DNA from: Pseudomonadales bacterium
GTDB lineage: Bacteria > Pseudomonadota > Gammaproteobacteria > Pseudomonadales > JAHRWD01
Reading direction: 5' to 3'
DNA length: 61,667 bases
Assembly (NCBI GenBank): GCA_016763075.1
Contig: JAESUM010000039.1
Location: 1-61,667 of the forward strand
Of the stretch, positions 1 through 61,667 are shown piece by piece. The notes below the pieces were generated by a model. The model saw nothing but the letters and a program-made list of their open reading frames with translations. It was not told where the DNA came from and ran no database searches. Both the position numbers and the translations under genes were made by a program. Positions within the stretch are counted from its first letter, which is position 1. Every line of letters starts with the position of its first letter.

Positions 1-1684
<1,684 letters not shown>

Positions 1685-1729
1685 TTACAGTCAGAATTCT
1701 TTTTGATCTATCGGTAAGTAACGCTTAGG

Positions 1730-2020
1730 TTACTTCTCTATTACCGCAAAAATGTCGCCTTCGGACATAACAAGCAGCTCTTCACCGTCGATTTTAACCG
1801 GTGTTCCGCTGTATTGGCCGAACAGTACTGATTCGCCAACTTTTACGTCAACAGGACGTACGTCGCCGTTTTCGAGTAATTTTCCAGCACCAATTGCAAG
1901 CACTTCACCTTGTGAAGGCTTCTCAGTTGCTGTACCAGGTAGAACGATACCGCCAGCAGAGGTGGTCTCTTCTTCCATGCGACGAACGACAACACGATCG
2001 TGTAACGGACGAATATTCAT
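1730..2020 (-). CDS. groES: GroES co-chaperonin (10 kDa)
   Basis: Heptameric lid of the GroEL chamber. It has 96 residues, the normal length, beginning with the conserved [10 protein letters not shown]. The GroEL-binding mobile loop with the Gly-Gly-Ile-Val-Leu core lies at about residues 17-35. It is the first gene of the groES-groEL operon and is preceded by a CIRCE element and a sigma70-like promoter. The RBS ggag lies upstream of the ATG at 2018-2020. Confidence 0.98.
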
Positions 2021-2070
2021 TGTACGTATACTCCAAATTAATTAGGTTTTATAAGTTCAAGCAACCTTCG

Positions 2071-2097
2071 TTAGCACTCTAACGCTGAGAGTGCTAA
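2071..2097 (-). promoter_or_regulatory. CIRCE operator (HrcA binding site)
   Basis: The sequence is TTAGCACTC, nine spacer bases, then GAGTGCTAA: a perfect match to the CIRCE inverted repeat bound by the heat-shock repressor HrcA. It overlaps the last base of the proposed -10 box and covers the likely start of groESL transcription, so HrcA would block initiation. hrcA is not in this window. Confidence 0.95.
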
Positions 2098-2124
2098 TCA
2101 TAGGTTTGAGGTCCCCCGTGTCAA
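2097..2124 (-). promoter_or_regulatory. sigma70-like groESL promoter
   Basis: On the minus strand TTGACA (2119-2124) is followed after 16 bases by TATGAT (2097-2102). The -35 is a perfect consensus and the -10 matches 5 of 6. Its position directly before the CIRCE element supports vegetative transcription relieved by loss of HrcA. No clear sigma32-type promoter was recognised. Confidence 0.75.
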
Positions 2125-2384
2125 GCCAGCAAAATAATGGGATTGGTGCGAGGGACCGCGCCGAATCATTAGATCGGGGCGCTTATCTGGTTTTCAACCG
2201 TTGGCGGTAAATTTATTGTCTTGATTGGCCAGTACTGGGCCAAATAGTGCGATAGATGTGCAATAGGCACGCAACAGATGCGCAAAAGTATCCGGTGCAT
2301 TTACTGACACGTTATTTATGCAGTGCGATCACGGCAGTTTTCACTGCGCCCTGCTGCACCCTACTTTAGCCAAACCTGGCAAGA
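2125..2384. other. Spacer between groESL promoter and fxsA
   Basis: No gene was found. The only structure seen is a short inverted repeat, GCAGT-TTTC-ACTGC at 2334-2347, about 40 bases past the fxsA stop. It has no T-run, so I do not call it a terminator. Confidence 0.5.
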
Positions 2385-2966
2385 TTACGGTTTGTCATGA
2401 TCCGCTGGCGGCTCTTCATGAAACTCGCCTTCTAGGGTATGACTCGATGCTTGGCCGGATGCCTTGTCAGACCTTCGGTTAGACATATGGCTCTGGTCAT
2501 GTTGCGATGGCTGCGGCACGCGCTGCTTGGCTGGCTCTTCATCGAACGGGGGCTGGCCAAAACCACCAGACTGAAAACCACCGGCCCGGAATGAGCTCTG
2601 ACCGGCTTGCCCCATCATGCCAATACGGTGGCCAACCAGACTAAACAGCCACGTTCTTATGCCTGGCACCAACAACATAAACCCAATGGTATCGGTTAAA
2701 AACCCGGGCGTGAGCAGCAGTACCCCGGCAACAGCCAGCATCATGCCTTCAATAATTTCTTTGCCCGGTAGTTGCCCACTAGCGGCCTTTGCCTGAAAAC
2801 GCTGCAGTGTTTGCACGCCTTGTCTGCGCAGTAGGTTTACCCCAATAAACGCGGTCAATACCACCAGGCCGAGTGTGCTTAGGCCGCCAATCACACTACC
2901 GACTTCTATCAGCAGCCACATTTCCGCCAGTGGGATCAGAAGAAACATTAAAAACGATATACGCAT
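2385..2966 (-). CDS. fxsA: FxsA family inner-membrane protein
   Basis: Small inner-membrane protein; in E. coli its overproduction relieves F-plasmid exclusion of phage T7, and its cellular role is unknown. The chosen start, MRISFLMFLLIPLAEMW, gives 193 residues and the typical FxsA N-terminus; an in-frame upstream start at 3041 would add 25 atypical residues. It has hydrophobic segments at about residues 3-22, 27-45 and 70-100, with the characteristic Leu-Leu-Thr-Pro-Gly-Phe-Leu-Thr-Asp motif. The C-terminal third is Gln/Ser/Pro-rich, charged and probably disordered. fxsA also lies close to groESL in E. coli, so the neighbourhood agrees. Confidence 0.9.
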   Translation of the reverse strand: MRISFLMFLLIPLAEMWLLIEVGSVIGGLSTLGLVVLTAFIGVNLLRRQGVQTLQRFQAKAASGQLPGKEIIEGMMLAVAGVLLLTPGFLTDTIGFMLLVPGIRTWLFSLVGHRIGMMGQAGQSSFRAGGFQSGGFGQPPFDEEPAKQRVPQPSQHDQSHMSNRRSDKASGQASSHTLEGEFHEEPPADHDKP

Positions 2967-3282
2967 AAGCTGTGCTGCCCAACAAAAATAAAGCGGGTTA
3001 ACCCCATAAACTCGGTCGATGTGCTGAGGCCAAATAATCACCAGTGCATCATTACTGTTGTCTTAGGTGGGGCCACAGGCCTTGGGTTTCAAGACCTGCC
3101 GGCGTTTTACTGGCGGATAATCACTACGGTGTAACATCCGCTGGGGCGTGTTAGCATCAAGATTAAAGTTTCTAATATCGCATTTATGTTTAACGTCGCA
3201 ATGGAGTTCGTCGAACAAGCGAAACAAATGCATGCCGCTTGATCGAAGATCAGTATCTAAATCATTTCAGAGAGGATTTGAA
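2967..3282. other. Divergent spacer between fxsA and the SDR gene
   Basis: This 316-base region should carry the promoters of both divergent genes. I found no convincing -35/-10 pair, operator or small gene. Only the Shine-Dalgarno sequence agagagg just before 3283 is clear. Confidence 0.4.
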
Positions 3283-3963
3283 ATGCCACAGACTAAAACC
3301 GCGCTAATTGTTGGGGCCTCCCGGGGCATAGGTTTAGGGTTGGTAAAAACCCTTCGCGACCAAGGCTGGTCAGTGATTGCAACCGTTCGTTCTGAAAACC
3401 CAGAGGGGCCACACACCCTGCCCGGCGTTGAGGTTCACCCGTTGGATATCACCAATCAATTTGCGGTTAAATCCTTTGCTGAACAAATGCACAATCAACC
3501 GCTAGATTTACTGTTTGTATGCGCCGGTATCGCGGGCCCCCAACATCAATCGGCTAGCAACGCAGATGATCACGAAATTCTCGATGTATTCCAAACTAAC
3601 GCCATTGCGCCTTTGAGCGTTGCCCAGCAGTTAAGCGGCAACCTTAAAGAAGGCGCTGTGTTGGCGTTTATGTCTTCAGTTATGGGTAGCGTTGAAGGTA
3701 ATCAATCTGGTGGTATGGAGTTATACCGTGCGAGCAAAGCTGCATTAAACTCTATGATTCGTAGCTACGCAGCACGCCTTTCCAACCGTAAAATAGCGGT
3801 GCTGGCCTTACACCCTGGTTGGGTTAGAACTGCAATGGGCGGCGAGCAAGCTCCGGTGTCAGTCAGTGAAAGCGCGGAAGGTTTGGTGGCTCAAATCGAA
3901 AAAAGACAAGGCAGTGCACAGCAAGGCTTCTTTGACTACTTGGGCGAATCCATTGCCTGGTAA
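3283..3963 (+). CDS. Short-chain dehydrogenase/reductase (SDR family)
   Basis: NAD(P)-dependent oxidoreductase of the classical SDR fold, 226 residues. The cofactor motif GASRGIG is at residues 11-17 and the catalytic Tyr-x-x-x-Lys is YRASK at about residues 148-152, preceded by a Ser-Ser in the expected catalytic position (FMSSVMG). The overall form resembles the C-factor/CsgA-like subgroup. The ATG at 3283 is preferred because a good RBS (agagagg) precedes it and the Rossmann strand starts right after; the 45 codons upstream are not family-like. The substrate cannot be told from sequence. It is transcribed alone, convergent with trhO. Confidence 0.85.
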   Translation: MPQTKTALIVGASRGIGLGLVKTLRDQGWSVIATVRSENPEGPHTLPGVEVHPLDITNQFAVKSFAEQMHNQPLDLLFVCAGIAGPQHQSASNADDHEILDVFQTNAIAPLSVAQQLSGNLKEGAVLAFMSSVMGSVEGNQSGGMELYRASKAALNSMIRSYAARLSNRKIAVLALHPGWVRTAMGGEQAPVSVSESAEGLVAQIEKRQGSAQQGFFDYLGESIAW

Positions 3964-4005
3964 CATCCCTTTTTAAAGCCCACCGCCACTACCTGTTGTC
4001 TTAAA

Positions 4006-4983
4006 TTACCCGTTACGCTGCTTGTCTTTGAATTCTTTTTTGGCCTGACGCCGAGTCTCAATTTGCTCGGTAGTGCCTGCACCAATATGCGCTTCGCCAC
4101 GTTGCTTGGCCAGTTGCATCTGTTTTTCTCGCTCAACAAATCTCTGTAATTGCTGCTCTGAATGTTGATCAAAACAGTACGGACAACTCACCCCGGGCGC
4201 GTAGTGTTCGCTCTCTTTGTCTTGCTCGGTGATGGGCAAGCGGCAGGCATGGCATTGGTCGTAGTGCCCGCTTTCAAGCTGGTGATCAACGGTCACGCGG
4301 TTATCAAACACAAAGCACTCGCCCTTCCACATAGAATCCTGTTCAGGCACTTCCTCCAGATATTTTAGGATGCCACCCTCAAGATGGTAGACCTCGTCAA
4401 AGCCCTGTTCCTTTAAATAAGCTGTCGATTTTTCACAGCGAATTCCACCAGTACAAAACATCGCCACTTTTTTGTGTTTGTTCGGATCAAGGTGATCTTT
4501 TACGTACTCAGGGAATTCTCTGAAGCTCGATGTTTTTGGGTTAATGGCATGCTCAAAAGTACCAATTTGTACTTCGTAGTCGTTGCGGGTATCCACCAGT
4601 ATTACGTCTGGGTCAGAAATCAGCGCATTCCAATCAGCTGGTTTTACGTAGCTACCGACTACTTTAAGTGGATCAATGCCCTCCACCCCCATCGTGACGA
4701 TCTCTTTCTTGAGCTTCACTTTGGTACGGTAAAAAGGCATATCAGCGCTGTAGGATTCTTTGTGATCCAAGCCCTGTAACCGTGGGTCTGCTTTCAACCA
4801 ATTAAGCACCTGATCAATGCCATCACGCGACCCGGCTATTGTTCCGTTCACCCCTTCGGATGCCAGCAGCAATGTGCCTCTAACCTCGTTAGCATTCATC
4901 ACCGTTAGCAATGGCTCGCGTAGCGCCTCAAAATTTTCTAGGCGAACGAATCGATATAACGCGCAGATGACCGTTTCAGACAT
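4006..4983 (-). CDS. trhO: tRNA uridine(34) hydroxylase TrhO (rhodanese family)
   Basis: Oxygen-dependent hydroxylation of the wobble uridine in certain tRNAs, the first step towards 5-(carboxy)methoxyuridine. It has 325 residues from [10 protein letters not shown], a typical family start; an upstream frame to 5091 is not conserved in type. An N-terminal acylphosphatase-like domain (about 5-100) is followed by a rhodanese domain (about 120-215) with the active-site loop CTGGIRC at 177-183, containing the conserved Cys177 and Cys183. The C-terminal part has two Cys-x-x-Cys pairs (CHAC, CPYC) suggesting a metal-binding module, then a charged tail. Formerly UPF0176/YceA. Confidence 0.93.
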
Positions 4984-5206
4984 AGTTAACTCGGTAAAAC
5001 TCAAAGGAAATAAAACAAGCATAGAATAGCGGGGCTGAGGGCGTAACCGCATCAACAACCCTGACGCTAAAAACGCGGATATTTTAACCACCTGGCCGCC
5101 GGATTCAAATCAATCTGGGTTGCATTGGACGCTAGCCCCGCTATACCGATAAAATCGATGCCTTCGCAGTCGTACTGCAACCTATCAAAAAAGGAATTCA
5201 TCACCG

Positions 5207-6439
5207 TTGTCCGGGTTTAATTTTCTTCGCCAAAGCACCACCATATTGTTTAGCCCCAGAATGCTCGTCACTTTTGCAATGGGATTCTCCTGTGGCTTGC
5301 CGCTGCTGCTGACTATTTCGCTATTACAAATATGGATGCGCCAGGCCGGCGTTAACCTTGAAACCATTGGCCTAATGGCGCTGGTTGGACTTCCCTACAC
5401 CCTAAAATTCGTTTGGGCGCCGCTACTCGACCGCTACAGCTTACCCCTGGGCCGCAGGCGCGGCTGGCTTATTCTGAGCCAAATCACCCTGCTGCTTTGT
5501 ATTGGCGGGCTGGGTTATTCGGACCCTATTAACCACCCCTACCGAATGGCCCTATTTGCACTGGCTGTAGCATTTTTTAGCGCCACCCAAGACGCAGTAG
5601 TCGATGCTTACAGACGCGAAGCCTTACCCGAAAACGAGCTTGGCCTGGGTTCAACGGTTTATGTGTATGGCTACCGAATTGGCATGTTACTGGCCTCTGG
5701 CGGCGGGTTAATTTTAGCCGACCAGCTGTCGTTCCCAGTGGTATACCTGATTATGGCTGCGGCCATGTCAGTTGGTATTATCACGACCTTGCTTGCGCCA
5801 GAGCCCGAAGCAGCCCAAGACTTACCCAAAACCCTGATGGATGCAGTGGTTAAACCCTTTGCAGAGTTTTTCAAAACCGACCAAGCACTATTGATGCTGC
5901 TATTTGTGCTGTTCTACAAACTAGGCGATACGCTGGCTTCAGCCATGACTGCACCGTTTTATGTGGATATGGGATTTTCCGCTACCGAAATTGGCCTAAC
6001 CGTAAAACTCTACGGCTTTTGGGCCACTATTATTGGCGCGCTCATTGGCGCAGGGGTAATCTTAAAAATAGGGATTCGCCCTTCGTTGTGGGCCTTTGGA
6101 ATATTGCAGATGCTTTCTACCGCAGGCTTTATGTTGCTGGCAGTAGCGGGGCACAGCCTGCCGACACTGGCGCTGGTGATCACCTTTGAAAACCTTGCCG
6201 CCGGGATGGGCACCGCTGCATTTTTGGCCTTTATGGCAAGCCTCACCGACAAACGTTTTACCGCCACTCAGTTTGCGCTACTGACCAGCATCATGGGCGT
6301 ACCGCGGGTGATTTTGTCTGCCCCAACCGGTTATTTAGCCGCGGATATTGGCTGGTTTAACTACTTTTTGTTTTGCACACTTATTGCCCTGCCGGGGCTT
6401 TGGCTGTTGCGTAAGTTTAATCCGCAAACTACAAACTGA
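5207..6439 (+). CDS. ampG: AmpG-family muropeptide MFS transporter
   Basis: Inner-membrane permease of the major facilitator superfamily, AmpG group, which imports GlcNAc-anhydroMurNAc peptides for wall recycling. It has 410 residues with about 12 hydrophobic segments. Family signatures include GFSCGLPLLLT near residue 26, the loop KFVWAPLLDR and the AT-QDAVVDAYRRE segment. The start is a TTG at 5207, eleven bases after the RBS aagga (5191-5195); the first in-frame ATG lies at about residue 19, inside the conserved start region, so TTG is favoured. It leads a co-directional set with two ABC exporter genes. The substrate assignment rests on family resemblance only. Confidence 0.82.
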   Translation: MSGFNFLRQSTTILFSPRMLVTFAMGFSCGLPLLLTISLLQIWMRQAGVNLETIGLMALVGLPYTLKFVWAPLLDRYSLPLGRRRGWLILSQITLLLCIGGLGYSDPINHPYRMALFALAVAFFSATQDAVVDAYRREALPENELGLGSTVYVYGYRIGMLLASGGGLILADQLSFPVVYLIMAAAMSVGIITTLLAPEPEAAQDLPKTLMDAVVKPFAEFFKTDQALLMLLFVLFYKLGDTLASAMTAPFYVDMGFSATEIGLTVKLYGFWATIIGALIGAGVILKIGIRPSLWAFGILQMLSTAGFMLLAVAGHSLPTLALVITFENLAAGMGTAAFLAFMASLTDKRFTATQFALLTSIMGVPRVILSAPTGYLAADIGWFNYFLFCTLIALPGLWLLRKFNPQTTN

Positions 6440-6478
6440 ACCTCTTGTTACAAAGACAAGGCTTGCCAAGGAATTGCT

Positions 6479-7369
6479 ATGGAAACCATACTTGAGATCA
6501 AAAACCTTGCCAAAAGCTACGGCAAACTCAAAGCAGTCGATGGCATTTCATTCAAAATTCCACCGGGGATTTGTTTCGGGCTTTTGGGTCCAAACGGAGC
6601 AGGAAAAACCACCACCATCGAGATGATTGAGGGCATTATAAAACCCAGCTCCGGCACGATATTCTATAAAGAAAAATTGATCGATAAACAGTTTCGCCAG
6701 GAAGCCGGCATTCAGTTCCAATCGACAGCGCTGATGGATTTTGTAACCGTTCGCGAGATACTCAAGCTATTTACCAGCTTCTACGAGCAAACCATACCCG
6801 TCGAGCAATTAGCCGAGCAATGTAATCTGATAGGGTTTCTCGACCAGTACGCAACCAAACTTTCCGGTGGCCAGCGACAACGATTGCTATTGGCACTTGC
6901 CCTAATCAACGACCCACAGATTCTATTCCTCGATGAACCCACCACTGGGCTTGACCCCCAAGCCCGGCGGCATTTTTGGGAACTCATCGAGTCGATAAAA
7001 AAACAGGGGAAGACCATCGTGCTGACCACACATTATATGGATGAAGCAGAGGCGCTCTGTGATCATTTGGTGATTGTTGATCAGGGTAAAATCATCGAAC
7101 AGGGCAGCCCACAGGAGCTACTTGGCCAACATTTTAATACCGTCTGCATACAAATTGATGAGGCAGAGATCGACAATATACCCGTCGATGTTGCAACGTC
7201 TACCCAGCGGGTCAACCATCAAATTCAGATAGAAACAGAACAGCTCGAACAAACGCTTTCGAAACTAATTGAAGCAGGCGTAAACCTTTCTTCAATGCGC
7301 ATTCGCAACCGTACGCTCGAGGATCTGTTCTTAAAGCTAACCGGCAACCAACTTCGCGAAGCTTCCTAA
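6479..7369 (+). CDS. ABC transporter ATP-binding protein (ABC-2 exporter type)
   Basis: Cytosolic ATPase subunit of an ABC exporter, 296 residues. Walker A GPNGAGKTT is at 37-45, the signature LSGGQ at 128-132, Walker B LFLDEP at about 149-154 and the switch His in TTHYMDEAEA. The C-terminal 70 residues form the usual dimerisation/regulatory tail of the NatA/CcmA-like group. The RBS aagga is seven bases from the ATG. It is 39 bases after ampG and 27 bases before the permease gene. The substrate is unknown. Confidence 0.92.
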   Translation: METILEIKNLAKSYGKLKAVDGISFKIPPGICFGLLGPNGAGKTTTIEMIEGIIKPSSGTIFYKEKLIDKQFRQEAGIQFQSTALMDFVTVREILKLFTSFYEQTIPVEQLAEQCNLIGFLDQYATKLSGGQRQRLLLALALINDPQILFLDEPTTGLDPQARRHFWELIESIKKQGKTIVLTTHYMDEAEALCDHLVIVDQGKIIEQGSPQELLGQHFNTVCIQIDEAEIDNIPVDVATSTQRVNHQIQIETEQLEQTLSKLIEAGVNLSSMRIRNRTLEDLFLKLTGNQLREAS

Positions 7370-7396
7370 TTTGTTTTGGTATTCAAAGGAAATCAC

Positions 7397-8431
7397 ATGA
7401 AAAAAACCCTATCCTTGTTTCTAGTCCGAAATCGCGAATTCATCCGCGACAAGGCTTCCCTGTCTTGGAATTTGGTTTTTCCGTTATTGATGATTATTGG
7501 ATTCGTTTTCGCTTTTTCGGGTGACAACAAACCCCTGTTTAAAGTGGGTTATCTGGAACCGACGCCTACCAACAGCGAAACCACAAACTCGGGTCGCGGC
7601 CCCGTCCATTACCCACTTAACCATCCCTACATTCAATGGATTCCGTTTACTGAATTGGAAACCGGTATCAATCGTGTCAAACATCATCAAATTGATTTGC
7701 TGGTAGAGCTTACGGCCCAGCCGCGCTACTGGATTAATAGCGACTCCCGCCAGGGTGTATTTTTAGAGCAATTACTAGGCGATGCTGGTGTCGATTCTGC
7801 GCTAAAACAGCCGGTAACCGGAAGGCCCGTGCGTTATATCGACTGGGTGCTTCCCGGCATACTGGGCATGAATATCATGTTTGGCGGCTTATTCGGGGTC
7901 GGTTACGTGATTGTCCGCTATCGCAAAAACGGCGTGCTTAAAAGGCTGCAGGCAACTCCGGTAAATGCCATTCAATTCTTGGCTGCGCAGATTGCTTCAC
8001 GACTTATTATCGTCGTGGGTATCGCCATTATTATTTTTGTCGGTTGTGATATTTTTCTAGATTTTTTGATGCTGGGTTCTTACATCGACCTGCTGATCAT
8101 CACAATATTGGGAGCAATGTGCCTAATTTCAATTGGCCTACTGGCCGCAAGCCGCACCGACAGCGAGGAGTTAGCCGGAGGCCTTCTCAACTCGTTAAGC
8201 TGGCCAATGATGTTTCTTTCCGGTGTCTGGTTTTCTTTGGAGGGCGCTCACCCTGCCATGAAACAGCTAGCTGATTGGCTACCCCTAACCCATATGGTGC
8301 ACGCAGCTCGGGAGATCATGATCAACGGTACGCCGCTTGGTGAGCTTACCAGCGAGATCTGGATACTATCGGCCATGACTCTGTTTTTTCTATGCTTAGC
8401 TTCGATTCTGTTTCGATGGAATAAAAACTAG
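7397..8431 (+). CDS. ABC-2 type transporter permease
   Basis: Membrane partner of the preceding ATPase, 344 residues from MKKTLSLFLV, with RBS aaagga seven bases ahead. The architecture is typical of ABC-2 permeases: one N-terminal membrane helix (about residues 25-45), a periplasmic domain of about 120 residues, then five helices in the C-terminal half including the conserved WVLPGILGMN-type entry and the LSGVWF motif. Substrate is unknown; drug, lipid or a wall-related compound are all possible. Confidence 0.9.
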   Translation: MKKTLSLFLVRNREFIRDKASLSWNLVFPLLMIIGFVFAFSGDNKPLFKVGYLEPTPTNSETTNSGRGPVHYPLNHPYIQWIPFTELETGINRVKHHQIDLLVELTAQPRYWINSDSRQGVFLEQLLGDAGVDSALKQPVTGRPVRYIDWVLPGILGMNIMFGGLFGVGYVIVRYRKNGVLKRLQATPVNAIQFLAAQIASRLIIVVGIAIIIFVGCDIFLDFLMLGSYIDLLIITILGAMCLISIGLLAASRTDSEELAGGLLNSLSWPMMFLSGVWFSLEGAHPAMKQLADWLPLTHMVHAAREIMINGTPLGELTSEIWILSAMTLFFLCLASILFRWNKN

Positions 8432-8465
8432 CCCGAAGCCATTCTATGCACACAGGGGCTTTGGG

Positions 8466-8948
8466 TTAATCCCGAAAGTTATTAAACTGCAACGGCACAT
8501 CTAGCTCTTGTTCGCGTAGCAGTTGCATGGCCTGCTGTAAATCGTCACGTTTTTTCCCGGTGACTCGTACTTTTTCGCCTTGAATGGCCGCTTGTACTTT
8601 TAGCTTTGAGCCCTTCAAAAGTTTGACTATTTTACGAGCTGTGTCGCTATCTACACCTTGGCGTAGTTTGGCTTTTTGCTTCATCTGTTTGCCCAGTGGG
8701 TATGGGTCTTCCAGGTCTAAACAGCCTACGTCTATTTTACGCGCCACTAACTTACTTTTTAAAATATCGAGCATCTGCTGGAGCTGAAATTCAACTTCGG
8801 CTGCAATCAATACTTCCATATCTGTCAGTTCAAAACTGGCATCAACTCCTTTAAAATCAAACCGAGTGCTCAGTTCGCGATTGGCCTGGTCTATGGCATT
8901 GCGTGCTTCATGGCTGTCGACTTCTGATACGGTATCGAAAGTGGGCAT
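8466..8948 (-). CDS. yajQ: YajQ family nucleotide-binding protein
   Basis: Cytosolic protein of 160 residues with two ferredoxin-like halves; members bind nucleotides, and the Xanthomonas homologue is a cyclic-di-GMP effector. The conserved start [11 protein letters not shown], the segment [12 protein letters not shown] and the ending PLQFNNFRD are all present. It is convergent with the ABC permease gene; a GC-rich imperfect inverted repeat (8430-8467) spans both stop codons but lacks a T-run. A link with the diguanylate cyclase at 33153 is only an inference. Confidence 0.95.
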
Positions 8949-9142
8949 AATGATGTTCCTATTTGCGTTGGCTATTTGTTATAAATGATGGCTAAACTAG
9001 GATTCTATCAATGACAGCGGCAATTGAAAAACAGCCGCTAAAGCACCATGATATTGATCGATGCTATTTTGCACACCTTTTACCATTCACTATTTGATAG
9101 CCGCGTATACCGAGGCAGCATTTTTAAGGTTTAAACAGTAAC

Positions 9143-10000
9143 GTGAAAACACCCAAACGAATCCAGCCGCTGATCAACGATGGTCTTGTCGACGAAGTAC
9201 TACGCCAATTAATGAGCGGCAAAGAAGCCACGGTTTTTGTGGTGCGTTGTGGCTCGGAAATTCGCTGCGCCAAAGTCTATAAAGATGCCGCCAAACGTAG
9301 TTTTAAAAAGGCCGTAACGTACCAAGAAGGCCGTAAGGTTCGTAATAGCCGCCGCGCCCGCGCCATGGAGAAAGGCTCCAAGTTTGGCCGTAAACAACAG
9401 GAAGAAACCTGGCAAAATGCTGAAGTCGATGCGCTGTACAAAGTAAGTCACGCCGGTGTTCGGGTACCTCAGCCCTACGGTTGTTTTGATGGCGTATTGT
9501 TAATGGAGCTGATCACCGACGACGAAGGCCAGGTTGCACCTCGCCTAAATGACGTTTCTATGTCGGAAGAACAAGCGCTAGAAGACCATGCACTGATGAT
9601 GCAATACGTCGTGCAAATGTTGTGCGTGGGCATTGTGCATGGCGACCTTTCCGAGTTTAACGTGCTGGTAGATGACTACGGCCCCGTCATTATTGATATG
9701 CCTCAAGCGGTCGATGCTTCCGCGAATAATCACGCTGAATCGATGTTGGCTCGGGACGTAAACAATATGCGCAGCTACTACGGGCTTTTTGCTCCGCAGC
9801 TGCTGGATACCCAATACGCCAAAGAGATTTGGGACCTGTACGAAAACGGCGAATTACAGCCGGATACCAAGCTCACAGGACTATTTGAAGACGATGACGA
9901 ATCCGCTGATGTGGATAGCGTGCTGCTTGAAATTAAAGCCGCATTCGAGGAAGAGCAAGAGCGCCTGGAGCGAATCCGCGACGCTGAAGCCGAGCTTTAG
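9143..10000 (+). CDS. RIO-type serine/threonine protein kinase
   Basis: Atypical protein kinase of the RIO1 type, 285 residues, starting with GTG at 9143. The nucleotide-loop motif MSGKEATVFVV is at 24-34, the ATP-contacting Lys at about 44 in CAKVYK, the catalytic loop HGDLSEFN at 166-173 (Asp168) and the metal-binding Asp185 in IIDMPQAV. The C-terminus is very acidic, with a long Glu-rich helix. Archaeal and eukaryotic RIO proteins act in small-subunit ribosome maturation; the bacterial role is poorly defined. It is divergent from yajQ. Confidence 0.9.
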   Translation: MKTPKRIQPLINDGLVDEVLRQLMSGKEATVFVVRCGSEIRCAKVYKDAAKRSFKKAVTYQEGRKVRNSRRARAMEKGSKFGRKQQEETWQNAEVDALYKVSHAGVRVPQPYGCFDGVLLMELITDDEGQVAPRLNDVSMSEEQALEDHALMMQYVVQMLCVGIVHGDLSEFNVLVDDYGPVIIDMPQAVDASANNHAESMLARDVNNMRSYYGLFAPQLLDTQYAKEIWDLYENGELQPDTKLTGLFEDDDESADVDSVLLEIKAAFEEEQERLERIRDAEAEL

Positions 10001-10042
10001 AGCTGATTAATCTCTCGTTTCACTAAACGGCTCGATACCAGC

Positions 10043-10690
10043 CTAAAAACCTGCTCTACCCTGAGTTTCATTCAATAAGCCTTCTAACATGCGCAGCGTT
10101 CTGGTTTTAAAAACCGTCGCTCGCTGCCAATACATGGTTTCTCCGAATAACGAAATCCCCATGTAACCGCGCACGCGCAGGTAGTTACCATCGACCCACT
10201 CCAACTTGCACCGATAGTAATTGCCGCTGTTGGGGTCATATATTTTTCCGCCGGCCCATATGCCATCTTGATATTTTAATCCGCTGGCAATCACCAACCC
10301 CGTTAATGATTGTGATTCAAGCTTTGAGTCCGGGCTGTGAATATCGATACGAGGCTGGTGCAGCAGCTTATCATCCACCGAATCCGCCACAGTAAAGCGT
10401 GGGTCGCGCAGCTTCACAATACGCACCGAGTAACTGCTGCCCTGTGGGTAAATCTCTATTAATGCCGAGCCATCGGGCATGACCCATTGGCCCAGCACCC
10501 GATCTGCATCGTTGATAACCTCAGGTGCGTTAAGCTGAGGCTGAGGGTAAGGCTGAGCCTGCGCCGAAAGCACGGCGGACAAGCCGCCAACCATTAGCCA
10601 TTTTGCCCAATTCACGCCTTTTGCACGCGTATTAGCACTGGCACTAACCTCGCCCAAGCCGGGAAAAAAACACTGCAGGAAAGAGCACAT
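10043..10690 (-). CDS. DUF2147 domain secreted protein
   Basis: Exported protein of unknown function, 215 residues. A hydrophobic signal segment is at about residues 28-45 ending Ala-Gln-Ala, preceded by an unusually long N-terminal stretch, so the true start may be internal (for example M32). The mature part has the DUF2147 hallmarks: an opening of the type RVLGQWVMPDG, then I-x-I-Y-P-Q, and the closing LRVRGYMGISLFGETMYW region. It lies only three bases downstream of the fatty acid hydroxylase gene and is almost certainly cotranscribed. Confidence 0.8.
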   Translation of the reverse strand: MCSFLQCFFPGLGEVSASANTRAKGVNWAKWLMVGGLSAVLSAQAQPYPQPQLNAPEVINDADRVLGQWVMPDGSALIEIYPQGSSYSVRIVKLRDPRFTVADSVDDKLLHQPRIDIHSPDSKLESQSLTGLVIASGLKYQDGIWAGGKIYDPNSGNYYRCKLEWVDGNYLRVRGYMGISLFGETMYWQRATVFKTRTLRMLEGLLNETQGRAGF

Positions 10691-10693
10691 ACC

Positions 10694-11545
10694 TTAGCCC
10701 TCCACGGGTATTTTATGTTGAATACGAACGTTGACTTCAATATCTTTGGCACGTGCAACGGTGGCTCTAAAACTGCCTTTGTAGTCTGGGTTTTCTGTGC
10801 CCATCCAGCGATCCCACCACGTAAAGTACAGCGCGTAGTTGCTGTTAAATTTTTGATGGTGCAAGTCGTGATGAGTCGTGGCGGTGAAGATATCTAAACC
10901 GCTATCTACCCACTTATGATGATGGAACTCAATGCCAGAGTGGCCCATCGCGTTACGCATAATCATGCAGGCCAAATAACTGAAAATCACAACGACATGC
11001 AAAGGCATTAGAAATAACATGCAAGGGATAAACAACGCTTCGACCAGCGCTTCAGCCGGTGCAAAGCTATATGCAGCCCAAGGACTGGGAGTACGTGAAA
11101 GATGATGTACTCGGTGAAAAACCCGAAACAATTTTTTGTGGTGCATCGTCCGGTGCACCCAATAAAAGTAGGTGTCGTGTAAAATAAACAGCGCTACAAA
11201 GCTGAAAGCAGCGTAGCCCCAGCTGTAGTCTGAAAACTCCGCGTACCGTTGAGTCCAACCGTTTTGCACCGCCATTACAATGAATAGCGCTACCGTAGCG
11301 TAAACGGCCGTGGTTAATAACGAGTAGCCTATTTCACGGCGTACATCGGCGGAGGTGGGTTTTTTACTTTGGATGCGGCGTTTTTCAGACCACTTGGATA
11401 ACAGTACTTTTAGTACCAGCACTACAATGCCCACGCCTACAAAATAGCGCATGGTGTCGGATGCAAACGCACCCAGCCAAATGGCGCCCTGGGTTTGCAA
11501 TAGCTCTATCGATGGAGCTGGCAGATATTCAATGAAGTCTTCCAT
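10694..11545 (-). CDS. Sterol desaturase/fatty acid hydroxylase family membrane protein
   Basis: Di-iron integral membrane oxygenase, 283 residues. The histidine clusters are all present: HDTYFYWVH at 123-131 with MHH following, HRVHH at about 144-148, HHH near 210 and THHDLHH at about 226-232. Four or more hydrophobic segments surround them. The family adds hydroxyls or double bonds to lipids; the substrate here is not known, and in bacteria it is usually a fatty acid, hopanoid or carotenoid. Three bases separate it from the DUF2147 gene downstream. The AraC gene lies upstream on the same strand. Confidence 0.88.
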   Translation of the reverse strand: MEDFIEYLPAPSIELLQTQGAIWLGAFASDTMRYFVGVGIVVLVLKVLLSKWSEKRRIQSKKPTSADVRREIGYSLLTTAVYATVALFIVMAVQNGWTQRYAEFSDYSWGYAAFSFVALFILHDTYFYWVHRTMHHKKLFRVFHRVHHLSRTPSPWAAYSFAPAEALVEALFIPCMLFLMPLHVVVIFSYLACMIMRNAMGHSGIEFHHHKWVDSGLDIFTATTHHDLHHQKFNSNYALYFTWWDRWMGTENPDYKGSFRATVARAKDIEVNVRIQHKIPVEG

Positions 11546-11649
11546 AGTTTCTCTCTTGGATTAACCGTCGGTTGATTGAGGAGCGGCTATTTCAATGGAA
11601 AGGAAGATTTAAGTCTTATTGATTCAAAAAGATGCTGACTGATTTTAAA

Positions 11650-11690
11650 AAATACCGGTCATTTTCGAAAACGACCGTATTTAGTCGGTC
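11650..11690 (-). terminator. Inverted repeat after the AraC gene: terminator or operator
   Basis: A large imperfect palindrome is centred on TTTTCGAAAA at 11662-11671, flanked by CGGTC (11656-11660) and GACCG (11673-11677). On the minus strand it is followed by a T-rich run, fitting a terminator for the AraC-type gene that stops at 11723. A further CGGTC at 11686-11690 forms a direct repeat 30 bases from the first, so an operator for the hydroxylase gene is the other reading. Confidence 0.5.
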
Positions 11691-11722
11691 TTGTTTAAGG
11701 AAAGGAGGCTTTCAGCAACTAT

Positions 11723-12967
11723 TCACTGCAATTTTTCGCGGCGATATTCACCGGGAGTTTGCTGATGTTTGAGTTTGAAGGCTCGGTTAAAAGGTGTAAG
11801 GGATGCATACCCGACGTCCATCGCAATGGTCAAAATGGGCAAATGCCCCTGAGCCGAATCCGCCAGCCGGGTTTGTGCCTCCGCAATGCGCAAGCGGTTT
11901 AGGTAGTCGTTAAAATTACGATACCCCAAATATTGGTTGATCAAACGCCGCAGCCGATGCTCCGGAATATTCAGTATTCCCGACAATGATCGAATGGTTA
12001 GCTCTGCATTTCGGTAGCCTGCGTCATCTTGCATATGTTGGTGTAACGCATCTAACCAGCCTTGTTCCAGCACGTTTAGCCTTGGCGTTAACTGCTGAGT
12101 TAACTGCTCTTTTAGTGGGTCTTTTAGCGGATGGCTTAACTGCGGGGAAGTTTGGCTATTATCAGGCAGCGCCTGTTCAGCCGATATAAGTACGGATGTT
12201 GGTTTGGCTATAGACGTGGACGAATGCACAGCAGCACTATCTACCTCCTCTATCATCGAGTTCGAAAACCCCAGTAATACCGGCAAGCTTTCAGGGTCAA
12301 TGAGCAGCAACCATATGGCGATCCCGGCTACTAGCATTAGAATCAGCGCTGAGTTTGCTACCTCTAAAAACAACGGCGCTGCTTCGCCAGCCAGCATTAA
12401 TTCTACTGCGGTTACCAGCAAGATTTGCGCAGCACCCAATACCACCATAATGCTGCGTAAACGCCGCCTTGGCTCTACCAAATCGTTCTGCCATTGGCTC
12501 AAAATGGCTATGAAAGCGAACACCACAAAACCAATACGAAACAAATATGAAAGATAAAAGGCGATTTTCTCAGCATTCATTAGCCGAGCGTCATTTGCTT
12601 CAGAGCCACCGGCACTGGGCATTACATCGCCAGCCCAATGACTGAAAAAAGAGATAGCTAAAAAGCTAATAACAATAGAAACGTGAACCCAACTGAGCTT
12701 TATTTGGCGGCTGTCCCAATCTTTAAACAACGACTCTGAAAACAACCAAAACATTGCTGGCACCGAAATGGCTAATGCTACTACGAGGTATTTAAGCCAA
12801 GAGGTATCCGCTAAAAACGGCACTACTAAATACCCCGCCAACCCCAGAAATACGCCAAGCAACAGCTTGCCGGCAATAAACCCTCGGCACTGTATCCATA
12901 GTTTTAAGCATACGAGTAGCAATAGGCTCAGCGCCATGCCGCGTAAAAAAAGGTAACTCTCAAACAT
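11723..12967 (-). CDS. Membrane-anchored AraC-family transcription regulator
   Basis: Protein of 414 residues with an N-terminal membrane half and a C-terminal AraC/XylS DNA-binding domain. About seven hydrophobic segments lie between residues 5 and 230. A Gln/Ser/Thr-rich linker (about 240-290) follows, then the two helix-turn-helix units at about 310-412, ending in the standard TPGEYRR motif. This layout suggests a membrane-perceived signal, perhaps a lipid or membrane state. It lies directly upstream of the fatty acid hydroxylase and DUF2147 genes on the same strand, its probable targets by position only. Confidence 0.85.
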   Translation of the reverse strand: MFESYLFLRGMALSLLLLVCLKLWIQCRGFIAGKLLLGVFLGLAGYLVVPFLADTSWLKYLVVALAISVPAMFWLFSESLFKDWDSRQIKLSWVHVSIVISFLAISFFSHWAGDVMPSAGGSEANDARLMNAEKIAFYLSYLFRIGFVVFAFIAILSQWQNDLVEPRRRLRSIMVVLGAAQILLVTAVELMLAGEAAPLFLEVANSALILMLVAGIAIWLLLIDPESLPVLLGFSNSMIEEVDSAAVHSSTSIAKPTSVLISAEQALPDNSQTSPQLSHPLKDPLKEQLTQQLTPRLNVLEQGWLDALHQHMQDDAGYRNAELTIRSLSGILNIPEHRLRRLINQYLGYRNFNDYLNRLRIAEAQTRLADSAQGHLPILTIAMDVGYASLTPFNRAFKLKHQQTPGEYRREKLQ

Positions 12968-13042
12968 CGCCTACTTGCCCACTTTGTTTTAACCACGCCA
13001 AAGCACAACCTTAGCAGGACCATGGTTGAATAATAAATTTTG

Positions 13043-13079
13043 CAAAAAAAACCAGGCAACCGTTTCCGGTAAGCCTGGC
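13043..13079 (-). terminator. Rho-independent terminator of the chemoreceptor gene
   Basis: On the minus strand a stem GCCAGGC / GCCTGG with an inner ACCG/CGGT pairing is followed by eight T residues. It lies about 140 bases past the stop of the chemoreceptor gene and ahead of the AraC start region. Confidence 0.85.
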
Positions 13080-13085
13080 CTCAAG

Positions 13086-13140
13086 GGAAGTAAAAGGAAG
13101 TAAAAGGAAGTAAAAGGAAGTAAAAGGAAGTAAAAGGAAG
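13086..13140. repeat. Tandem repeat, 10-bp unit GGAAGTAAAA, 5.5 copies
   Basis: Five identical copies of GGAAGTAAAA run from 13086 to 13135, followed by a half copy (ggaag). The array is perfect, suggesting recent slippage. It lies between the chemoreceptor stop (13220) and its terminator, so it is transcribed as 3' untranslated RNA. The unit matches one DNA helical turn. Confidence 0.95.
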
Positions 13141-13219
13141 GTTAAACCTGTTGTACCACCTACAAAATTACTTTCAAGCGATCTGCACGGTACGAGCCGT
13201 ACAAATATATTGCGCTCAA

Positions 13220-15274
13220 TTAAACCTTAAACGCGCTAACGATTGTGTCTAGCTTGCCGGTTAGTGCCGACATCTCAAGACTAGCGCTAACGGTTGCCGA
13301 TGCCCCTTTGGCCGTCTGCTCGCCTGAGGTATTGATCGAAACAATATTACGGTCAATTTCGTTCGCAACATTGCTTTGCTCTTCCGCTGCTGTCGCAATT
13401 TGTTGGTTCATATCCATAATTTGATTGACCGCCGATACAATGTGATTCAGCGCTGCGCCCACTTTGTTGGATTCTTCAACGGTAGTTTCCGCCATGCTGC
13501 GACTAGCACCCATGGTTGAAACTGCGTTATCAACACCAGACTGCAATCGGGTAATCATGGATTCAATTTCAGTTGTAGACTCTTGAGTTTTTTGCGCAAG
13601 GGTACGTACTTCGTCCGCTACTACCGCAAAACCTCGTCCGTGTTCGCCTGCTCGAGCAGCTTCAATCGCGGCGTTAAGCGCCAACAGATTAGTTTGCTCG
13701 GCAATGCCTTTAATAACATCCAAAACCTGGCTGATATTCGTGCTGTCTTCTACCAATCTATTGATCACTTCAACGGATTTATTAATCTCTGTAGAAAGTT
13801 GATCAATGACACCTAATGTAGAAACAACCAGCTTTTTACCTTCACCAGCTTCTTTATGAGCAAGCTTAGCGGCATCAGATGCACTCACTGAATTACGCGC
13901 TACCTCTTGAACCGTTGCTGTCATTTGGTTCATCGCAGTGGCTACTTGTTCAGTTTGTATCAGTTGCTTCGAAACTTCTTCGCTGCTTTGGCCAGCAATG
14001 GTCTCAACGCGATTTGATTGCGAGGTTACTTGCTGCGCAGTTTCTCGCACACTGCGAATCAGTTTATGAACGTTTTCCGCCATCTTGTTAAATTCAATGC
14101 TCAGGTCGCCCATTTCATCTTTACTTTGAACATCGACATGAACGGTCATATCACCTTCAGCCATTTTATGCGCTGCGTTGTATATTTGGCTCATCGTTCC
14201 ACGAACCGATACAAAGAACCCTGCGTAAAGATAAACCACTAAAGCTACAACAAAAGCCAATGCAGCGGATAAGAAAAACACACCTGCGCGTTTCTCTGAA
14301 AGGCGCGCTTCAAGATGTGAATTAACCACTGGGACAATCACTTCAATCAGTTTGTAAATTTCACCCAGGCTTGTCGTAATGTGATGATCATATGCTTCAG
14401 CCGTCAACGTACCATCACCAATAATAAGATTATCTTCGAGGTATATACCCAAACGAGAGTACATATTGGTAACGGTTTCTATTTGATCAACAATGGTTGA
14501 ATCAAGAGTTCCTGTTGAACCAACGCTACCTAGCATGTGTGAAAAAGAGACTGAATCTTGTGTAAGGCGATCCAGTGCAGTGTCAAGGCGGTTCATAATA
14601 TCTGGCGTAGTTCGGCTATCCAACGCAATGGCAGCCATACCCAGGCCACGTAGTTCTTCCATCGGAATTACCAGCTCAGGTAATGATTTGGTTATTAGCT
14701 CGACCAACAAAAATATTTGCGGGTCGGCATCTTGCGCAAGTGATGCATCCATTGACGCAGCGCGAATCAAACTATTTGCACCAGAAACCAATTTGAATTC
14801 ATGCGAATAAACAATATTGGTTACGCTACTACCAACTGGAGAAAGCATTGAGCTTTTAGCCCACTGGTCGTTTAGTTTCGATAATTGGTTGCTAGATTTT
14901 TCGCCTGCTATAGATGTGAACTGCTGGGTAACATCAAGGGTATTTTTTACTGCAGCAGTACTTGCGGTCACATTTCTTCGGAAAGAATCTGCAAGTGCCT
15001 GCGGTGTTTGCATGGCTACACCGCGAGTTTGGTCAATGGCAAATACCGAGCTAATGTAATGGCCCAGTGCTTTACGGGTATTAATTTGTGTAGTTAGTAA
15101 GTCCAAGCCTGCTAATTCATTTTCAGCTTTAGTTACCTCTTTATTCATTTCAACAAATAACTGGTAACTCACACTGCCTAGCGCTAAAAAGAACAACACG
15201 CTGATCACACCAAACTTGTACGCATAGCTCAAGCGGTTCATGAACATGGTTGAAAAATGTAAAATGCTCTTCAT
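13220..15274 (-). CDS. Methyl-accepting chemotaxis protein (orphan)
   Basis: Inner-membrane chemoreceptor, 684 residues. TM1 lies at about residues 19-40, followed by a large helical periplasmic sensor of about 290 residues, TM2 at about 330-352, a HAMP domain to about 405 and a long coiled-coil signalling domain. The hairpin tip carries the conserved [22 protein letters not shown]-type sequence followed by [12 protein letters not shown]. No chemotaxis kinase of the flagellar type is next to it, so its partner is unknown; Pil-Chp is at 34-43 kb but uses PilJ. It ends with its own terminator. Confidence 0.95.
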
Positions 15275-15439
15275 AAATTTTCTCTAAACGTTTTTTATTC
15301 GAGTTTTTTCGATCTACTTTCGGTCGGCTTTTAAAGCACAATTTCAAACCTAAAAAATTGAACGAGCACTCAAAAAAGCTTACTGCATTAGCAAAAGTGT
15401 AGACCGTTTTTAAAAATTCACCCGAATAAGCGCTAGATT

Positions 15440-16783
15440 TCACATGATCATAATCCGAAGGTCATTTAGCGCAGCGCATACCTCAGCGCTAAAGCGCCCG
15501 CCATCCGCGCCATTGATCACCCTGTGATCGTAGGACAACGCCAAGGGTAACATCTTGCGTGGTAGGAACTGTTCGCCGTCAAAAACAGGCTTGGTTTGCA
15601 TTGCAGCCACCCCCAAAATAGCGACTTCGGGTGCATTGATGATCGGTGTGAAACCCAGCCCTCCGAGGTTGCCAAGGCTCGACACCGTAAAACAACCACC
15701 CTGCATTTGGTCAGGGCGCAGTTTTTTATTGCGTGCTTGCTCGCCTATTTCGGCGATTTCTATCGACAACTGCCAAACAGATTTTTTATCCACGTCTCGA
15801 ATCACTGGCACCATCAGCCCGGCTGGAGTATCCACCGCCATTCCAATATGGCAATACTGCTTCATTACCAACTGATCACCGGCTGCTTTCAACGAGGATT
15901 TAAACAATGGGTATTTCTGCAGCGCGTGCGCAACCGCCTTCAAAATAAACGGTAATGGGGTTAAATTCGCAGGGGCATCTGCAGCGCTTTTTTGTCGCTT
16001 ACGAAACTGCTCAAGGTCTGTGATATCCGCTTCACTGAACTGAGTAACGTGTGGAATCGTCACCCAGCTGGCATGAAGGTTTTCGGCAGTCTTTTTGCCT
16101 ATGCGGGTGACATCAACCGTTTCAATTTCACCAAACCGTGTGAAGTCTATGTCGGTTGCTTGCGGCAAACCTAAACCCCCGTCGGAGGCTTTTTTTACCT
16201 GTGCGGCAATGTAGCCTTTCAAATCTTCTTTTAGTACACGCCCCTTTGGGCCACTGCCTGGTACCTTTGATAGATCAATCTCGCACTGGCGAGCTAACTT
16301 ACGTACTGAAGGGCCAGCGTGAACCGCTGCTGAAGCCGGAGCGGATGCATTCGATTTTTGCCGGGAACTGTTGATGCCTTTTGAAGCAGGCGCCGCCAAC
16401 GGTTCACTACCGAGTGTGGTGCTTGGGTTATTGGTTTCGGCGCTTGCGACAGCGTCGGCTTGTTTCGAATTTTCCACGTCAGGCTCTGGAGCACCCTCTT
16501 TACCCGCCTCTTCAGTACCCTCTTCAACATTCTCTTCAACACCTTCGGCTCTCGTTATGGATATGAATTCATGGCCCTCTGATATCGTATCGCCAATAGC
16601 TACCAATACGGCTTTAATCACCCCGGCAAAAGGGGCGGGTATTTCCATCGATGCTTTATCAGATTCAAGCACAACAAGCGGGTCGTCCAGCTCAACGGAT
16701 TGCCCCACTTCAACGCTAATTTCAATGACCTCTACCTCATCCACGCCTCCTAAGTCAGGCAGTTGGATTGTCTCTGCGCTCAT
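15440..16783 (-). CDS. aceF: Dihydrolipoyllysine acetyltransferase, E2 of pyruvate dehydrogenase
   Basis: E2 core of pyruvate dehydrogenase, transferring the acetyl group from lipoamide to CoA. It has 447 residues from MSAETIQLPD with RBS ggag just ahead. There is a single lipoyl domain with lipoylated Lys43 in the ESDKAS motif, an acidic then Ala/Ser-rich linker (about 80-145), the peripheral subunit-binding domain (about 147-190, with GPSVRKLAR), and the acyltransferase domain with active-site His420 and Asp427 in DHRVINGAD. E. coli AceF has three lipoyl domains, so this is a short form. It follows aceE by 100 bases. Confidence 0.95.
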   Translation of the reverse strand: MSAETIQLPDLGGVDEVEVIEISVEVGQSVELDDPLVVLESDKASMEIPAPFAGVIKAVLVAIGDTISEGHEFISITRAEGVEENVEEGTEEAGKEGAPEPDVENSKQADAVASAETNNPSTTLGSEPLAAPASKGINSSRQKSNASAPASAAVHAGPSVRKLARQCEIDLSKVPGSGPKGRVLKEDLKGYIAAQVKKASDGGLGLPQATDIDFTRFGEIETVDVTRIGKKTAENLHASWVTIPHVTQFSEADITDLEQFRKRQKSAADAPANLTPLPFILKAVAHALQKYPLFKSSLKAAGDQLVMKQYCHIGMAVDTPAGLMVPVIRDVDKKSVWQLSIEIAEIGEQARNKKLRPDQMQGGCFTVSSLGNLGGLGFTPIINAPEVAILGVAAMQTKPVFDGEQFLPRKMLPLALSYDHRVINGADGGRFSAEVCAALNDLRIMIM

Positions 16784-16883
16784 CGGTATCTCCTTATCAT
16801 TCATTCGCTTTTTAACTGTGCTTAAACTTATGTTCGTACAACTTTAGTCACGTATAACCTTATTCACGTACAACTTGGCTGGC

Positions 16884-19574
16884 TTACACCGTGGTGGGGT
16901 CGGCTTTTTCTGCATCTATGCCCCATTGAGTCATCTCATCTGTAACTACTTTTAATTCGATACGGCCCAATTTATACAAACTAACCAAGGCGGCTTGGGC
17001 AATGTAATAGCGGTCTACTTCAAAGAAGTTACGCAATGTTGCCCGGGTATCGCTACGGCCAAAGCCGTCGGTACCCAGCACGGTGTAACTTTGAGGAATG
17101 TACTCACGAATTTGGTCTGCGTATTGCTGCATGTAATCGCTTGCTGCAATCACTGGGTAGTCTGCACCGCCATCGTCACCTGTCAGGCAGTCGCTCACAT
17201 AACTGGTGCGCGGCGGTTGGTCTGGGTGTAACCGGTTCCAGCGTTCAGCGGTCATGCCGTCCCGTCGTAATTCGTTAAAGCTGGTAGCGCTCCAAACATT
17301 GGAGTGAATGCCAAATTGTTGCTCCAATAGTTCTGCTGCCGCCTCTACTTCTCTTAAAATTGCGCCACTACCCAGCAGCTGAATCCGTAGTTTTTTATCG
17401 GATTTTGGAGCAAATGGCTTCAGTAAATACATGCCTTTAATGATGCCTTCGATGGCGTTATCCGGTGCCGATGAAAGCGCTGGCTGAACATAATTTTCGT
17501 TCATCACGGTGATGTAATAAAAGCAGCTGCGATTCTGCTCGTACATCTGCTTCATGCCTTCTTGCACAATCACCGCAAGCTCATAGCTGTACGTTGGGTC
17601 ATAGGCGATGCAGTTTGGAATGGTCGCGGCCATCAAATGGCTATGGCCATCTTGGTGCTGCAGGCCTTCGCCATTTAATGTGGTGCGCCCGGAAGTACCA
17701 CCAATTAAAAAGCCGCGGGCCTGAATGTCGCCAGCGGCCCAAGCAAGGTCGCCAATTCGCTGAAAGCCAAACATCGAGTAAAAAATGTAAAACGGAATCA
17801 TCGGTAAATTATGGTGACTGTAAGAAGTTGCAGCTGCCATCCAAGCGGCAAAGGCTCCTGCTTCATTGATGCCTTCTTCTAATATCTGGCCGTCCTTTTT
17901 TTCTTTGTAGAACATCATTTGGTCTGCATCAACGGGCTCGTAGAGCTGCCCTGCCGCTGAATAAATACCAAGCTGGCGAAACATACCCTCCATTCCAAAA
18001 GTACGAGCCTCATCCGGTACGATGGGCACAATGCGTTCGCCTATTTCTGGGTCTTTGGCCAGCGCCGAAAAAATACGAACCATCGCCATGGTGGTAGAAA
18101 TAGCCCGCTCGCCACTGCCTTTGGTGATAGCCTCAAAAGAGTCTAACGATGGCACTGTTAGCGCCGCTGGGGTTGACCTACGCTGCGGCAAGTAACCGCC
18201 CAAATCTTGTCGGCGTTGATGCATGTAGCGCATTTCGGGGCTGTCTTCCGGGGGTCTGTAAAACGGTACTTTTTCTAATTCTTCATCGTTGAGTGGAATC
18301 GCAAAGCGATCGCGAAAGGCCTTTAGGCTTTCAAGATCCAGCTTCTTGACTGAATGAGTGTTGTTCTGCGCTTCCGCCGCTGCACCAAAACCATAGCCTT
18401 TTACGGTTTTGGCTAAAATCACCGTTGGCTGGCCGGTGTGCGCCACCGCTTCTGCATACGCTGCGTACACTTTGTACGGGTCATGACCACCTCTATTGAG
18501 CTTATAAATGTCGTCATCTGATAGATGCTCGACCATTTTTAACAGCTCAGGGTCTGCACCAAAAAAATGTTTACGGGTATAGGCACCACCTTTGTGTTTG
18601 TAATTTTGGAACTCGCCATCTACCACTTCGCCCATGCGTTTTTGTAGCAGGCCTTTGCTGTCCATTTCTAGTAATGGATCCCAATGGCGGCCCCACACAA
18701 CCTTAATTACATTCCAGCCAGCCCCTTTAAATTGGCCTTCGAGTTCTTGGATGATTTTGCCGTTGCCACGCACCGGGCCGTCGAGGCGCTGCAAGTTGCA
18801 GTTCACTACAAAAATCAGGTTATCGAGGTTTTCGCGCCCGGCTAGTGCAATCGCTCCGAGAGATTCAGGCTCGTCGGTTTCACCATCGCCTAAAAATGCC
18901 CACACTTTACGTTTTCCAGCATCGATCAGGTTTCGGTTATCCATGTATTTCATTACGTGGGCTTGGTAGATCGCTTGAATGGGGCCAAGGCCCATAGAAA
19001 CCGTTGGGAACTGCCAATAGTCGGGCATCAGCCAAGGGTGCGGGTAAGACGATAAACCGCCATTAACTTCGCGCCTAAAATTGTCCAAGTCTTGCTCGTT
19101 TAAGCGGCCTTCTAAATATGAGCGGGCGTAAATGCCCGGCGAACAATGCCCTTGAATAAAAATCAGGTCGCCGCCGTGTTCGTCTGTCGGAGCGTGAAAA
19201 AAGTAGTTAAAGCCAATATCGTACAAGGTCGCGCTGGACGAAAAACTTGATAGATGACCACCTAAGTCGGGGTCTGCCAAGTTGGTTCGCATCACCATGG
19301 CCAACGCATTCCAGCGTATCAGCGAACGAATCCGGCGGTCCATATAAGGGTCACCAGGTATTTTACGCTCCTCAGTAACCGACAGTGTATTCACGTAGGG
19401 AGTTGTAATAGAGCTGGGCATTTTCATACCCTTCCGGTTGGCGTCATCCGCAAGCCGCTTTAGTAGGTAGTAAGCACGTTCCGGGCCTTCATTTCGTAGC
19501 ACTGAATGCAGTGCGTCTAACCACTCTTTGGTTTCTTGTGGGTCAATGTCTTGCTGTGCACGTTCCTGTGTCAT
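16884..19574 (-). CDS. aceE: Pyruvate dehydrogenase E1 component, homodimeric type
   Basis: Thiamine-diphosphate-dependent decarboxylation of pyruvate and acetylation of the E2 lipoyl group. It has 896 residues, the normal length of the single-chain gammaproteobacterial E1. The ThDP motif begins GDGETDEPES and ends about 28 residues later with the Asn of VVNCN. The RBS aggtg precedes the ATG at 19574. It is first in an aceE-aceF operon; neither lpd nor a pdhR-type regulator is adjacent. Confidence 0.97.
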   Translation of the reverse strand: MTQERAQQDIDPQETKEWLDALHSVLRNEGPERAYYLLKRLADDANRKGMKMPSSITTPYVNTLSVTEERKIPGDPYMDRRIRSLIRWNALAMVMRTNLADPDLGGHLSSFSSSATLYDIGFNYFFHAPTDEHGGDLIFIQGHCSPGIYARSYLEGRLNEQDLDNFRREVNGGLSSYPHPWLMPDYWQFPTVSMGLGPIQAIYQAHVMKYMDNRNLIDAGKRKVWAFLGDGETDEPESLGAIALAGRENLDNLIFVVNCNLQRLDGPVRGNGKIIQELEGQFKGAGWNVIKVVWGRHWDPLLEMDSKGLLQKRMGEVVDGEFQNYKHKGGAYTRKHFFGADPELLKMVEHLSDDDIYKLNRGGHDPYKVYAAYAEAVAHTGQPTVILAKTVKGYGFGAAAEAQNNTHSVKKLDLESLKAFRDRFAIPLNDEELEKVPFYRPPEDSPEMRYMHQRRQDLGGYLPQRRSTPAALTVPSLDSFEAITKGSGERAISTTMAMVRIFSALAKDPEIGERIVPIVPDEARTFGMEGMFRQLGIYSAAGQLYEPVDADQMMFYKEKKDGQILEEGINEAGAFAAWMAAATSYSHHNLPMIPFYIFYSMFGFQRIGDLAWAAGDIQARGFLIGGTSGRTTLNGEGLQHQDGHSHLMAATIPNCIAYDPTYSYELAVIVQEGMKQMYEQNRSCFYYITVMNENYVQPALSSAPDNAIEGIIKGMYLLKPFAPKSDKKLRIQLLGSGAILREVEAAAELLEQQFGIHSNVWSATSFNELRRDGMTAERWNRLHPDQPPRTSYVSDCLTGDDGGADYPVIAASDYMQQYADQIREYIPQSYTVLGTDGFGRSDTRATLRNFFEVDRYYIAQAALVSLYKLGRIELKVVTDEMTQWGIDAEKADPTTV

Positions 19575-19633
19575 TCATTTCACCTGCTCGTAGGTTGAGC
19601 GTTGTAGAGATTGAGTCCGGAAGCTAGCTGTGC

Positions 19634-19651
19634 GGAATATTTGAATATTCC
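19634..19651. promoter_or_regulatory. Inverted repeat GGAATATT-TG-AATATTCC, possible aceE operator
   Basis: Eight-base perfect arms separated by two bases, about 60-77 bases ahead of the aceE start codon. On the minus strand it lies 12 bases past a possible -10 box TACAAT (19664-19669), around the expected transcription start, which is a repressor position. It does not resemble the E. coli PdhR site. Confidence 0.5.
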
Positions 19652-19669
19652 TGTTTGATCTAAATTGTA

Positions 19670-20013
19670 GGAGAAAATTCGATAACCTGAAAATTACCGG
19701 AAAACCTCAGTTTTTAGACTAAAATTCATCCATAACCTTTTATGCGATGTGTCATTACAGGCTTCCACAGCGATTGTGCAGCCACACATCTAAGGTGGTT
19801 TTTAGCACGGAATTTTGACACTACCCACCCAATAAAAAGCTGCATTTTTGACAGCAACATTAAAACTTCAGACATGCGACTTACCTCACACCTTCTGGCA
19901 GCAAAGTTCGGTTCGACGTCTATAATTTAATCAAAATATCACCAAACCGATGCGGCTATTCGGCTGGTTAATAACACTCAAGATATCACTACTTTTTGAT
20001 GGGTATAGGCATC
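19670..20013. other. Divergent spacer between aceE and the minor pilin operon
   Basis: No convincing gene was found; a 62-codon frame at 19742-19930 lacks an RBS and family features. A TATAAT box at 19921-19926 lies 88 bases ahead of the fimT start and is a possible -10 for the pilin operon, but no good -35 lies 16-18 bases upstream. Confidence 0.4.
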
Positions 20014-20574
20014 ATGCACAGACAGCATATAAAAGGATTTTCACTGATTGAACTGATGATTACGGTCGCCATTATGGCCATCGTTCTCATGGTTGGCATC
20101 CCCAGTTTCACTGGCACGATAAACAAAAGCGGTGTCGCGTCTTCTATTAACGATATTCAAACCTCGCTAACCGAAGCCCGTAGCGAAGCGATTACACGCG
20201 GCCTCACCGTGTCCGTGTGCAGCAGCAACGACCAAGCCAGCTGCTCCGGCACTTGGAGCGATGGCTGGATTCTATTTGAAGATGAAAATGAAAATGGCAT
20301 TCTTGAAGCCACTACCGACATGATATCGGTCACTCAAGGCCTCAACGCCGAAAATGAACTCAGATTAGTTGCTACCAGCACGTCGATGATCCAATACCAA
20401 AACAGTGGCTACGCCGATCAAACCGCAACATTCATCGGCTGCCCTGGAGATAAAGACACCCAATACAGCCGCGCAGTGATCGTAAGCTCTTCAGGGATGG
20501 TACGTAAAAGCCGCGACAGCGATGCCAACAACATTCATGAAGACAGCACGGGAACCGATTTAACATGCCCATAA
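20014..20574 (+). CDS. fimT: Minor pseudopilin, FimT/FimU (GspH) family
   Basis: Type IV pilus minor pilin thought to help prime pilus assembly. It has 186 residues with a short leader and the prepilin peptidase site after Gly8 (KG then FSLIEL), including Glu5 of the mature chain, followed by the hydrophobic helix. The C-terminal part is a GspH-type beta domain with several Cys that could pair. The ATG at 20014 gives a normal leader length; TTG/ATG codons at 19996 and 19999 in frame are alternatives. It is first in the operon and overlaps pilV by 10 bases. Confidence 0.9.
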   Translation: MHRQHIKGFSLIELMITVAIMAIVLMVGIPSFTGTINKSGVASSINDIQTSLTEARSEAITRGLTVSVCSSNDQASCSGTWSDGWILFEDENENGILEATTDMISVTQGLNAENELRLVATSTSMIQYQNSGYADQTATFIGCPGDKDTQYSRAVIVSSSGMVRKSRDSDANNIHEDSTGTDLTCP

Positions 20575-21065
20575 TATTTGCTGGTAAGCGCAACCTTTCA
20601 ATTCAGCGTAAGCAATCTGGCTTTAGCTTAATTGAGGTGATGGTGACTGCGCTAATTTTGTCTACCTCGATGCTGGGCATTGCTCAACTGCAAGCGACAT
20701 CGATGAAAAACAGCCACGACGCTCATTTTCGCTCGACCGCCAACACACTGGCTTACGAGATTGTTGACCGGATGCGCGCCAACCGCACCATTTCTTCGAC
20801 CACAATAAATTATGCTATCAGCATTGGCACTACCATTACCGCCAGCAACTGTGAAACAAACTCTTGTACACCCGCCCAGTTAAGCGGATACGACTTAGAA
20901 GCGTGGAAGTACCTACTTGCCACAAACCTGCCCGGCGGCGATGGCGCCATTAGCGTAGCCATTGGTACCACCGGTGCAGAAGTCACGGTTACCGTTCAAT
21001 GGAAAGACAATGACAGCGCAGGCAATCGTAATAATTACCGTCTAAATATTTCTACCTTACTCTAG
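20565..21065 (+). CDS. pilV: Minor pilin PilV
   Basis: Type IV pilus minor pilin of 166 residues. A 19-residue leader ends in Gly19 before FSLIEVMV, with mature Glu5 present. The hydrophobic helix is followed by the PilV-type sequence containing ANTLAYEIVDRMRANR. One Cys pair is visible in the globular domain. Its start lies within the last codons of fimT, implying translational coupling. It is probably part of the minor pilin complex below the PilY1 tip. Confidence 0.93.
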   Translation: MPIIFAGKRNLSIQRKQSGFSLIEVMVTALILSTSMLGIAQLQATSMKNSHDAHFRSTANTLAYEIVDRMRANRTISSTTINYAISIGTTITASNCETNSCTPAQLSGYDLEAWKYLLATNLPGGDGAISVAIGTTGAEVTVTVQWKDNDSAGNRNNYRLNISTLL

Positions 21066-21084
21066 CTCTGAATCAAATTTAGCC

Positions 21085-22245
21085 ATGAATCATTCTATTA
21101 AAAACAGCAACAACGGCCGTTTGCCCCCAACCACTCAAAAGGGTTTCAGCCTAGTTGAGTTGATGATCGCTATGGTGATTGGTGTTTCGCTAATGGCCGG
21201 CGTGGTACAAGTTGCCGTTTCGAGCAAAACCAGTTTCGTGGTCGGTGAAGAGCTTTCAAGGCTGCAAGAAAACAGCCGCTTTGCACTGGATGTCATGACC
21301 GACGATATTCGCACTGCAGGCTACTTAGGTTTTTCAATTGCAGATGGTTCGCTGATTACCACCGTTACCGCAAACCCCCCGCCGACAGTTACGTTTGACG
21401 CAGCTAGCATGATCAAAGGGTATCACTGGGACGGTTCAAATTGGTCTCCCAGTATACCCGCAGTCGACACCGCCTTAGGCACAGTAGTCAGCGGTACCGA
21501 CATCATCATCATACAGTCTGGTTCAGACTGCGGCGGCCAACTTATTTCAACTATGGCGAATGCAAATAACCCGGTACAAGTACACCAAGGCAACACCTGT
21601 AATATCCAAGACGGCGACATACTTGTCATCAGCGATTACACCCACATGGATGTTTTCAAGGTTAAATCTACTAACGCACCGGGTGCTGCCAAATTAAACA
21701 TTGTTCACTCCGTGGGCAACAATGCTGCTTGCAACCCAAACGGGCCAGGTGCCATTGCATGCAATACTCAAAACAATTTGGGCACGACCTACGGCACAGA
21801 TTCTGAAATATTAGTTGTGCAATCTATGACATATTTCATTCGCAATGGCGCTAATGGCTCCCCCGCATTATGGCGTTTGAACAACAATACCAGCGCTGTA
21901 GAAGAGCTGGTAGAAGGTGTTGAAGACCTGGAAATACTCTATGGCGTAGACAGCGATGCCATTGGCACCAGCGGCTACGGTGTGGTTGACCAATACATTG
22001 ATGCCGACACAGTAGACGTCGATGGCACAGGAACCTGGGACTGGGCCGATGTTATTAGCGTTCGCCTTGCACTACTGGTGAAAACATCTTCCGACAACGT
22101 TCTGAGCGAAGCACAAGACTTCACATTTTTGGCTGCAACCGCTCCGGCCGCTATTTCAGCGGCCTCTGCCGTCACCCCTTCCGATCTTGCAGTACGGCGA
22201 ACATTAAGCACCACCATTCAATTGCGTAATCGCGGTTTACAATAA
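21085..22245 (+). CDS. pilW: Minor pilin PilW
   Basis: Minor pilin of 386 residues, the larger size usual for PilW. The leader ends at Gly20 before FSLVELMI with mature Glu5. The segment LQENSRFALDVMTDDIRTAGYLGF after the helix is a family hallmark, seen here at about residues 67-90. The large C-terminal region is Thr/Asn/Ala-rich and likely exposed. It begins 19 bases after pilV. Confidence 0.93.
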   Translation: MNHSIKNSNNGRLPPTTQKGFSLVELMIAMVIGVSLMAGVVQVAVSSKTSFVVGEELSRLQENSRFALDVMTDDIRTAGYLGFSIADGSLITTVTANPPPTVTFDAASMIKGYHWDGSNWSPSIPAVDTALGTVVSGTDIIIIQSGSDCGGQLISTMANANNPVQVHQGNTCNIQDGDILVISDYTHMDVFKVKSTNAPGAAKLNIVHSVGNNAACNPNGPGAIACNTQNNLGTTYGTDSEILVVQSMTYFIRNGANGSPALWRLNNNTSAVEELVEGVEDLEILYGVDSDAIGTSGYGVVDQYIDADTVDVDGTGTWDWADVISVRLALLVKTSSDNVLSEAQDFTFLAATAPAAISAASAVTPSDLAVRRTLSTTIQLRNRGLQ

Positions 22246-22299
22246 CCGCTTAACCACTCACTCACTGAAACAGCCAGAACAAAGCACAGAGGTATAATC

Positions 22300-22908
22300 A
22301 TGATCAAACCCATACAAAGCTGCCCTAAGCAGCAAAAAGGCAGTGTGCTTGTGATTGGGCTGGTGATTTTACTGGTCATCAGTTTTATAGGAATCAGCTC
22401 GATATCTTCATCCAAACTAGAGCTAAAAATGTCGAACAATGATCGTCATCGGCAATTGGGTTTTCAAGCCGCAGAGGCCGCTTTGCGTGAAGGTGAGCGC
22501 GTTGCAAACACAACCGATGCGAGAGGGCTTGCCAATGATGCCTGTACCGGTGGCTATTGCAGCTCACGGGGTTATTACATCAACCGAAACCAGCAAGCCG
22601 TTAACAAAGCAACCAGCGCTAATTATTGCTCAACCGATTTCACCCCAGAGCGGTGGGTAACCGGCTGCGGTGGAACCAGCCTTGAAGTTTGGAGTACTGC
22701 CAACCTTTCAATGGCCTACAGTGGCTCTGCCATTCCAGGGGTAGCCGTAACGGCGCGTTATATCATCGAATATCTTGACGATGTTGATTGCTCCGGCAGC
22801 CCAATAGGCCCGCCATACGACTGCCAATTATTTCGCGTCACCGCGCTAGGTTATGGCGGAACCGAAAACAGCCCCGTCATGCTGCAATCTGTATTTACCA
22901 AAGGATAA
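22300..22908 (+). CDS. pilX: Minor pilin PilX
   Basis: Minor pilin of 202 residues. The leader ends at Gly14 before SVLVIGLV; as is usual for PilX, the mature chain lacks the Glu5 of other pilins. The helix is followed by the PilX_N-type sequence with MSNNDRHRQLGFQAAEAALREGE. Several Cys are present in the globular part. It is coexpressed with pilW upstream and the small exported protein downstream. Confidence 0.92.
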   Translation: MIKPIQSCPKQQKGSVLVIGLVILLVISFIGISSISSSKLELKMSNNDRHRQLGFQAAEAALREGERVANTTDARGLANDACTGGYCSSRGYYINRNQQAVNKATSANYCSTDFTPERWVTGCGGTSLEVWSTANLSMAYSGSAIPGVAVTARYIIEYLDDVDCSGSPIGPPYDCQLFRVTALGYGGTENSPVMLQSVFTKG

Positions 22909-22913
22909 TTGTC

Positions 22914-23240
22914 ATGCCATTTATCAAACGCCTGCTGTCGCTCAATTTGCTTGCTTTGCTATTGCTGGGCTCCTCCTATGGGCACTCCATAAGCGCCAAC
23001 CACCTGCCTACGAATGCGGCCTCTGCCAAAACCGTGCGTTACGTCATTGGCGAGCTGGTTGAACGACTACCCCAAAAAATCGTGACGAACGTCGGTACCT
23101 ATTCCACATCCTATATCCGCGTGCTTGATCAGCGCACACCGGCCACTATATTGGCGGCCAAAAACAAAACAACACCACAGGGAAAGGTTCAACTTAAGTT
23201 GGATTCAGCAAACAATTTGCTAGAAGTCATTTTGTACTAA
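22914..23240 (+). CDS. Small exported protein between pilX and pilY1
   Basis: I do not recognise this 108-residue protein. It starts with a clear signal peptide (MPFIKRLLSLNLLALLLL, cleavage likely near Gly-His-Ser or Ala-Asn) and has a mature part of about 80 residues without Cys or membrane segment. The ATG at 22914 follows the pilX stop by five bases, and pilY1 starts 18 bases after its end, so it belongs to the pilus operon. P. aeruginosa has small genes (pilY2, pilE) after pilY1 instead. A role in PilY1 export or stability is possible but unproven. Confidence 0.75.
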   Translation: MPFIKRLLSLNLLALLLLGSSYGHSISANHLPTNAASAKTVRYVIGELVERLPQKIVTNVGTYSTSYIRVLDQRTPATILAAKNKTTPQGKVQLKLDSANNLLEVILY

Positions 23241-23258
23241 TTCGGGGATATGTAGGTT

Positions 23259-26200
23259 ATGCAAAGTCCATCAGCGCGAAGAGTGGCTACTATGAAGAAA
23301 AACTACGCACACACCAAACAGGCTTCACGAATAAGCTTCTCAAGTATGAGCTTACTCGGGTTGATGTTAGTGAGTAACGGCCCATTACAAGCCGAAAGCA
23401 ATGCCGACTTTGACGCTTACCCGCCGACGATTTCAACCCTGGGTGCAGGTGATTTACCCAATGTGTTGGTGGTGCTCGATAACTCCAACAGCATGGATGA
23501 GAATGCCTCTGGGGCAGCGGTAGGTAGTGCCAGCGCGCTTAGCAAATCAGAGATTGCGCGCGCCGCGGTAAAGGACTTAATCATCAATTTTAACAACCAG
23601 ATGCGTATGGGGCTGATGGCCTATCAGCAGAATGGCGTTAACCCAGCCCAAATACACAATGCACCCTATGACGCTAGTTTTGATCCCACAAATTATATTG
23701 ACCCCACAAATTTCCCAACAGCTGCAGCGTACGATGCTTTTATCGCAACCGTACCACGCGATTCGTTGACCAAAAAATACCGAACCCCTAATACCAGCAA
23801 TACCCCTGAATTTATCTATTACAACATCGCCTTACCGTTTTATTCGAACAGCAACGCTGGCTCAAAATTCTGCTATTCCCAGGATGCAGACTTTGATAAT
23901 TACGGCGATTTCACAGCCGGGGTTACCGATATATACCGTTGCTTTAGTCAAATGACCGCCACGACAGACCCGAATCCAAGCACAATATGGGGTAACGCCG
24001 CACTAGAGTTAGCTGCTGGTTTAGGAACGTATAACTACACTACAATATTTAGTTTAACAGACAGTGATGATGCTCAAAACATTGTTGATACTGGGACATT
24101 TATGACTTGGTATCACGTGGGTGATTCTTGGTTTTCTAATACTAGACCCGCAAATGGGTATCTACACACCCCTATAGCATTGCTTGATACAACCCAAAGT
24201 GCTGCACTCAACGTAAAGCTTAATACCTCTCAATTTGCCACTAACGCGCCTACTGATGCCGCATTCCCCTTGCAAAATGCAGGGTTTACACCTTTAGCTG
24301 GCACACTGGAAACAGCCAAGGACTATTTTACAGATGGTACGACTTTGGGTGCCAGTGAAGGCGGGCCTGTGGCTGCTATTCCGGCAAATGTATGCAGCAA
24401 CAAAGATTTTGTGGTGCTTGTCACAGACGGTTTACCCTCCACGGATGCAAATGGCAATAAAATCACAAATACCGCATTAGCTATAACCGAAGTCGCAGAC
24501 AAAGCCGCTGCCTTATTGGCTAACGGAGTACGTACTTACGTCGTTGGCTACGCATTACCCGAGGGTGTAACCCCTGGGATTCTGGATGCCATCGCCATTG
24601 CTGGTGGTACGTCAGTTTCTTATTTAGCAGATGATCCAACCGCTTTAAGCAGCACTCTCACCGGTATTTTTACCGATATCCTCAACCGTACATCTTCTGG
24701 CTCTGCCGCAGCGGTAATCTCGAATAACATTGCTGGTGAAGGCGCGTTATACCAAGCGTTATATGACCCAAGCATCACCATTGCGAGCAAAAATGTAACC
24801 TGGGGTGGGCGTTTACACTCTATTTTCATCGATTCCAAAGGCCTATTCCGCGAAGATACCAACGGCAATGATCAGTTAGATGATTACAGTACAGATGTCG
24901 TCATTGAAATGAGCTACGACGAATTTGCTGCCCAAACCAAAATTTACCGCTACGTAACCACAGATGGCAATATCAGCGGTGTTACTCCCACAGAGCATAC
25001 GCTCTCCGAACTTGACTCTATTTGGGATGCGCGGGATCAGCTCAATGCGCTGACTAACCTTACTGTACAGCGCAGTTACACAGCAACCGCCTCGACCGGA
25101 CGGCACGTCTTCACTTGGTTTGATAACGATAACGACGGTTCGGCAGATGCTACTGACGGCGATGGTATTGTCGATAGCGGCGAAACCGTAGACTTTGTGC
25201 CTGCGAACTTCCCCACCGCAACCCCTGGCCACAATGCCTTCCGTTACCTTGATGTAAGCACCACTGAAGTGAGCAACTTGGTGAACTTCATTCGCGGAGA
25301 AGAGGGTATCACTGGGTACCGATCACGAACCATTGACTACAACGGCGACAGTACTGATGAAGTATGGCGCTTAGGCGATATCATTCATTCATCGCCCATT
25401 GTTGTGGGTGCGCCCAATCAGCATTACCACACAACCTATAACGACTACAGCTACCAAGCCTACATCGACCAATACAAGGACCGACGCCAAGTGTTGTACG
25501 TGGGCGCCAATGACGGGATGATTCATGCCTTCAATGGCGGCTTCTGGAATGACAGCAATACTTCCTTTGACCTTACCAATAGCGGTGCCACTGCAGTAAC
25601 TCACCCACTGGGGTCAGAGCTTTGGGCCTATATACCTCAGAATTTACTGCCGCATTTACAATGGCTTGGTGATCCGAATTACGCTCATGTTTATTATGTA
25701 GACGGCCCGCCAAAAGCCCACGATGTAAAAATATTCGCCGATGATTCGGTACATCCTGGGGGCTGGGGCACTATCTTGGTAATTGGTATGCGCTTTGGTG
25801 GTGGCGACTACCAGCTTGATATGGACGGCGACACGGTTGACGACACCACCACGCGCTCTGCCTATATTGTGTTGGACATTACTGACCCCGAATCACCGCC
25901 TACTCTGCTAGCTGAAATTACCGATGCAAACCTTGGTTTTACATTCGGTGTGCCAACACTGGTCAAACAACGTAGCGCAAGCATCATAAATGGCTGGAAT
26001 ACGCCTGATGTGAACAACTGGTACCTGGCTTTTGGATCAGGCCCGATTGGTAGTGATGGCCTGAACAATGCCAAAAGTGACCAAAATGCTCGTTACTATT
26101 TATACGATTTAGGCGATGCATCACTGACCACTCCGCGCGCTATGGCCATGCTGAGTGGATTCCCGCTTACGCTTTCAGCCGCCACTAGTTTCGCCGGTAG

Positions 26201-27080
26201 CAGCACTTCGATAGATGGAGATTTCGACTACTCCGACGACGCGGTTTATTTTGGCCTGACAGGATACACAGGCGGAGCCGACACCGGTTCACTGCAGCGC
26301 TTAACCATTAACACAAATGCTGCGCTATCTACCGTCAGCAGTGTACTCAGCTCTACACAACCGATCACCGCGCAACCATATACACTGACGGATGCACTGG
26401 GCGCCCATTGGGTATACGTCGGTACTGGTCGGTTCATAACCAATTCGGATAATGCCGGAACCAATCAACAATACTATTACGGTATTAAAGACTCCTTCAT
26501 TGGTTCGGCAAGCATCTCAAACATGGTCGATACCACAAACATTCAAGTCTTTGGTGACGGATCGATTTTAGACCCAACCAATGCACCCACTTCAAGTGTA
26601 GAAATTGGTGGCAACACCGTCACCTCTATTGATGCGCTAAAAATAGTGATGCAGAGCAAGGATGGTTGGTACAGAAAGCTTGATTTCGACGGCACCAACC
26701 CAAGCGCTAGAGTTGGCAATGTAGCCAACTCTATAGGCACAACCTTGCTGTTCGTTGACTACCAACCCGGCACAGACCCGTGCGCTCCGGAGGGCAGTAG
26801 TGATTTATTCGCACTTGATTTCCAAGCCGGCGTGGCACCAAAACACGGCGCGTTAGGGTATGACGGAAGCACCACGAATAACTCCACAAGCCTGGCGCTT
26901 TCGAGTGTATCCCTTGGCAAAGGTTTATCTTCAGAGCCTATCACTCACAGCAATGAAGATGGCGATGTTCAGGTGATCACCCAAAGTTCTACCGCTGCAA
27001 TTGGAGCAACAGCGATCACCTCAGCTGGTGTTGAGAACGGCCGTCAGTCATGGAGAATCATCAAAAACTGGCGTAAATGA
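23259..27080 (+). CDS. pilY1: PilY1 type IV pilus tip adhesin
   Basis: Large exported pilus tip protein for adhesion and surface sensing, 1273 residues. After a signal segment (about 20-45) comes a von Willebrand A-like domain with the metal-site motif DNSNS at residues 74-78 and a VTDG strand near 388. The C-terminal half (about 640-1150) is the PilY1/PilC beta-propeller, opening WRLGDIIHSSP and containing YVGANDGMIHAFN. Asp-rich loops with the D-x-D-x-D pattern (near 630 and 850) look calcium-binding. An internal ATG at 23292 is an alternative start. The vWA part around 23.65-24.3 kb looks more AT-rich than its surroundings. Confidence 0.93.
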   Translation: MQSPSARRVATMKKNYAHTKQASRISFSSMSLLGLMLVSNGPLQAESNADFDAYPPTISTLGAGDLPNVLVVLDNSNSMDENASGAAVGSASALSKSEIARAAVKDLIINFNNQMRMGLMAYQQNGVNPAQIHNAPYDASFDPTNYIDPTNFPTAAAYDAFIATVPRDSLTKKYRTPNTSNTPEFIYYNIALPFYSNSNAGSKFCYSQDADFDNYGDFTAGVTDIYRCFSQMTATTDPNPSTIWGNAALELAAGLGTYNYTTIFSLTDSDDAQNIVDTGTFMTWYHVGDSWFSNTRPANGYLHTPIALLDTTQSAALNVKLNTSQFATNAPTDAAFPLQNAGFTPLAGTLETAKDYFTDGTTLGASEGGPVAAIPANVCSNKDFVVLVTDGLPSTDANGNKITNTALAITEVADKAAALLANGVRTYVVGYALPEGVTPGILDAIAIAGGTSVSYLADDPTALSSTLTGIFTDILNRTSSGSAAAVISNNIAGEGALYQALYDPSITIASKNVTWGGRLHSIFIDSKGLFREDTNGNDQLDDYSTDVVIEMSYDEFAAQTKIYRYVTTDGNISGVTPTEHTLSELDSIWDARDQLNALTNLTVQRSYTATASTGRHVFTWFDNDNDGSADATDGDGIVDSGETVDFVPANFPTATPGHNAFRYLDVSTTEVSNLVNFIRGEEGITGYRSRTIDYNGDSTDEVWRLGDIIHSSPIVVGAPNQHYHTTYNDYSYQAYIDQYKDRRQVLYVGANDGMIHAFNGGFWNDSNTSFDLTNSGATAVTHPLGSELWAYIPQNLLPHLQWLGDPNYAHVYYVDGPPKAHDVKIFADDSVHPGGWGTILVIGMRFGGGDYQLDMDGDTVDDTTTRSAYIVLDITDPESPPTLLAEITDANLGFTFGVPTLVKQRSASIINGWNTPDVNNWYLAFGSGPIGSDGLNNAKSDQNARYYLYDLGDASLTTPRAMAMLSGFPLTLSAATSFAGSSTSIDGDFDYSDDAVYFGLTGYTGGADTGSLQRLTINTNAALSTVSSVLSSTQPITAQPYTLTDALGAHWVYVGTGRFITNSDNAGTNQQYYYGIKDSFIGSASISNMVDTTNIQVFGDGSILDPTNAPTSSVEIGGNTVTSIDALKIVMQSKDGWYRKLDFDGTNPSARVGNVANSIGTTLLFVDYQPGTDPCAPEGSSDLFALDFQAGVAPKHGALGYDGSTTNNSTSLALSSVSLGKGLSSEPITHSNEDGDVQVITQSSTAAIGATAITSAGVENGRQSWRIIKNWRK

Positions 27081-27102
27081 TTTGAGGTCAGTTCAAAATA
27101 TT

Positions 27103-27147
27103 GCGTGGCTCAAATATTAAATTTGCTTACTTTGAACCACGTTTTTT
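27103..27147 (+). terminator. Rho-independent terminator of the minor pilin operon
   Basis: CGTGG-c-TCAAA (27104-27114) pairs with TTTGA-a-CCACG (27131-27141), followed by six T residues at 27142-27147. It lies 23 bases after the pilY1 stop. Confidence 0.85.
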
Positions 27148-27234
27148 GGACTAACATGCGCTTTGCCTTGCGGGATTATGGCGGGGCACTAACGAGACTG
27201 CTAGCGATGCTAGTTAAGCCATTGTCAGTGACGA

Positions 27235-27555
27235 TTAGAGTTGATCTGTATCTTCTAGTTTAACCAGATCAAAGGCGGGCTCTTCGTACGGGTGAGCGGC
27301 CCGCAGCGCTGTTAACACCGCCTTAATAAACTGATCATCACAAACCATTTCAAGTTTATATTCCTCAACCTGCTCTACAACACCCTGCTGACCTAAGAAT
27401 GGCTCGCTTCCCTCAAGCGCCCGAAACTGGCCAGTTCCAAGAGTTTGCCAGCAACAACTGTCGTAGTTGCCAATTTTTCCAGCACCGGCTTCAAACAGTG
27501 CTTGTTTGACCAATTCCACATGCTCCGTGGGTACATAAACACACAGTTTATGCAC
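27235..27555 (-). CDS. Small NIF3/CutA-like (YqfO C-terminal type) protein
   Basis: A 106-residue protein resembling the PII/CutA-like insert domain of YqfO/NIF3 proteins, here as a stand-alone unit. The start MHKLCVYVPTEHVELVKQAL and the ending motif AHPYEEPAFDLVKLED are the recognisable parts. Function is unknown; a ligand- or metal-binding role is only suggested by the fold family. Its start codon lies immediately after the purL stop, so it is cotranscribed with purL. Confidence 0.8.
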   Translation of the reverse strand: MHKLCVYVPTEHVELVKQALFEAGAGKIGNYDSCCWQTLGTGQFRALEGSEPFLGQQGVVEQVEEYKLEMVCDDQFIKAVLTALRAAHPYEEPAFDLVKLEDTDQL

Positions 27556-30500
27556 TTAGCCAACCCATTTTCTAGCGTTATAAAACATTCGCATCCAAGG
27601 GCCATCTTCAGCCCATTGCTCTACCGCTTGACTCGGTTGATTTGGTTGGCTCGGAAACCAAGAGTTTTGCACGGTACGAAAAACACGCTCGGGGTGCGGC
27701 ATCATAATGGTTGATCGCCCATCAACACTGGTTAGCCCAGTGATACCGCCGGGTGATCCGTTCGGGTTTGCGGGGAATTGCTCGGTGGTTTGGCCACGGT
27801 TATCGACATACTGCATGGCTATTTGCTGGCCATTTTGCAGTTGCTTTAATTGTTCCGCGCTACCTTCAACACGGCCTTCGCCATGGGCAACCACTACCGG
27901 AATGCTACTGCCTTCCATACCTTGCAAAAAGATTGACGGCGATTTTTTAATCTTCGTGCGAACAAAACGCGCTTCAAATTGATCTGACTGATTACGTACG
28001 AATTCTGGCCAGTGCTGCGCACCCGGAATCAGCTCACGCAGTTGCGACAACATTTGGCAACCATTACACACCCCAAGACTAAACCGGTCTTCAAGTTCAA
28101 AGAATGCTTGAAACTGGTCACGCACTTGGTTGTTAAGCAGGATCGATTTTGCCCATCCGCCGCCAGCGCCCAATACATCTCCGTATGAAAACCCGCCACA
28201 AGCGACCAAGCCTTTAAAGCCTGAACCGCTTACATCGTCGAGTTTCACCCGACCTGAAATAATATCGCTCATATGCACGTCAACTGCACTAAAGCCTGCC
28301 CGTTCAAAGGCCGCAGCCATTTCTACTTGACCGTTTACACCCTGCTCACGAAGTATGGCCACGCGTGGCCGCGCACCGGTATTGATATACGGCGCGGCCG
28401 GGTTTTGCTGTGAATCAAAACTTAGCTCAACACTCAAACCAGGGTTTTCTATATCAAGCAGACGGTCAAACTCTTGTAAAGCGGTTTCGGGATTGTCCCG
28501 CAAGGCCTGTATTTGATAGCTAGTTTCGCTCCAGAGGCGCTGATATTCAGCCCGCGAAGCGCTCAACACAACCGTATTCTTGCAGGATATATTAATCTGG
28601 TCTTTCTCATTCAAACTGCCAATCCAGTGGCAATACGCGCTTAAATTTAACGCTTCAATCTGTGCGTTCACAGTGGCTTGATCAGTTTGCTTGATCTGCA
28701 GTACGGCGCCTAATTCTTCGCTGAATAACGCACTGAGCGGCTCATCAGCATCGAGCTCAACATCAATACCAACATGGCCTGCAAAGGACATTTCGCACAG
28801 CGTGGCGAATAGCCCGCCGTCGGAGCGGTCATGATATGCCAATAGCTGGCCTTGCTTACGCAGGCTTTGCACAAGCTCAAAAAAACCTTTCAAAGATTGA
28901 GCGTCATCCAAGTTGGGGCAATCATCGCCCATCTGCTGGAACACCTGAGCCAGCGCCGAGCCACCAAGGCGGTTTTTGCCAGCGCCAAGGTCAATCAATA
29001 ACAACTGTGTTGGGCCCTGATCTGTTTTAAGTTGTGGCGTGGTGGTGGTTCGAACATCTACCACCGGCGCAAATGCAGTGATAATTAAAGACAGCGGCGA
29101 GGTGACTGACTTATCCGCCGAGCCCGTATCATTGGTCGGGTCTGGCCACACGGTGCGCATTGAAAGTGAGTCTTTACCCACGGGAATAGCGATGCCCAGC
29201 TCAGGGCACAGCTCCATGCCCACCGCTTTTACAGTATCAAACAGCGCTTCATCTTGGCCGCTGTACCCTGCTGCGGCCATCCAATTTGCCGAGAGTTTAA
29301 TATCAGATATTTTGTTAATTGAAGCGGCGGCGATATTGGTAATGGCTTCTGCCACTGCCATACGCCCGGATGCCGAGGCATCAATAAGTGCTAGCGGCGT
29401 GCGCTCGCCCATTGCCATGGCTTCGCCGGTGTATCCGTCAAATGAGCTAGAAGTTACCGCCACATCAGAAACCGGCACTTGCCACGGGCCTACCATTTGG
29501 TCTCGGCAAACCATACCGGTAATGGACCTGTCGCCAATGTTAATCAAGAAATCTTTCGCTGCCACACTGGGCAGTTGCAGTACTCGCCGGGCTGCTTCGA
29601 CCAGCTCGATACCTGCTGTGTTGAGGCTGTCTTTTGTATATTCAGTGCGCTTAACAGTACGCTGCATTGCCGGTGGTTTACCAAATAAAACCGACATCGG
29701 CAGATCAACCGGGTTGTTTTCAAACTGTGGGTCTTCAACCTGCAAATGCTTTTCTTGAGTAGCGGTACCTACCCAAGCAAATGGGCAGCGTTCGCGGCCG
29801 CAAATTTGTTCAAATTGAGCCATACGCTGCGGGTCAACCGCCATCACGTAACGCTCTTGAGATTCATTACACCAAATTTCTAGCGGCGACATTCCTGGTT
29901 CGTCATTGAGTACTTTTCTTAGGTCAAACCGGCCACCAACGCCACCGTCTTTTACTAGCTCTGGCAATGCATTAGAAAGGCCGCCTGCACCCACATCGTG
30001 AATAAACAAAATAGGGTTGTCGTCGCCCAGTTGCCAGCATCTATCGATCACTTCTTGGCAACGTCGCTCCATTTCTGGATTTTCACGCTGTACCGATGCG
30101 AAATCGAGGTTTTCGTCGCTTGCGCCAGATGCCATCGAAGAGGCGGCACCTCCGCCTAACCCAATCAACATGGCTGGGCCGCCGAGCACAATCAGGTTAG
30201 AACCCGCCGGAAAATCATGCTTTTCAACTTGGCTGGCGCGGATATTTCCTAGCCCACCGGCAATCATAATGGGCTTGTGATAACCCCAAACTTCTTGGCC
30301 TTCTGGGCCTGCTGCTTGTTGCTCAAAGCTGCGAAAGTAACCGCTAATATTAGGGCGGCCATATTCGTTGTTGAACGCCGCGCCGCCAAGCGGCCCTTGG
30401 GTCATGATTTCTAGCGCAGAGACAATTCGATCAGGCTTGCCGTAAGCTGTTTCCCATGGCTGAGAAAAGCCTGGAATATTAAGATTCGATACACTAAAAC

Positions 30501-31515
30501 CGGTTAAACCAGCCTTAGGTTTGGAGCCTCGGCCAACCGCGCCTTCGTCACGAATTTCTCCACCGGAGCCGGTTGCGGCACCGGGAAAGGGTGCAATTGC
30601 AGTGGGGTGGTTGTGGGTTTCGACTTTCATCAAGATATGAATATCTTCTTGGTGGTAGGCGTATTCGCGGGAGGTTGGATCAGGGAAAAACCTCCCGGCT
30701 TTGCTGCCTTCTATAACCGATGCATTGTCCGAGTACGCGCTGAGTACGCCCTGAGGGTTGAGCTTGTGGGTGTTGCGAATCATATCGAATAGCGAGTTGT
30801 CTTGGTCTTCGCCGTCAATGGTCCACTGGGCGTTAAATATTTTATGCCGGCAATGCTCGGAGTTTGCCTGGGCAAACATCATTAATTCAATGTCGTTGGG
30901 GTCTCGGCCAAGCTCAACAAAGCTTTCTGCAAGGTAGTCGATTTCGTCATCGGCTAGAGCCAATCCAAGCTCTGTATTTACTTTGTGCAGCGCCGCAGCG
31001 CCTTGCGCTAATACCGGAACACTTTGCAGCGGTTTGGCTGTGTGTTGCTCGAATATAAGACTGGTTTGATCCGCCGGCAACAGGGTTTCTGTCATCGGGT
31101 CGAACAACAATGCTTCAATAGTACGCTGTTGATCTGCGCTCAAATCTTGAGTGATTTGCAGCTGATACTGAACGCCACGCTCAACCCGCTCAACTTGCGT
31201 TAACCCGCAGTTGTGGGTGATATTTGTGGCTTTGCTGGACCATGGCGATATGGTGCCAAGCCGAGGGATCACCCATATTTCAAGTTTCTTGTCAGCAGGT
31301 TGATCTGATGCTTGTTCAGTGGGCGTTTCACCGTAGTTCAAAAGCTGCTGAAGCTTACTGGTTTGCTCTTTCGACAACGATGTTTCTAGCGATACAAAAT
31401 GAATATACCGCGCGGCTACTCCGCTGACTTTAGCCTCGGATTGATCCTTCAATTGGCTGAGAAGTTTGTTGATGCGAAACGGCGAAAGCGCGGAGGCGCC
31501 CAAGAATTGAAGCAT
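27556..31515 (-). CDS. purL: Phosphoribosylformylglycinamidine synthase (long PurL)
   Basis: Fourth step of purine synthesis: FGAR plus glutamine and ATP to FGAM. It has 1319 residues from [14 protein letters not shown], the usual start of the single-chain gammaproteobacterial enzyme; a frame extending to 31602 has no family-like residues. The N-terminal linker and two AIRS-like synthase repeats fill about 1-1040. The C-terminal glutaminase domain has nucleophile Cys1150 in GVCNGC and the His1274/Glu1276 pair in PHPER. No PurR-type operator was seen in the upstream 290 bases. Confidence 0.97.
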
Positions 31516-31808
31516 GGAGATTAATAACCTCTTTAGGGGAAATCTCAGATAGTATTTAGGGCCGCCATGATACCGGAGTCGCCTACCGGAAGCACCCGCC
31601 ATGAAAGGTGTTTCGGCGCTTTATCAGGGCTTGCTGCAAGTATGGTATAGATTGGGGGTTTTGGGCGTGGCTAACGTGCGGTTTAGACGAGGCTTAGGCC
31701 TGAATTATGCGGTAACGATGATAAGGCTATTGTGCATTTGAGACGCTACACAACCGTTGTTGCGAATTGGTTTTTACATAGGTTTTACATGAGTTGCTAC
31801 ATTAGCTT

Positions 31809-32129
31809 TTACTTGGATGCTGGCGTCGAAGGCCGCTTGATGGCGTAAATCATTTTGCCAATCACAGACTCGAATGAGACAGGCCCAATTTGCTCAGGCG
31901 AAACGCTTTCGCTGTTGAGGCCTTTGGCCGTGAAGGTATTGTCGTAAGAGTTGATGCAAAGCACTTCTTTGATCATGCGGCCGTACTGCGGATGATCAAA
32001 CACCAAACGCTGGCCCGGGCGAATAAAGCGACCGCTTTTTTTATAGCGCAGAGTGAGTAAAACAACATAGTCACCGCAGTTAAGCTGCGGTGACATGCTG
32101 TGCCCAGCTACTCGATGAATAGAGATCAC
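31809..32129 (-). CDS. sodX: SodX, nickel superoxide dismutase maturation protease
   Basis: S26/S24-type signal peptidase of 106 residues. The catalytic Ser11 is in GHSMSP and the general-base Lys54 in RMIKEV; there is no membrane segment, as expected for a cytosolic maturation protease. Its job would be to remove the SodN leader and expose the nickel-binding His. It starts with GTG at 32129, 15 bases after the sodN stop; a stop codon lies only six codons upstream, so no longer start exists. The location directly after sodN supports this over a LexA/phage repressor relative. Confidence 0.88.
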   Translation of the reverse strand: MISIHRVAGHSMSPQLNCGDYVVLLTLRYKKSGRFIRPGQRLVFDHPQYGRMIKEVLCINSYDNTFTAKGLNSESVSPEQIGPVSFESVIGKMIYAIKRPSTPASK

Positions 32130-32144
32130 TGGTGTATTACAGGG

Positions 32145-32642
32145 CTATCCCAGTTTCGGGTAAACCACTTGTTGTGCAGGTGGGTACGGGCATTCTGCGC
32201 TGAAAGTATCAACACCTTTGCTGGCCCAGAAGATTTCTGCAAAACGGTTTACTTTAGTCAACAAATCAAGAGCCGCCGCTTTATCAATGTTTTGCTTCGC
32301 TTTAGATGCAGTCAGCATAATGCTGTGCGTCAGTTCGTGCAGCTCAGGGAACGCTTCAAGTTGAGGTGCCTTGATGTAGTCGCCCCAGATCACTTGAACT
32401 TCGTTTTTAACCTTAGTGCCATGCTCTTCTTTTTCAGAAATCAGGCGGCTAATGGTGTTTTGAGTAGCGATATTTTGCTCTTTGCCTGCTTGCTCTTCAA
32501 GAAGGTCAACCATGCGAATTACAGTCAGTGCAGCTAGCTGCGCGCTGATTGGACCATAAATTTTGCAAGGAATGTCGCAATGGGCTGAAGCAGTGTCAAA
32601 TCCGATTTGGCTATCCAGTCGGCTGATAATTCGATGTAACAT
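32145..32642 (-). CDS. sodN: Nickel-type superoxide dismutase
   Basis: Dismutates superoxide with a nickel site formed by the N-terminal 'hook' of the mature protein. It has 165 residues: a 20-residue leader ending Thr-Ala-Ser-Ala, then His21-Cys22-Asp-Ile-Pro-Cys26-Lys-Ile-Tyr29, matching the hook His1, Cys2, Cys6 and Tyr9. The rest is a helical bundle. Compared with the common consensus HCDxPCGxYDP, Gly7 is Lys and Asp10 is Gly. A good RBS (aggagc) precedes the ATG. It forms an operon with sodX. Confidence 0.93.
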   Translation of the reverse strand: MLHRIISRLDSQIGFDTASAHCDIPCKIYGPISAQLAALTVIRMVDLLEEQAGKEQNIATQNTISRLISEKEEHGTKVKNEVQVIWGDYIKAPQLEAFPELHELTHSIMLTASKAKQNIDKAAALDLLTKVNRFAEIFWASKGVDTFSAECPYPPAQQVVYPKLG

Positions 32643-33152
32643 ATTTAGCTCCTGTTAGAACAGAAAAGTGTGAAGAGGCATCTTGCGCCCTGTCTTGGTT
32701 GCCCTACCCTTGGTCAGATAATTATCTAATCAATAGTTAAGCAGAGATCTACGATCCGTTTGATTAGTTCCAAACACCCTTATAAGCCTATAGTTTATAA
32801 GGGATTAATGAACCTATTCGACCGGTGCATCATTATATAAAGCCTCGCGGTAGCGTCAACGCAGTTGTCTTACTATCGCGCTAGTTTTGCTCATTCCTTA
32901 ACTCATTATTCATAATACTGCTGCTTTTGGGCCTTCAAGCCCTTTTCGCTTCGATGAGAGATCGCTTTTGTATCTCTCAAATGCGCCGCTGAACCGCATA
33001 ATATTTGTTCACATCGACACCTTGGCCGAATGTACTACTATCAAAAGAGATCACTGGCTGTTGTTTACGGCCTATCGCTTAACGCTACATTCATGCAGCA
33101 ATACTTGTAGCGATTTCGCATTTGTCTAACTTCATATTGCCGAGAGATTAAG
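32643..33152. promoter_or_regulatory. Divergent sodN / diguanylate cyclase control region
   Basis: A 510-base region with no gene but three symmetric elements: the perfect palindrome AGATAATTATCT (32716-32727), which resembles half of a Fur-family box and lies 74-85 bases ahead of sodN; CCCTTATAA / TTATAAGGG with a nine-base loop (32777-32803); and TGAGAGAT / ATCTCTCA with a nine-base loop (32955-32979). Control by a nickel- or iron-responsive Fur-type regulator is an inference. No clear -35/-10 pair was fixed. Confidence 0.5.
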
Positions 33153-34178
33153 ATGCAAGAGTTCACTGATTCAACGGATCTTCTGGGCCATATTGCAGGT
33201 CTTACATCGCTACGAGATGTCGACCTACTTGAGCTTAGTTTACTCAAAAGCGTATACACGATTGTAAATCCAATCGAAGTGAGTTTGGTCACTATCGACA
33301 ATCAAAACTCTATTCATAAGAAAGTGGACTACGCCTCTGGCCGACACGGGACCGTATGTAAAAAAGTCACCGCAGAGGAGGATTTCTTAGGTGCCTGTGA
33401 GCAGCTTGATAATTCAACACTTGAATACTGCACGGTATCCGCTGCCACCGACCTACTTAGTGTCTTTATGCTGAGTCATAATCGTTTGGTATCTCATTAT
33501 GTAACTATTCGCTCCGTCGTCGGTGCATCCAAAAATCAATCCCAGCAAATACTGGGCATGCTGCAGATATACCGTAATTTCAAACAGCTCTTACAAGAAT
33601 CTAAAACCGACGAACTCACCGGCTTATCCAACAGAAAAACATTTGATTCCACACTGCGAAAAATTCACGAATCCATCATGCCGGCCTATGAAGAATGCTC
33701 AGATGACAAAAGACTAATTGATCAAGTCGAACATTATTGGCTTGCGATGATCGACATCGATAAATTCAAAATAATTAACGACACATTAGGCCACTTAATT
33801 GGTGACGAAGTTTTAGTGCGTGTCTCGCAAAGTTTGCAAGCATCCATTCGAAGCGAAGATATGCTATTTAGATATGGCGGTGATGAGTTCGCATTGATTG
33901 TGCGTAGCCCAGATATGAAGACAACCCAAATGGTTCTCGAGCGTATTAGGTTATCTGTTGAAGCAATAAAAATACCCAGTGCTGGGGATCTTTCTATTAG
34001 CCTTGGGTGTGTAAAATCAAGCGTAGATGTATTTCATTTAACGCTGATCGAGCATGCGGATAAAGCACTTTACAACAGTAAAAATACCGGCCGAAATAGA
34101 ACTTCTTTTTATGAAGATATTAAAATAATTGAACCTATTAACAGCGCAGCTCAATCATCAATGGTTGATCTATTCTAG
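33153..34178 (+). CDS. Diguanylate cyclase (GGDEF domain)
   Basis: Makes cyclic-di-GMP from two GTP. It has 341 residues: an N-terminal domain (about 1-145) without a membrane segment, possibly GAF-like, then a GGDEF domain with DELTGL (153-158), the metal motif DIDKFK (201-206), the inhibitory I-site RSED (233-236) and the intact active site GGDEF at 242-246. It should therefore be active and product-inhibited. It is a single gene, convergent with chpC, so a functional link to twitching is plausible but unproven. Confidence 0.93.
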   Translation: MQEFTDSTDLLGHIAGLTSLRDVDLLELSLLKSVYTIVNPIEVSLVTIDNQNSIHKKVDYASGRHGTVCKKVTAEEDFLGACEQLDNSTLEYCTVSAATDLLSVFMLSHNRLVSHYVTIRSVVGASKNQSQQILGMLQIYRNFKQLLQESKTDELTGLSNRKTFDSTLRKIHESIMPAYEECSDDKRLIDQVEHYWLAMIDIDKFKIINDTLGHLIGDEVLVRVSQSLQASIRSEDMLFRYGGDEFALIVRSPDMKTTQMVLERIRLSVEAIKIPSAGDLSISLGCVKSSVDVFHLTLIEHADKALYNSKNTGRNRTSFYEDIKIIEPINSAAQSSMVDLF

Positions 34179-34222
34179 CAACAAAAATTAACGTATTTAT
34201 TACACGCAGAAAATTATTTTCG

Positions 34223-34687
34223 CTAAATAATCGTACAAAGTTTTTCCATATCTAGCACGTATACAATACTTTCTCGAATATCTATTTTGGCCACAAATGG
34301 CCACACTTCTGACGCTGAACTCTCGTCAACCACTGAAAAAGAGCTTTCATCAATAAACAATAGCCTTGGCAGTCGATAAAATTCTAACGCGATATAGGCG
34401 TGTTCATTACTGTACGAAAGCGTATGACAAATTAGCACACGCCTTGTTTCGTCGGTTACCTTTTTAGGTAAATCCGGCACATCATCAAACGTCACTAACG
34501 GTACAATTTGACCACGCCATTCGACGCCGCCATCAACCCAGGGCGAGCCATGCTGCAAGGGTGAATTATCAAGGTGGTACAGTGTTTCCGCAATCATTGC
34601 CCCAGGAACTAACAGACTACAATCTTCACGCCAGGGTACTACGCAAGCATGTAGCTCTCTTATGTTTTGTTGTCGCGACTCAGTCAT
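34223..34687 (-). CDS. chpC: ChpC, CheW-like adaptor of the Pil-Chp system
   Basis: CheW-domain protein of 154 residues, an accessory adaptor linking receptors to the ChpA kinase. The conserved pattern of a strand followed by V-E-W-R-G-Q-I-V-P-L is present at about residues 54-64. Its start codon lies eight bases inside the chpA end, and the position matches chpC in P. aeruginosa, although chpB is missing here. It is the last gene of the Pil-Chp operon. Confidence 0.85.
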   Translation of the reverse strand: MTESRQQNIRELHACVVPWREDCSLLVPGAMIAETLYHLDNSPLQHGSPWVDGGVEWRGQIVPLVTFDDVPDLPKKVTDETRRVLICHTLSYSNEHAYIALEFYRLPRLLFIDESSFSVVDESSASEVWPFVAKIDIRESIVYVLDMEKLCTII

Positions 34688-37600
34688 GCTTTGGCGCCTC
34701 TAACAGTTCACGAACACAAGTCGTGAGTTCAGCTTCTTGGAATGGTTTACCAAGGTAATACTTAACGCCTAGCTCCAACCCTCGTTGCATATGTTTTTTA
34801 CCCGTTCGTGAGGTGATCATAATAATTGGAATATCTTTAAAGGCTTCCGTCGCGTTCATATGTTGGGCCAATTCATAGCCATTCATTCGTGGCATTTCCA
34901 CATCGAGCAACATGACATCGGGTATCGTTTCTTGCAACATTGTCATGGCTTCAATGCCATCCTTTGCGGTCACAACGTTCATGTTTTGGCGTTCGAATAT
35001 CCCCGAAGTAATTTTACGCAGTGTAATCGAATCATCGACAATCATGATCGTTGGTTTTGTTTCTACCACGGGTTCAATAATTTCGACAGGCACTTGCTGC
35101 TGGCTATCACGCATCAATGCTTTTACATCAAGCAGTAATGCGATTTTCCCGCTAGAAAGCAACGTGCCATCGACGAACCATGGGTAACGTTTAAATTGAT
35201 CACCAATTGGAACCACTTGTATTTTGGAGGTACCCATCAGGTAATCGAGCTGAACAGCAATAGAGCGCTCACCAACTTGCGCCAACAACACAGGTACTTC
35301 ACCCACTGCCGCTGTGCTTGAAGGCACTCCGGATAACCCCAAAACAGCGCCCAAATAATACAGCTCGTAAGCCGTTCCTTCGTATTCTAAAGAAGGGTGC
35401 TGCTGGTTATAGTTAGGCAAAATTTCACTTGCCCGTACTTTAATTACGCTATCGACACTGCCGTGCGGAATCGCATACACCTCGTCCGCCACTTCAACCA
35501 TTAATGCTTCGGTCAACGATAATGTAGCGGGCAACCTCATGGTAAAGGTAGTGCCTTTACCCAGCTCGGATAATATCGCAATGGTACCGCCAAGGTTTTG
35601 AACCCCGTCCATTACCGCATCCATCCCAACACCACGACCAGCGATCATTGAAACTTCGCTGGCGGTTGAAAACCCTGGTGCCATTATAACTTGGTACAGA
35701 TCTTCGTCATTTATTTCTTGATCTTCGTCGAGCATGCCTCGTTCTATTGCTGCTCTGCGGACTCGGTCCTTGTCTATTCCCGCGCCATCATCAGAGATCG
35801 AAATTTCAATATTCGAAAGTTCACGTACAAAGGATAAACGTATAGTCCCTTGTCGTGGCTTAGTTTTGCCGGTTAGGCCGCCTTCGCGGATATCGGGCAT
35901 TTCAATACCGTGCGCTACTGCGTTACGCAGCAAGTGCTCGATGGGCCCCACAATTTTTTCAAGTAAACTACGCTCAATATGTCCTTCGATACCCTCCAAT
36001 TCAAAGTTGGCTTCCTTGCCTTCACTTTGCGCCGCCATGCGTACAACACGTTGAAATCTTCCAAATTGCTGCTGCAGCGGAAGCATCAATGTTTTGAGCA
36101 AACCATCACGTACGTCTCGTGCCGCTAAGCTTGCTTTTAACATCAAACGATCAGTGTCATCTGACGATTTATCGAGGATGCCACCGATTTCAGAGAGATC
36201 TTCTACTGTCTCGGTTATCGAGCGGGTAATTTGTTGTAGGGTTGAATATCGATCCATTTCTAACGGATCAAACGCGCCATCTACTTGGCTGCTTTGCTCG
36301 CCCTGATGCTTAGACATAATTTGTGTTTCTGTCTCAACATTTAATGTACCCAACTGACGCTGCAACCGGCCAATAGTGGTTTTAAGTTCAAGCAAGCTGT
36401 ATTTATCATGGCCGTGCTGAATGTCTAAATGTGTTTGGGTAATACTGATTTCACCAGCGGTGTTAATCAGTTTATCCAGCGCGCTTGAAAGCACTCGCAC
36501 CCGTCGATCTTCACCGCTGTTCTTTTCAGCTTGTATGGGCACGGGTGCTTCACGACGAACTAACCGCCCCTGGGTAACAAACTCTTCGGTACGCTCCAAT
36601 ACTACGGGTACATTTGCGTTGCTTTGGTCGGTTTCTGACTCTGGATTATCTGATTCAAAACCAATATTGTTTTCGTCATTTACTTCGGCTTGAGAATCAT
36701 CTGTGCTAAATAATTCAGGCAGCAGTAATGTTTCGTCATCCCACTGGTCGTTCGAAGCGGCGGCTTTAACTACCGTGATTAATGGTTGTAATTCGGATAA
36801 CGGTTTGCGTTCAACCAGCTGCTTGACGTTATGGTGCATCACGTCAAAAGAGGTGCGAATCAGTTTTTGTAATCGTTCGTCATGCTTAACGTTACCATCA
36901 ATTAAACGCTCAAAAAGCGACTCTAGAAAATGGGTCAGTGCACCCATCGGATAAAGTTTGGCCACTAACGCGTTACCTTTAAAGGTATGCAAATACCGCA
37001 GCTGGGCATCCATCGCCACGACGGAATCTGTATTGGTCAACCAAACGGTAAACGCTTGGTCTAATTGCTCAACTAATTCACCCGCCTCATCCAGAAACAA
37101 TGCCAAAATTTCCGGGTCAACCGGCTCGCCGGTATTGATATCATCGAGTTCAAGAAACGAAAAGTCTTCAGCTGGATCTAGTGTTTCAGGTAGTGCCTGC
37201 GCATCAAGGAGTTCTTCAAAGTAATCGGTTTCTTCCTCTGTATGCAGCTCATCAGGTCTAGAGCCTTCAATACCTTCATTTTTTGGCTCGCTTATTTCCG
37301 AAACCAACTGTTCTGCAGTTTCTTGTTCGGTAACTACTGCATCGGAATCTACTGAATTAGATTCCACTAAATTCGACTCAACTAAATTCAACTCAACTAA
37401 GTCAGTAATTATTGGCTCGTAAGCGCTCTGGTCTTGTTCGGTCGATTCCTGTTCCGTTGTTTCTGGTTCTGTTGTCGCTAGGTCTACGGTTTCCAATTCA
37501 ACTTCTGCAAATTCTATTTCTACAGATTCACTGTCTGCTGGCGCTCCATCGATGAGCTCAAGGTCGACTGGTTCAACATCAATCATCAAATCTTGATCTG

Positions 37601-39377
37601 AGGACAGTGCAAGTTTAACCTGCAGTTTAGAAGTTACTTCGGCCAACTCAGGTAACGGTTGTTCTAGATATAAGCTATCCAGCACGTCTTCTAAACAGGT
37701 TAGGCACACATACATAAGACCGATAACATCGTCGTCGAAGTTACTCAACCTGTTCAGCGTTTGCTCCATCAATGCAATAAGCTCAGCTAATTCTGAAAAC
37801 TCGGCACGCTCAACATGAATACGGAATTGATGTAACGCAGCAGAAAACTTCTCGCGTACCTCAACGTTTTGGGTAACCGTTTTCCAAGTATTGAAATGTT
37901 CGTGTAGGCCAACCATATCGTCAATGGCGGTCGCTAAAAACGTAACGGCATCTACCCCAGTGATGGCTAATGCAGAATTGGAGCCACCCATTTCACGGTG
38001 TTCAGAAATCATCTCCCTAAGCGCAGTATTGGCCTGAGACACTTCGTCAAATAGCGATCGCCATTGTGGCGCATGCTCTACTGACTGGTTGATAGCCGCA
38101 ATTGAGCGACGCATGATATGTGCGTACTGACTTAATATGTCCAAGCTTTCGGGATCGCATGGCTTCGACAACACTGACAATGAATTACAGTATTGCTCCA
38201 TGGAATCGCTTAGCCTAGTCATGGCTTCAACGCCTGCCAAACGAGAACTACCATGCAGCGTGTGAATGGCGGTAATGAGTTCGCAATCTACTACGGTTGA
38301 GGCTCTAATGGCTCGGTCAATAAACGATATTATTCTGTCTACCTGAACATTCGATTCAGGAATGAAGATTTCGTAAAGACTGTCTTCCATCGTGCAAAAT
38401 AGCTCGGTATCTTCTACCGAAGGCTCTTGCACAACCATGTCGTTCGAAGCTTCTATTGCAGGCTCTGTTTCAGCGACTTTAAAATCATTTGGTTCAACAA
38501 CGACAACGCCGTTGCTAAGCAATTGCTCACCATCAGGGAATATATCGGCGCGGCGCTGCAATGCCAACATCTCACTCATTGGCATGAGTTGAGCAGCAAA
38601 AAACAGCTCAACCACCGATGCCATCGTTACGACAAATTCATCCATCAACACCACTAAGGCATCACTGTGATTCAAGCGGCCGGTAATCACTTTGCCAAAC
38701 AATACTTCGCCCGCAGCCGAGTACGCTGCCAGCGATACTGCACCCACTACGTTACCGCTACCCTTGAGGGTATGAAAACTACGTCGAGTGGTTTCTATAG
38801 CTTCTTTGTCTGCTGGATCAAGTCTCCAGCGCGCATATTGTTGCTGGATAACATCGAGTTCTTCCGTAGCTTCTTCGTGGAAAATATCAATGATTTCAGG
38901 ATCAATTTTATCCAACTCGGTTTGAACTTCTTTCAGCAGGTCATTACTTTCAGGGGTTTCACCCTCAGCATCGAATGTTTCTTTCGGTGCATCAAGTTCT
39001 TTACCTACCGCAGCTGAGGCCAGCGAAACCATGGCATGGCGAGAATATTCTAGGCTTTTTGAAACCACTGCAGCAAGGTCAAAATCGCTGGTTAGAAAGG
39101 AATCTAAACCAACCAATGCATCAATCAATGCTGACCATTGCTTCTCTTCAAAAACGAGGGTTTTGTGAATTAAATTGGTAACGGTTTCAGAGATGCTTCT
39201 AGCAACATCGGAAGCTTCGTGTAACTCGATAAACGTAAGCAAGTTCATCAATTTATTCAGGCCGGTTTGCGCAATTTCAAGGGTGGCTCCACCCTCGGGG
39301 TTCTCGAGATAGGCTTCTACGTTACCCATCACCAAGGATAATTCTTTGCGCGCACCTTCAACGACTAATTTATTCAT
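34680..39377 (-). CDS. chpA: ChpA, hybrid chemotaxis histidine kinase of the Pil-Chp system
   Basis: CheA-type kinase controlling type IV pilus twitching, 1565 residues from the ATG at 39377. Three histidine phosphotransfer motifs are visible: FHTLKGSG (His202), IHTLHGSS (His372) and LHTFKGNA (His797). An acidic repetitive linker lies at about 600-715. The dimerisation helices start near 900 (SSALDKLINTAGEIS), followed by the ATPase domain with N-box HLLRNAVAHGIE and G-box SDDGAGID, a CheW-like domain and a receiver domain with phospho-acceptor Asp1492 in LLDVEMP. P. aeruginosa ChpA is much longer with more phosphotransfer domains, so this is a compact form. Confidence 0.95.
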   Translation of the reverse strand: MNKLVVEGARKELSLVMGNVEAYLENPEGGATLEIAQTGLNKLMNLLTFIELHEASDVARSISETVTNLIHKTLVFEEKQWSALIDALVGLDSFLTSDFDLAAVVSKSLEYSRHAMVSLASAAVGKELDAPKETFDAEGETPESNDLLKEVQTELDKIDPEIIDIFHEEATEELDVIQQQYARWRLDPADKEAIETTRRSFHTLKGSGNVVGAVSLAAYSAAGEVLFGKVITGRLNHSDALVVLMDEFVVTMASVVELFFAAQLMPMSEMLALQRRADIFPDGEQLLSNGVVVVEPNDFKVAETEPAIEASNDMVVQEPSVEDTELFCTMEDSLYEIFIPESNVQVDRIISFIDRAIRASTVVDCELITAIHTLHGSSRLAGVEAMTRLSDSMEQYCNSLSVLSKPCDPESLDILSQYAHIMRRSIAAINQSVEHAPQWRSLFDEVSQANTALREMISEHREMGGSNSALAITGVDAVTFLATAIDDMVGLHEHFNTWKTVTQNVEVREKFSAALHQFRIHVERAEFSELAELIALMEQTLNRLSNFDDDVIGLMYVCLTCLEDVLDSLYLEQPLPELAEVTSKLQVKLALSSDQDLMIDVEPVDLELIDGAPADSESVEIEFAEVELETVDLATTEPETTEQESTEQDQSAYEPIITDLVELNLVESNLVESNSVDSDAVVTEQETAEQLVSEISEPKNEGIEGSRPDELHTEEETDYFEELLDAQALPETLDPAEDFSFLELDDINTGEPVDPEILALFLDEAGELVEQLDQAFTVWLTNTDSVVAMDAQLRYLHTFKGNALVAKLYPMGALTHFLESLFERLIDGNVKHDERLQKLIRTSFDVMHHNVKQLVERKPLSELQPLITVVKAAASNDQWDDETLLLPELFSTDDSQAEVNDENNIGFESDNPESETDQSNANVPVVLERTEEFVTQGRLVRREAPVPIQAEKNSGEDRRVRVLSSALDKLINTAGEISITQTHLDIQHGHDKYSLLELKTTIGRLQRQLGTLNVETETQIMSKHQGEQSSQVDGAFDPLEMDRYSTLQQITRSITETVEDLSEIGGILDKSSDDTDRLMLKASLAARDVRDGLLKTLMLPLQQQFGRFQRVVRMAAQSEGKEANFELEGIEGHIERSLLEKIVGPIEHLLRNAVAHGIEMPDIREGGLTGKTKPRQGTIRLSFVRELSNIEISISDDGAGIDKDRVRRAAIERGMLDEDQEINDEDLYQVIMAPGFSTASEVSMIAGRGVGMDAVMDGVQNLGGTIAILSELGKGTTFTMRLPATLSLTEALMVEVADEVYAIPHGSVDSVIKVRASEILPNYNQQHPSLEYEGTAYELYYLGAVLGLSGVPSSTAAVGEVPVLLAQVGERSIAVQLDYLMGTSKIQVVPIGDQFKRYPWFVDGTLLSSGKIALLLDVKALMRDSQQQVPVEIIEPVVETKPTIMIVDDSITLRKITSGIFERQNMNVVTAKDGIEAMTMLQETIPDVMLLDVEMPRMNGYELAQHMNATEAFKDIPIIMITSRTGKKHMQRGLELGVKYYLGKPFQEAELTTCVRELLEAPKHD

Positions 39378-39433
39378 AGATTGCAAAAACTATTTCCGTA
39401 TCGTCGCTACAGACTGTGCTGCAACGAGAGGCT

Positions 39434-39525
39434 GGCGATATCGCCTGCACCCATTCAAATACATATTAAGAGGTATTTGTTTGCGTAATTGGCTGCACGA
39501 TATTCAGCTAGTTAGAACGCTGAAT
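39434..39525 (-). repeat. Three symmetric elements in the pilJ-chpA spacer
   Basis: The 209-base spacer between pilJ and chpA holds the perfect palindrome GGCGATATCGCC (39434-39445), then CAAATAC / GTATTTG with a ten-base loop (39456-39479) and ATTCAGC / GCTGAAT with a ten-base loop (39502-39525). None has a T-run. In the transcript they would form consecutive hairpins before chpA, in the place where P. aeruginosa has pilK. Confidence 0.7.
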
Positions 39526-39586
39526 TAAACCAACTATTTCTCTACGCATTAGTTTAGGTGAATTAAAAACCTCGATACGAATCTAG

Positions 39587-41680
39587 TTATTGTTCCTCCG
39601 GCAAGGTAAATTCAGTGACTGAGTTACGGAGCTTCAGAACGTTATCAACCTGATAAACAATACCTTTCGCCGTGGACGTAATACCCGTGGACATTTGTTC
39701 AGTAATATCTTGAATCGATTGCATGGTTTCACGCAAGCCAGATGCCAAAGCCGATTGCATTTTGGCAGATTCAGCCATCTGCATGGTTTCTTCGGTAACC
39801 TGATGTGAAGCCTTTTGGATATCTTCAAGTGCTCGGCCGGCCTCTTCGGCAAGTCCCGTTCCGTTTAACACTTCAGTAATACTCAACTCCATTGAAGCAA
39901 CCGCTTCTGAGGTGTCTGCTTGAATGGCGCTCACCAACGTTTCAATCTGTTTGGTAGCACGGCCCGAACGCTCCGCTAGTCGCTGTACTTCATCCGCAAC
40001 AATAGAGAAACCTCGCCCGGCATCACCCGCTGCAGCTGCCTGCATAGAGGCGTTCATCGCCAGAATATTAGTTTGGTCAGTAATACCGTTAATCAGGCCA
40101 ACAATACTGCCAATTTCTTGCGAGCTTTCGCCCAAACGTTTAATCCGCTTAGAAGTACCTTGAATCTGCTCCCGCAAGACTCCCATACCATCAATATTCT
40201 GGAAGGCAGCACCACCACCTTTTTCAGCAAGTGCAAGTGACTCCGCAGCAATATTTGCAAGCATCTCCGCTTTGTCTGCCATTAACTGAAGTGTGATCGC
40301 CATGTCTTCACTAACTTGGTTAGCGCCCATTAAATCGCTATCTTGCTGCTCTGCCGCGATGACCAATTCTTTAATCGTTAATTGGTTTTTGTCCGCCGCG
40401 CTGGATACTTTTTCAGAGGTGTCGTTAATTGATAATACGACCTCGCGCATCGTTTCGACCGAAGCATTAATGGAGTCTGCAATGGCTCCGGTAATATCTT
40501 CAGTGACCGTGGCTTCAATCGATAAATCACCGTTCGCCAAGTTGCCCATTTCTCGCAGTAGCTGCCGAATAGCTTCTTGGTTAGTGTCATTTTGAATACT
40601 AATTTCACGTGCTCTAGTACGAGCCTGGCCAATAATCAATAAGCTAAGAATCAAAAAGGTAATGGTCGTAACTGCAAACAATACACTTGCAAATCCAGAA
40701 CCAACTGTCATACCCATGACTTGCAGTTGACCAGCCGATGCCGCATAGAACTCCATAAGCTCGGCGTCAATTGCAGCCAACTCTTCCGATGCAATCGTCA
40801 ATACTGAGCTACCGCCAGCTTCACGTAGGTCATCGGTGCTGGTATCGTCCATCGCGCCAAGTGTGGTTAACGCAGGTAATAAATCAGCAATCATCTCGAG
40901 CAGTTCATCTCGATATATTCGAACGTTTTCTAACTGACGTAGCACTTCAAGCAAAGAAGTACGTACAGCTTCATCTTTAACTGCAGTAATCCCTAGCGTC
41001 TTGTCACCTTCGGTAAGGGCAGTAACGACAATTTCTAGTTTGTCTGTATTCTGCGTGAGTTGATCCAGTGCAAATACAGTCGTTAAGCCGCCTTCCAATA
41101 CTTCACCCAGGTTGGTATCGATTCCTTGGGCGATATATAGCAGAGTAGTCGCGTGGTACACCTGTTCGTTGGTACCTTTACCGACTAACTGCGCAGCCGC
41201 AGTATCAACCACTTCGATAAAGTTCGGCAGCACGCTTTTCATATTCGAGACGATATCATCGGCTTGAACAATTACGCTTTGGCTAAGTAGAATCGAGTTA
41301 ACGTGAGTCTCAAGTTTTAGCCACGACGCCTCTAACTTGGCGATAGTGGGTTGTATTTCTTGTGGAGAAGCGGGTAACCCACGCTCAACAGACCCGTCCT
41401 TTAATTCGGCAATTAATACTGTAGATCTGTCTCTAGCTTTCTTAAGGGATGCAAATGAGCTTTCGTTACCCGATACCGATTCCACCGCGTATTTAGCAAT
41501 CTGGTGAGCTAACACCTGTTGCTCTGACGCGCTAGTAAGGTATTGGCTGAAGTTTTCTTTATGCGTGCTCTGAGCGGAAAATGCCCATATAGTCAGCGCT
41601 AAAGAGATGGCCAACGCCATCGATACAAAAGCAATCACGTAAAAGCGAAGGCTAATGTCTAGTCTAAATCCTTTAGTCAT
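39587..41680 (-). CDS. pilJ: PilJ, chemoreceptor of the Pil-Chp system
   Basis: Inner-membrane receptor that activates ChpA in response to pilus/surface signals. It has 697 residues with TM1 at about 10-32, a helical periplasmic region, TM2 at about 330-352, HAMP, and a coiled-coil signalling domain. The tip reads TDQTNILAMNASMQAAAAGDAGRG, split here as TNILAMNAS and QAAAAGDAGRGF: the QAAAAGDAGRGF form is typical of PilJ rather than flagellar-type receptors (EAARAGEQGRGF). It sits between pilI and chpA. No pilK methyltransferase gene is present, so methylation, if any, must be done by an enzyme coded elsewhere. Confidence 0.95.
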   Translation of the reverse strand: MTKGFRLDISLRFYVIAFVSMALAISLALTIWAFSAQSTHKENFSQYLTSASEQQVLAHQIAKYAVESVSGNESSFASLKKARDRSTVLIAELKDGSVERGLPASPQEIQPTIAKLEASWLKLETHVNSILLSQSVIVQADDIVSNMKSVLPNFIEVVDTAAAQLVGKGTNEQVYHATTLLYIAQGIDTNLGEVLEGGLTTVFALDQLTQNTDKLEIVVTALTEGDKTLGITAVKDEAVRTSLLEVLRQLENVRIYRDELLEMIADLLPALTTLGAMDDTSTDDLREAGGSSVLTIASEELAAIDAELMEFYAASAGQLQVMGMTVGSGFASVLFAVTTITFLILSLLIIGQARTRAREISIQNDTNQEAIRQLLREMGNLANGDLSIEATVTEDITGAIADSINASVETMREVVLSINDTSEKVSSAADKNQLTIKELVIAAEQQDSDLMGANQVSEDMAITLQLMADKAEMLANIAAESLALAEKGGGAAFQNIDGMGVLREQIQGTSKRIKRLGESSQEIGSIVGLINGITDQTNILAMNASMQAAAAGDAGRGFSIVADEVQRLAERSGRATKQIETLVSAIQADTSEAVASMELSITEVLNGTGLAEEAGRALEDIQKASHQVTEETMQMAESAKMQSALASGLRETMQSIQDITEQMSTGITSTAKGIVYQVDNVLKLRNSVTEFTLPEEQ

Positions 41681-41774
41681 GTTGGTGAATCCTCATCTTA
41701 TTTAATACTTCGTGTATTAACGACGTATATTCTAATAAACAATATTTTTAAAAAATTGGTATCAGTACTGTGTT

Positions 41775-42311
41775 TCAATCCATCATAAATCGACGGTCGG
41801 TAAGCACTGATGAAAAACTAATAACAGGCCAAATTTGGTTTTGATAATCGAAGACTTCATAAATGAACGTATCGATAATATTATCAAGCGGTGAATATTC
41901 TCGTTTACGATCCAACGGTAAGTAACGTAACCCCAATACCGATGGAACTAAAAACCCAAAATATTTACCCAGGTATTTCACCACCAATATTTTTGACTGG
42001 TAGTCCAACGTCGTAGGCACTCCGCCAAGAAAACACTGCAAATCCGAAACGGTAAGCACGTCACCGTGAAAATGGGCAAGTCCAACCATCCAATCCGGCG
42101 TATTCGGTACTACGGTCATCGACTCGGGGTATTCGACAATTTCCGTAATTTCGCTGGTGCTGGCAATAATTTTTCTTCCGCCTACAACGAAGGACAGTCC
42201 ACGCCAATCTTCCTCATGATCTACAACCAAGTCTTCAGTTTGTTGTACTTTCTGAGCCAGTACGTCCATTTTCAACATACTGTCCATTACGGTCGATGTC
42301 TGAACGCTCAT
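41775..42311 (-). CDS. pilI: PilI, CheW-like coupling protein
   Basis: CheW-domain adaptor (178 residues) coupling PilJ to ChpA. The first 40 residues are a variable helical extension; the CheW fold follows, with FVVGGRKIIASTSEITEIVEYP-like strand order and the conserved WMVGLAHFHGDVLTVSDL region at about residues 80-100. It starts two bases after the pilH stop. By order pilG-pilH-pilI-pilJ it matches the P. aeruginosa operon. Confidence 0.93.
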   Translation of the reverse strand: MSVQTSTVMDSMLKMDVLAQKVQQTEDLVVDHEEDWRGLSFVVGGRKIIASTSEITEIVEYPESMTVVPNTPDWMVGLAHFHGDVLTVSDLQCFLGGVPTTLDYQSKILVVKYLGKYFGFLVPSVLGLRYLPLDRKREYSPLDNIIDTFIYEVFDYQNQIWPVISFSSVLTDRRFMMD

Positions 42312-42313
42312 GT

Positions 42314-42688
42314 TTAACCTACGGCTGCTTCCAGCAAGTTATTTACTTTGTCTCGAAAGCTCGATGAATCTACCGGCTTAGACATATAGTCCGAAGCGCC
42401 TTGACTCAAACCCCATTCGATATCGGTATCTTGCGATTTCGTAGTTACAATAATTATCGGAATATCTTTAGTTGATGCATTGCGGTGAATTTTCCGTGTT
42501 GCTTTAAAACCATTCATCCCCGGCATTACAATATCCATAACAATAAGATTCGGTTTTTTATCGATCGCCATTGCCAAGCCTTCTTCGCCGCTGCTTGCCT
42601 TAATAGCTTTATGTCCGTCCTTCTTCAAAATTTCTTCGAGTACATGCGCCTCGACTGGGGAATCATCTACTATCAAAATTGTTGCCAT
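42314..42688 (-). CDS. pilH: PilH, single-domain response regulator
   Basis: Receiver domain only, 124 residues. The acidic pair Asp8-Asp9, phospho-acceptor Asp52 in VMDIVMPG, the Thr in IVTTKS and the Lys of MSKPVD are all intact. In P. aeruginosa PilH controls pilus retraction and acts against or beside PilG. It is second in the operon, 68 bases after pilG. Confidence 0.93.
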   Translation of the reverse strand: MATILIVDDSPVEAHVLEEILKKDGHKAIKASSGEEGLAMAIDKKPNLIVMDIVMPGMNGFKATRKIHRNASTKDIPIIIVTTKSQDTDIEWGLSQGASDYMSKPVDSSSFRDKVNNLLEAAVG

Positions 42689-42756
42689 GCTCTATATACC
42701 CATTTCCAAATAACTGACTATTTTGTACCAATCATTAACTAACTATTCGCTACGAT

Positions 42757-43173
42757 CTAATTCATGGCTGCGACTTGTTCTACCGCCGAAACCTGATTAA
42801 TAGCCGAGATCAAACTGTGTTCGCTAAATGGCTTCGTCAAACATTGATCGAACCCAGCAAGTTTACTTCTAGACTGATCGAACCGACTGTTCTTTCCTGA
42901 CAGCATAATGACCGGAATATCACTAAAATCTCGGTGCTGCTTTATTAAAGAGCACGTCTCATAGCCATCAATTTCTGGCATCATAATATCTAAAATAATT
43001 AGACTCGGCCTTGACTCGACGATCTTCGAAAGTGCATCTAAGCCGTCCGTAGCTAACACTACGTCAAAGCCGGCTTTTAGTAGACTTTTTTGAGTGGTCA
43101 CTCTTATCATTTTACTATCGTCAACCACCAGTACGGTCTTGTCTCTAATACTTTCTCTAGCTGTTGATAACAT
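42757..43173 (-). CDS. pilG: PilG, single-domain response regulator
   Basis: Receiver domain only, 138 residues with a short N-terminal extension. Asp18-Asp19, phospho-acceptor Asp62 in ILDIMMPEIDG, Ser in MLSGK and Lys in LTKPFS are intact. In P. aeruginosa PilG promotes pilus extension and raises cAMP. A good RBS (ggaga) precedes the ATG at 43173. Two PilJ-sensor-like genes lie directly upstream on the same strand, 122 bases away. Confidence 0.93.
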   Translation of the reverse strand: MLSTARESIRDKTVLVVDDSKMIRVTTQKSLLKAGFDVVLATDGLDALSKIVESRPSLIILDIMMPEIDGYETCSLIKQHRDFSDIPVIMLSGKNSRFDQSRSKLAGFDQCLTKPFSEHSLISAINQVSAVEQVAAMN

Positions 43174-43295
43174 ACTTCTCTCCGGATTATTCTATTTATA
43201 ATGTTCCAAATGAAATACAGATATTCCGCTGAAAAACTGCTTACCAACTTCTATTAGTATCTTTATCGGTAAGTCTGATCAGCTAAATCAATTCA

Positions 43296-44078
43296 CTAAC
43301 TTCCAATTGCTTCTTTACGAAAGAATCCGTGTATTTTACCAAGCTCTCGTTTTAGACTAGAAGATGACGCCAAGACAATCACCGGCAAAGAACCTTCTTC
43401 TACACCCATAAAGAAACGTTTTGCTATTGGCCAAAAAGAATTAATTTTCTTGAGACTCGCCTTTTGAGAAGCATGAAATCCGTCAAAAGAAGATACTTCC
43501 TTCAAGTTATCCTCGAATTCATCCACCGCCAGTTTAAGTTGAGAAACATTTACTTCATCCCGCAGACCTGAATAATGCGCAATATAAAATTTACTAATTC
43601 GCTCTAGCAAAAATTCCATACGCTCGACGTCTACCAGCATCGTTTCCGAAACCTCGTTAAAATTCTTATGGCGAGCCGCAATGAGTTCCGCACCTTCTAG
43701 CAATGATTCACTGTAATCCATGACCAGCGCGCCATTCTCAAGACTGTACTCTTCAGCAAGCGTTTCTTTCATTTCGTCACGAGTAAATCCAAAAAACAAC
43801 ATTACGTTCTTTTCTTCCGCACCTAATGCAACGGTTTCAAGATACTTTAACGATTTATCCAAATCCATCAGGCCATCTTTAAGATGCCTTTTAGCAACGG
43901 AAACGCGTATCCCTTTCCCTTTATAGAAATATGCCATCGGAAGTTTTTGGCTAATGAATGCAATATTTTCAGCTGCTTCTAGAATCAGAAGCTCCTTTTC
44001 AGTTGCAGCATACGTAGCAGTTGCCTGAAGTGACAGTGCCACAAACGCCGCAACAAATGTTCCTTTAATCATTTTCAT
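43296..44078 (-). CDS. Exported helical protein resembling the PilJ sensor domain (copy 1)
   Basis: Predicted periplasmic protein of 260 residues. A signal peptide spans about 1-24 (cleavage near Thr-Tyr-Ala), then an almost entirely alpha-helical mature part with no Cys, no membrane segment and no signalling domain. The region from about residue 36, with ENIAFISQKLPMAYFYKG and a long run of helices, recalls the helical NIT/PilJ N-terminal sensor module (PF13675 type), but the match is weak and by eye. Its ATG overlaps the stop of the upstream gene by four bases (ATGA), showing translational coupling. It lies directly upstream of pilG. No defined function is known to me. Confidence 0.7.
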   Translation of the reverse strand: MKMIKGTFVAAFVALSLQATATYAATEKELLILEAAENIAFISQKLPMAYFYKGKGIRVSVAKRHLKDGLMDLDKSLKYLETVALGAEEKNVMLFFGFTRDEMKETLAEEYSLENGALVMDYSESLLEGAELIAARHKNFNEVSETMLVDVERMEFLLERISKFYIAHYSGLRDEVNVSQLKLAVDEFEDNLKEVSSFDGFHASQKASLKKINSFWPIAKRFFMGVEEGSLPVIVLASSSSLKRELGKIHGFFRKEAIGS

Positions 44079-44917
44079 TGTAGCAATTCCTCTTCTAATA
44101 ATAGGATGTCACGCACTTCATAAAATACATCAGCGGCAATTTTTTCTGCTCGTGTAGGCTGGAACCTTCCACTCCTACTGGCGGCCAAAAATCCGAATAC
44201 CAAAAAGTGGTTATCAAGCTTCTTGAGCGATATTTGTAGTTCTTCTGAGCCTAATGTGCGTTTAGCGGCGGTTAATTCACTGTAGTTCTTTTTGAAATTC
44301 TTCTTTATTTTGTCGACTTCCGAATAGTATTCACTTTCATCGGCGCCCCAAGCGCGAATCATATATATCGCAGCTAAACGCTGAACCTCCATCCCTAATT
44401 TCCCAGTTAACACGAGATCATGCTCACCTTGAATTTGAGTATCTATTGCTAGTGCTTCGACGTGGGCTTCACATTGTTTTGAGAAATGATCTACACGTAG
44501 TCGCAATGCAGGGACACCGGTTTTTGACGGGGTTTTTATAAGGAGCGGTTCTATCTCTTTCCATTCGCGGTCCAGTGAGCGCATCGAAGCCGCGAGATCA
44601 TCATTGAGTTCAGTACTGGTCATCACCCCAGTCGAAAGGTACATGCTCATTTCAACCATGCCTGCTTGCAGATCAGCAACGGGATCTTGGTACACGACAC
44701 CCATCCCAATCAGCGCGTAGTCTTTCAACATGCGATTGGACAGCATACAAACTTCAACAATTTCCTGAACATGCTCGCTTGAAGCATTCGCCTCAACACG
44801 GGGCCCTAACGTCAACATAGAAACTCCCAGCATTGCGCTTAGAACTCCGTTTAACGTATTATTCCTTCCCAAACCTTGTCTTTGATTGGATGGCTTTCGC
44901 CAACACATAAATTTCAT
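44075..44917 (-). CDS. Exported helical protein resembling the PilJ sensor domain (copy 2)
   Basis: Predicted periplasmic protein of 280 residues, first gene of the Pil-Chp run. The basic N-terminus is followed by a hydrophobic segment (about 22-40) ending near Glu-Ala-Asn-Ala, consistent with a signal peptide. The mature part is helical and contains CMLSNRMLKDYALIGMG at about residues 56-72, close to the RMLSQRMAK pattern of PilJ-type sensor domains. There is no second membrane helix or cytoplasmic domain. The RBS ggag lies eight bases from the ATG. It is coupled by ATGA overlap to the next, similarly built gene. Confidence 0.7.
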   Translation of the reverse strand: MKFMCWRKPSNQRQGLGRNNTLNGVLSAMLGVSMLTLGPRVEANASSEHVQEIVEVCMLSNRMLKDYALIGMGVVYQDPVADLQAGMVEMSMYLSTGVMTSTELNDDLAASMRSLDREWKEIEPLLIKTPSKTGVPALRLRVDHFSKQCEAHVEALAIDTQIQGEHDLVLTGKLGMEVQRLAAIYMIRAWGADESEYYSEVDKIKKNFKKNYSELTAAKRTLGSEELQISLKKLDNHFLVFGFLAASRSGRFQPTRAEKIAADVFYEVRDILLLEEELLQ

Positions 44918-45470
44918 ATCTTTCGCTCCGATTTCATAAACATTTCAATCCGCCTATTTATTAAACGCGCTGCAAACTAGATTAGTTTTCGACTGTATTT
45001 TTTGTATTGGTATCTCTGGAAATGGATTTTTTTGCGATATAAGTCCGACCAACCTAAGGTTGATTATAAATATTCAAGCGGGAACTTTCAGACTCACGCT
45101 GGATTTATCGCGAGGGTATTAACTTAAATTATTATTATTGGCGTCCATTCCTTACACTCCCATTGATTACAATGTGGGGTCTTACAACAAATACTTTCCG
45201 TGTTAATCAAAAAAAGTATAGTCAAGAATTTCACAATTGCTAAAAACAATGTTTTCTTTTTTTATTGTGATCTCCTCGGTTCTTTTAAGGATGGCAGAGT
45301 CTTTTGCTACCACACGCAGAACATTGGTAATTGCGACCTGAGTCACACTATTTAGTTTGCCTGTGTATTTATTTTTCTGGAAATGCCACCAAAATAGGAA
45401 TCAACCATTCAAACCCCACGTGTTTCCATGCACTTAGCGATACCAGATTATCGGTATTCCTAAATTTGAG
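44918..45470. other. Long spacer between ftsZ terminator and the Pil-Chp operon
   Basis: About 550 AT-rich bases with no credible gene. It should carry the promoter of the Pil-Chp operon. A candidate on the minus strand is TTAGCA (45238-45243), 17 bases, TATACT (45215-45220), about 300 bases ahead of the first start codon; the -10 is good, the -35 only moderate. No sigma54-type box was found. Confidence 0.4.
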
Positions 45471-45472
45471 GC

Positions 45473-45502
45473 AAAAAAAAGCCCGCAGATGCGGGCCTTT
45501 TT
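45473..45502 (-). terminator. Rho-independent terminator of the dcw cluster
   Basis: GCCCGC (45481-45486), loop AGAT, GCGGGC (45491-45496), followed on the minus strand by eight T residues (45473-45480). It lies 27 bases after the ftsZ stop. A five-T run on the other side could let it work both ways. Confidence 0.93.
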
Positions 45503-45522
45503 ATTTCACAGGGGTAACTCAA

Positions 45523-46713
45523 TCAATCAGCTTGCCTACGTAAAAAGGCTGGGATATCTAAATAGTCCATATTTAGTTCACCATCTTCTAGTACCGCAGC
45601 TGCTTGGCGTGCTCGGCCTCGGGTAACGGGCTGTTGCTGCTCGGACTCCATTACCGCTTGTTCGATCTCTACAAACTCATGAGTTGCATCAGTCATAGCG
45701 ATTTCGATAGTCGCAGGCTCAACAGCCATGTCTGACGGAACTAGACTCAATTTTGGATCGCCGATGCCGGTTGCAACAATCGTGACTCGTAGAATATCGC
45801 CAAGTGTATCGTCGATCACTGTACCCACTACCACCGTAGCGTTATCCGAAGCAAAAGTTTCAACGCTATCTCCTACCGTTGAGAACTCACCCAGCGAAAG
45901 ATTTGGCCCAGCGGTGATATTAACTAGAATTCCCTTGGCACCCTGCAAGTTAATGTCTTCCAGCAATTTACTGTGTAGCGCTGCCTGTACGGCTTCGTAT
46001 GCACGGTTCTCGCCACTGGCTTCGCCGGTGCTCATCATTGCCATACCCATTTCAGACATCACAGTTCGAATATCCGCGAAGTCGACGTTCATCACGCCTG
46101 GGTTAACAATAAGTTCTGCGATACCTTTTACCGCGCCTTCGAGTACTTCGTTAGCAGCAGAAAACGCTTCAATCAAAGACGTTTGCTCGCCAAGTACGGA
46201 CAATAACTTTTCGTTTGGAATAGTAATGAGTGAGTCAACATGTTGACTCAACTCTTCTAGGCCAGCATCAGCAATTCGTGCTCGTTTTTTGCCTTCAAAC
46301 GGGAAAGGCTTGGTTACCACTGCGACGGTTAGTATGCCCATCTCTTTTGCGATTTGAGCTACAACGGGAGCTGCACCGGTGCCTGTACCGCCACCCATAC
46401 CTGCGGTAATAAACACCATGTCCGCGCCTTTTAACACTTCGGCAATGCGGTCTTTGTCTTCCATCGCGGCTTGGCGGCCTACTTCAGGGTGAGCGCCAGC
46501 GCCAAGCCCTTTGGTTACTCCGGTTCCAAGCTGCAACAATGTTTTTGAGGTAAGGCTGTTTAATGCCTGAGAATCCGTATTAGCACAGATAAAATCTACG
46601 CCTTCAATACTGCTGCCGCTGGCCATATGCTCGACTGCGTTTCCGCCGCCACCACCAACACCAAACACTTTTATTACCGCGTTTTGCGGTACGTTATCTA
46701 CTATTTCAAACAT
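45523..46713 (-). CDS. ftsZ: FtsZ, tubulin-like cell division GTPase
   Basis: Forms the cytokinetic Z ring. It has 396 residues from MFEIVDN; the ATG at 46713 is preferred over a GTG six bases upstream because the RBS agggggt sits at the right distance. The GTP motif GGGTGTG is at 107-113, with the catalytic T7-loop Asp in [11 protein letters not shown] linker (about 320-380) leads to the C-terminal peptide [14 protein letters not shown] that binds FtsA and ZipA. It is the last gene of the dcw cluster here; lpxC does not follow. Confidence 0.98.
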
Positions 46714-46750
46714 GGTCACCCCCTGATGTGAACCGAACTACCCGAACATT

Positions 46751-47986
46751 CTATAAATTTTGTTTAAACCAATTTCTTATTTTCGATAAAAAGCTCTCTA
46801 CGCTTCGGAGCCTTTCGCTTCTTCTATGTCCATCTTCTTGCGCTTTCTTGCCATACATTAATAACCCAACACCGGTTGCATATATCGGATTTGCAACGAT
46901 ATCGGTCATTCCGTCAATTCCGTGCGGTGCGCCTAGCCGTACAGGCATGTGAAACACCTCTTCAGCTAACTCTACAACCCCTTCCATCCTTGATGAGCCT
47001 CCGGTCAACACAATGCCCGCTGGTATCTTTTGCTCAAATCCGCTTTTCTTTAAGTCTGCTTCTATCAGCGAAAATAGCTCTTCATAACGAGGTTCAACCA
47101 CCTCGGCGAGTGATTGCCGAGAAAGTTTCCGCGATGGCCGGTCGCCAATCGATAATACGTCTATGGTTTCTTCGGCGCGTGCCAACTGTTTAAGCGCACA
47201 GCCATAACGCATTTTTACTTCTTCTGCAGAATCCATCGGTGTGCGTAATGCAATCGCGATGTCATTGGTAACTTGATCGCCGGCAATTGGGATAACTCCG
47301 GTGTGTACGATGGCGCCATCCGAGAATATGGCTATATCGGTTGTTCCGCCGCCGATATCTACCAAACAAACACCAAGGTCTCGCTCGTCGTCGGTTAACA
47401 CCGAATAACTTGAAGCCAACTGCTCGAGAATTAAATCGTCTACATCCAATCCACACCTGCGGATGCATTTTTCAATATTTTGAGCGGAATTTACTGCACA
47501 GGTAATTAGGTGAACCTTGGCTTCAAGCCGTACACCCGACATCCCCAGTGGTTCTTTGACGCCTTCTTGGTCGTTTACAATATAATCTTGCGGCAATATA
47601 TGCAGCACCTGCTGATCCGCCGGAATTGCCACCGCTTGAGCGGCATCTATTACCCGATCAATATCAGTTTGCTGAACTTCTTGGTCTCGTATCGCAACAA
47701 TTCCATGGGAGTTCAAACTGCTAATATGGCTTCCCGCTATACCTGCATACACTGAATGAATGTCACAGTCCGCCATTAGGCCCGCGCCTTCTACCGCACG
47801 TTTAATAGACTCAACCGTTGATTCGATATTCACGACCACGCCTTTTTTCATGCCTCTAGAGCGGTGTGAACCCATACCAATTATTTCGAGTTCGCCGTCT
47901 TCCTGAACTTCAGCAACCAAAGCAACCACCTTTGAGGTGCCAATATCTAGCGCAACAATCATCTTTCCGCCAGTAGTATTTGCCAT
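46751..47986 (-). CDS. ftsA: FtsA, actin-like cell division protein
   Basis: Membrane tether of FtsZ filaments and recruiter of later division proteins. It has 411 residues from the ATG at 47986, which overlaps the ftsQ stop by one base (TAATG). The phosphate motif LDIGTSKV is near the N-terminus and the second, VDIGGGTTD, near residue 205. The C-terminal amphipathic helix for membrane binding is visible as VESFLSKIRNWFKQNL. Confidence 0.97.
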   Translation of the reverse strand: MANTTGGKMIVALDIGTSKVVALVAEVQEDGELEIIGMGSHRSRGMKKGVVVNIESTVESIKRAVEGAGLMADCDIHSVYAGIAGSHISSLNSHGIVAIRDQEVQQTDIDRVIDAAQAVAIPADQQVLHILPQDYIVNDQEGVKEPLGMSGVRLEAKVHLITCAVNSAQNIEKCIRRCGLDVDDLILEQLASSYSVLTDDERDLGVCLVDIGGGTTDIAIFSDGAIVHTGVIPIAGDQVTNDIAIALRTPMDSAEEVKMRYGCALKQLARAEETIDVLSIGDRPSRKLSRQSLAEVVEPRYEELFSLIEADLKKSGFEQKIPAGIVLTGGSSRMEGVVELAEEVFHMPVRLGAPHGIDGMTDIVANPIYATGVGLLMYGKKAQEDGHRRSERLRSVESFLSKIRNWFKQNL

Positions 47987-48915
47987 TACCGAATTACCCC
48001 ATACATTTCTTTTGGGTGTTCCCACTTGGAAACTGCTACGCCATTGCTGTATCGAAAATCCATCGTAGCCATATTCTCTCTATTTCCTTTGGGCAAATTT
48101 CCCCACAACGTGAAAAACCGCCCGACTCTTTGATCAAAGTGTTGGCTACCCAGAATTATTGTGGGCCCACCGGCTAGCTGGATACTCCAGCTGTCAATAT
48201 TCGTTCGACTCATCTGTTCAACGCGCAGCCCCATTTTTTCAAATTGAGGTTCCACTTCACGAAATTTTTCTATCAATAAAAGATCTTTCTGGCTAGCGCT
48301 AACTAGCTTAGGTAGATGCCGGAACTCGTTCTGTGTATCACCTACAGAAAACACGTAACCCGAATGATCAACTAACTCAGAAATACCCCAACGTGCAACG
48401 GGTATTCGCTCTTCAACCACAACAGAAATTTGGTTTGGCCACTGTTTTCGAATATGGACTTCATTGACCCATTCCATAGCATTTATTTGCACTGCTAATT
48501 CATCAATGTTTGCATCAAAAAACCGTTTTTTATTTAGCGCTGACAAATGAATTTGCAAGATATGTCGATCTGTATTTGTCATTTCGCCGCCAACTGTCAC
48601 TCGGCCAATAGCTGGATTCACTACATCGTTGATTACCCCTCTATATTCATAGAGCGTATAGGTAATAAGACCGATCAACGTCACGACCAACAGTCGATAA
48701 ACATACCTCGCTATTTTAAGTCCTAACCGTAATCGAGTTGCTAGGCTCACTGGCTGAATTTTGGTGCTAGCGCCATTATTTTTGTTACGGCTTCTGTGTT
48801 TGTTATCTTCTGCCCGCGCATTAGTTTTAGAAACTTTCCTTGTGTTTCTTGCATCCGCTGCAGTCGCCGAACTGCTTTTGCGTGTTGGTTTGTTGCTAAG
48901 GGCACGTGTCATCAT
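47986..48915 (-). CDS. ftsQ: FtsQ, division protein with POTRA domain
   Basis: Bitopic inner-membrane protein that, with FtsB and FtsL, licenses septal wall synthesis. It has 309 residues: a highly basic cytoplasmic tail (about 1-70), one membrane helix (about 73-92), a POTRA domain (about 103-175) and a beta domain ending near the C-terminus. It starts right after the ddl stop and overlaps ftsA by one base. Confidence 0.94.
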   Translation of the reverse strand: MMTRALSNKPTRKSSSATAADARNTRKVSKTNARAEDNKHRSRNKNNGASTKIQPVSLATRLRLGLKIARYVYRLLVVTLIGLITYTLYEYRGVINDVVNPAIGRVTVGGEMTNTDRHILQIHLSALNKKRFFDANIDELAVQINAMEWVNEVHIRKQWPNQISVVVEERIPVARWGISELVDHSGYVFSVGDTQNEFRHLPKLVSASQKDLLLIEKFREVEPQFEKMGLRVEQMSRTNIDSWSIQLAGGPTIILGSQHFDQRVGRFFTLWGNLPKGNRENMATMDFRYSNGVAVSKWEHPKEMYGVIR

Positions 48916-49860
48916 TTAGTGGAAGCTCGTCGCCAGTATTTCAAGCACCAACTTAGAATACGGTAACCCGGCAGCTGCCGCGGCCATCGGCACCAAACTG
49001 TGGTCAGTCATACCAGGCACAGTATTTACTTCTAATACCCAGCATTTTCCCTCTGCGTCACGCATCAAATCTACCCGTCCCCAACCACTGCATTCGAGCG
49101 TGTTAAATGCATCGATAGATAACGCCGCCATCTCCCGCTCCTGTTCGGTTGAAAGCCCACACGGGCACTGATATTCGGTAGCGTCATCTTTATATTTCGC
49201 ATCGAAATCAAAAAATTCATGTCTGGTATTCATACGAACTGCCGGCAACGCACGGCCATTTAATACCGTGACCGTGTAGTCAGCGCCTTCGACCCAATGC
49301 TCTAGTAATACCGTTTCGCCATAAGCTCGGGCACTTTGAACACTCGCCTGAAGCTCGGATTTTTTGTTTACTTTGTGAATACCCAAACTTGATCCTTCGG
49401 ATACCGGCTTCACGGCAAGTGGGTATTCAACAATGATTGATTCATTGTCGGTGTCGCCTGTTAACAGCTGGAATTGCGGTGTGCTAATTCCTAGAGATGT
49501 CCAAATCAGTTTGCTTTTTGCTTTATCCATACCCATAGCAGAGGCCAATACGCCGCTTCCTGTATAGGGTATTTCAGCAATTTCGAGCGCTCCTTGTATC
49601 GTGCCGTCCTCACCGCTTGAGCCATGCAATGCAATAAAAACCCGATCTATATTTTGCGCTAACAAATTGGCTATTAAATTTGTGCCCGGCTCAACGGGAA
49701 TTGCGTCGACGCCCTCTTCTTTTAGTGCGCAAAGCACAGCATTGCCGCTCTTTAACGAGATCTCTCTTTCTGCAGATTTACCACCCATAATAACGGCAAC
49801 CCGGCCGAACTCTTTTGCACTGTAGCGGTGGTATTCAAAGTCGTTCAATTTAGTCGTCAC
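48916..49860 (-). CDS. ddl: D-alanine--D-alanine ligase
   Basis: ATP-dependent joining of two D-Ala for the peptidoglycan stem. It has 314 residues of ATP-grasp type. Hallmarks are [14 protein letters not shown] near the N-terminus, the HGSSGEDG loop near residue 80, [11 protein letters not shown] and the metal-ligand end [13 protein letters not shown]. The start is a GTG at 49860 overlapping the murC stop by 11 bases, consistent with the extra N-terminal residues of the cluster-encoded DdlB form. Confidence 0.96.
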
Positions 49861-51271
49861 TGTTGTATTTACGAATAATTTTTTGCGAAACTTGATTCAC
49901 ATTTCCTGCGCCTTGCACCAATACAATGTCGCCGTCTGCATGGACTTTTTCCAGCGTCTTGATCGCTTCGTCTATCGACTTCACATAAATGGGATCAAGG
50001 CCGCCCTGTTGACGAATACTTTGGCCTAAGCTACGGCTATCTGACCCGGCTATTCTTTTTTCGCCAGCGGAATATACGTCTAACAAAATAAGTAAATCTA
50101 CTTTCGATAAAACCCGTACAAAATCATCGTAAAGGTCTCGTGTACGGCTATATCTGTGCGGTTGAAAAATCATCACTAACCGGCGCTTACTCCAACCATC
50201 GCGCACCGCTTGAATGGTTGCCAGGACCTCATTTGGATGATGTCCATAGTCATCCACAAGCATCATTTGTTGTTCATTGTTTACTAATTCATGAATCTGA
50301 AACCGGCGTTTAACACCTTCAAACTCTTTTAGCCCAGCGATAATTGCTCTGTCTGATAACCCTTCATCAGAGGAGACCGCTATTGCCGCCAAGGCGTTTA
50401 GAATGTTATGCCTACCGGGCATATTCAAATCGATATCTAGATCCTTTAATTCCCCAGGTCGTTCAATTGTTGCGCTTATACGGCGCTCAATTTGTACTAC
50501 GTTGATAGCGCGGTAATCCGCATCTTCTGAGAACCCGTAGGTTAACGTTGGGCGACCAAAACGCGGCATTAATTCACGAACGGTTGAGTCATCAATACAG
50601 GCTACCAACAATCCGTAAAACGGAAGGTTATGAATAAACTCGACAAAGGTATTTTTGAGTTGTTCAAAATCACCTTGGTAGGTAGACATATGGTCCATAT
50701 CAATATTCGTTATTACCGATACCATCGGCTGTAAATGTAAGAACGAAGCATCGCTTTCATCAGCTTCGGCGATTAAATATTGGCTCTCACCCAATTTTGC
50801 ATTTGTCGCGGCACTGGTAAGTAACCCACCTATCACATAAGTCGGGTCTCGCTCACCTTCTAGAAAAATTGAAGCTAATAAACTTGTCGTTGTAGTTTTT
50901 CCATGGGTTCCGGCTACCGCTATACCATGGCGGTACCGCATAAGCTCAGACAACATTTCGGCCCGAGCAACGACGGGGATGCGATGCTTAGAAGCCGCAA
51001 CTAATTCTGGATTGTTGTCATCGATTGCAGTGGAACGCACCACCACATCGACACCCACAACATTTTCTTCTTTATGACCAATTCTTATCTCTGCACCGAG
51101 TTCTTTCAAACGATCGGTAGCACCATTTTCCTGAATATCTGAGCCACGTATTTTGTATCCTTGGTTAAGTAACACCTCTGCAATTCCGCACATGCCAGCA
51201 CCACCAATGCCTATAAAGTGGATGCACTGTATTCGTCTCATTTCTGGTATATGGTGTATTCGGTTTTGCAT
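49850..51271 (-). CDS. murC: UDP-N-acetylmuramate--L-alanine ligase
   Basis: Adds L-Ala to UDP-MurNAc, the first Mur ligase step, in the cytosol. It has 473 residues. The dinucleotide-like motif [17 protein letters not shown] near residue 18 and the ATP loop [10 protein letters not shown] near residue 120 identify MurC; the later motif YGHHPNEV is also present. Start 51271 gives the short extension seen in related proteins; M11 is an alternative. It lies 43 bases after murG. Confidence 0.97.
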
Positions 51272-51314
51272 ATTCGTTACTGTTTTATTCCCAAGTATGT
51301 ATATTTTTATCGCT

Positions 51315-52412
51315 TTATTGCGAAATGATTTTCTTACAGTGCGACGCTACTAGTTCCAAAGAATTCGGCAGGCCTACACTGCGGGCCTGCTTTGCCATCG
51401 TTATCAACTTCTTTGGATCCGCGGTTATTTGATCCAACTTCTGCGCCAACAATTTTGGCTCTAATATAGTTTGGCGAATCATTATTGCCGCTCCAGCAGA
51501 TACCAGATACTCAGCATTTTTTGCTTGATGGTCATCCACCGCCTGCGGGTACGGAACTAAAATTGAGCCAACTCCTACGGCTGCTAGCTCAGCAACGGTT
51601 AGCGCACCAGATCGACATATCACTAAATCTGCCCAAGCATATGCCGCGGCCATGTCATCTATAAAATCTTCTACGATTGCGTTTATTGCATACTTCTCGT
51701 AAAGGTTGCGTGTCGAGTCATCTTTACCTTTTCCAGCTTGGTGCCAGAGCATTGGCACATTCTCAAAGCTCATTGTAGCGATGGCTGGGGCAACCACTTC
51801 GTTGATGGCTTCTGCACCCTGACTACCGCCAAGCACTAACAAATTTAATGACGAGTTTTGTGGCCGATTTTGCTTTCTTTGTTCATATTCATCCAATACC
51901 GTCATCTCTATGCGTACCGGATTCCCCGTGACCTTTAGTTTGTCATGCTGTTTTGCAAACGCATTTGGAAATGCCTGCAATACTTGTTTTGAAAAATAGA
52001 ACAGTATTTTATTTGTCAAACCTGCGACTGCATTTTGTTCGTGTATTACCAGCGGTTTCTTTGAAAGCCACGCGGCTATACCACCAGGGCCTGCTGCGAA
52101 CCCACCCATTCCAATTACGCAATCGGGTTTCGATATTTTGATTATTCGCCTGGCTTGCGATACTGCCTTAATTACGTTTACGGGAGCTAACAACCAACTC
52201 AACGCGCCCTTGCCCCGTAGACCTTTTATTGAAATATTGTGTAGGCGTAGACCTTCATCCAATACATAACGGCCTTCAAAACCATCTTTTGAACCTATCC
52301 ATTCAACTTCGTAGCCATCGTCGCGAAGCTTACGTGCTAGCGCCAATGCCGGAAACAAGTGGCCGCCAGTACCCCCTGCCATAATCAAAAACTTGCCAGT
52401 TACGTTGCTCAT
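51315..52412 (-). CDS. murG: MurG, lipid II synthase
   Basis: Membrane-associated glycosyltransferase that adds GlcNAc to lipid I to give lipid II. It has 365 residues from MSNVTGKFL. The N-terminal glycine loop [14 protein letters not shown] is intact, as are LGGSQGA and the UDP-sugar region with [10 protein letters not shown] and [10 protein letters not shown]. It starts four bases after the ftsW stop. Confidence 0.97.
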
Positions 52413-52416
52413 TTTT

Positions 52417-53589
52417 TCATTGCGCCTTGTGCTCAGGCGCACGTAACTCGTAACTCATTCGTAGTGCTAAGCCCATCAACATACAGTTGGCCAGCAAACT
52501 ACTTCCGCCATAACTTACAAAAGGTAGTGTCAATCCTTTAGTGGGCAGTAAGCCCACATTTACCCCTACATTCACAAGTGACTGAATGCTGATAAGCAGA
52601 GCAATGCCATATAACAAGTACGCGTGAAAGAACCAGCCGCGTTTTTCAGCTTGATACCCAAGTTGAAAGCAACGAACCACTAGCACCACGAACAGGGCCA
52701 GCAACGCGATGACTCCAATAAACCCGAGTTCCTCACCGATAATGGCAACAATAAAATCCGTATGTGCTTCAGGTAAGTGCGCTTGTTTTTGAACACTGTT
52801 GCCTAACCCGACACCCCATAAATGCGCACCACCACGACCAAATGCAGCTAGGGCTTGTATTAGCTGATACCCGGTATTATTTTCATCTGCCCAAGGGTCA
52901 AGGTACGCCGTTAACCTAGCTACTCGGTAGGGCTGCAATACTGCAAGTAAACCACCTAAACTTAGGCTACCCAATATGAGCAATACAAACCGATAAAACT
53001 TCATGCCTGCCAAAAAAAGCATTCCCATAATCACGCTGAATAAAACGACTAAACCGCCGAAATCTGGTTCAAGCAATAATAGAAAACCAATAAAAGCCAG
53101 TAATACCATGGGCTTCAAAAAACCGGCCCAATACTCTTTTACATCGTGACCATGGCGCACCAAATAACCTGCCACGTACACCATCATAAATACTTTAACT
53201 AATTCAGATGCCTGGAGGTTTAAGAAACCGATGCGAATCCAACGCGTGCTTCCGTTTACATTTTTTCCAATGCCGGGTATTAAAACCAGTACAAGCAATA
53301 CAAAACAAAAGGCTAACCAATACCCGCTGGTTTTTTGCCAAAACCCTGTGGGTACAAAGTAAATTACAGTGCCTGCACATACACCAAGGCAAATTTTTAT
53401 TAAATGCCCAGTCCAATATATAAAGGGGTTGCCGTGCCTTGCTGCTGCGCTGATATCAATGGTTGAAGATGCAACCATCACCATACCAAAGGCCAATAAA
53501 GTACCTGCTGATACCAATAGCCACTGATCAATACCTACTGTACGTGCTGGTACAAAATCTGAAAACTTTGATGTCAATGCAGCTGTCAT
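52417..53589 (-). CDS. ftsW: FtsW, SEDS peptidoglycan glycosyltransferase
   Basis: Polytopic division glycosyltransferase that works with FtsI (PBP3). It has 390 residues and about ten membrane helices. Characteristic segments are NGSTRWIRIGFLNLQASELVK, shown here by its core RWIRIG and QASELVK, the large loop with AHTDFI and the end GLTLPFVSYGGSS. It starts two bases from the murD stop. Confidence 0.97.
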   Translation of the reverse strand: MTAALTSKFSDFVPARTVGIDQWLLVSAGTLLAFGMVMVASSTIDISAAARHGNPFIYWTGHLIKICLGVCAGTVIYFVPTGFWQKTSGYWLAFCFVLLVLVLIPGIGKNVNGSTRWIRIGFLNLQASELVKVFMMVYVAGYLVRHGHDVKEYWAGFLKPMVLLAFIGFLLLLEPDFGGLVVLFSVIMGMLFLAGMKFYRFVLLILGSLSLGGLLAVLQPYRVARLTAYLDPWADENNTGYQLIQALAAFGRGGAHLWGVGLGNSVQKQAHLPEAHTDFIVAIIGEELGFIGVIALLALFVVLVVRCFQLGYQAEKRGWFFHAYLLYGIALLISIQSLVNVGVNVGLLPTKGLTLPFVSYGGSSLLANCMLMGLALRMSYELRAPEHKAQ

Positions 53590-53590
53590 T

Positions 53591-54967
53591 TTATCCAGCC
53601 ACCTCTAATTTTCGGACATGCTGTTTAAACGCATCGCCTCTATGTTCATAACTTTTGAACAAATCCAAACTGGCGCAAGCCGGTGATAATAATACAATGT
53701 CATCAGTACTGGCCTTGGCCCAAGCCAAACTTACAGCATCGCCGAGTGCTTCCACCAAAAAAATTTCTGCAACGTTATCTAACGTCGTTTTTATTTTTTG
53801 TGCATCACGACCGAATAAAATGACTGTTCCCACATACTTTTCTACCGGCGCAACCAGCGGGGTAAAATCTGCGCCTTTTCCATCACCCCCAGCGATCAAA
53901 ACAATACTACCGTTGGCCGTGCTCCCTAGCCCGACCAACGCCGCGATACACGCACCAACATTAGTGGCCTTTGAGTCGTTGTAGAAAGCGATATTGTTAA
54001 TGGTAGTTACCCATTCACAACGGTGTGCAAGGCCTTTGAATTTTTTCAAACAACTGACCATACTTGCTTCGGATATACCCACCAGCTTGGCAATCGCAAT
54101 GGCTGCCATGGCATTTAAGTAATTATGTTGTCCGGATATTCTTAGTTCTTTGGTGCTAATTAAACGTTGCTCACCATAGGATATAAATTGCTCTTGGTTG
54201 TGTTGCACTAACCCGAGCTGACCTTGCGTTGGAGCACTTAATCCAAAACTAATTTGTTGTTGAGCAGTTTCAAATGTCGCGTCATCATTTGATTCTTCGC
54301 GGTTAACGACTACATTTTTACAGCCAAAGTAAATTCTTTGTTTTGAGAGTTTGTAATGTTCAAAACTTTCATAACGATCCATATGATCGTCACTTAGATT
54401 AAGTATCGTTGCTACCGTCGCATTAAGGTTTGCGGTGGTTTCTAGTTGAAAGCTAGATAATTCCAACACATATAATTCGCAGTCTTGTTGCTCAAGAAGC
54501 TCTAGCACTGGCACGCCAATATTCCCACCAACCGCAACTTTAATGTTCGCTTCGCGTGCCATTTCGCCAACCAACGTAGTAACGGTTGTTTTTGCGTTTG
54601 AACCTGTAATTGCAACCACTGGCGCAGTTACCTCCGCGCAAAATAGCTCGATATCGCCAACGACACGTCCACCATTTTCAGTTACTTTTCTTGCGACAGC
54701 ATTGTCTATCGACACCCCTGGACTCATGACTAAAGTCGCGACTGCATCTAGGTTTATATCGTAACTTTCAATATCTGCTCGTAATACGCAGTGAACACTA
54801 GGGAATTCATCTCTAAATTTTTTCAGTAAAGCTGGCTTTCTACGTGTATCCAATACACTGAAATCTTCGCCGCGTTTATGCAAATATTTGGCACATGAAT
54901 ACCCACTCATACCCAGGCCCAATATAAGCCATGGCGTATCAATTATTTGCGGAGTGGTTTCTGGCAT
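53591..54967 (-). CDS. murD: UDP-N-acetylmuramoylalanine--D-glutamate ligase
   Basis: Adds D-Glu to UDP-MurNAc-L-Ala. It has 458 residues. The N-terminal Rossmann part opens LGLGMSGYSCAKYL; the ATP loop is GSNAKTTVTTL, the Pseudomonas-like variant with Ala in place of Gly. The motif YNDSKATN in the C-terminal half is also typical. Fourteen bases separate it from mraY. Confidence 0.97.
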   Translation of the reverse strand: MPETTPQIIDTPWLILGLGMSGYSCAKYLHKRGEDFSVLDTRRKPALLKKFRDEFPSVHCVLRADIESYDINLDAVATLVMSPGVSIDNAVARKVTENGGRVVGDIELFCAEVTAPVVAITGSNAKTTVTTLVGEMAREANIKVAVGGNIGVPVLELLEQQDCELYVLELSSFQLETTANLNATVATILNLSDDHMDRYESFEHYKLSKQRIYFGCKNVVVNREESNDDATFETAQQQISFGLSAPTQGQLGLVQHNQEQFISYGEQRLISTKELRISGQHNYLNAMAAIAIAKLVGISEASMVSCLKKFKGLAHRCEWVTTINNIAFYNDSKATNVGACIAALVGLGSTANGSIVLIAGGDGKGADFTPLVAPVEKYVGTVILFGRDAQKIKTTLDNVAEIFLVEALGDAVSLAWAKASTDDIVLLSPACASLDLFKSYEHRGDAFKQHVRKLEVAG

Positions 54968-54980
54968 TTTGTAAATTCAG

Positions 54981-56063
54981 TTATCTCGATTTCAAGGTTG
55001 CCAAACCAAATAACACTAGCATCACAGTAATAATCCAAAACCGTACAATCACTCGTGGTTCGGGCCAGCCTTTTAATTCGTAATGATGATGCAATGGCGC
55101 CATTCTGAAAATTCGTTTTCCGGTCATTTTGAAAGATGCTACTTGCAGAATGACCGAAACGGTTTCCATTACAAATACCCCCCCCATAATGAACAACAGT
55201 ATTTCTTGGCGAATGATAATTGCGATGGTGCCTAACGCTGCACCTAACGCTAAGGCACCAACATCACCCATAAATACTTGTGCGGGGTAGGTGTTAAACC
55301 ATAAAAAACCAAGTCCTGCACCAGCGATTGCCCCGGCAATAATCAATAATTCTCCAGCGCCCAATATATGTGGTATATGCAAATATTCAGAAAAATATGC
55401 GTGGCCGCTCAAGTACGCAACGATACCTAATGCACCAGCGACCATTACCGTTGGCAATATCGCTAAGCCATCGAGGCCATCGGTTAAATTGACTGCGTTG
55501 CTGGTCCCTACAATTACGAAATACGTCATTACAATAAATGCTGGCCCCATGTTAATCGCCACATCTTTAAAAAACGGTACGATTAGTTGAGTTTCCGCCG
55601 GGGTTTGTGCGCTGCTATATAAAAAATATCCGGCGGCCAAAGCAATGAGTGATTGCCACAAAAGCTTCCACTTTGCTGGCAAACCTTTTGAATTTTTTTC
55701 TACTACCTTTCGATAGTCGTCAACCCAACCAACCACACCAGTACCCGTAGTTACCAGCAGCACTACCCATACATAGCGGTTTGTTAGGTCACCCCAAAGT
55801 AATGTGCTAATTACAATGGCCACCAAAATAAGTGCGCCGCCCATGGTTGGGGTTCCGGCTTTGCTTAAGTGACTTTTAGGACCATCTTCACGAATGGTTT
55901 GCCCAATTTGATTGGCTTGAAGCCGCGCTATCATGGTTGGGCCAATCAATAACGAGATGGCTAAAGCGGTCAGTATTCCTAATATTCCTCGCAGGGTTAA
56001 ATAACGAAATACCGTAAAAGCACTTTCGTATTGACTTAAATATTCAGCAAGAAGCAACAACAT
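54981..56063 (-). CDS. mraY: MraY, phospho-MurNAc-pentapeptide transferase
   Basis: Integral membrane enzyme making lipid I from UDP-MurNAc-pentapeptide and undecaprenyl phosphate. It has 360 residues with about ten helices. Active-site Asp residues are seen in WVDDYRK and [10 protein letters not shown], and the conserved [13 protein letters not shown] (His-rich loop) near the C-terminus. Its ATG overlaps the murF stop by one base. Confidence 0.98.
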
Positions 56064-57508
56064 TAGCTGAGTTCCGCCGCTAGTTCGCGTTGTTGTAACG
56101 CCTCTGTGGAGGCATTATTCTTTTTTACTTTTAATCCATCCACTACTTTTTCCATTTGGGCACTTCTAGAACCCTTAACCAAAATAATTGTATTTTTCTT
56201 TAACTTAGGTTGCAGCGCGTTGAGCAAGGCATCGCGGTCATCAAACGCTCCACCACCACCAAGATGAATGCCAGCGTATTCGGCATAAGCAGCGCGGCTT
56301 TTTTCGCCCAATGTAAATACTGCATCTATTTTATGTTGGGCCGCGATACGGCCCATTTCTCGGTGCAAGGTTTCAGACTGCTCGCCTAACTCGCCCATAT
56401 CACCCAATACCAATATTCGACGGCCAGAGTATGTTGCAAGGGTTTCTATTGCAGCCTTAACAGAACCGGGATTTGCGTTATAACTATCATCAATTACGGT
56501 AGAGCCATTACGGCCTTCAAGCGAGATCAATCGACCGGCGACTGGTTTCATTTTCTCCAGTCCTGCTTTTACTTGCTCTATGGTTGCACCGATAGCCATC
56601 GTTGCAGCTGCCGCTGCCAACGCATTCGATAAATTGTGGCTGCCCGGTAGTTTTAAACTCACACTGATTTCACCGACTGGTGTGATCAATGCAAATGTTG
56701 ATACCGCTGGGTTACCAGTTTCTATACCTGCGCAATAATAATCTGCGTGGGTCCTGATTTTTGTTGGGTCAGTACTAAACGAAACCACGCCGCTACCTTC
56801 AGATAACGCCATTAACCGCCATTTGATGTAGTGCTCGTCATCTGCATTTAATACTGCAGTTCCGCCAGGTGTTATACCGGTTAGTATTTCTGCTTTTGCA
56901 TTAGCAACATCTGACAAGCGCCCAAAACCGCTGAGGTGTGCCCGGGCAACATTGGTAATGATGGCTACTTCCGGTTCTACCAAAGAAACTAAGTACGCAA
57001 TTTCTCCACCGGCGCTAGCGCCCAGTTCGATTACACCGTATTGATGCTGCTGCTCTAAACGAAGCAACGTTAGTGGTACGCCAATCTCGTTGTTGAAATT
57101 ACCGCTGGTTGCAAGAGTGTTACCCATCTCTGACAAAATCGCAGAGACCATCTCTTTAACGGTGGTTTTACCGCTACTACCGGTGACAGCAATTAACCGT
57201 GCGCCACTGGCTTCCCGGTTGATTCGGCCGAGTTGCCCTAACGCAATTTTGGTATCGGCTACTTTTAGTTGAGGTAGCTGAACTGCTGTTGATACCGGCT
57301 CAGACACTAAAAGAGCACAGGCACCTGCTGCGCATGCTTGCTCGGCGAATTCATGACCATTAAATCGCTTGCCATTTAAGGCCACGTAAAGTTGTTTGGG
57401 GTGCAAAGTACGGCTGTCGATACTGACTGATTCAAATGATGCATCGCCACCAATAACCTCGGCGCAAAGTTGTCCCGCTATTTCTGACAGTTGCATTTTA
57501 TTCACCAT
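56063..57508 (-). CDS. murF: UDP-MurNAc-tripeptide--D-Ala-D-Ala ligase
   Basis: Completes the UDP-MurNAc pentapeptide by adding D-Ala-D-Ala. It has 481 residues. The ATP loop [11 protein letters not shown] is near residue 112, followed by the [13 protein letters not shown] motif that is typical of MurF, and [10 protein letters not shown] in the C-terminal half. The ATG at 57508 has an RBS (ggggg) ahead; M5 is an alternative. Confidence 0.97.
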
Positions 57509-57510
57509 CG

Positions 57511-59013
57511 TTAAACACCCCCGCCTAGAATTTTTTGGACGACTTCTCTATCGCAAAAACGGATTGAAGAATCTGCGTATTCCTGGGTTTGCTCATGACC
57601 TTTACCCGCAACCAACACACAGTCTTGTGCTTTTGCGCCAGCGATAGCAGCTTTAATTGCCTCACCACGATCATGAATGACTTCATAGGTTGCCAAGCCC
57701 GTTACTCCGGCAATAATGTCGTTGATTATTTTTTGCGGTGATTCATTTCTTGGATTGTCGTCAGTCAATATAATGTGGTCGCACAAAGCATCAGCGGCTG
57801 CGCCCATCATTGGCCGTTTGCCACGATCCCTATCACCACCACAACCCAACACACAAATAAGCTTTCCATTATTTGTTTTTTGCAATTGCTTAAGTTGAGT
57901 CAGTGCTTGCTTTAAAGCATCTGGAGTATGAGCAAAATCAACAATCACAACCGGTTGCGTGCTCGAACCAAAAGATTCCATTCGCCCCTCAATAGGCTCA
58001 AGCATTTCAATGCCTTTTAATACTTTTTCTAGGCTAATACCAGAAACACAAAGTGCAGCCACTGCACCAAGTAAATTGTATAGGTTAAATTCGCCGAGTA
58101 AATTTGAGTTAAGAGTGCCTTTCCCCCAGGGAGTTTTGACTTGTGCCGAGAGATTAAAAGAGCCATCAAATTTGTGCGCGTAAAGATCTGCCTTATCCGA
58201 CATTAGGCTATAGCTGTAGCTTTTTACGGTTGACGGCATGGTGGCCAGTAGCTCGCGACCAAAAGCGTCATCGAAATTAATAACTGCGTGATTTAGGCCC
58301 GGTAAAGTAAATAATTTTCGTTTTGCATGACCGTAGGATTCCATCGTCCCGTGATAATCAAGGTGGTCACGGGTGAGGTTGGTAAACAACGCTGTGTTGA
58401 CTTCAACGCCGGATAAGCGGTTTTGTTCTAAGCCGTGTGACGACACCTCTATTGATGCTACTTGCGCACCGTTTTCTAAACCCCAACTCAATAGATTTTG
58501 TATTTCGATAGGATCTGGTGTGGTATGACTGGCGAAATGTAATTCGTTTGAAAACCCGTAACCTGTGGTGCCCAGCACCATACATTTGCGCTGCGCTTTA
58601 TCGGCTAGTTCTGCGATGATACGACCACAGCTGGTTTTTCCATTGGTGCCGGTAATTGCAATGACATCCAACTGTTTTGATGGCTCACCGTAAAACCGCG
58701 CAGCTATTTCACCGGTTTTTTGCGCTAAATTCTCTACTTCTATACAAGGCGCGGGCTGCTCATGTTTTTGCCGCGCTTCTGCATTACGTTCAACCAATAC
58801 GGCCGCAGCGCCTTTTTTTATAGCCTGCTCAATGTATTGGCTGCCATTGGTAATGGTGCCTGCTAGCGCTATAAACAGATCGCCATTAACAATTTTTCGG
58901 CTGTCATTTTGAATGCCTTTTACAACCACCTTTGCATCACGCGGCGCTAGCGTCAGCGCAGGCAATAAAGACCCTATTGTGTGGCTTGGCTTGGTTGCGC
59001 TTTGAAGCATCAT
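57511..59013 (-). CDS. murE: UDP-MurNAc-L-Ala-D-Glu--meso-DAP ligase
   Basis: Adds the third stem amino acid. It has 500 residues from the ATG at 59013, which overlaps the ftsI stop (ATGA). The ATP loop GTNGKTS is at 122-128, the substrate motif with HTTPDP near 160, and DNPRNES carries the DNPR signature of meso-diaminopimelate-specific MurE, so the wall is of the usual Gram-negative type. Confidence 0.97.
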   Translation of the reverse strand: MMLQSATKPSHTIGSLLPALTLAPRDAKVVVKGIQNDSRKIVNGDLFIALAGTITNGSQYIEQAIKKGAAAVLVERNAEARQKHEQPAPCIEVENLAQKTGEIAARFYGEPSKQLDVIAITGTNGKTSCGRIIAELADKAQRKCMVLGTTGYGFSNELHFASHTTPDPIEIQNLLSWGLENGAQVASIEVSSHGLEQNRLSGVEVNTALFTNLTRDHLDYHGTMESYGHAKRKLFTLPGLNHAVINFDDAFGRELLATMPSTVKSYSYSLMSDKADLYAHKFDGSFNLSAQVKTPWGKGTLNSNLLGEFNLYNLLGAVAALCVSGISLEKVLKGIEMLEPIEGRMESFGSSTQPVVIVDFAHTPDALKQALTQLKQLQKTNNGKLICVLGCGGDRDRGKRPMMGAAADALCDHIILTDDNPRNESPQKIINDIIAGVTGLATYEVIHDRGEAIKAAIAGAKAQDCVLVAGKGHEQTQEYADSSIRFCDREVVQKILGGGV

Positions 59014-60740
59014 TGGCGACCCGCAACCCATGCACCGCTGCTCAGATCCGGAATAACCGATTGATCCGGCGCAATACTTTTAAGGCGTAGCGCCGCAGCC
59101 ATCACTTTAGAAAATACCGGAGCAGCGACTTGGCCACCGTGATATTGCTCTGTGCTTGGGTCGTTAATAACCACTACAGCGACTAATTTGGGATTAGTGA
59201 CCGGGGCTAACCCAGCAAATACAGCAATATAATGGCTGTCTTCATATCCGTTTCGACCCACTTTATGTGCGGTGCCTGTTTTGCCCGCAACGCGATAACC
59301 GGGTACTTTTGCGCGGGTTCCGGTACCGCCACGATGAGTGACCGACTCCATCATGCTAATCACTTGCCGTGCAACCGCAGGCTTCATCACCTGTTCGCCT
59401 TCTGGCGGTCGCGCAAGCTTAAGAATCGACACCGGCTTTTTAACGCCGCCGGAGGCAAATATCGAATATGCCTGGGCCAATTGAACCGCAGTAACCGATA
59501 GGCCATACCCATACGCCAAGGTTGCGCGCTGTACTGGTTGCCAGCTTTGATAATTTGGAAGTACGCCAATGCGCTCGCCAGGGAACCCGCTACCCGTATC
59601 GGAGCCCATACCCATGCGGCTTAGGTAGTCTCGAATGCCGGTTTCTGGTAATGCCAATGCAATTTGGGTAATGCCCACGTTACTGGACTTTTTGATTACT
59701 CCGGCTAGGTCTAACGTCCCATAATTGGCGGCATCCAGTATTAGCTTGCCGTCAACCCGAATACGACCGGGGCTGACGTTAAATACACTTTTTCCATCAA
59801 ACTGACCGCTTTCTAATGCCGCCGCGACGCTGAATGGCTTGATGGTTGAACCGGGTTCAATCAAATCAGTCATGGCTCGGTTACGAAATGCACCGAAATC
59901 CATATGCGAACGATCATTGGGATTGGCGGCAGGTTGGTTAACCATCGCTAAAATTTCGTTAGTGGTGGTATCTAATAATACCAATGAGCCCGATCGCGCA
60001 CGGTATTTGGTTACGGCTTTTTTAAGCTCGTAATGTGCAATCGATTGCAGGCGCATATCTATGCTTAGCTCAACATCGCCGCCAGGCTTGTGCTGTTTAC
60101 CTTCGTGCCATGCTAGTTCGCGCACCACTTTTTGCTTAACGCCCAACATCACATTGCGGCGACCAGGAATACTGGTCAAGTGCGAGTCAAACGCTAACTC
60201 AACGCCCTCTTGGCCCTTGTCATCTACATTTGTGTAACCCAACACATGAGTCGCTACCTCCCCTGCGGGGTAATAACGTTTATAACCTGATTCGAGGTCA
60301 ACACCAGGGATCTCCAGCGCCATAATTTTGGCTGCCTGCTGTGGCGGTATTCGACGTTTAAGGTATACAAAAGTAGCTGACTTGTTGGATCTTGATTTTA
60401 TTTTGCTAGCCATTTTTTTGTAATCAAGATTTAACAGTTGAGCCAGCTCGTGCCATTTTTCCGGATGACGATTCAAAATGGATGGATACATACCAACGGT
60501 CAGGACCGGTGTACTGATCGCTAACGGTTGACCATTTCGATCTGTTATGACGCCACGCTCTGCCGAAACCACGCGGCTTGGCTGCCAACGTTTGTCGCTG
60601 TAATACTGATAAAATTCCGGCTTAACGATAGACAAATCAACCAAACGCCAGATAATCGCAACCAATACAGCGCTCAACAGAAACCCCAATAAAGAGAGCC
60701 TCCAGCGAGTTGCCGTCATTGATATTGATTTAGTTGCCAT
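59010..60740 (-). CDS. ftsI: FtsI (PBP3), septal peptidoglycan transpeptidase
   Basis: Class B penicillin-binding protein for division, target of aztreonam-like beta-lactams. It has 576 residues: a short cytoplasmic tail, one membrane helix (about 13-33), the pedestal domain, and the transpeptidase domain with nucleophile Ser298 and Lys301 (STIK), SSN at 352-354 and KTGT at 487-490, all intact. Its start overlaps ftsL by 11 bases. Confidence 0.98.
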   Translation of the reverse strand: MATKSISMTATRWRLSLLGFLLSAVLVAIIWRLVDLSIVKPEFYQYYSDKRWQPSRVVSAERGVITDRNGQPLAISTPVLTVGMYPSILNRHPEKWHELAQLLNLDYKKMASKIKSRSNKSATFVYLKRRIPPQQAAKIMALEIPGVDLESGYKRYYPAGEVATHVLGYTNVDDKGQEGVELAFDSHLTSIPGRRNVMLGVKQKVVRELAWHEGKQHKPGGDVELSIDMRLQSIAHYELKKAVTKYRARSGSLVLLDTTTNEILAMVNQPAANPNDRSHMDFGAFRNRAMTDLIEPGSTIKPFSVAAALESGQFDGKSVFNVSPGRIRVDGKLILDAANYGTLDLAGVIKKSSNVGITQIALALPETGIRDYLSRMGMGSDTGSGFPGERIGVLPNYQSWQPVQRATLAYGYGLSVTAVQLAQAYSIFASGGVKKPVSILKLARPPEGEQVMKPAVARQVISMMESVTHRGGTGTRAKVPGYRVAGKTGTAHKVGRNGYEDSHYIAVFAGLAPVTNPKLVAVVVINDPSTEQYHGGQVAAPVFSKVMAAALRLKSIAPDQSVIPDLSSGAWVAGRQ

Positions 60741-61053
60741 TGGTTACGATGACCCACTCAGATGGGCTAGGTTCATGCATGTTTAACTGCTTATGGGCCA
60801 AGGACCATATTCGCTCGTGGGATGACCACGTACTGCGCTCTAGTAATAGTCGCCCCCATTCAAGCTGCTGGGTTCGTTGATCGGTTTTCAAATGCTGCAA
60901 CTGTGCGGATAACAAACGGTTTTTGTGGGTCGCGTACACCACTGAAAGCGCCGTTCCCACCACGCAAAAAGCCAGCATGATGGTTATCACCGCTGGCATG
61001 AAAGATTGGGTACTTACACGATCTACCGTTCGTTTATTATTTTTTGTTGGCAT
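60730..61053 (-). CDS. ftsL: FtsL, division protein
   Basis: Small bitopic protein of 107 residues in the FtsQLB complex. A basic cytoplasmic tail (about 1-20), one membrane helix (about 22-42) and a periplasmic coiled coil with a leucine-zipper-like spacing are visible, ending WVIVTNGN. Sequence is poorly conserved in this family; identification rests on the architecture and its place between rsmH and ftsI. Confidence 0.93.
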   Translation of the reverse strand: MPTKNNKRTVDRVSTQSFMPAVITIMLAFCVVGTALSVVYATHKNRLLSAQLQHLKTDQRTQQLEWGRLLLERSTWSSHERIWSLAHKQLNMHEPSPSEWVIVTNGN

Positions 61054-61059
61054 CCAATG

Positions 61060-61667
61060 TCACACAATTTTTTCAGCTATACGAAGTACTGCACTCCTGG
61101 CACGTCGGTTGATTGCTAACTCTTGCTCACCTGCACGAATCTGCTTGCCGATACGCTTCATTCGTTGGTTTAAATCTACGGTACGCACCGGCATTTTGGC
61201 TGGGAACTGATCACCTTTTTCCTGCTTTTTTATAAACCGTTTTACAATTCGATCTTCTAACGAATGAAAACTAATCACCACTAAGCGGCCACCGGGCTTG
61301 AGCAACTCCAATGCTTGCTCCATAGCAGATGCCACCTGGTCAAGCTCGCCATTTACCTCGATACGAATCGCTTGAAACGTACGTGTCGCCGGGTGTTTGT
61401 TTTTCTCTTTTACCGGTATGGCTTCAATCACCAATTCAACTAATTCCGCGGTTGTTGCGATAGGCCCGTGTTCAGCCATATGGGCCAATACGCCTCTAGC
61501 AATTCGTGTTGCGAAACGCTCTTCGCCATACTTCTTTAATACTCGAACAATTTCTTGCTCTGAAGATTGCGCCAACCATTGCGATGCATTAAGTCCGCGG
61601 CTTCTATCCATTCTCATATCAAGCGGGCCGTCTTTGGAAAACCCAAACCCTCTTGAGGCATCGTCTA
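61060..61667 (-). CDS. rsmH: RsmH, 16S rRNA m4C1402 methyltransferase (5' end beyond window)
   Basis: S-adenosylmethionine-dependent N4-methylation of C1402 in 16S rRNA. The frame is open to the right edge; about 201 C-terminal residues are present of the roughly 310 expected. The conserved DDASRGFGFSKDGPLDMRMD (about 61608-61665) is the family hallmark region, and SFHSLEDRIVKRF follows further on. It is the first dcw gene in view; mraZ would be expected beyond the window. Confidence 0.97.
   Translation of the reverse strand, partial: DDASRGFGFSKDGPLDMRMDRSRGLNASQWLAQSSEQEIVRVLKKYGEERFATRIARGVLAHMAEHGPIATTAELVELVIEAIPVKEKNKHPATRTFQAIRIEVNGELDQVASAMEQALELLKPGGRLVVISFHSLEDRIVKRFIKKQEKGDQFPAKMPVRTVDLNQRMKRIGKQIRAGEQELAINRRARSAVLRIAEKIV

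Follow-up and report, generated by a model that had tools for sequence, protein, structure and literature searches.

A tandem pair of exported PilJ-type proteins at the head of a second Pil-Chp cluster in a Pseudomonadales bacterium

Closest described systems and the P2-P1 pair

The periplasmic domain of Pseudomonas aeruginosa PilJ consists of two consecutive PilJ-type repeats. According to the accessible part of PMC6381276, its N-boxes are not conserved and the PilJ domain showed no nitrate binding, the N-box for nitrate binding being [IVL][ND]xAGxQRML[ST]Q. The solved PilJ domain is reported, in the available portion of PMC12632253, to lie nearer the HBM type than two PilJ domains; the same portion, together with that of PMC10896506, names indirect activation of PilJ via a periplasmic binding protein as an open option. 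In QseG-QseE, a separate extracytoplasmic protein modulates a four-helix-bundle sensor (PMC12691602, accessible text), which is the logic proposed below for the pair. A literature search, with most subscription journals outside its reach, turned up neither a paper on PilJ-domain proteins that are exported and free nor one describing a second Pil-Chp cluster.

The two genes considered here, P2 and P1, lie in a window of 61,667 nucleotides, the whole stretch of DNA analyzed (contig JAESUM010000039.1). PilJ is membrane-anchored and has a signalling part, whereas P1 and P2, which likewise carry two repeats each, are free. They resemble McpN, NarX and NarQ (PF13675) in the model of the P1 C-terminal half and in N-box position, and differ from them in lacking the N-box arginine in four of four repeats, in lacking a membrane anchor and in carrying their repeats in tandem. 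QseG is an outer-membrane lipoprotein, while in P2 and P1 the accessory protein would itself have sensor-domain ancestry, its contact with a receptor being a prediction only.

The P2 and P1 open reading frames share a 4-base ATGA overlap, and a gap of 122 bp separates P1 from pilG, pilH, pilI (CheW), pilJ (MCP), chpA and chpC, all co-directional (Table 1). The initial annotation had described two consecutive exported genes of 260 and 280 residues overlapping ahead of pilGHIJ-chpA, which the open reading frames bear out, with chpC as an addition. That they have neither membrane anchor nor signalling domain, as it also held, agrees with the searches made here. Each protein has an export-like hydrophobic stretch at its N-terminus; past residue 45 there is no membrane-like segment, the highest 19-residue Kyte-Doolittle mean being 0.95 in P2 and 1.13 in P1, and domain searches found no signalling domain in either. 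Both proteins are predicted to be exported to the periplasm. No minus-strand terminator-like site in the P1-pilG gap is among those listed, which makes a single transcript of the pair and pilGHIJ possible. Promoter and terminator counts showed no excess over shuffles, and no RNA element reached Rfam gathering thresholds.

Upstream of P2 lie ftsZ and ftsA. The gap between ftsZ and P2 (window 44918-45522, ~600 bp) has no Rfam match; lpxC, usually expected after ftsZ in this class, is absent from it. In genome G619 (L159:772-3251), a family member also stands close behind ftsA-ftsZ, with one small open reading frame between. This common neighbourhood may be a coincidence or an old arrangement.

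Table 1. Features of the P2-P1 locus and the adjoining Pil-Chp cluster, in window coordinates
Feature	Coordinates	Strand	Description
P2	44075..44917	-	Exported protein, 280 aa, two degenerate PilJ-type repeats; first gene of the pair
P2 repeat 1	44729..44755	-	Degenerate N-box ..CMLSNR; arginine position is Cys57
P2 repeat 2	44378..44404	-	Degenerate N-box GKLGMEVQR
P1	43296..44078	-	Exported protein, 260 aa, two degenerate PilJ-type repeats; second gene of the pair
P1 repeat 1	43941..43967	-	Degenerate N-box NIAFISQKL
P1 repeat 2	43596..43622	-	Degenerate N-box RMEFLLERI
pilG	42757..43173	-	PilG-type response regulator, second Pil-Chp cluster
pilH	42314..42688	-	PilH-type response regulator
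pilI	41775..42311	-	PilI-type CheW coupling protein
pilJ (PilJ2)	39587..41680	-	Second PilJ chemoreceptor, PF13675 and MCP signalling domain; candidate partner of the pair
chpA	34680..39386	-	ChpA hybrid histidine kinase: three Hpt stretches, HATPase, CheW, receiver
chpC	34223..34687	-	ChpC-type CheW protein

Family membership, fold and N-boxes

The Pfam PilJ model matches P2 below threshold (E 0.19) and gives no match to P1 at E up to 10. Searches of 194 genomes of the order found relatives of P2 in 24 and of P1 in 22; outside the window's genus 18 genomes were common to both queries, and in each of them both matched the same gene. PF13675 stood above cut-off in eight of eight relatives scanned, with two PF13675 stretches in six. 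A family profile found a match at E 1e-6 in 37 of the 194 genomes of the order and at E 1e-20 in 19 of 369 from the class, and viral contigs contained no relative of the one query. Profile-profile comparison with 20 standard members scored 99.1% for P2 (E 8e-19) and 98.6% for P1 (E 7e-16) over most of their length. The reversed profile reached at most 0.3% and each of 20 column shuffles at most 4.3%; the failure of these controls rules out a generic helical match as the cause of the similarity. Canonical PilJ sensor domains matched the free exported family at 98.2% in the same kind of comparison, and the best PDB matches of the family profile were PilJ 7zjr (1.5e-4), PilJ 8wdf (2.6e-4) and McpN 6gcv (6.8e-4). 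Judged by these profiles, P2 and P1 belong, as divergent members, to an exported-protein family that carries PF13675 twice, which supports the earlier likening of the pair to PilJ/NarX-type sensors.

In the structure model, the C-terminal half of P1 (block pLDDT 62-86) is clearly a four-helix bundle. Its best match is McpN (Z 14.8, 2.3 Å over 115 residues), and NarQ (13.1) and NarX (12.0) appear as well. With Z up to 13.7 in the same list, designed bundles come within about one Z unit of McpN, so that a PilJ type for this predicted fold is favoured rather than proven and the support from structure is modest. Foldseek with the P1 model gave no match at E 0.001, and PilJ chains are absent among the best 50 matches to the C-terminal model, which is uninformative either way. 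XylFII-LytS, another case of an accessory protein and a four-helix-bundle sensor, is also listed among the P1-model matches. The model of the N-terminal half of P1 is of low confidence, as is that of P2 (pLDDT 38), which has eight helices past the signal peptide. Taken together, the profile-profile matches, the PDB matches of the family profile and the P1 C-terminal model indicate that each protein most likely comprises two PilJ/NarX-type bundles.

Derivation of the pair from the sensor domain of PilJ2 itself is ruled out by the orthologous free pairs in other genomes (P1 up to 35% identity, E 8e-43; tree). A profile test against that domain gave 0.5% for P2 and 0.1% for P1, with low power: P2 against P1 reached just 0.4%, and the PilJ2 domain against the family 4.5%. 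A recent duplication giving P1 and P2 is ruled out as well, by a best BLASTP E of 1.0 between them and by the separate grouping of first and second genes over 13 genomes, in a tree with several long branches flagged.

None of the four repeats of the pair has an N-box, even when the relaxed pattern with Ser for Ala is included, and the position of the N-box arginine is taken by Cys, Gly, Ala and Glu. The CMLSNRMLK segment occupies residues 57-65 of P2. By the relaxed pattern, which is looser than the published one, two N-boxes are present in 57 of 78 family genes examined, one in 10 and none in 11, these genes being chosen loci and not a random sample. Read from the motif, all four N-boxes have been lost in the window pair. 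Cys57 and Cys149 are invariant in six P2-type alignment rows, which were chosen by hand and of which L050 and L051 place elsewhere in the tree. That a Cys57-Cys149 disulfide might replace the N-box arginine is only an idea. A Cys at the arginine position of the repeat-1 N-box occurs on two separate tree branches, that of window P2 and that of L050 and L051, and these rows have a fourth-helix Cys.

The pair in other genomes and the second Pil-Chp cluster

The same arrangement, with the same ATGA overlap, is found in G004, the only other genome of the window's taxonomic family examined. Since G004 keeps it, the pair is not a product of chance. Identity between window and G004 is 69% for P2 and 79% for P1. 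At saturated synonymous sites, pN is 0.20 and pS 0.86 for P2 (pN/pS 0.23), and pN 0.13 and pS 0.92 for P1 (pN/pS 0.14); purifying selection on the two genes is much like that on PilG and PilJ of the second cluster in the same comparison. The spacing between P1 and pilG is 103 bp in G004, against the 122 bp of the window, and the genes are co-directional in both.

A tandem pair is present in the window genome, in G004, in G432 and in 12 genomes of the order of G540, G540 included, and in all 15 of them P2 is followed by P1. In a tree of 13 pairs, first genes and second genes form separate, well-supported groups. The closest orthologues of window P1 are those of genus g370 (96/90); the rows nearest to window P2 are G011 and G432, followed by g370, several long branches making the finer order unsure. 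On this tree, P2-P1 is an old tandem module of two paralogues from a free-standing exported family.

The association with pilG from which the earlier reading had started does not extend to the family at large, whose genes lie mostly away from pil/chp loci, the outcome that the earlier reading had itself named as speaking against it, and in varied neighbourhoods; the pair was seen beside chp solely in the window's genus. The 13 tandem pairs outside it have no chp in the stretches examined, "not beside chp" meaning absent from that stretch, or placed by coordinates on a different contig or no closer than 60 kb; the pair of G574 sits at a contig end. The module therefore needs no linkage to chp. 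The exported gene preceding pilG in G540 and G207, considered as a relative of the family, is a rhodanese and was excluded. In G540, the gene adjoining the pair (L108:10330-11775) combines an ATP-grasp part with a TIR domain of CAP12/Pycsar type, and L149 and L150 have an open reading frame matching it in length and start.

The cluster in the window has pilG, pilH, pilI, pilJ and chpA-type genes in the order that defines Pil-Chp, with no candidate pilK/chpB frame between pilJ and chpC. It adjoins ftsZ and not gshB and tonB, the usual place of Pil-Chp. A canonical cluster at gshB-tonB, without the pair, is carried by both the window genome (L085, G000:C94) and G004 (L086, G004:C14); that of G004, fully covered, also has no candidate pilK/chpB frame between pilJ and chpC. 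The canonical cluster lies some kilobases from two PilT-family genes. The Pil-Chp cluster of the window is thus the second in its genome. These two genomes alone have two PilJ matches of about E 1e-75 or lower among the matches listed for 194 genomes of the order, 369 of the class and 119 of the order of G540, samples that are subsets, with scoring confined to the top candidates of each genome.

In the tree, canonical PilJ falls with the order, and the second PilJ with genus g370 (100/99), at 46-48% identity. The nearest sampled relatives of PilJ2 and of P1 hence belong to the same other genus. In eight g370 genomes no family gene was found near chp and the g370 pairs are located away from it; gshB adjoins chp in seven, and the stretch of the eighth (G649) ends first. 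Probably, a g370-like chp cluster was imported and joined here with a pair of the same kind into one operon, with the direction and number of transfers as we infer them.

A proposed receptor partnership and rival readings

In one subfamily from the order of G540, with both N-boxes intact, a same-strand MCP gene starts at most 83 bp downstream in 17 of 17 cases (L112, L153-L158, L162-L171). These are all the family-search rows with E from 2.0e-28 to 2.8e-23, seven examined first and the other ten after; over the 78 family genes examined, an MCP is that close in 17. MCP and HAMP domains were present in all six adjoining MCPs scanned, and the three subfamily proteins scanned (L112, L153, L156) have a signal peptide and PF13675 twice. 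The exported N-box protein and the adjoining MCP form a candidate two-part nitrate receptor. The subfamily is separate from the window pair and differs from it in being a single gene with intact N-boxes next to an MCP outside Pil-Chp, whereas the pair is two genes that have lost theirs; to that extent it counts against a like role for the pair. The position of the subfamily directly upstream of an MCP makes a chemoreceptor partnership plausible and argues for a co-receptor role more strongly than any other observation. The earlier proposal of free periplasmic sensors for PilJ accordingly keeps its family and, as plausible, its chemoreceptor partnership, and gives way in that the cluster is a second Pil-Chp and the genes are old free-standing paralogues.

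PilJ, taken as present at a listed match of 1e-70 or better (1e-75 in the class sample), is more frequent in family genomes than in others in all three samples, by counts uncorrected for kinship, which also favours a co-receptor role: 35 of 35 family genomes of the order against 98 of 159 others, 50 of 51 against 44 of 68 in the order of G540 and, for the class sample, 14 of 19 against 143 of 350. Of the 37 family genomes in the order sample, G037 and G124 were moved to the comparison group, each having its single match within a receptor-sized frame, and some of the remaining 35 have partial matches only. The family does not need PilJ, since 5 of the 19 class family genomes have no PilJ match.

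The reading we prefer, to which we give about an even chance, is that P2 and P1 are periplasmic accessory sensors for the second PilJ that respond to a signal other than nitrate. Both would be exported and be soluble in the periplasm, the signal peptide being followed in each by two PilJ/NarX-type repeats. The old two-gene module, whose members elsewhere mostly have N-boxes, would now head an apparently acquired second Pil-Chp cluster after losing all four of its own. Alone or as a P2-P1 heterodimer, the two may recognise either a protein or some ligand other than nitrate and attach to the periplasmic portion of PilJ2, which would then signal through ChpA. We infer the heterodimer, the contact with PilJ, the ligand, the effect on pili and the transfer history. 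The strongest contrary facts are the pairs unlinked to chp in the other genomes seen and the lack of detectable similarity to the PilJ2 domain in the low-power test.

The first of these facts, seen in G432 and 12 genomes of the order of G540, together with the varied neighbourhoods of the family, points to a pair independent of PilJ2, with its own periplasmic sensing or buffering, perhaps for other receptors, its linkage to chp being transfer history. Against this, both genomes of the taxonomic family retain the linkage, the overlap and the direction despite saturated synonymous sites, and a single genus holds the nearest sampled relatives of P1 and of PilJ2 alike; this alternative is rather unlikely, if a serious one. 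Long branches and lost motifs might also mark decaying remnants without function; with pN/pS of 0.14-0.23 and export segments kept, this is scarcely credible, and the least probable of the readings.

The loss of the N-boxes also leaves room for a protein ligand: the pair could bind type IV pilus parts (pilin or assembly proteins) and report pilus state or surface contact to PilJ2. The host cluster is a Pil-Chp and PilT-family ATPases pass the curated cut-off in this genome, which fits this idea, yet no pilus structural gene was recognised beside pairs among the minority of neighbours scanned, and relatives mostly keep N-boxes; we consider it improbable. Those same N-boxes in relatives suggest nitrate or nitrite sensing for pilus-based taxis, as do two of seven loci chosen for scanning: within ~5 kb, L065 has a nitrite-reductase-type gene, and L127 an NMT1-type binding protein accompanied by an ANTAR regulator. 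The residues now at the arginine positions of the window pair speak against it, and it is very improbable here.

More broadly and quite tentatively, free exported PilJ-type proteins might be a general class of chemoreceptor co-receptors, a released soluble sensor subunit that originally served nitrate. Recruited together with the second Pil-Chp cluster, the tandem pair would then have given up nitrate binding and acquired a new input for steering pili. The nature of the PilJ signal, and whether it arrives directly or via a periplasmic helper, is treated as an open question in the accessible parts of PMC12632253 and PMC10896506. Here a PilJ has a dedicated pair of soluble sensor-family proteins heading its operon, and in another order a chemoreceptor gene directly follows the gene of an exported N-box protein. 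The two systems are small, and the activation of a receptor by a soluble partner may be studied directly in each.
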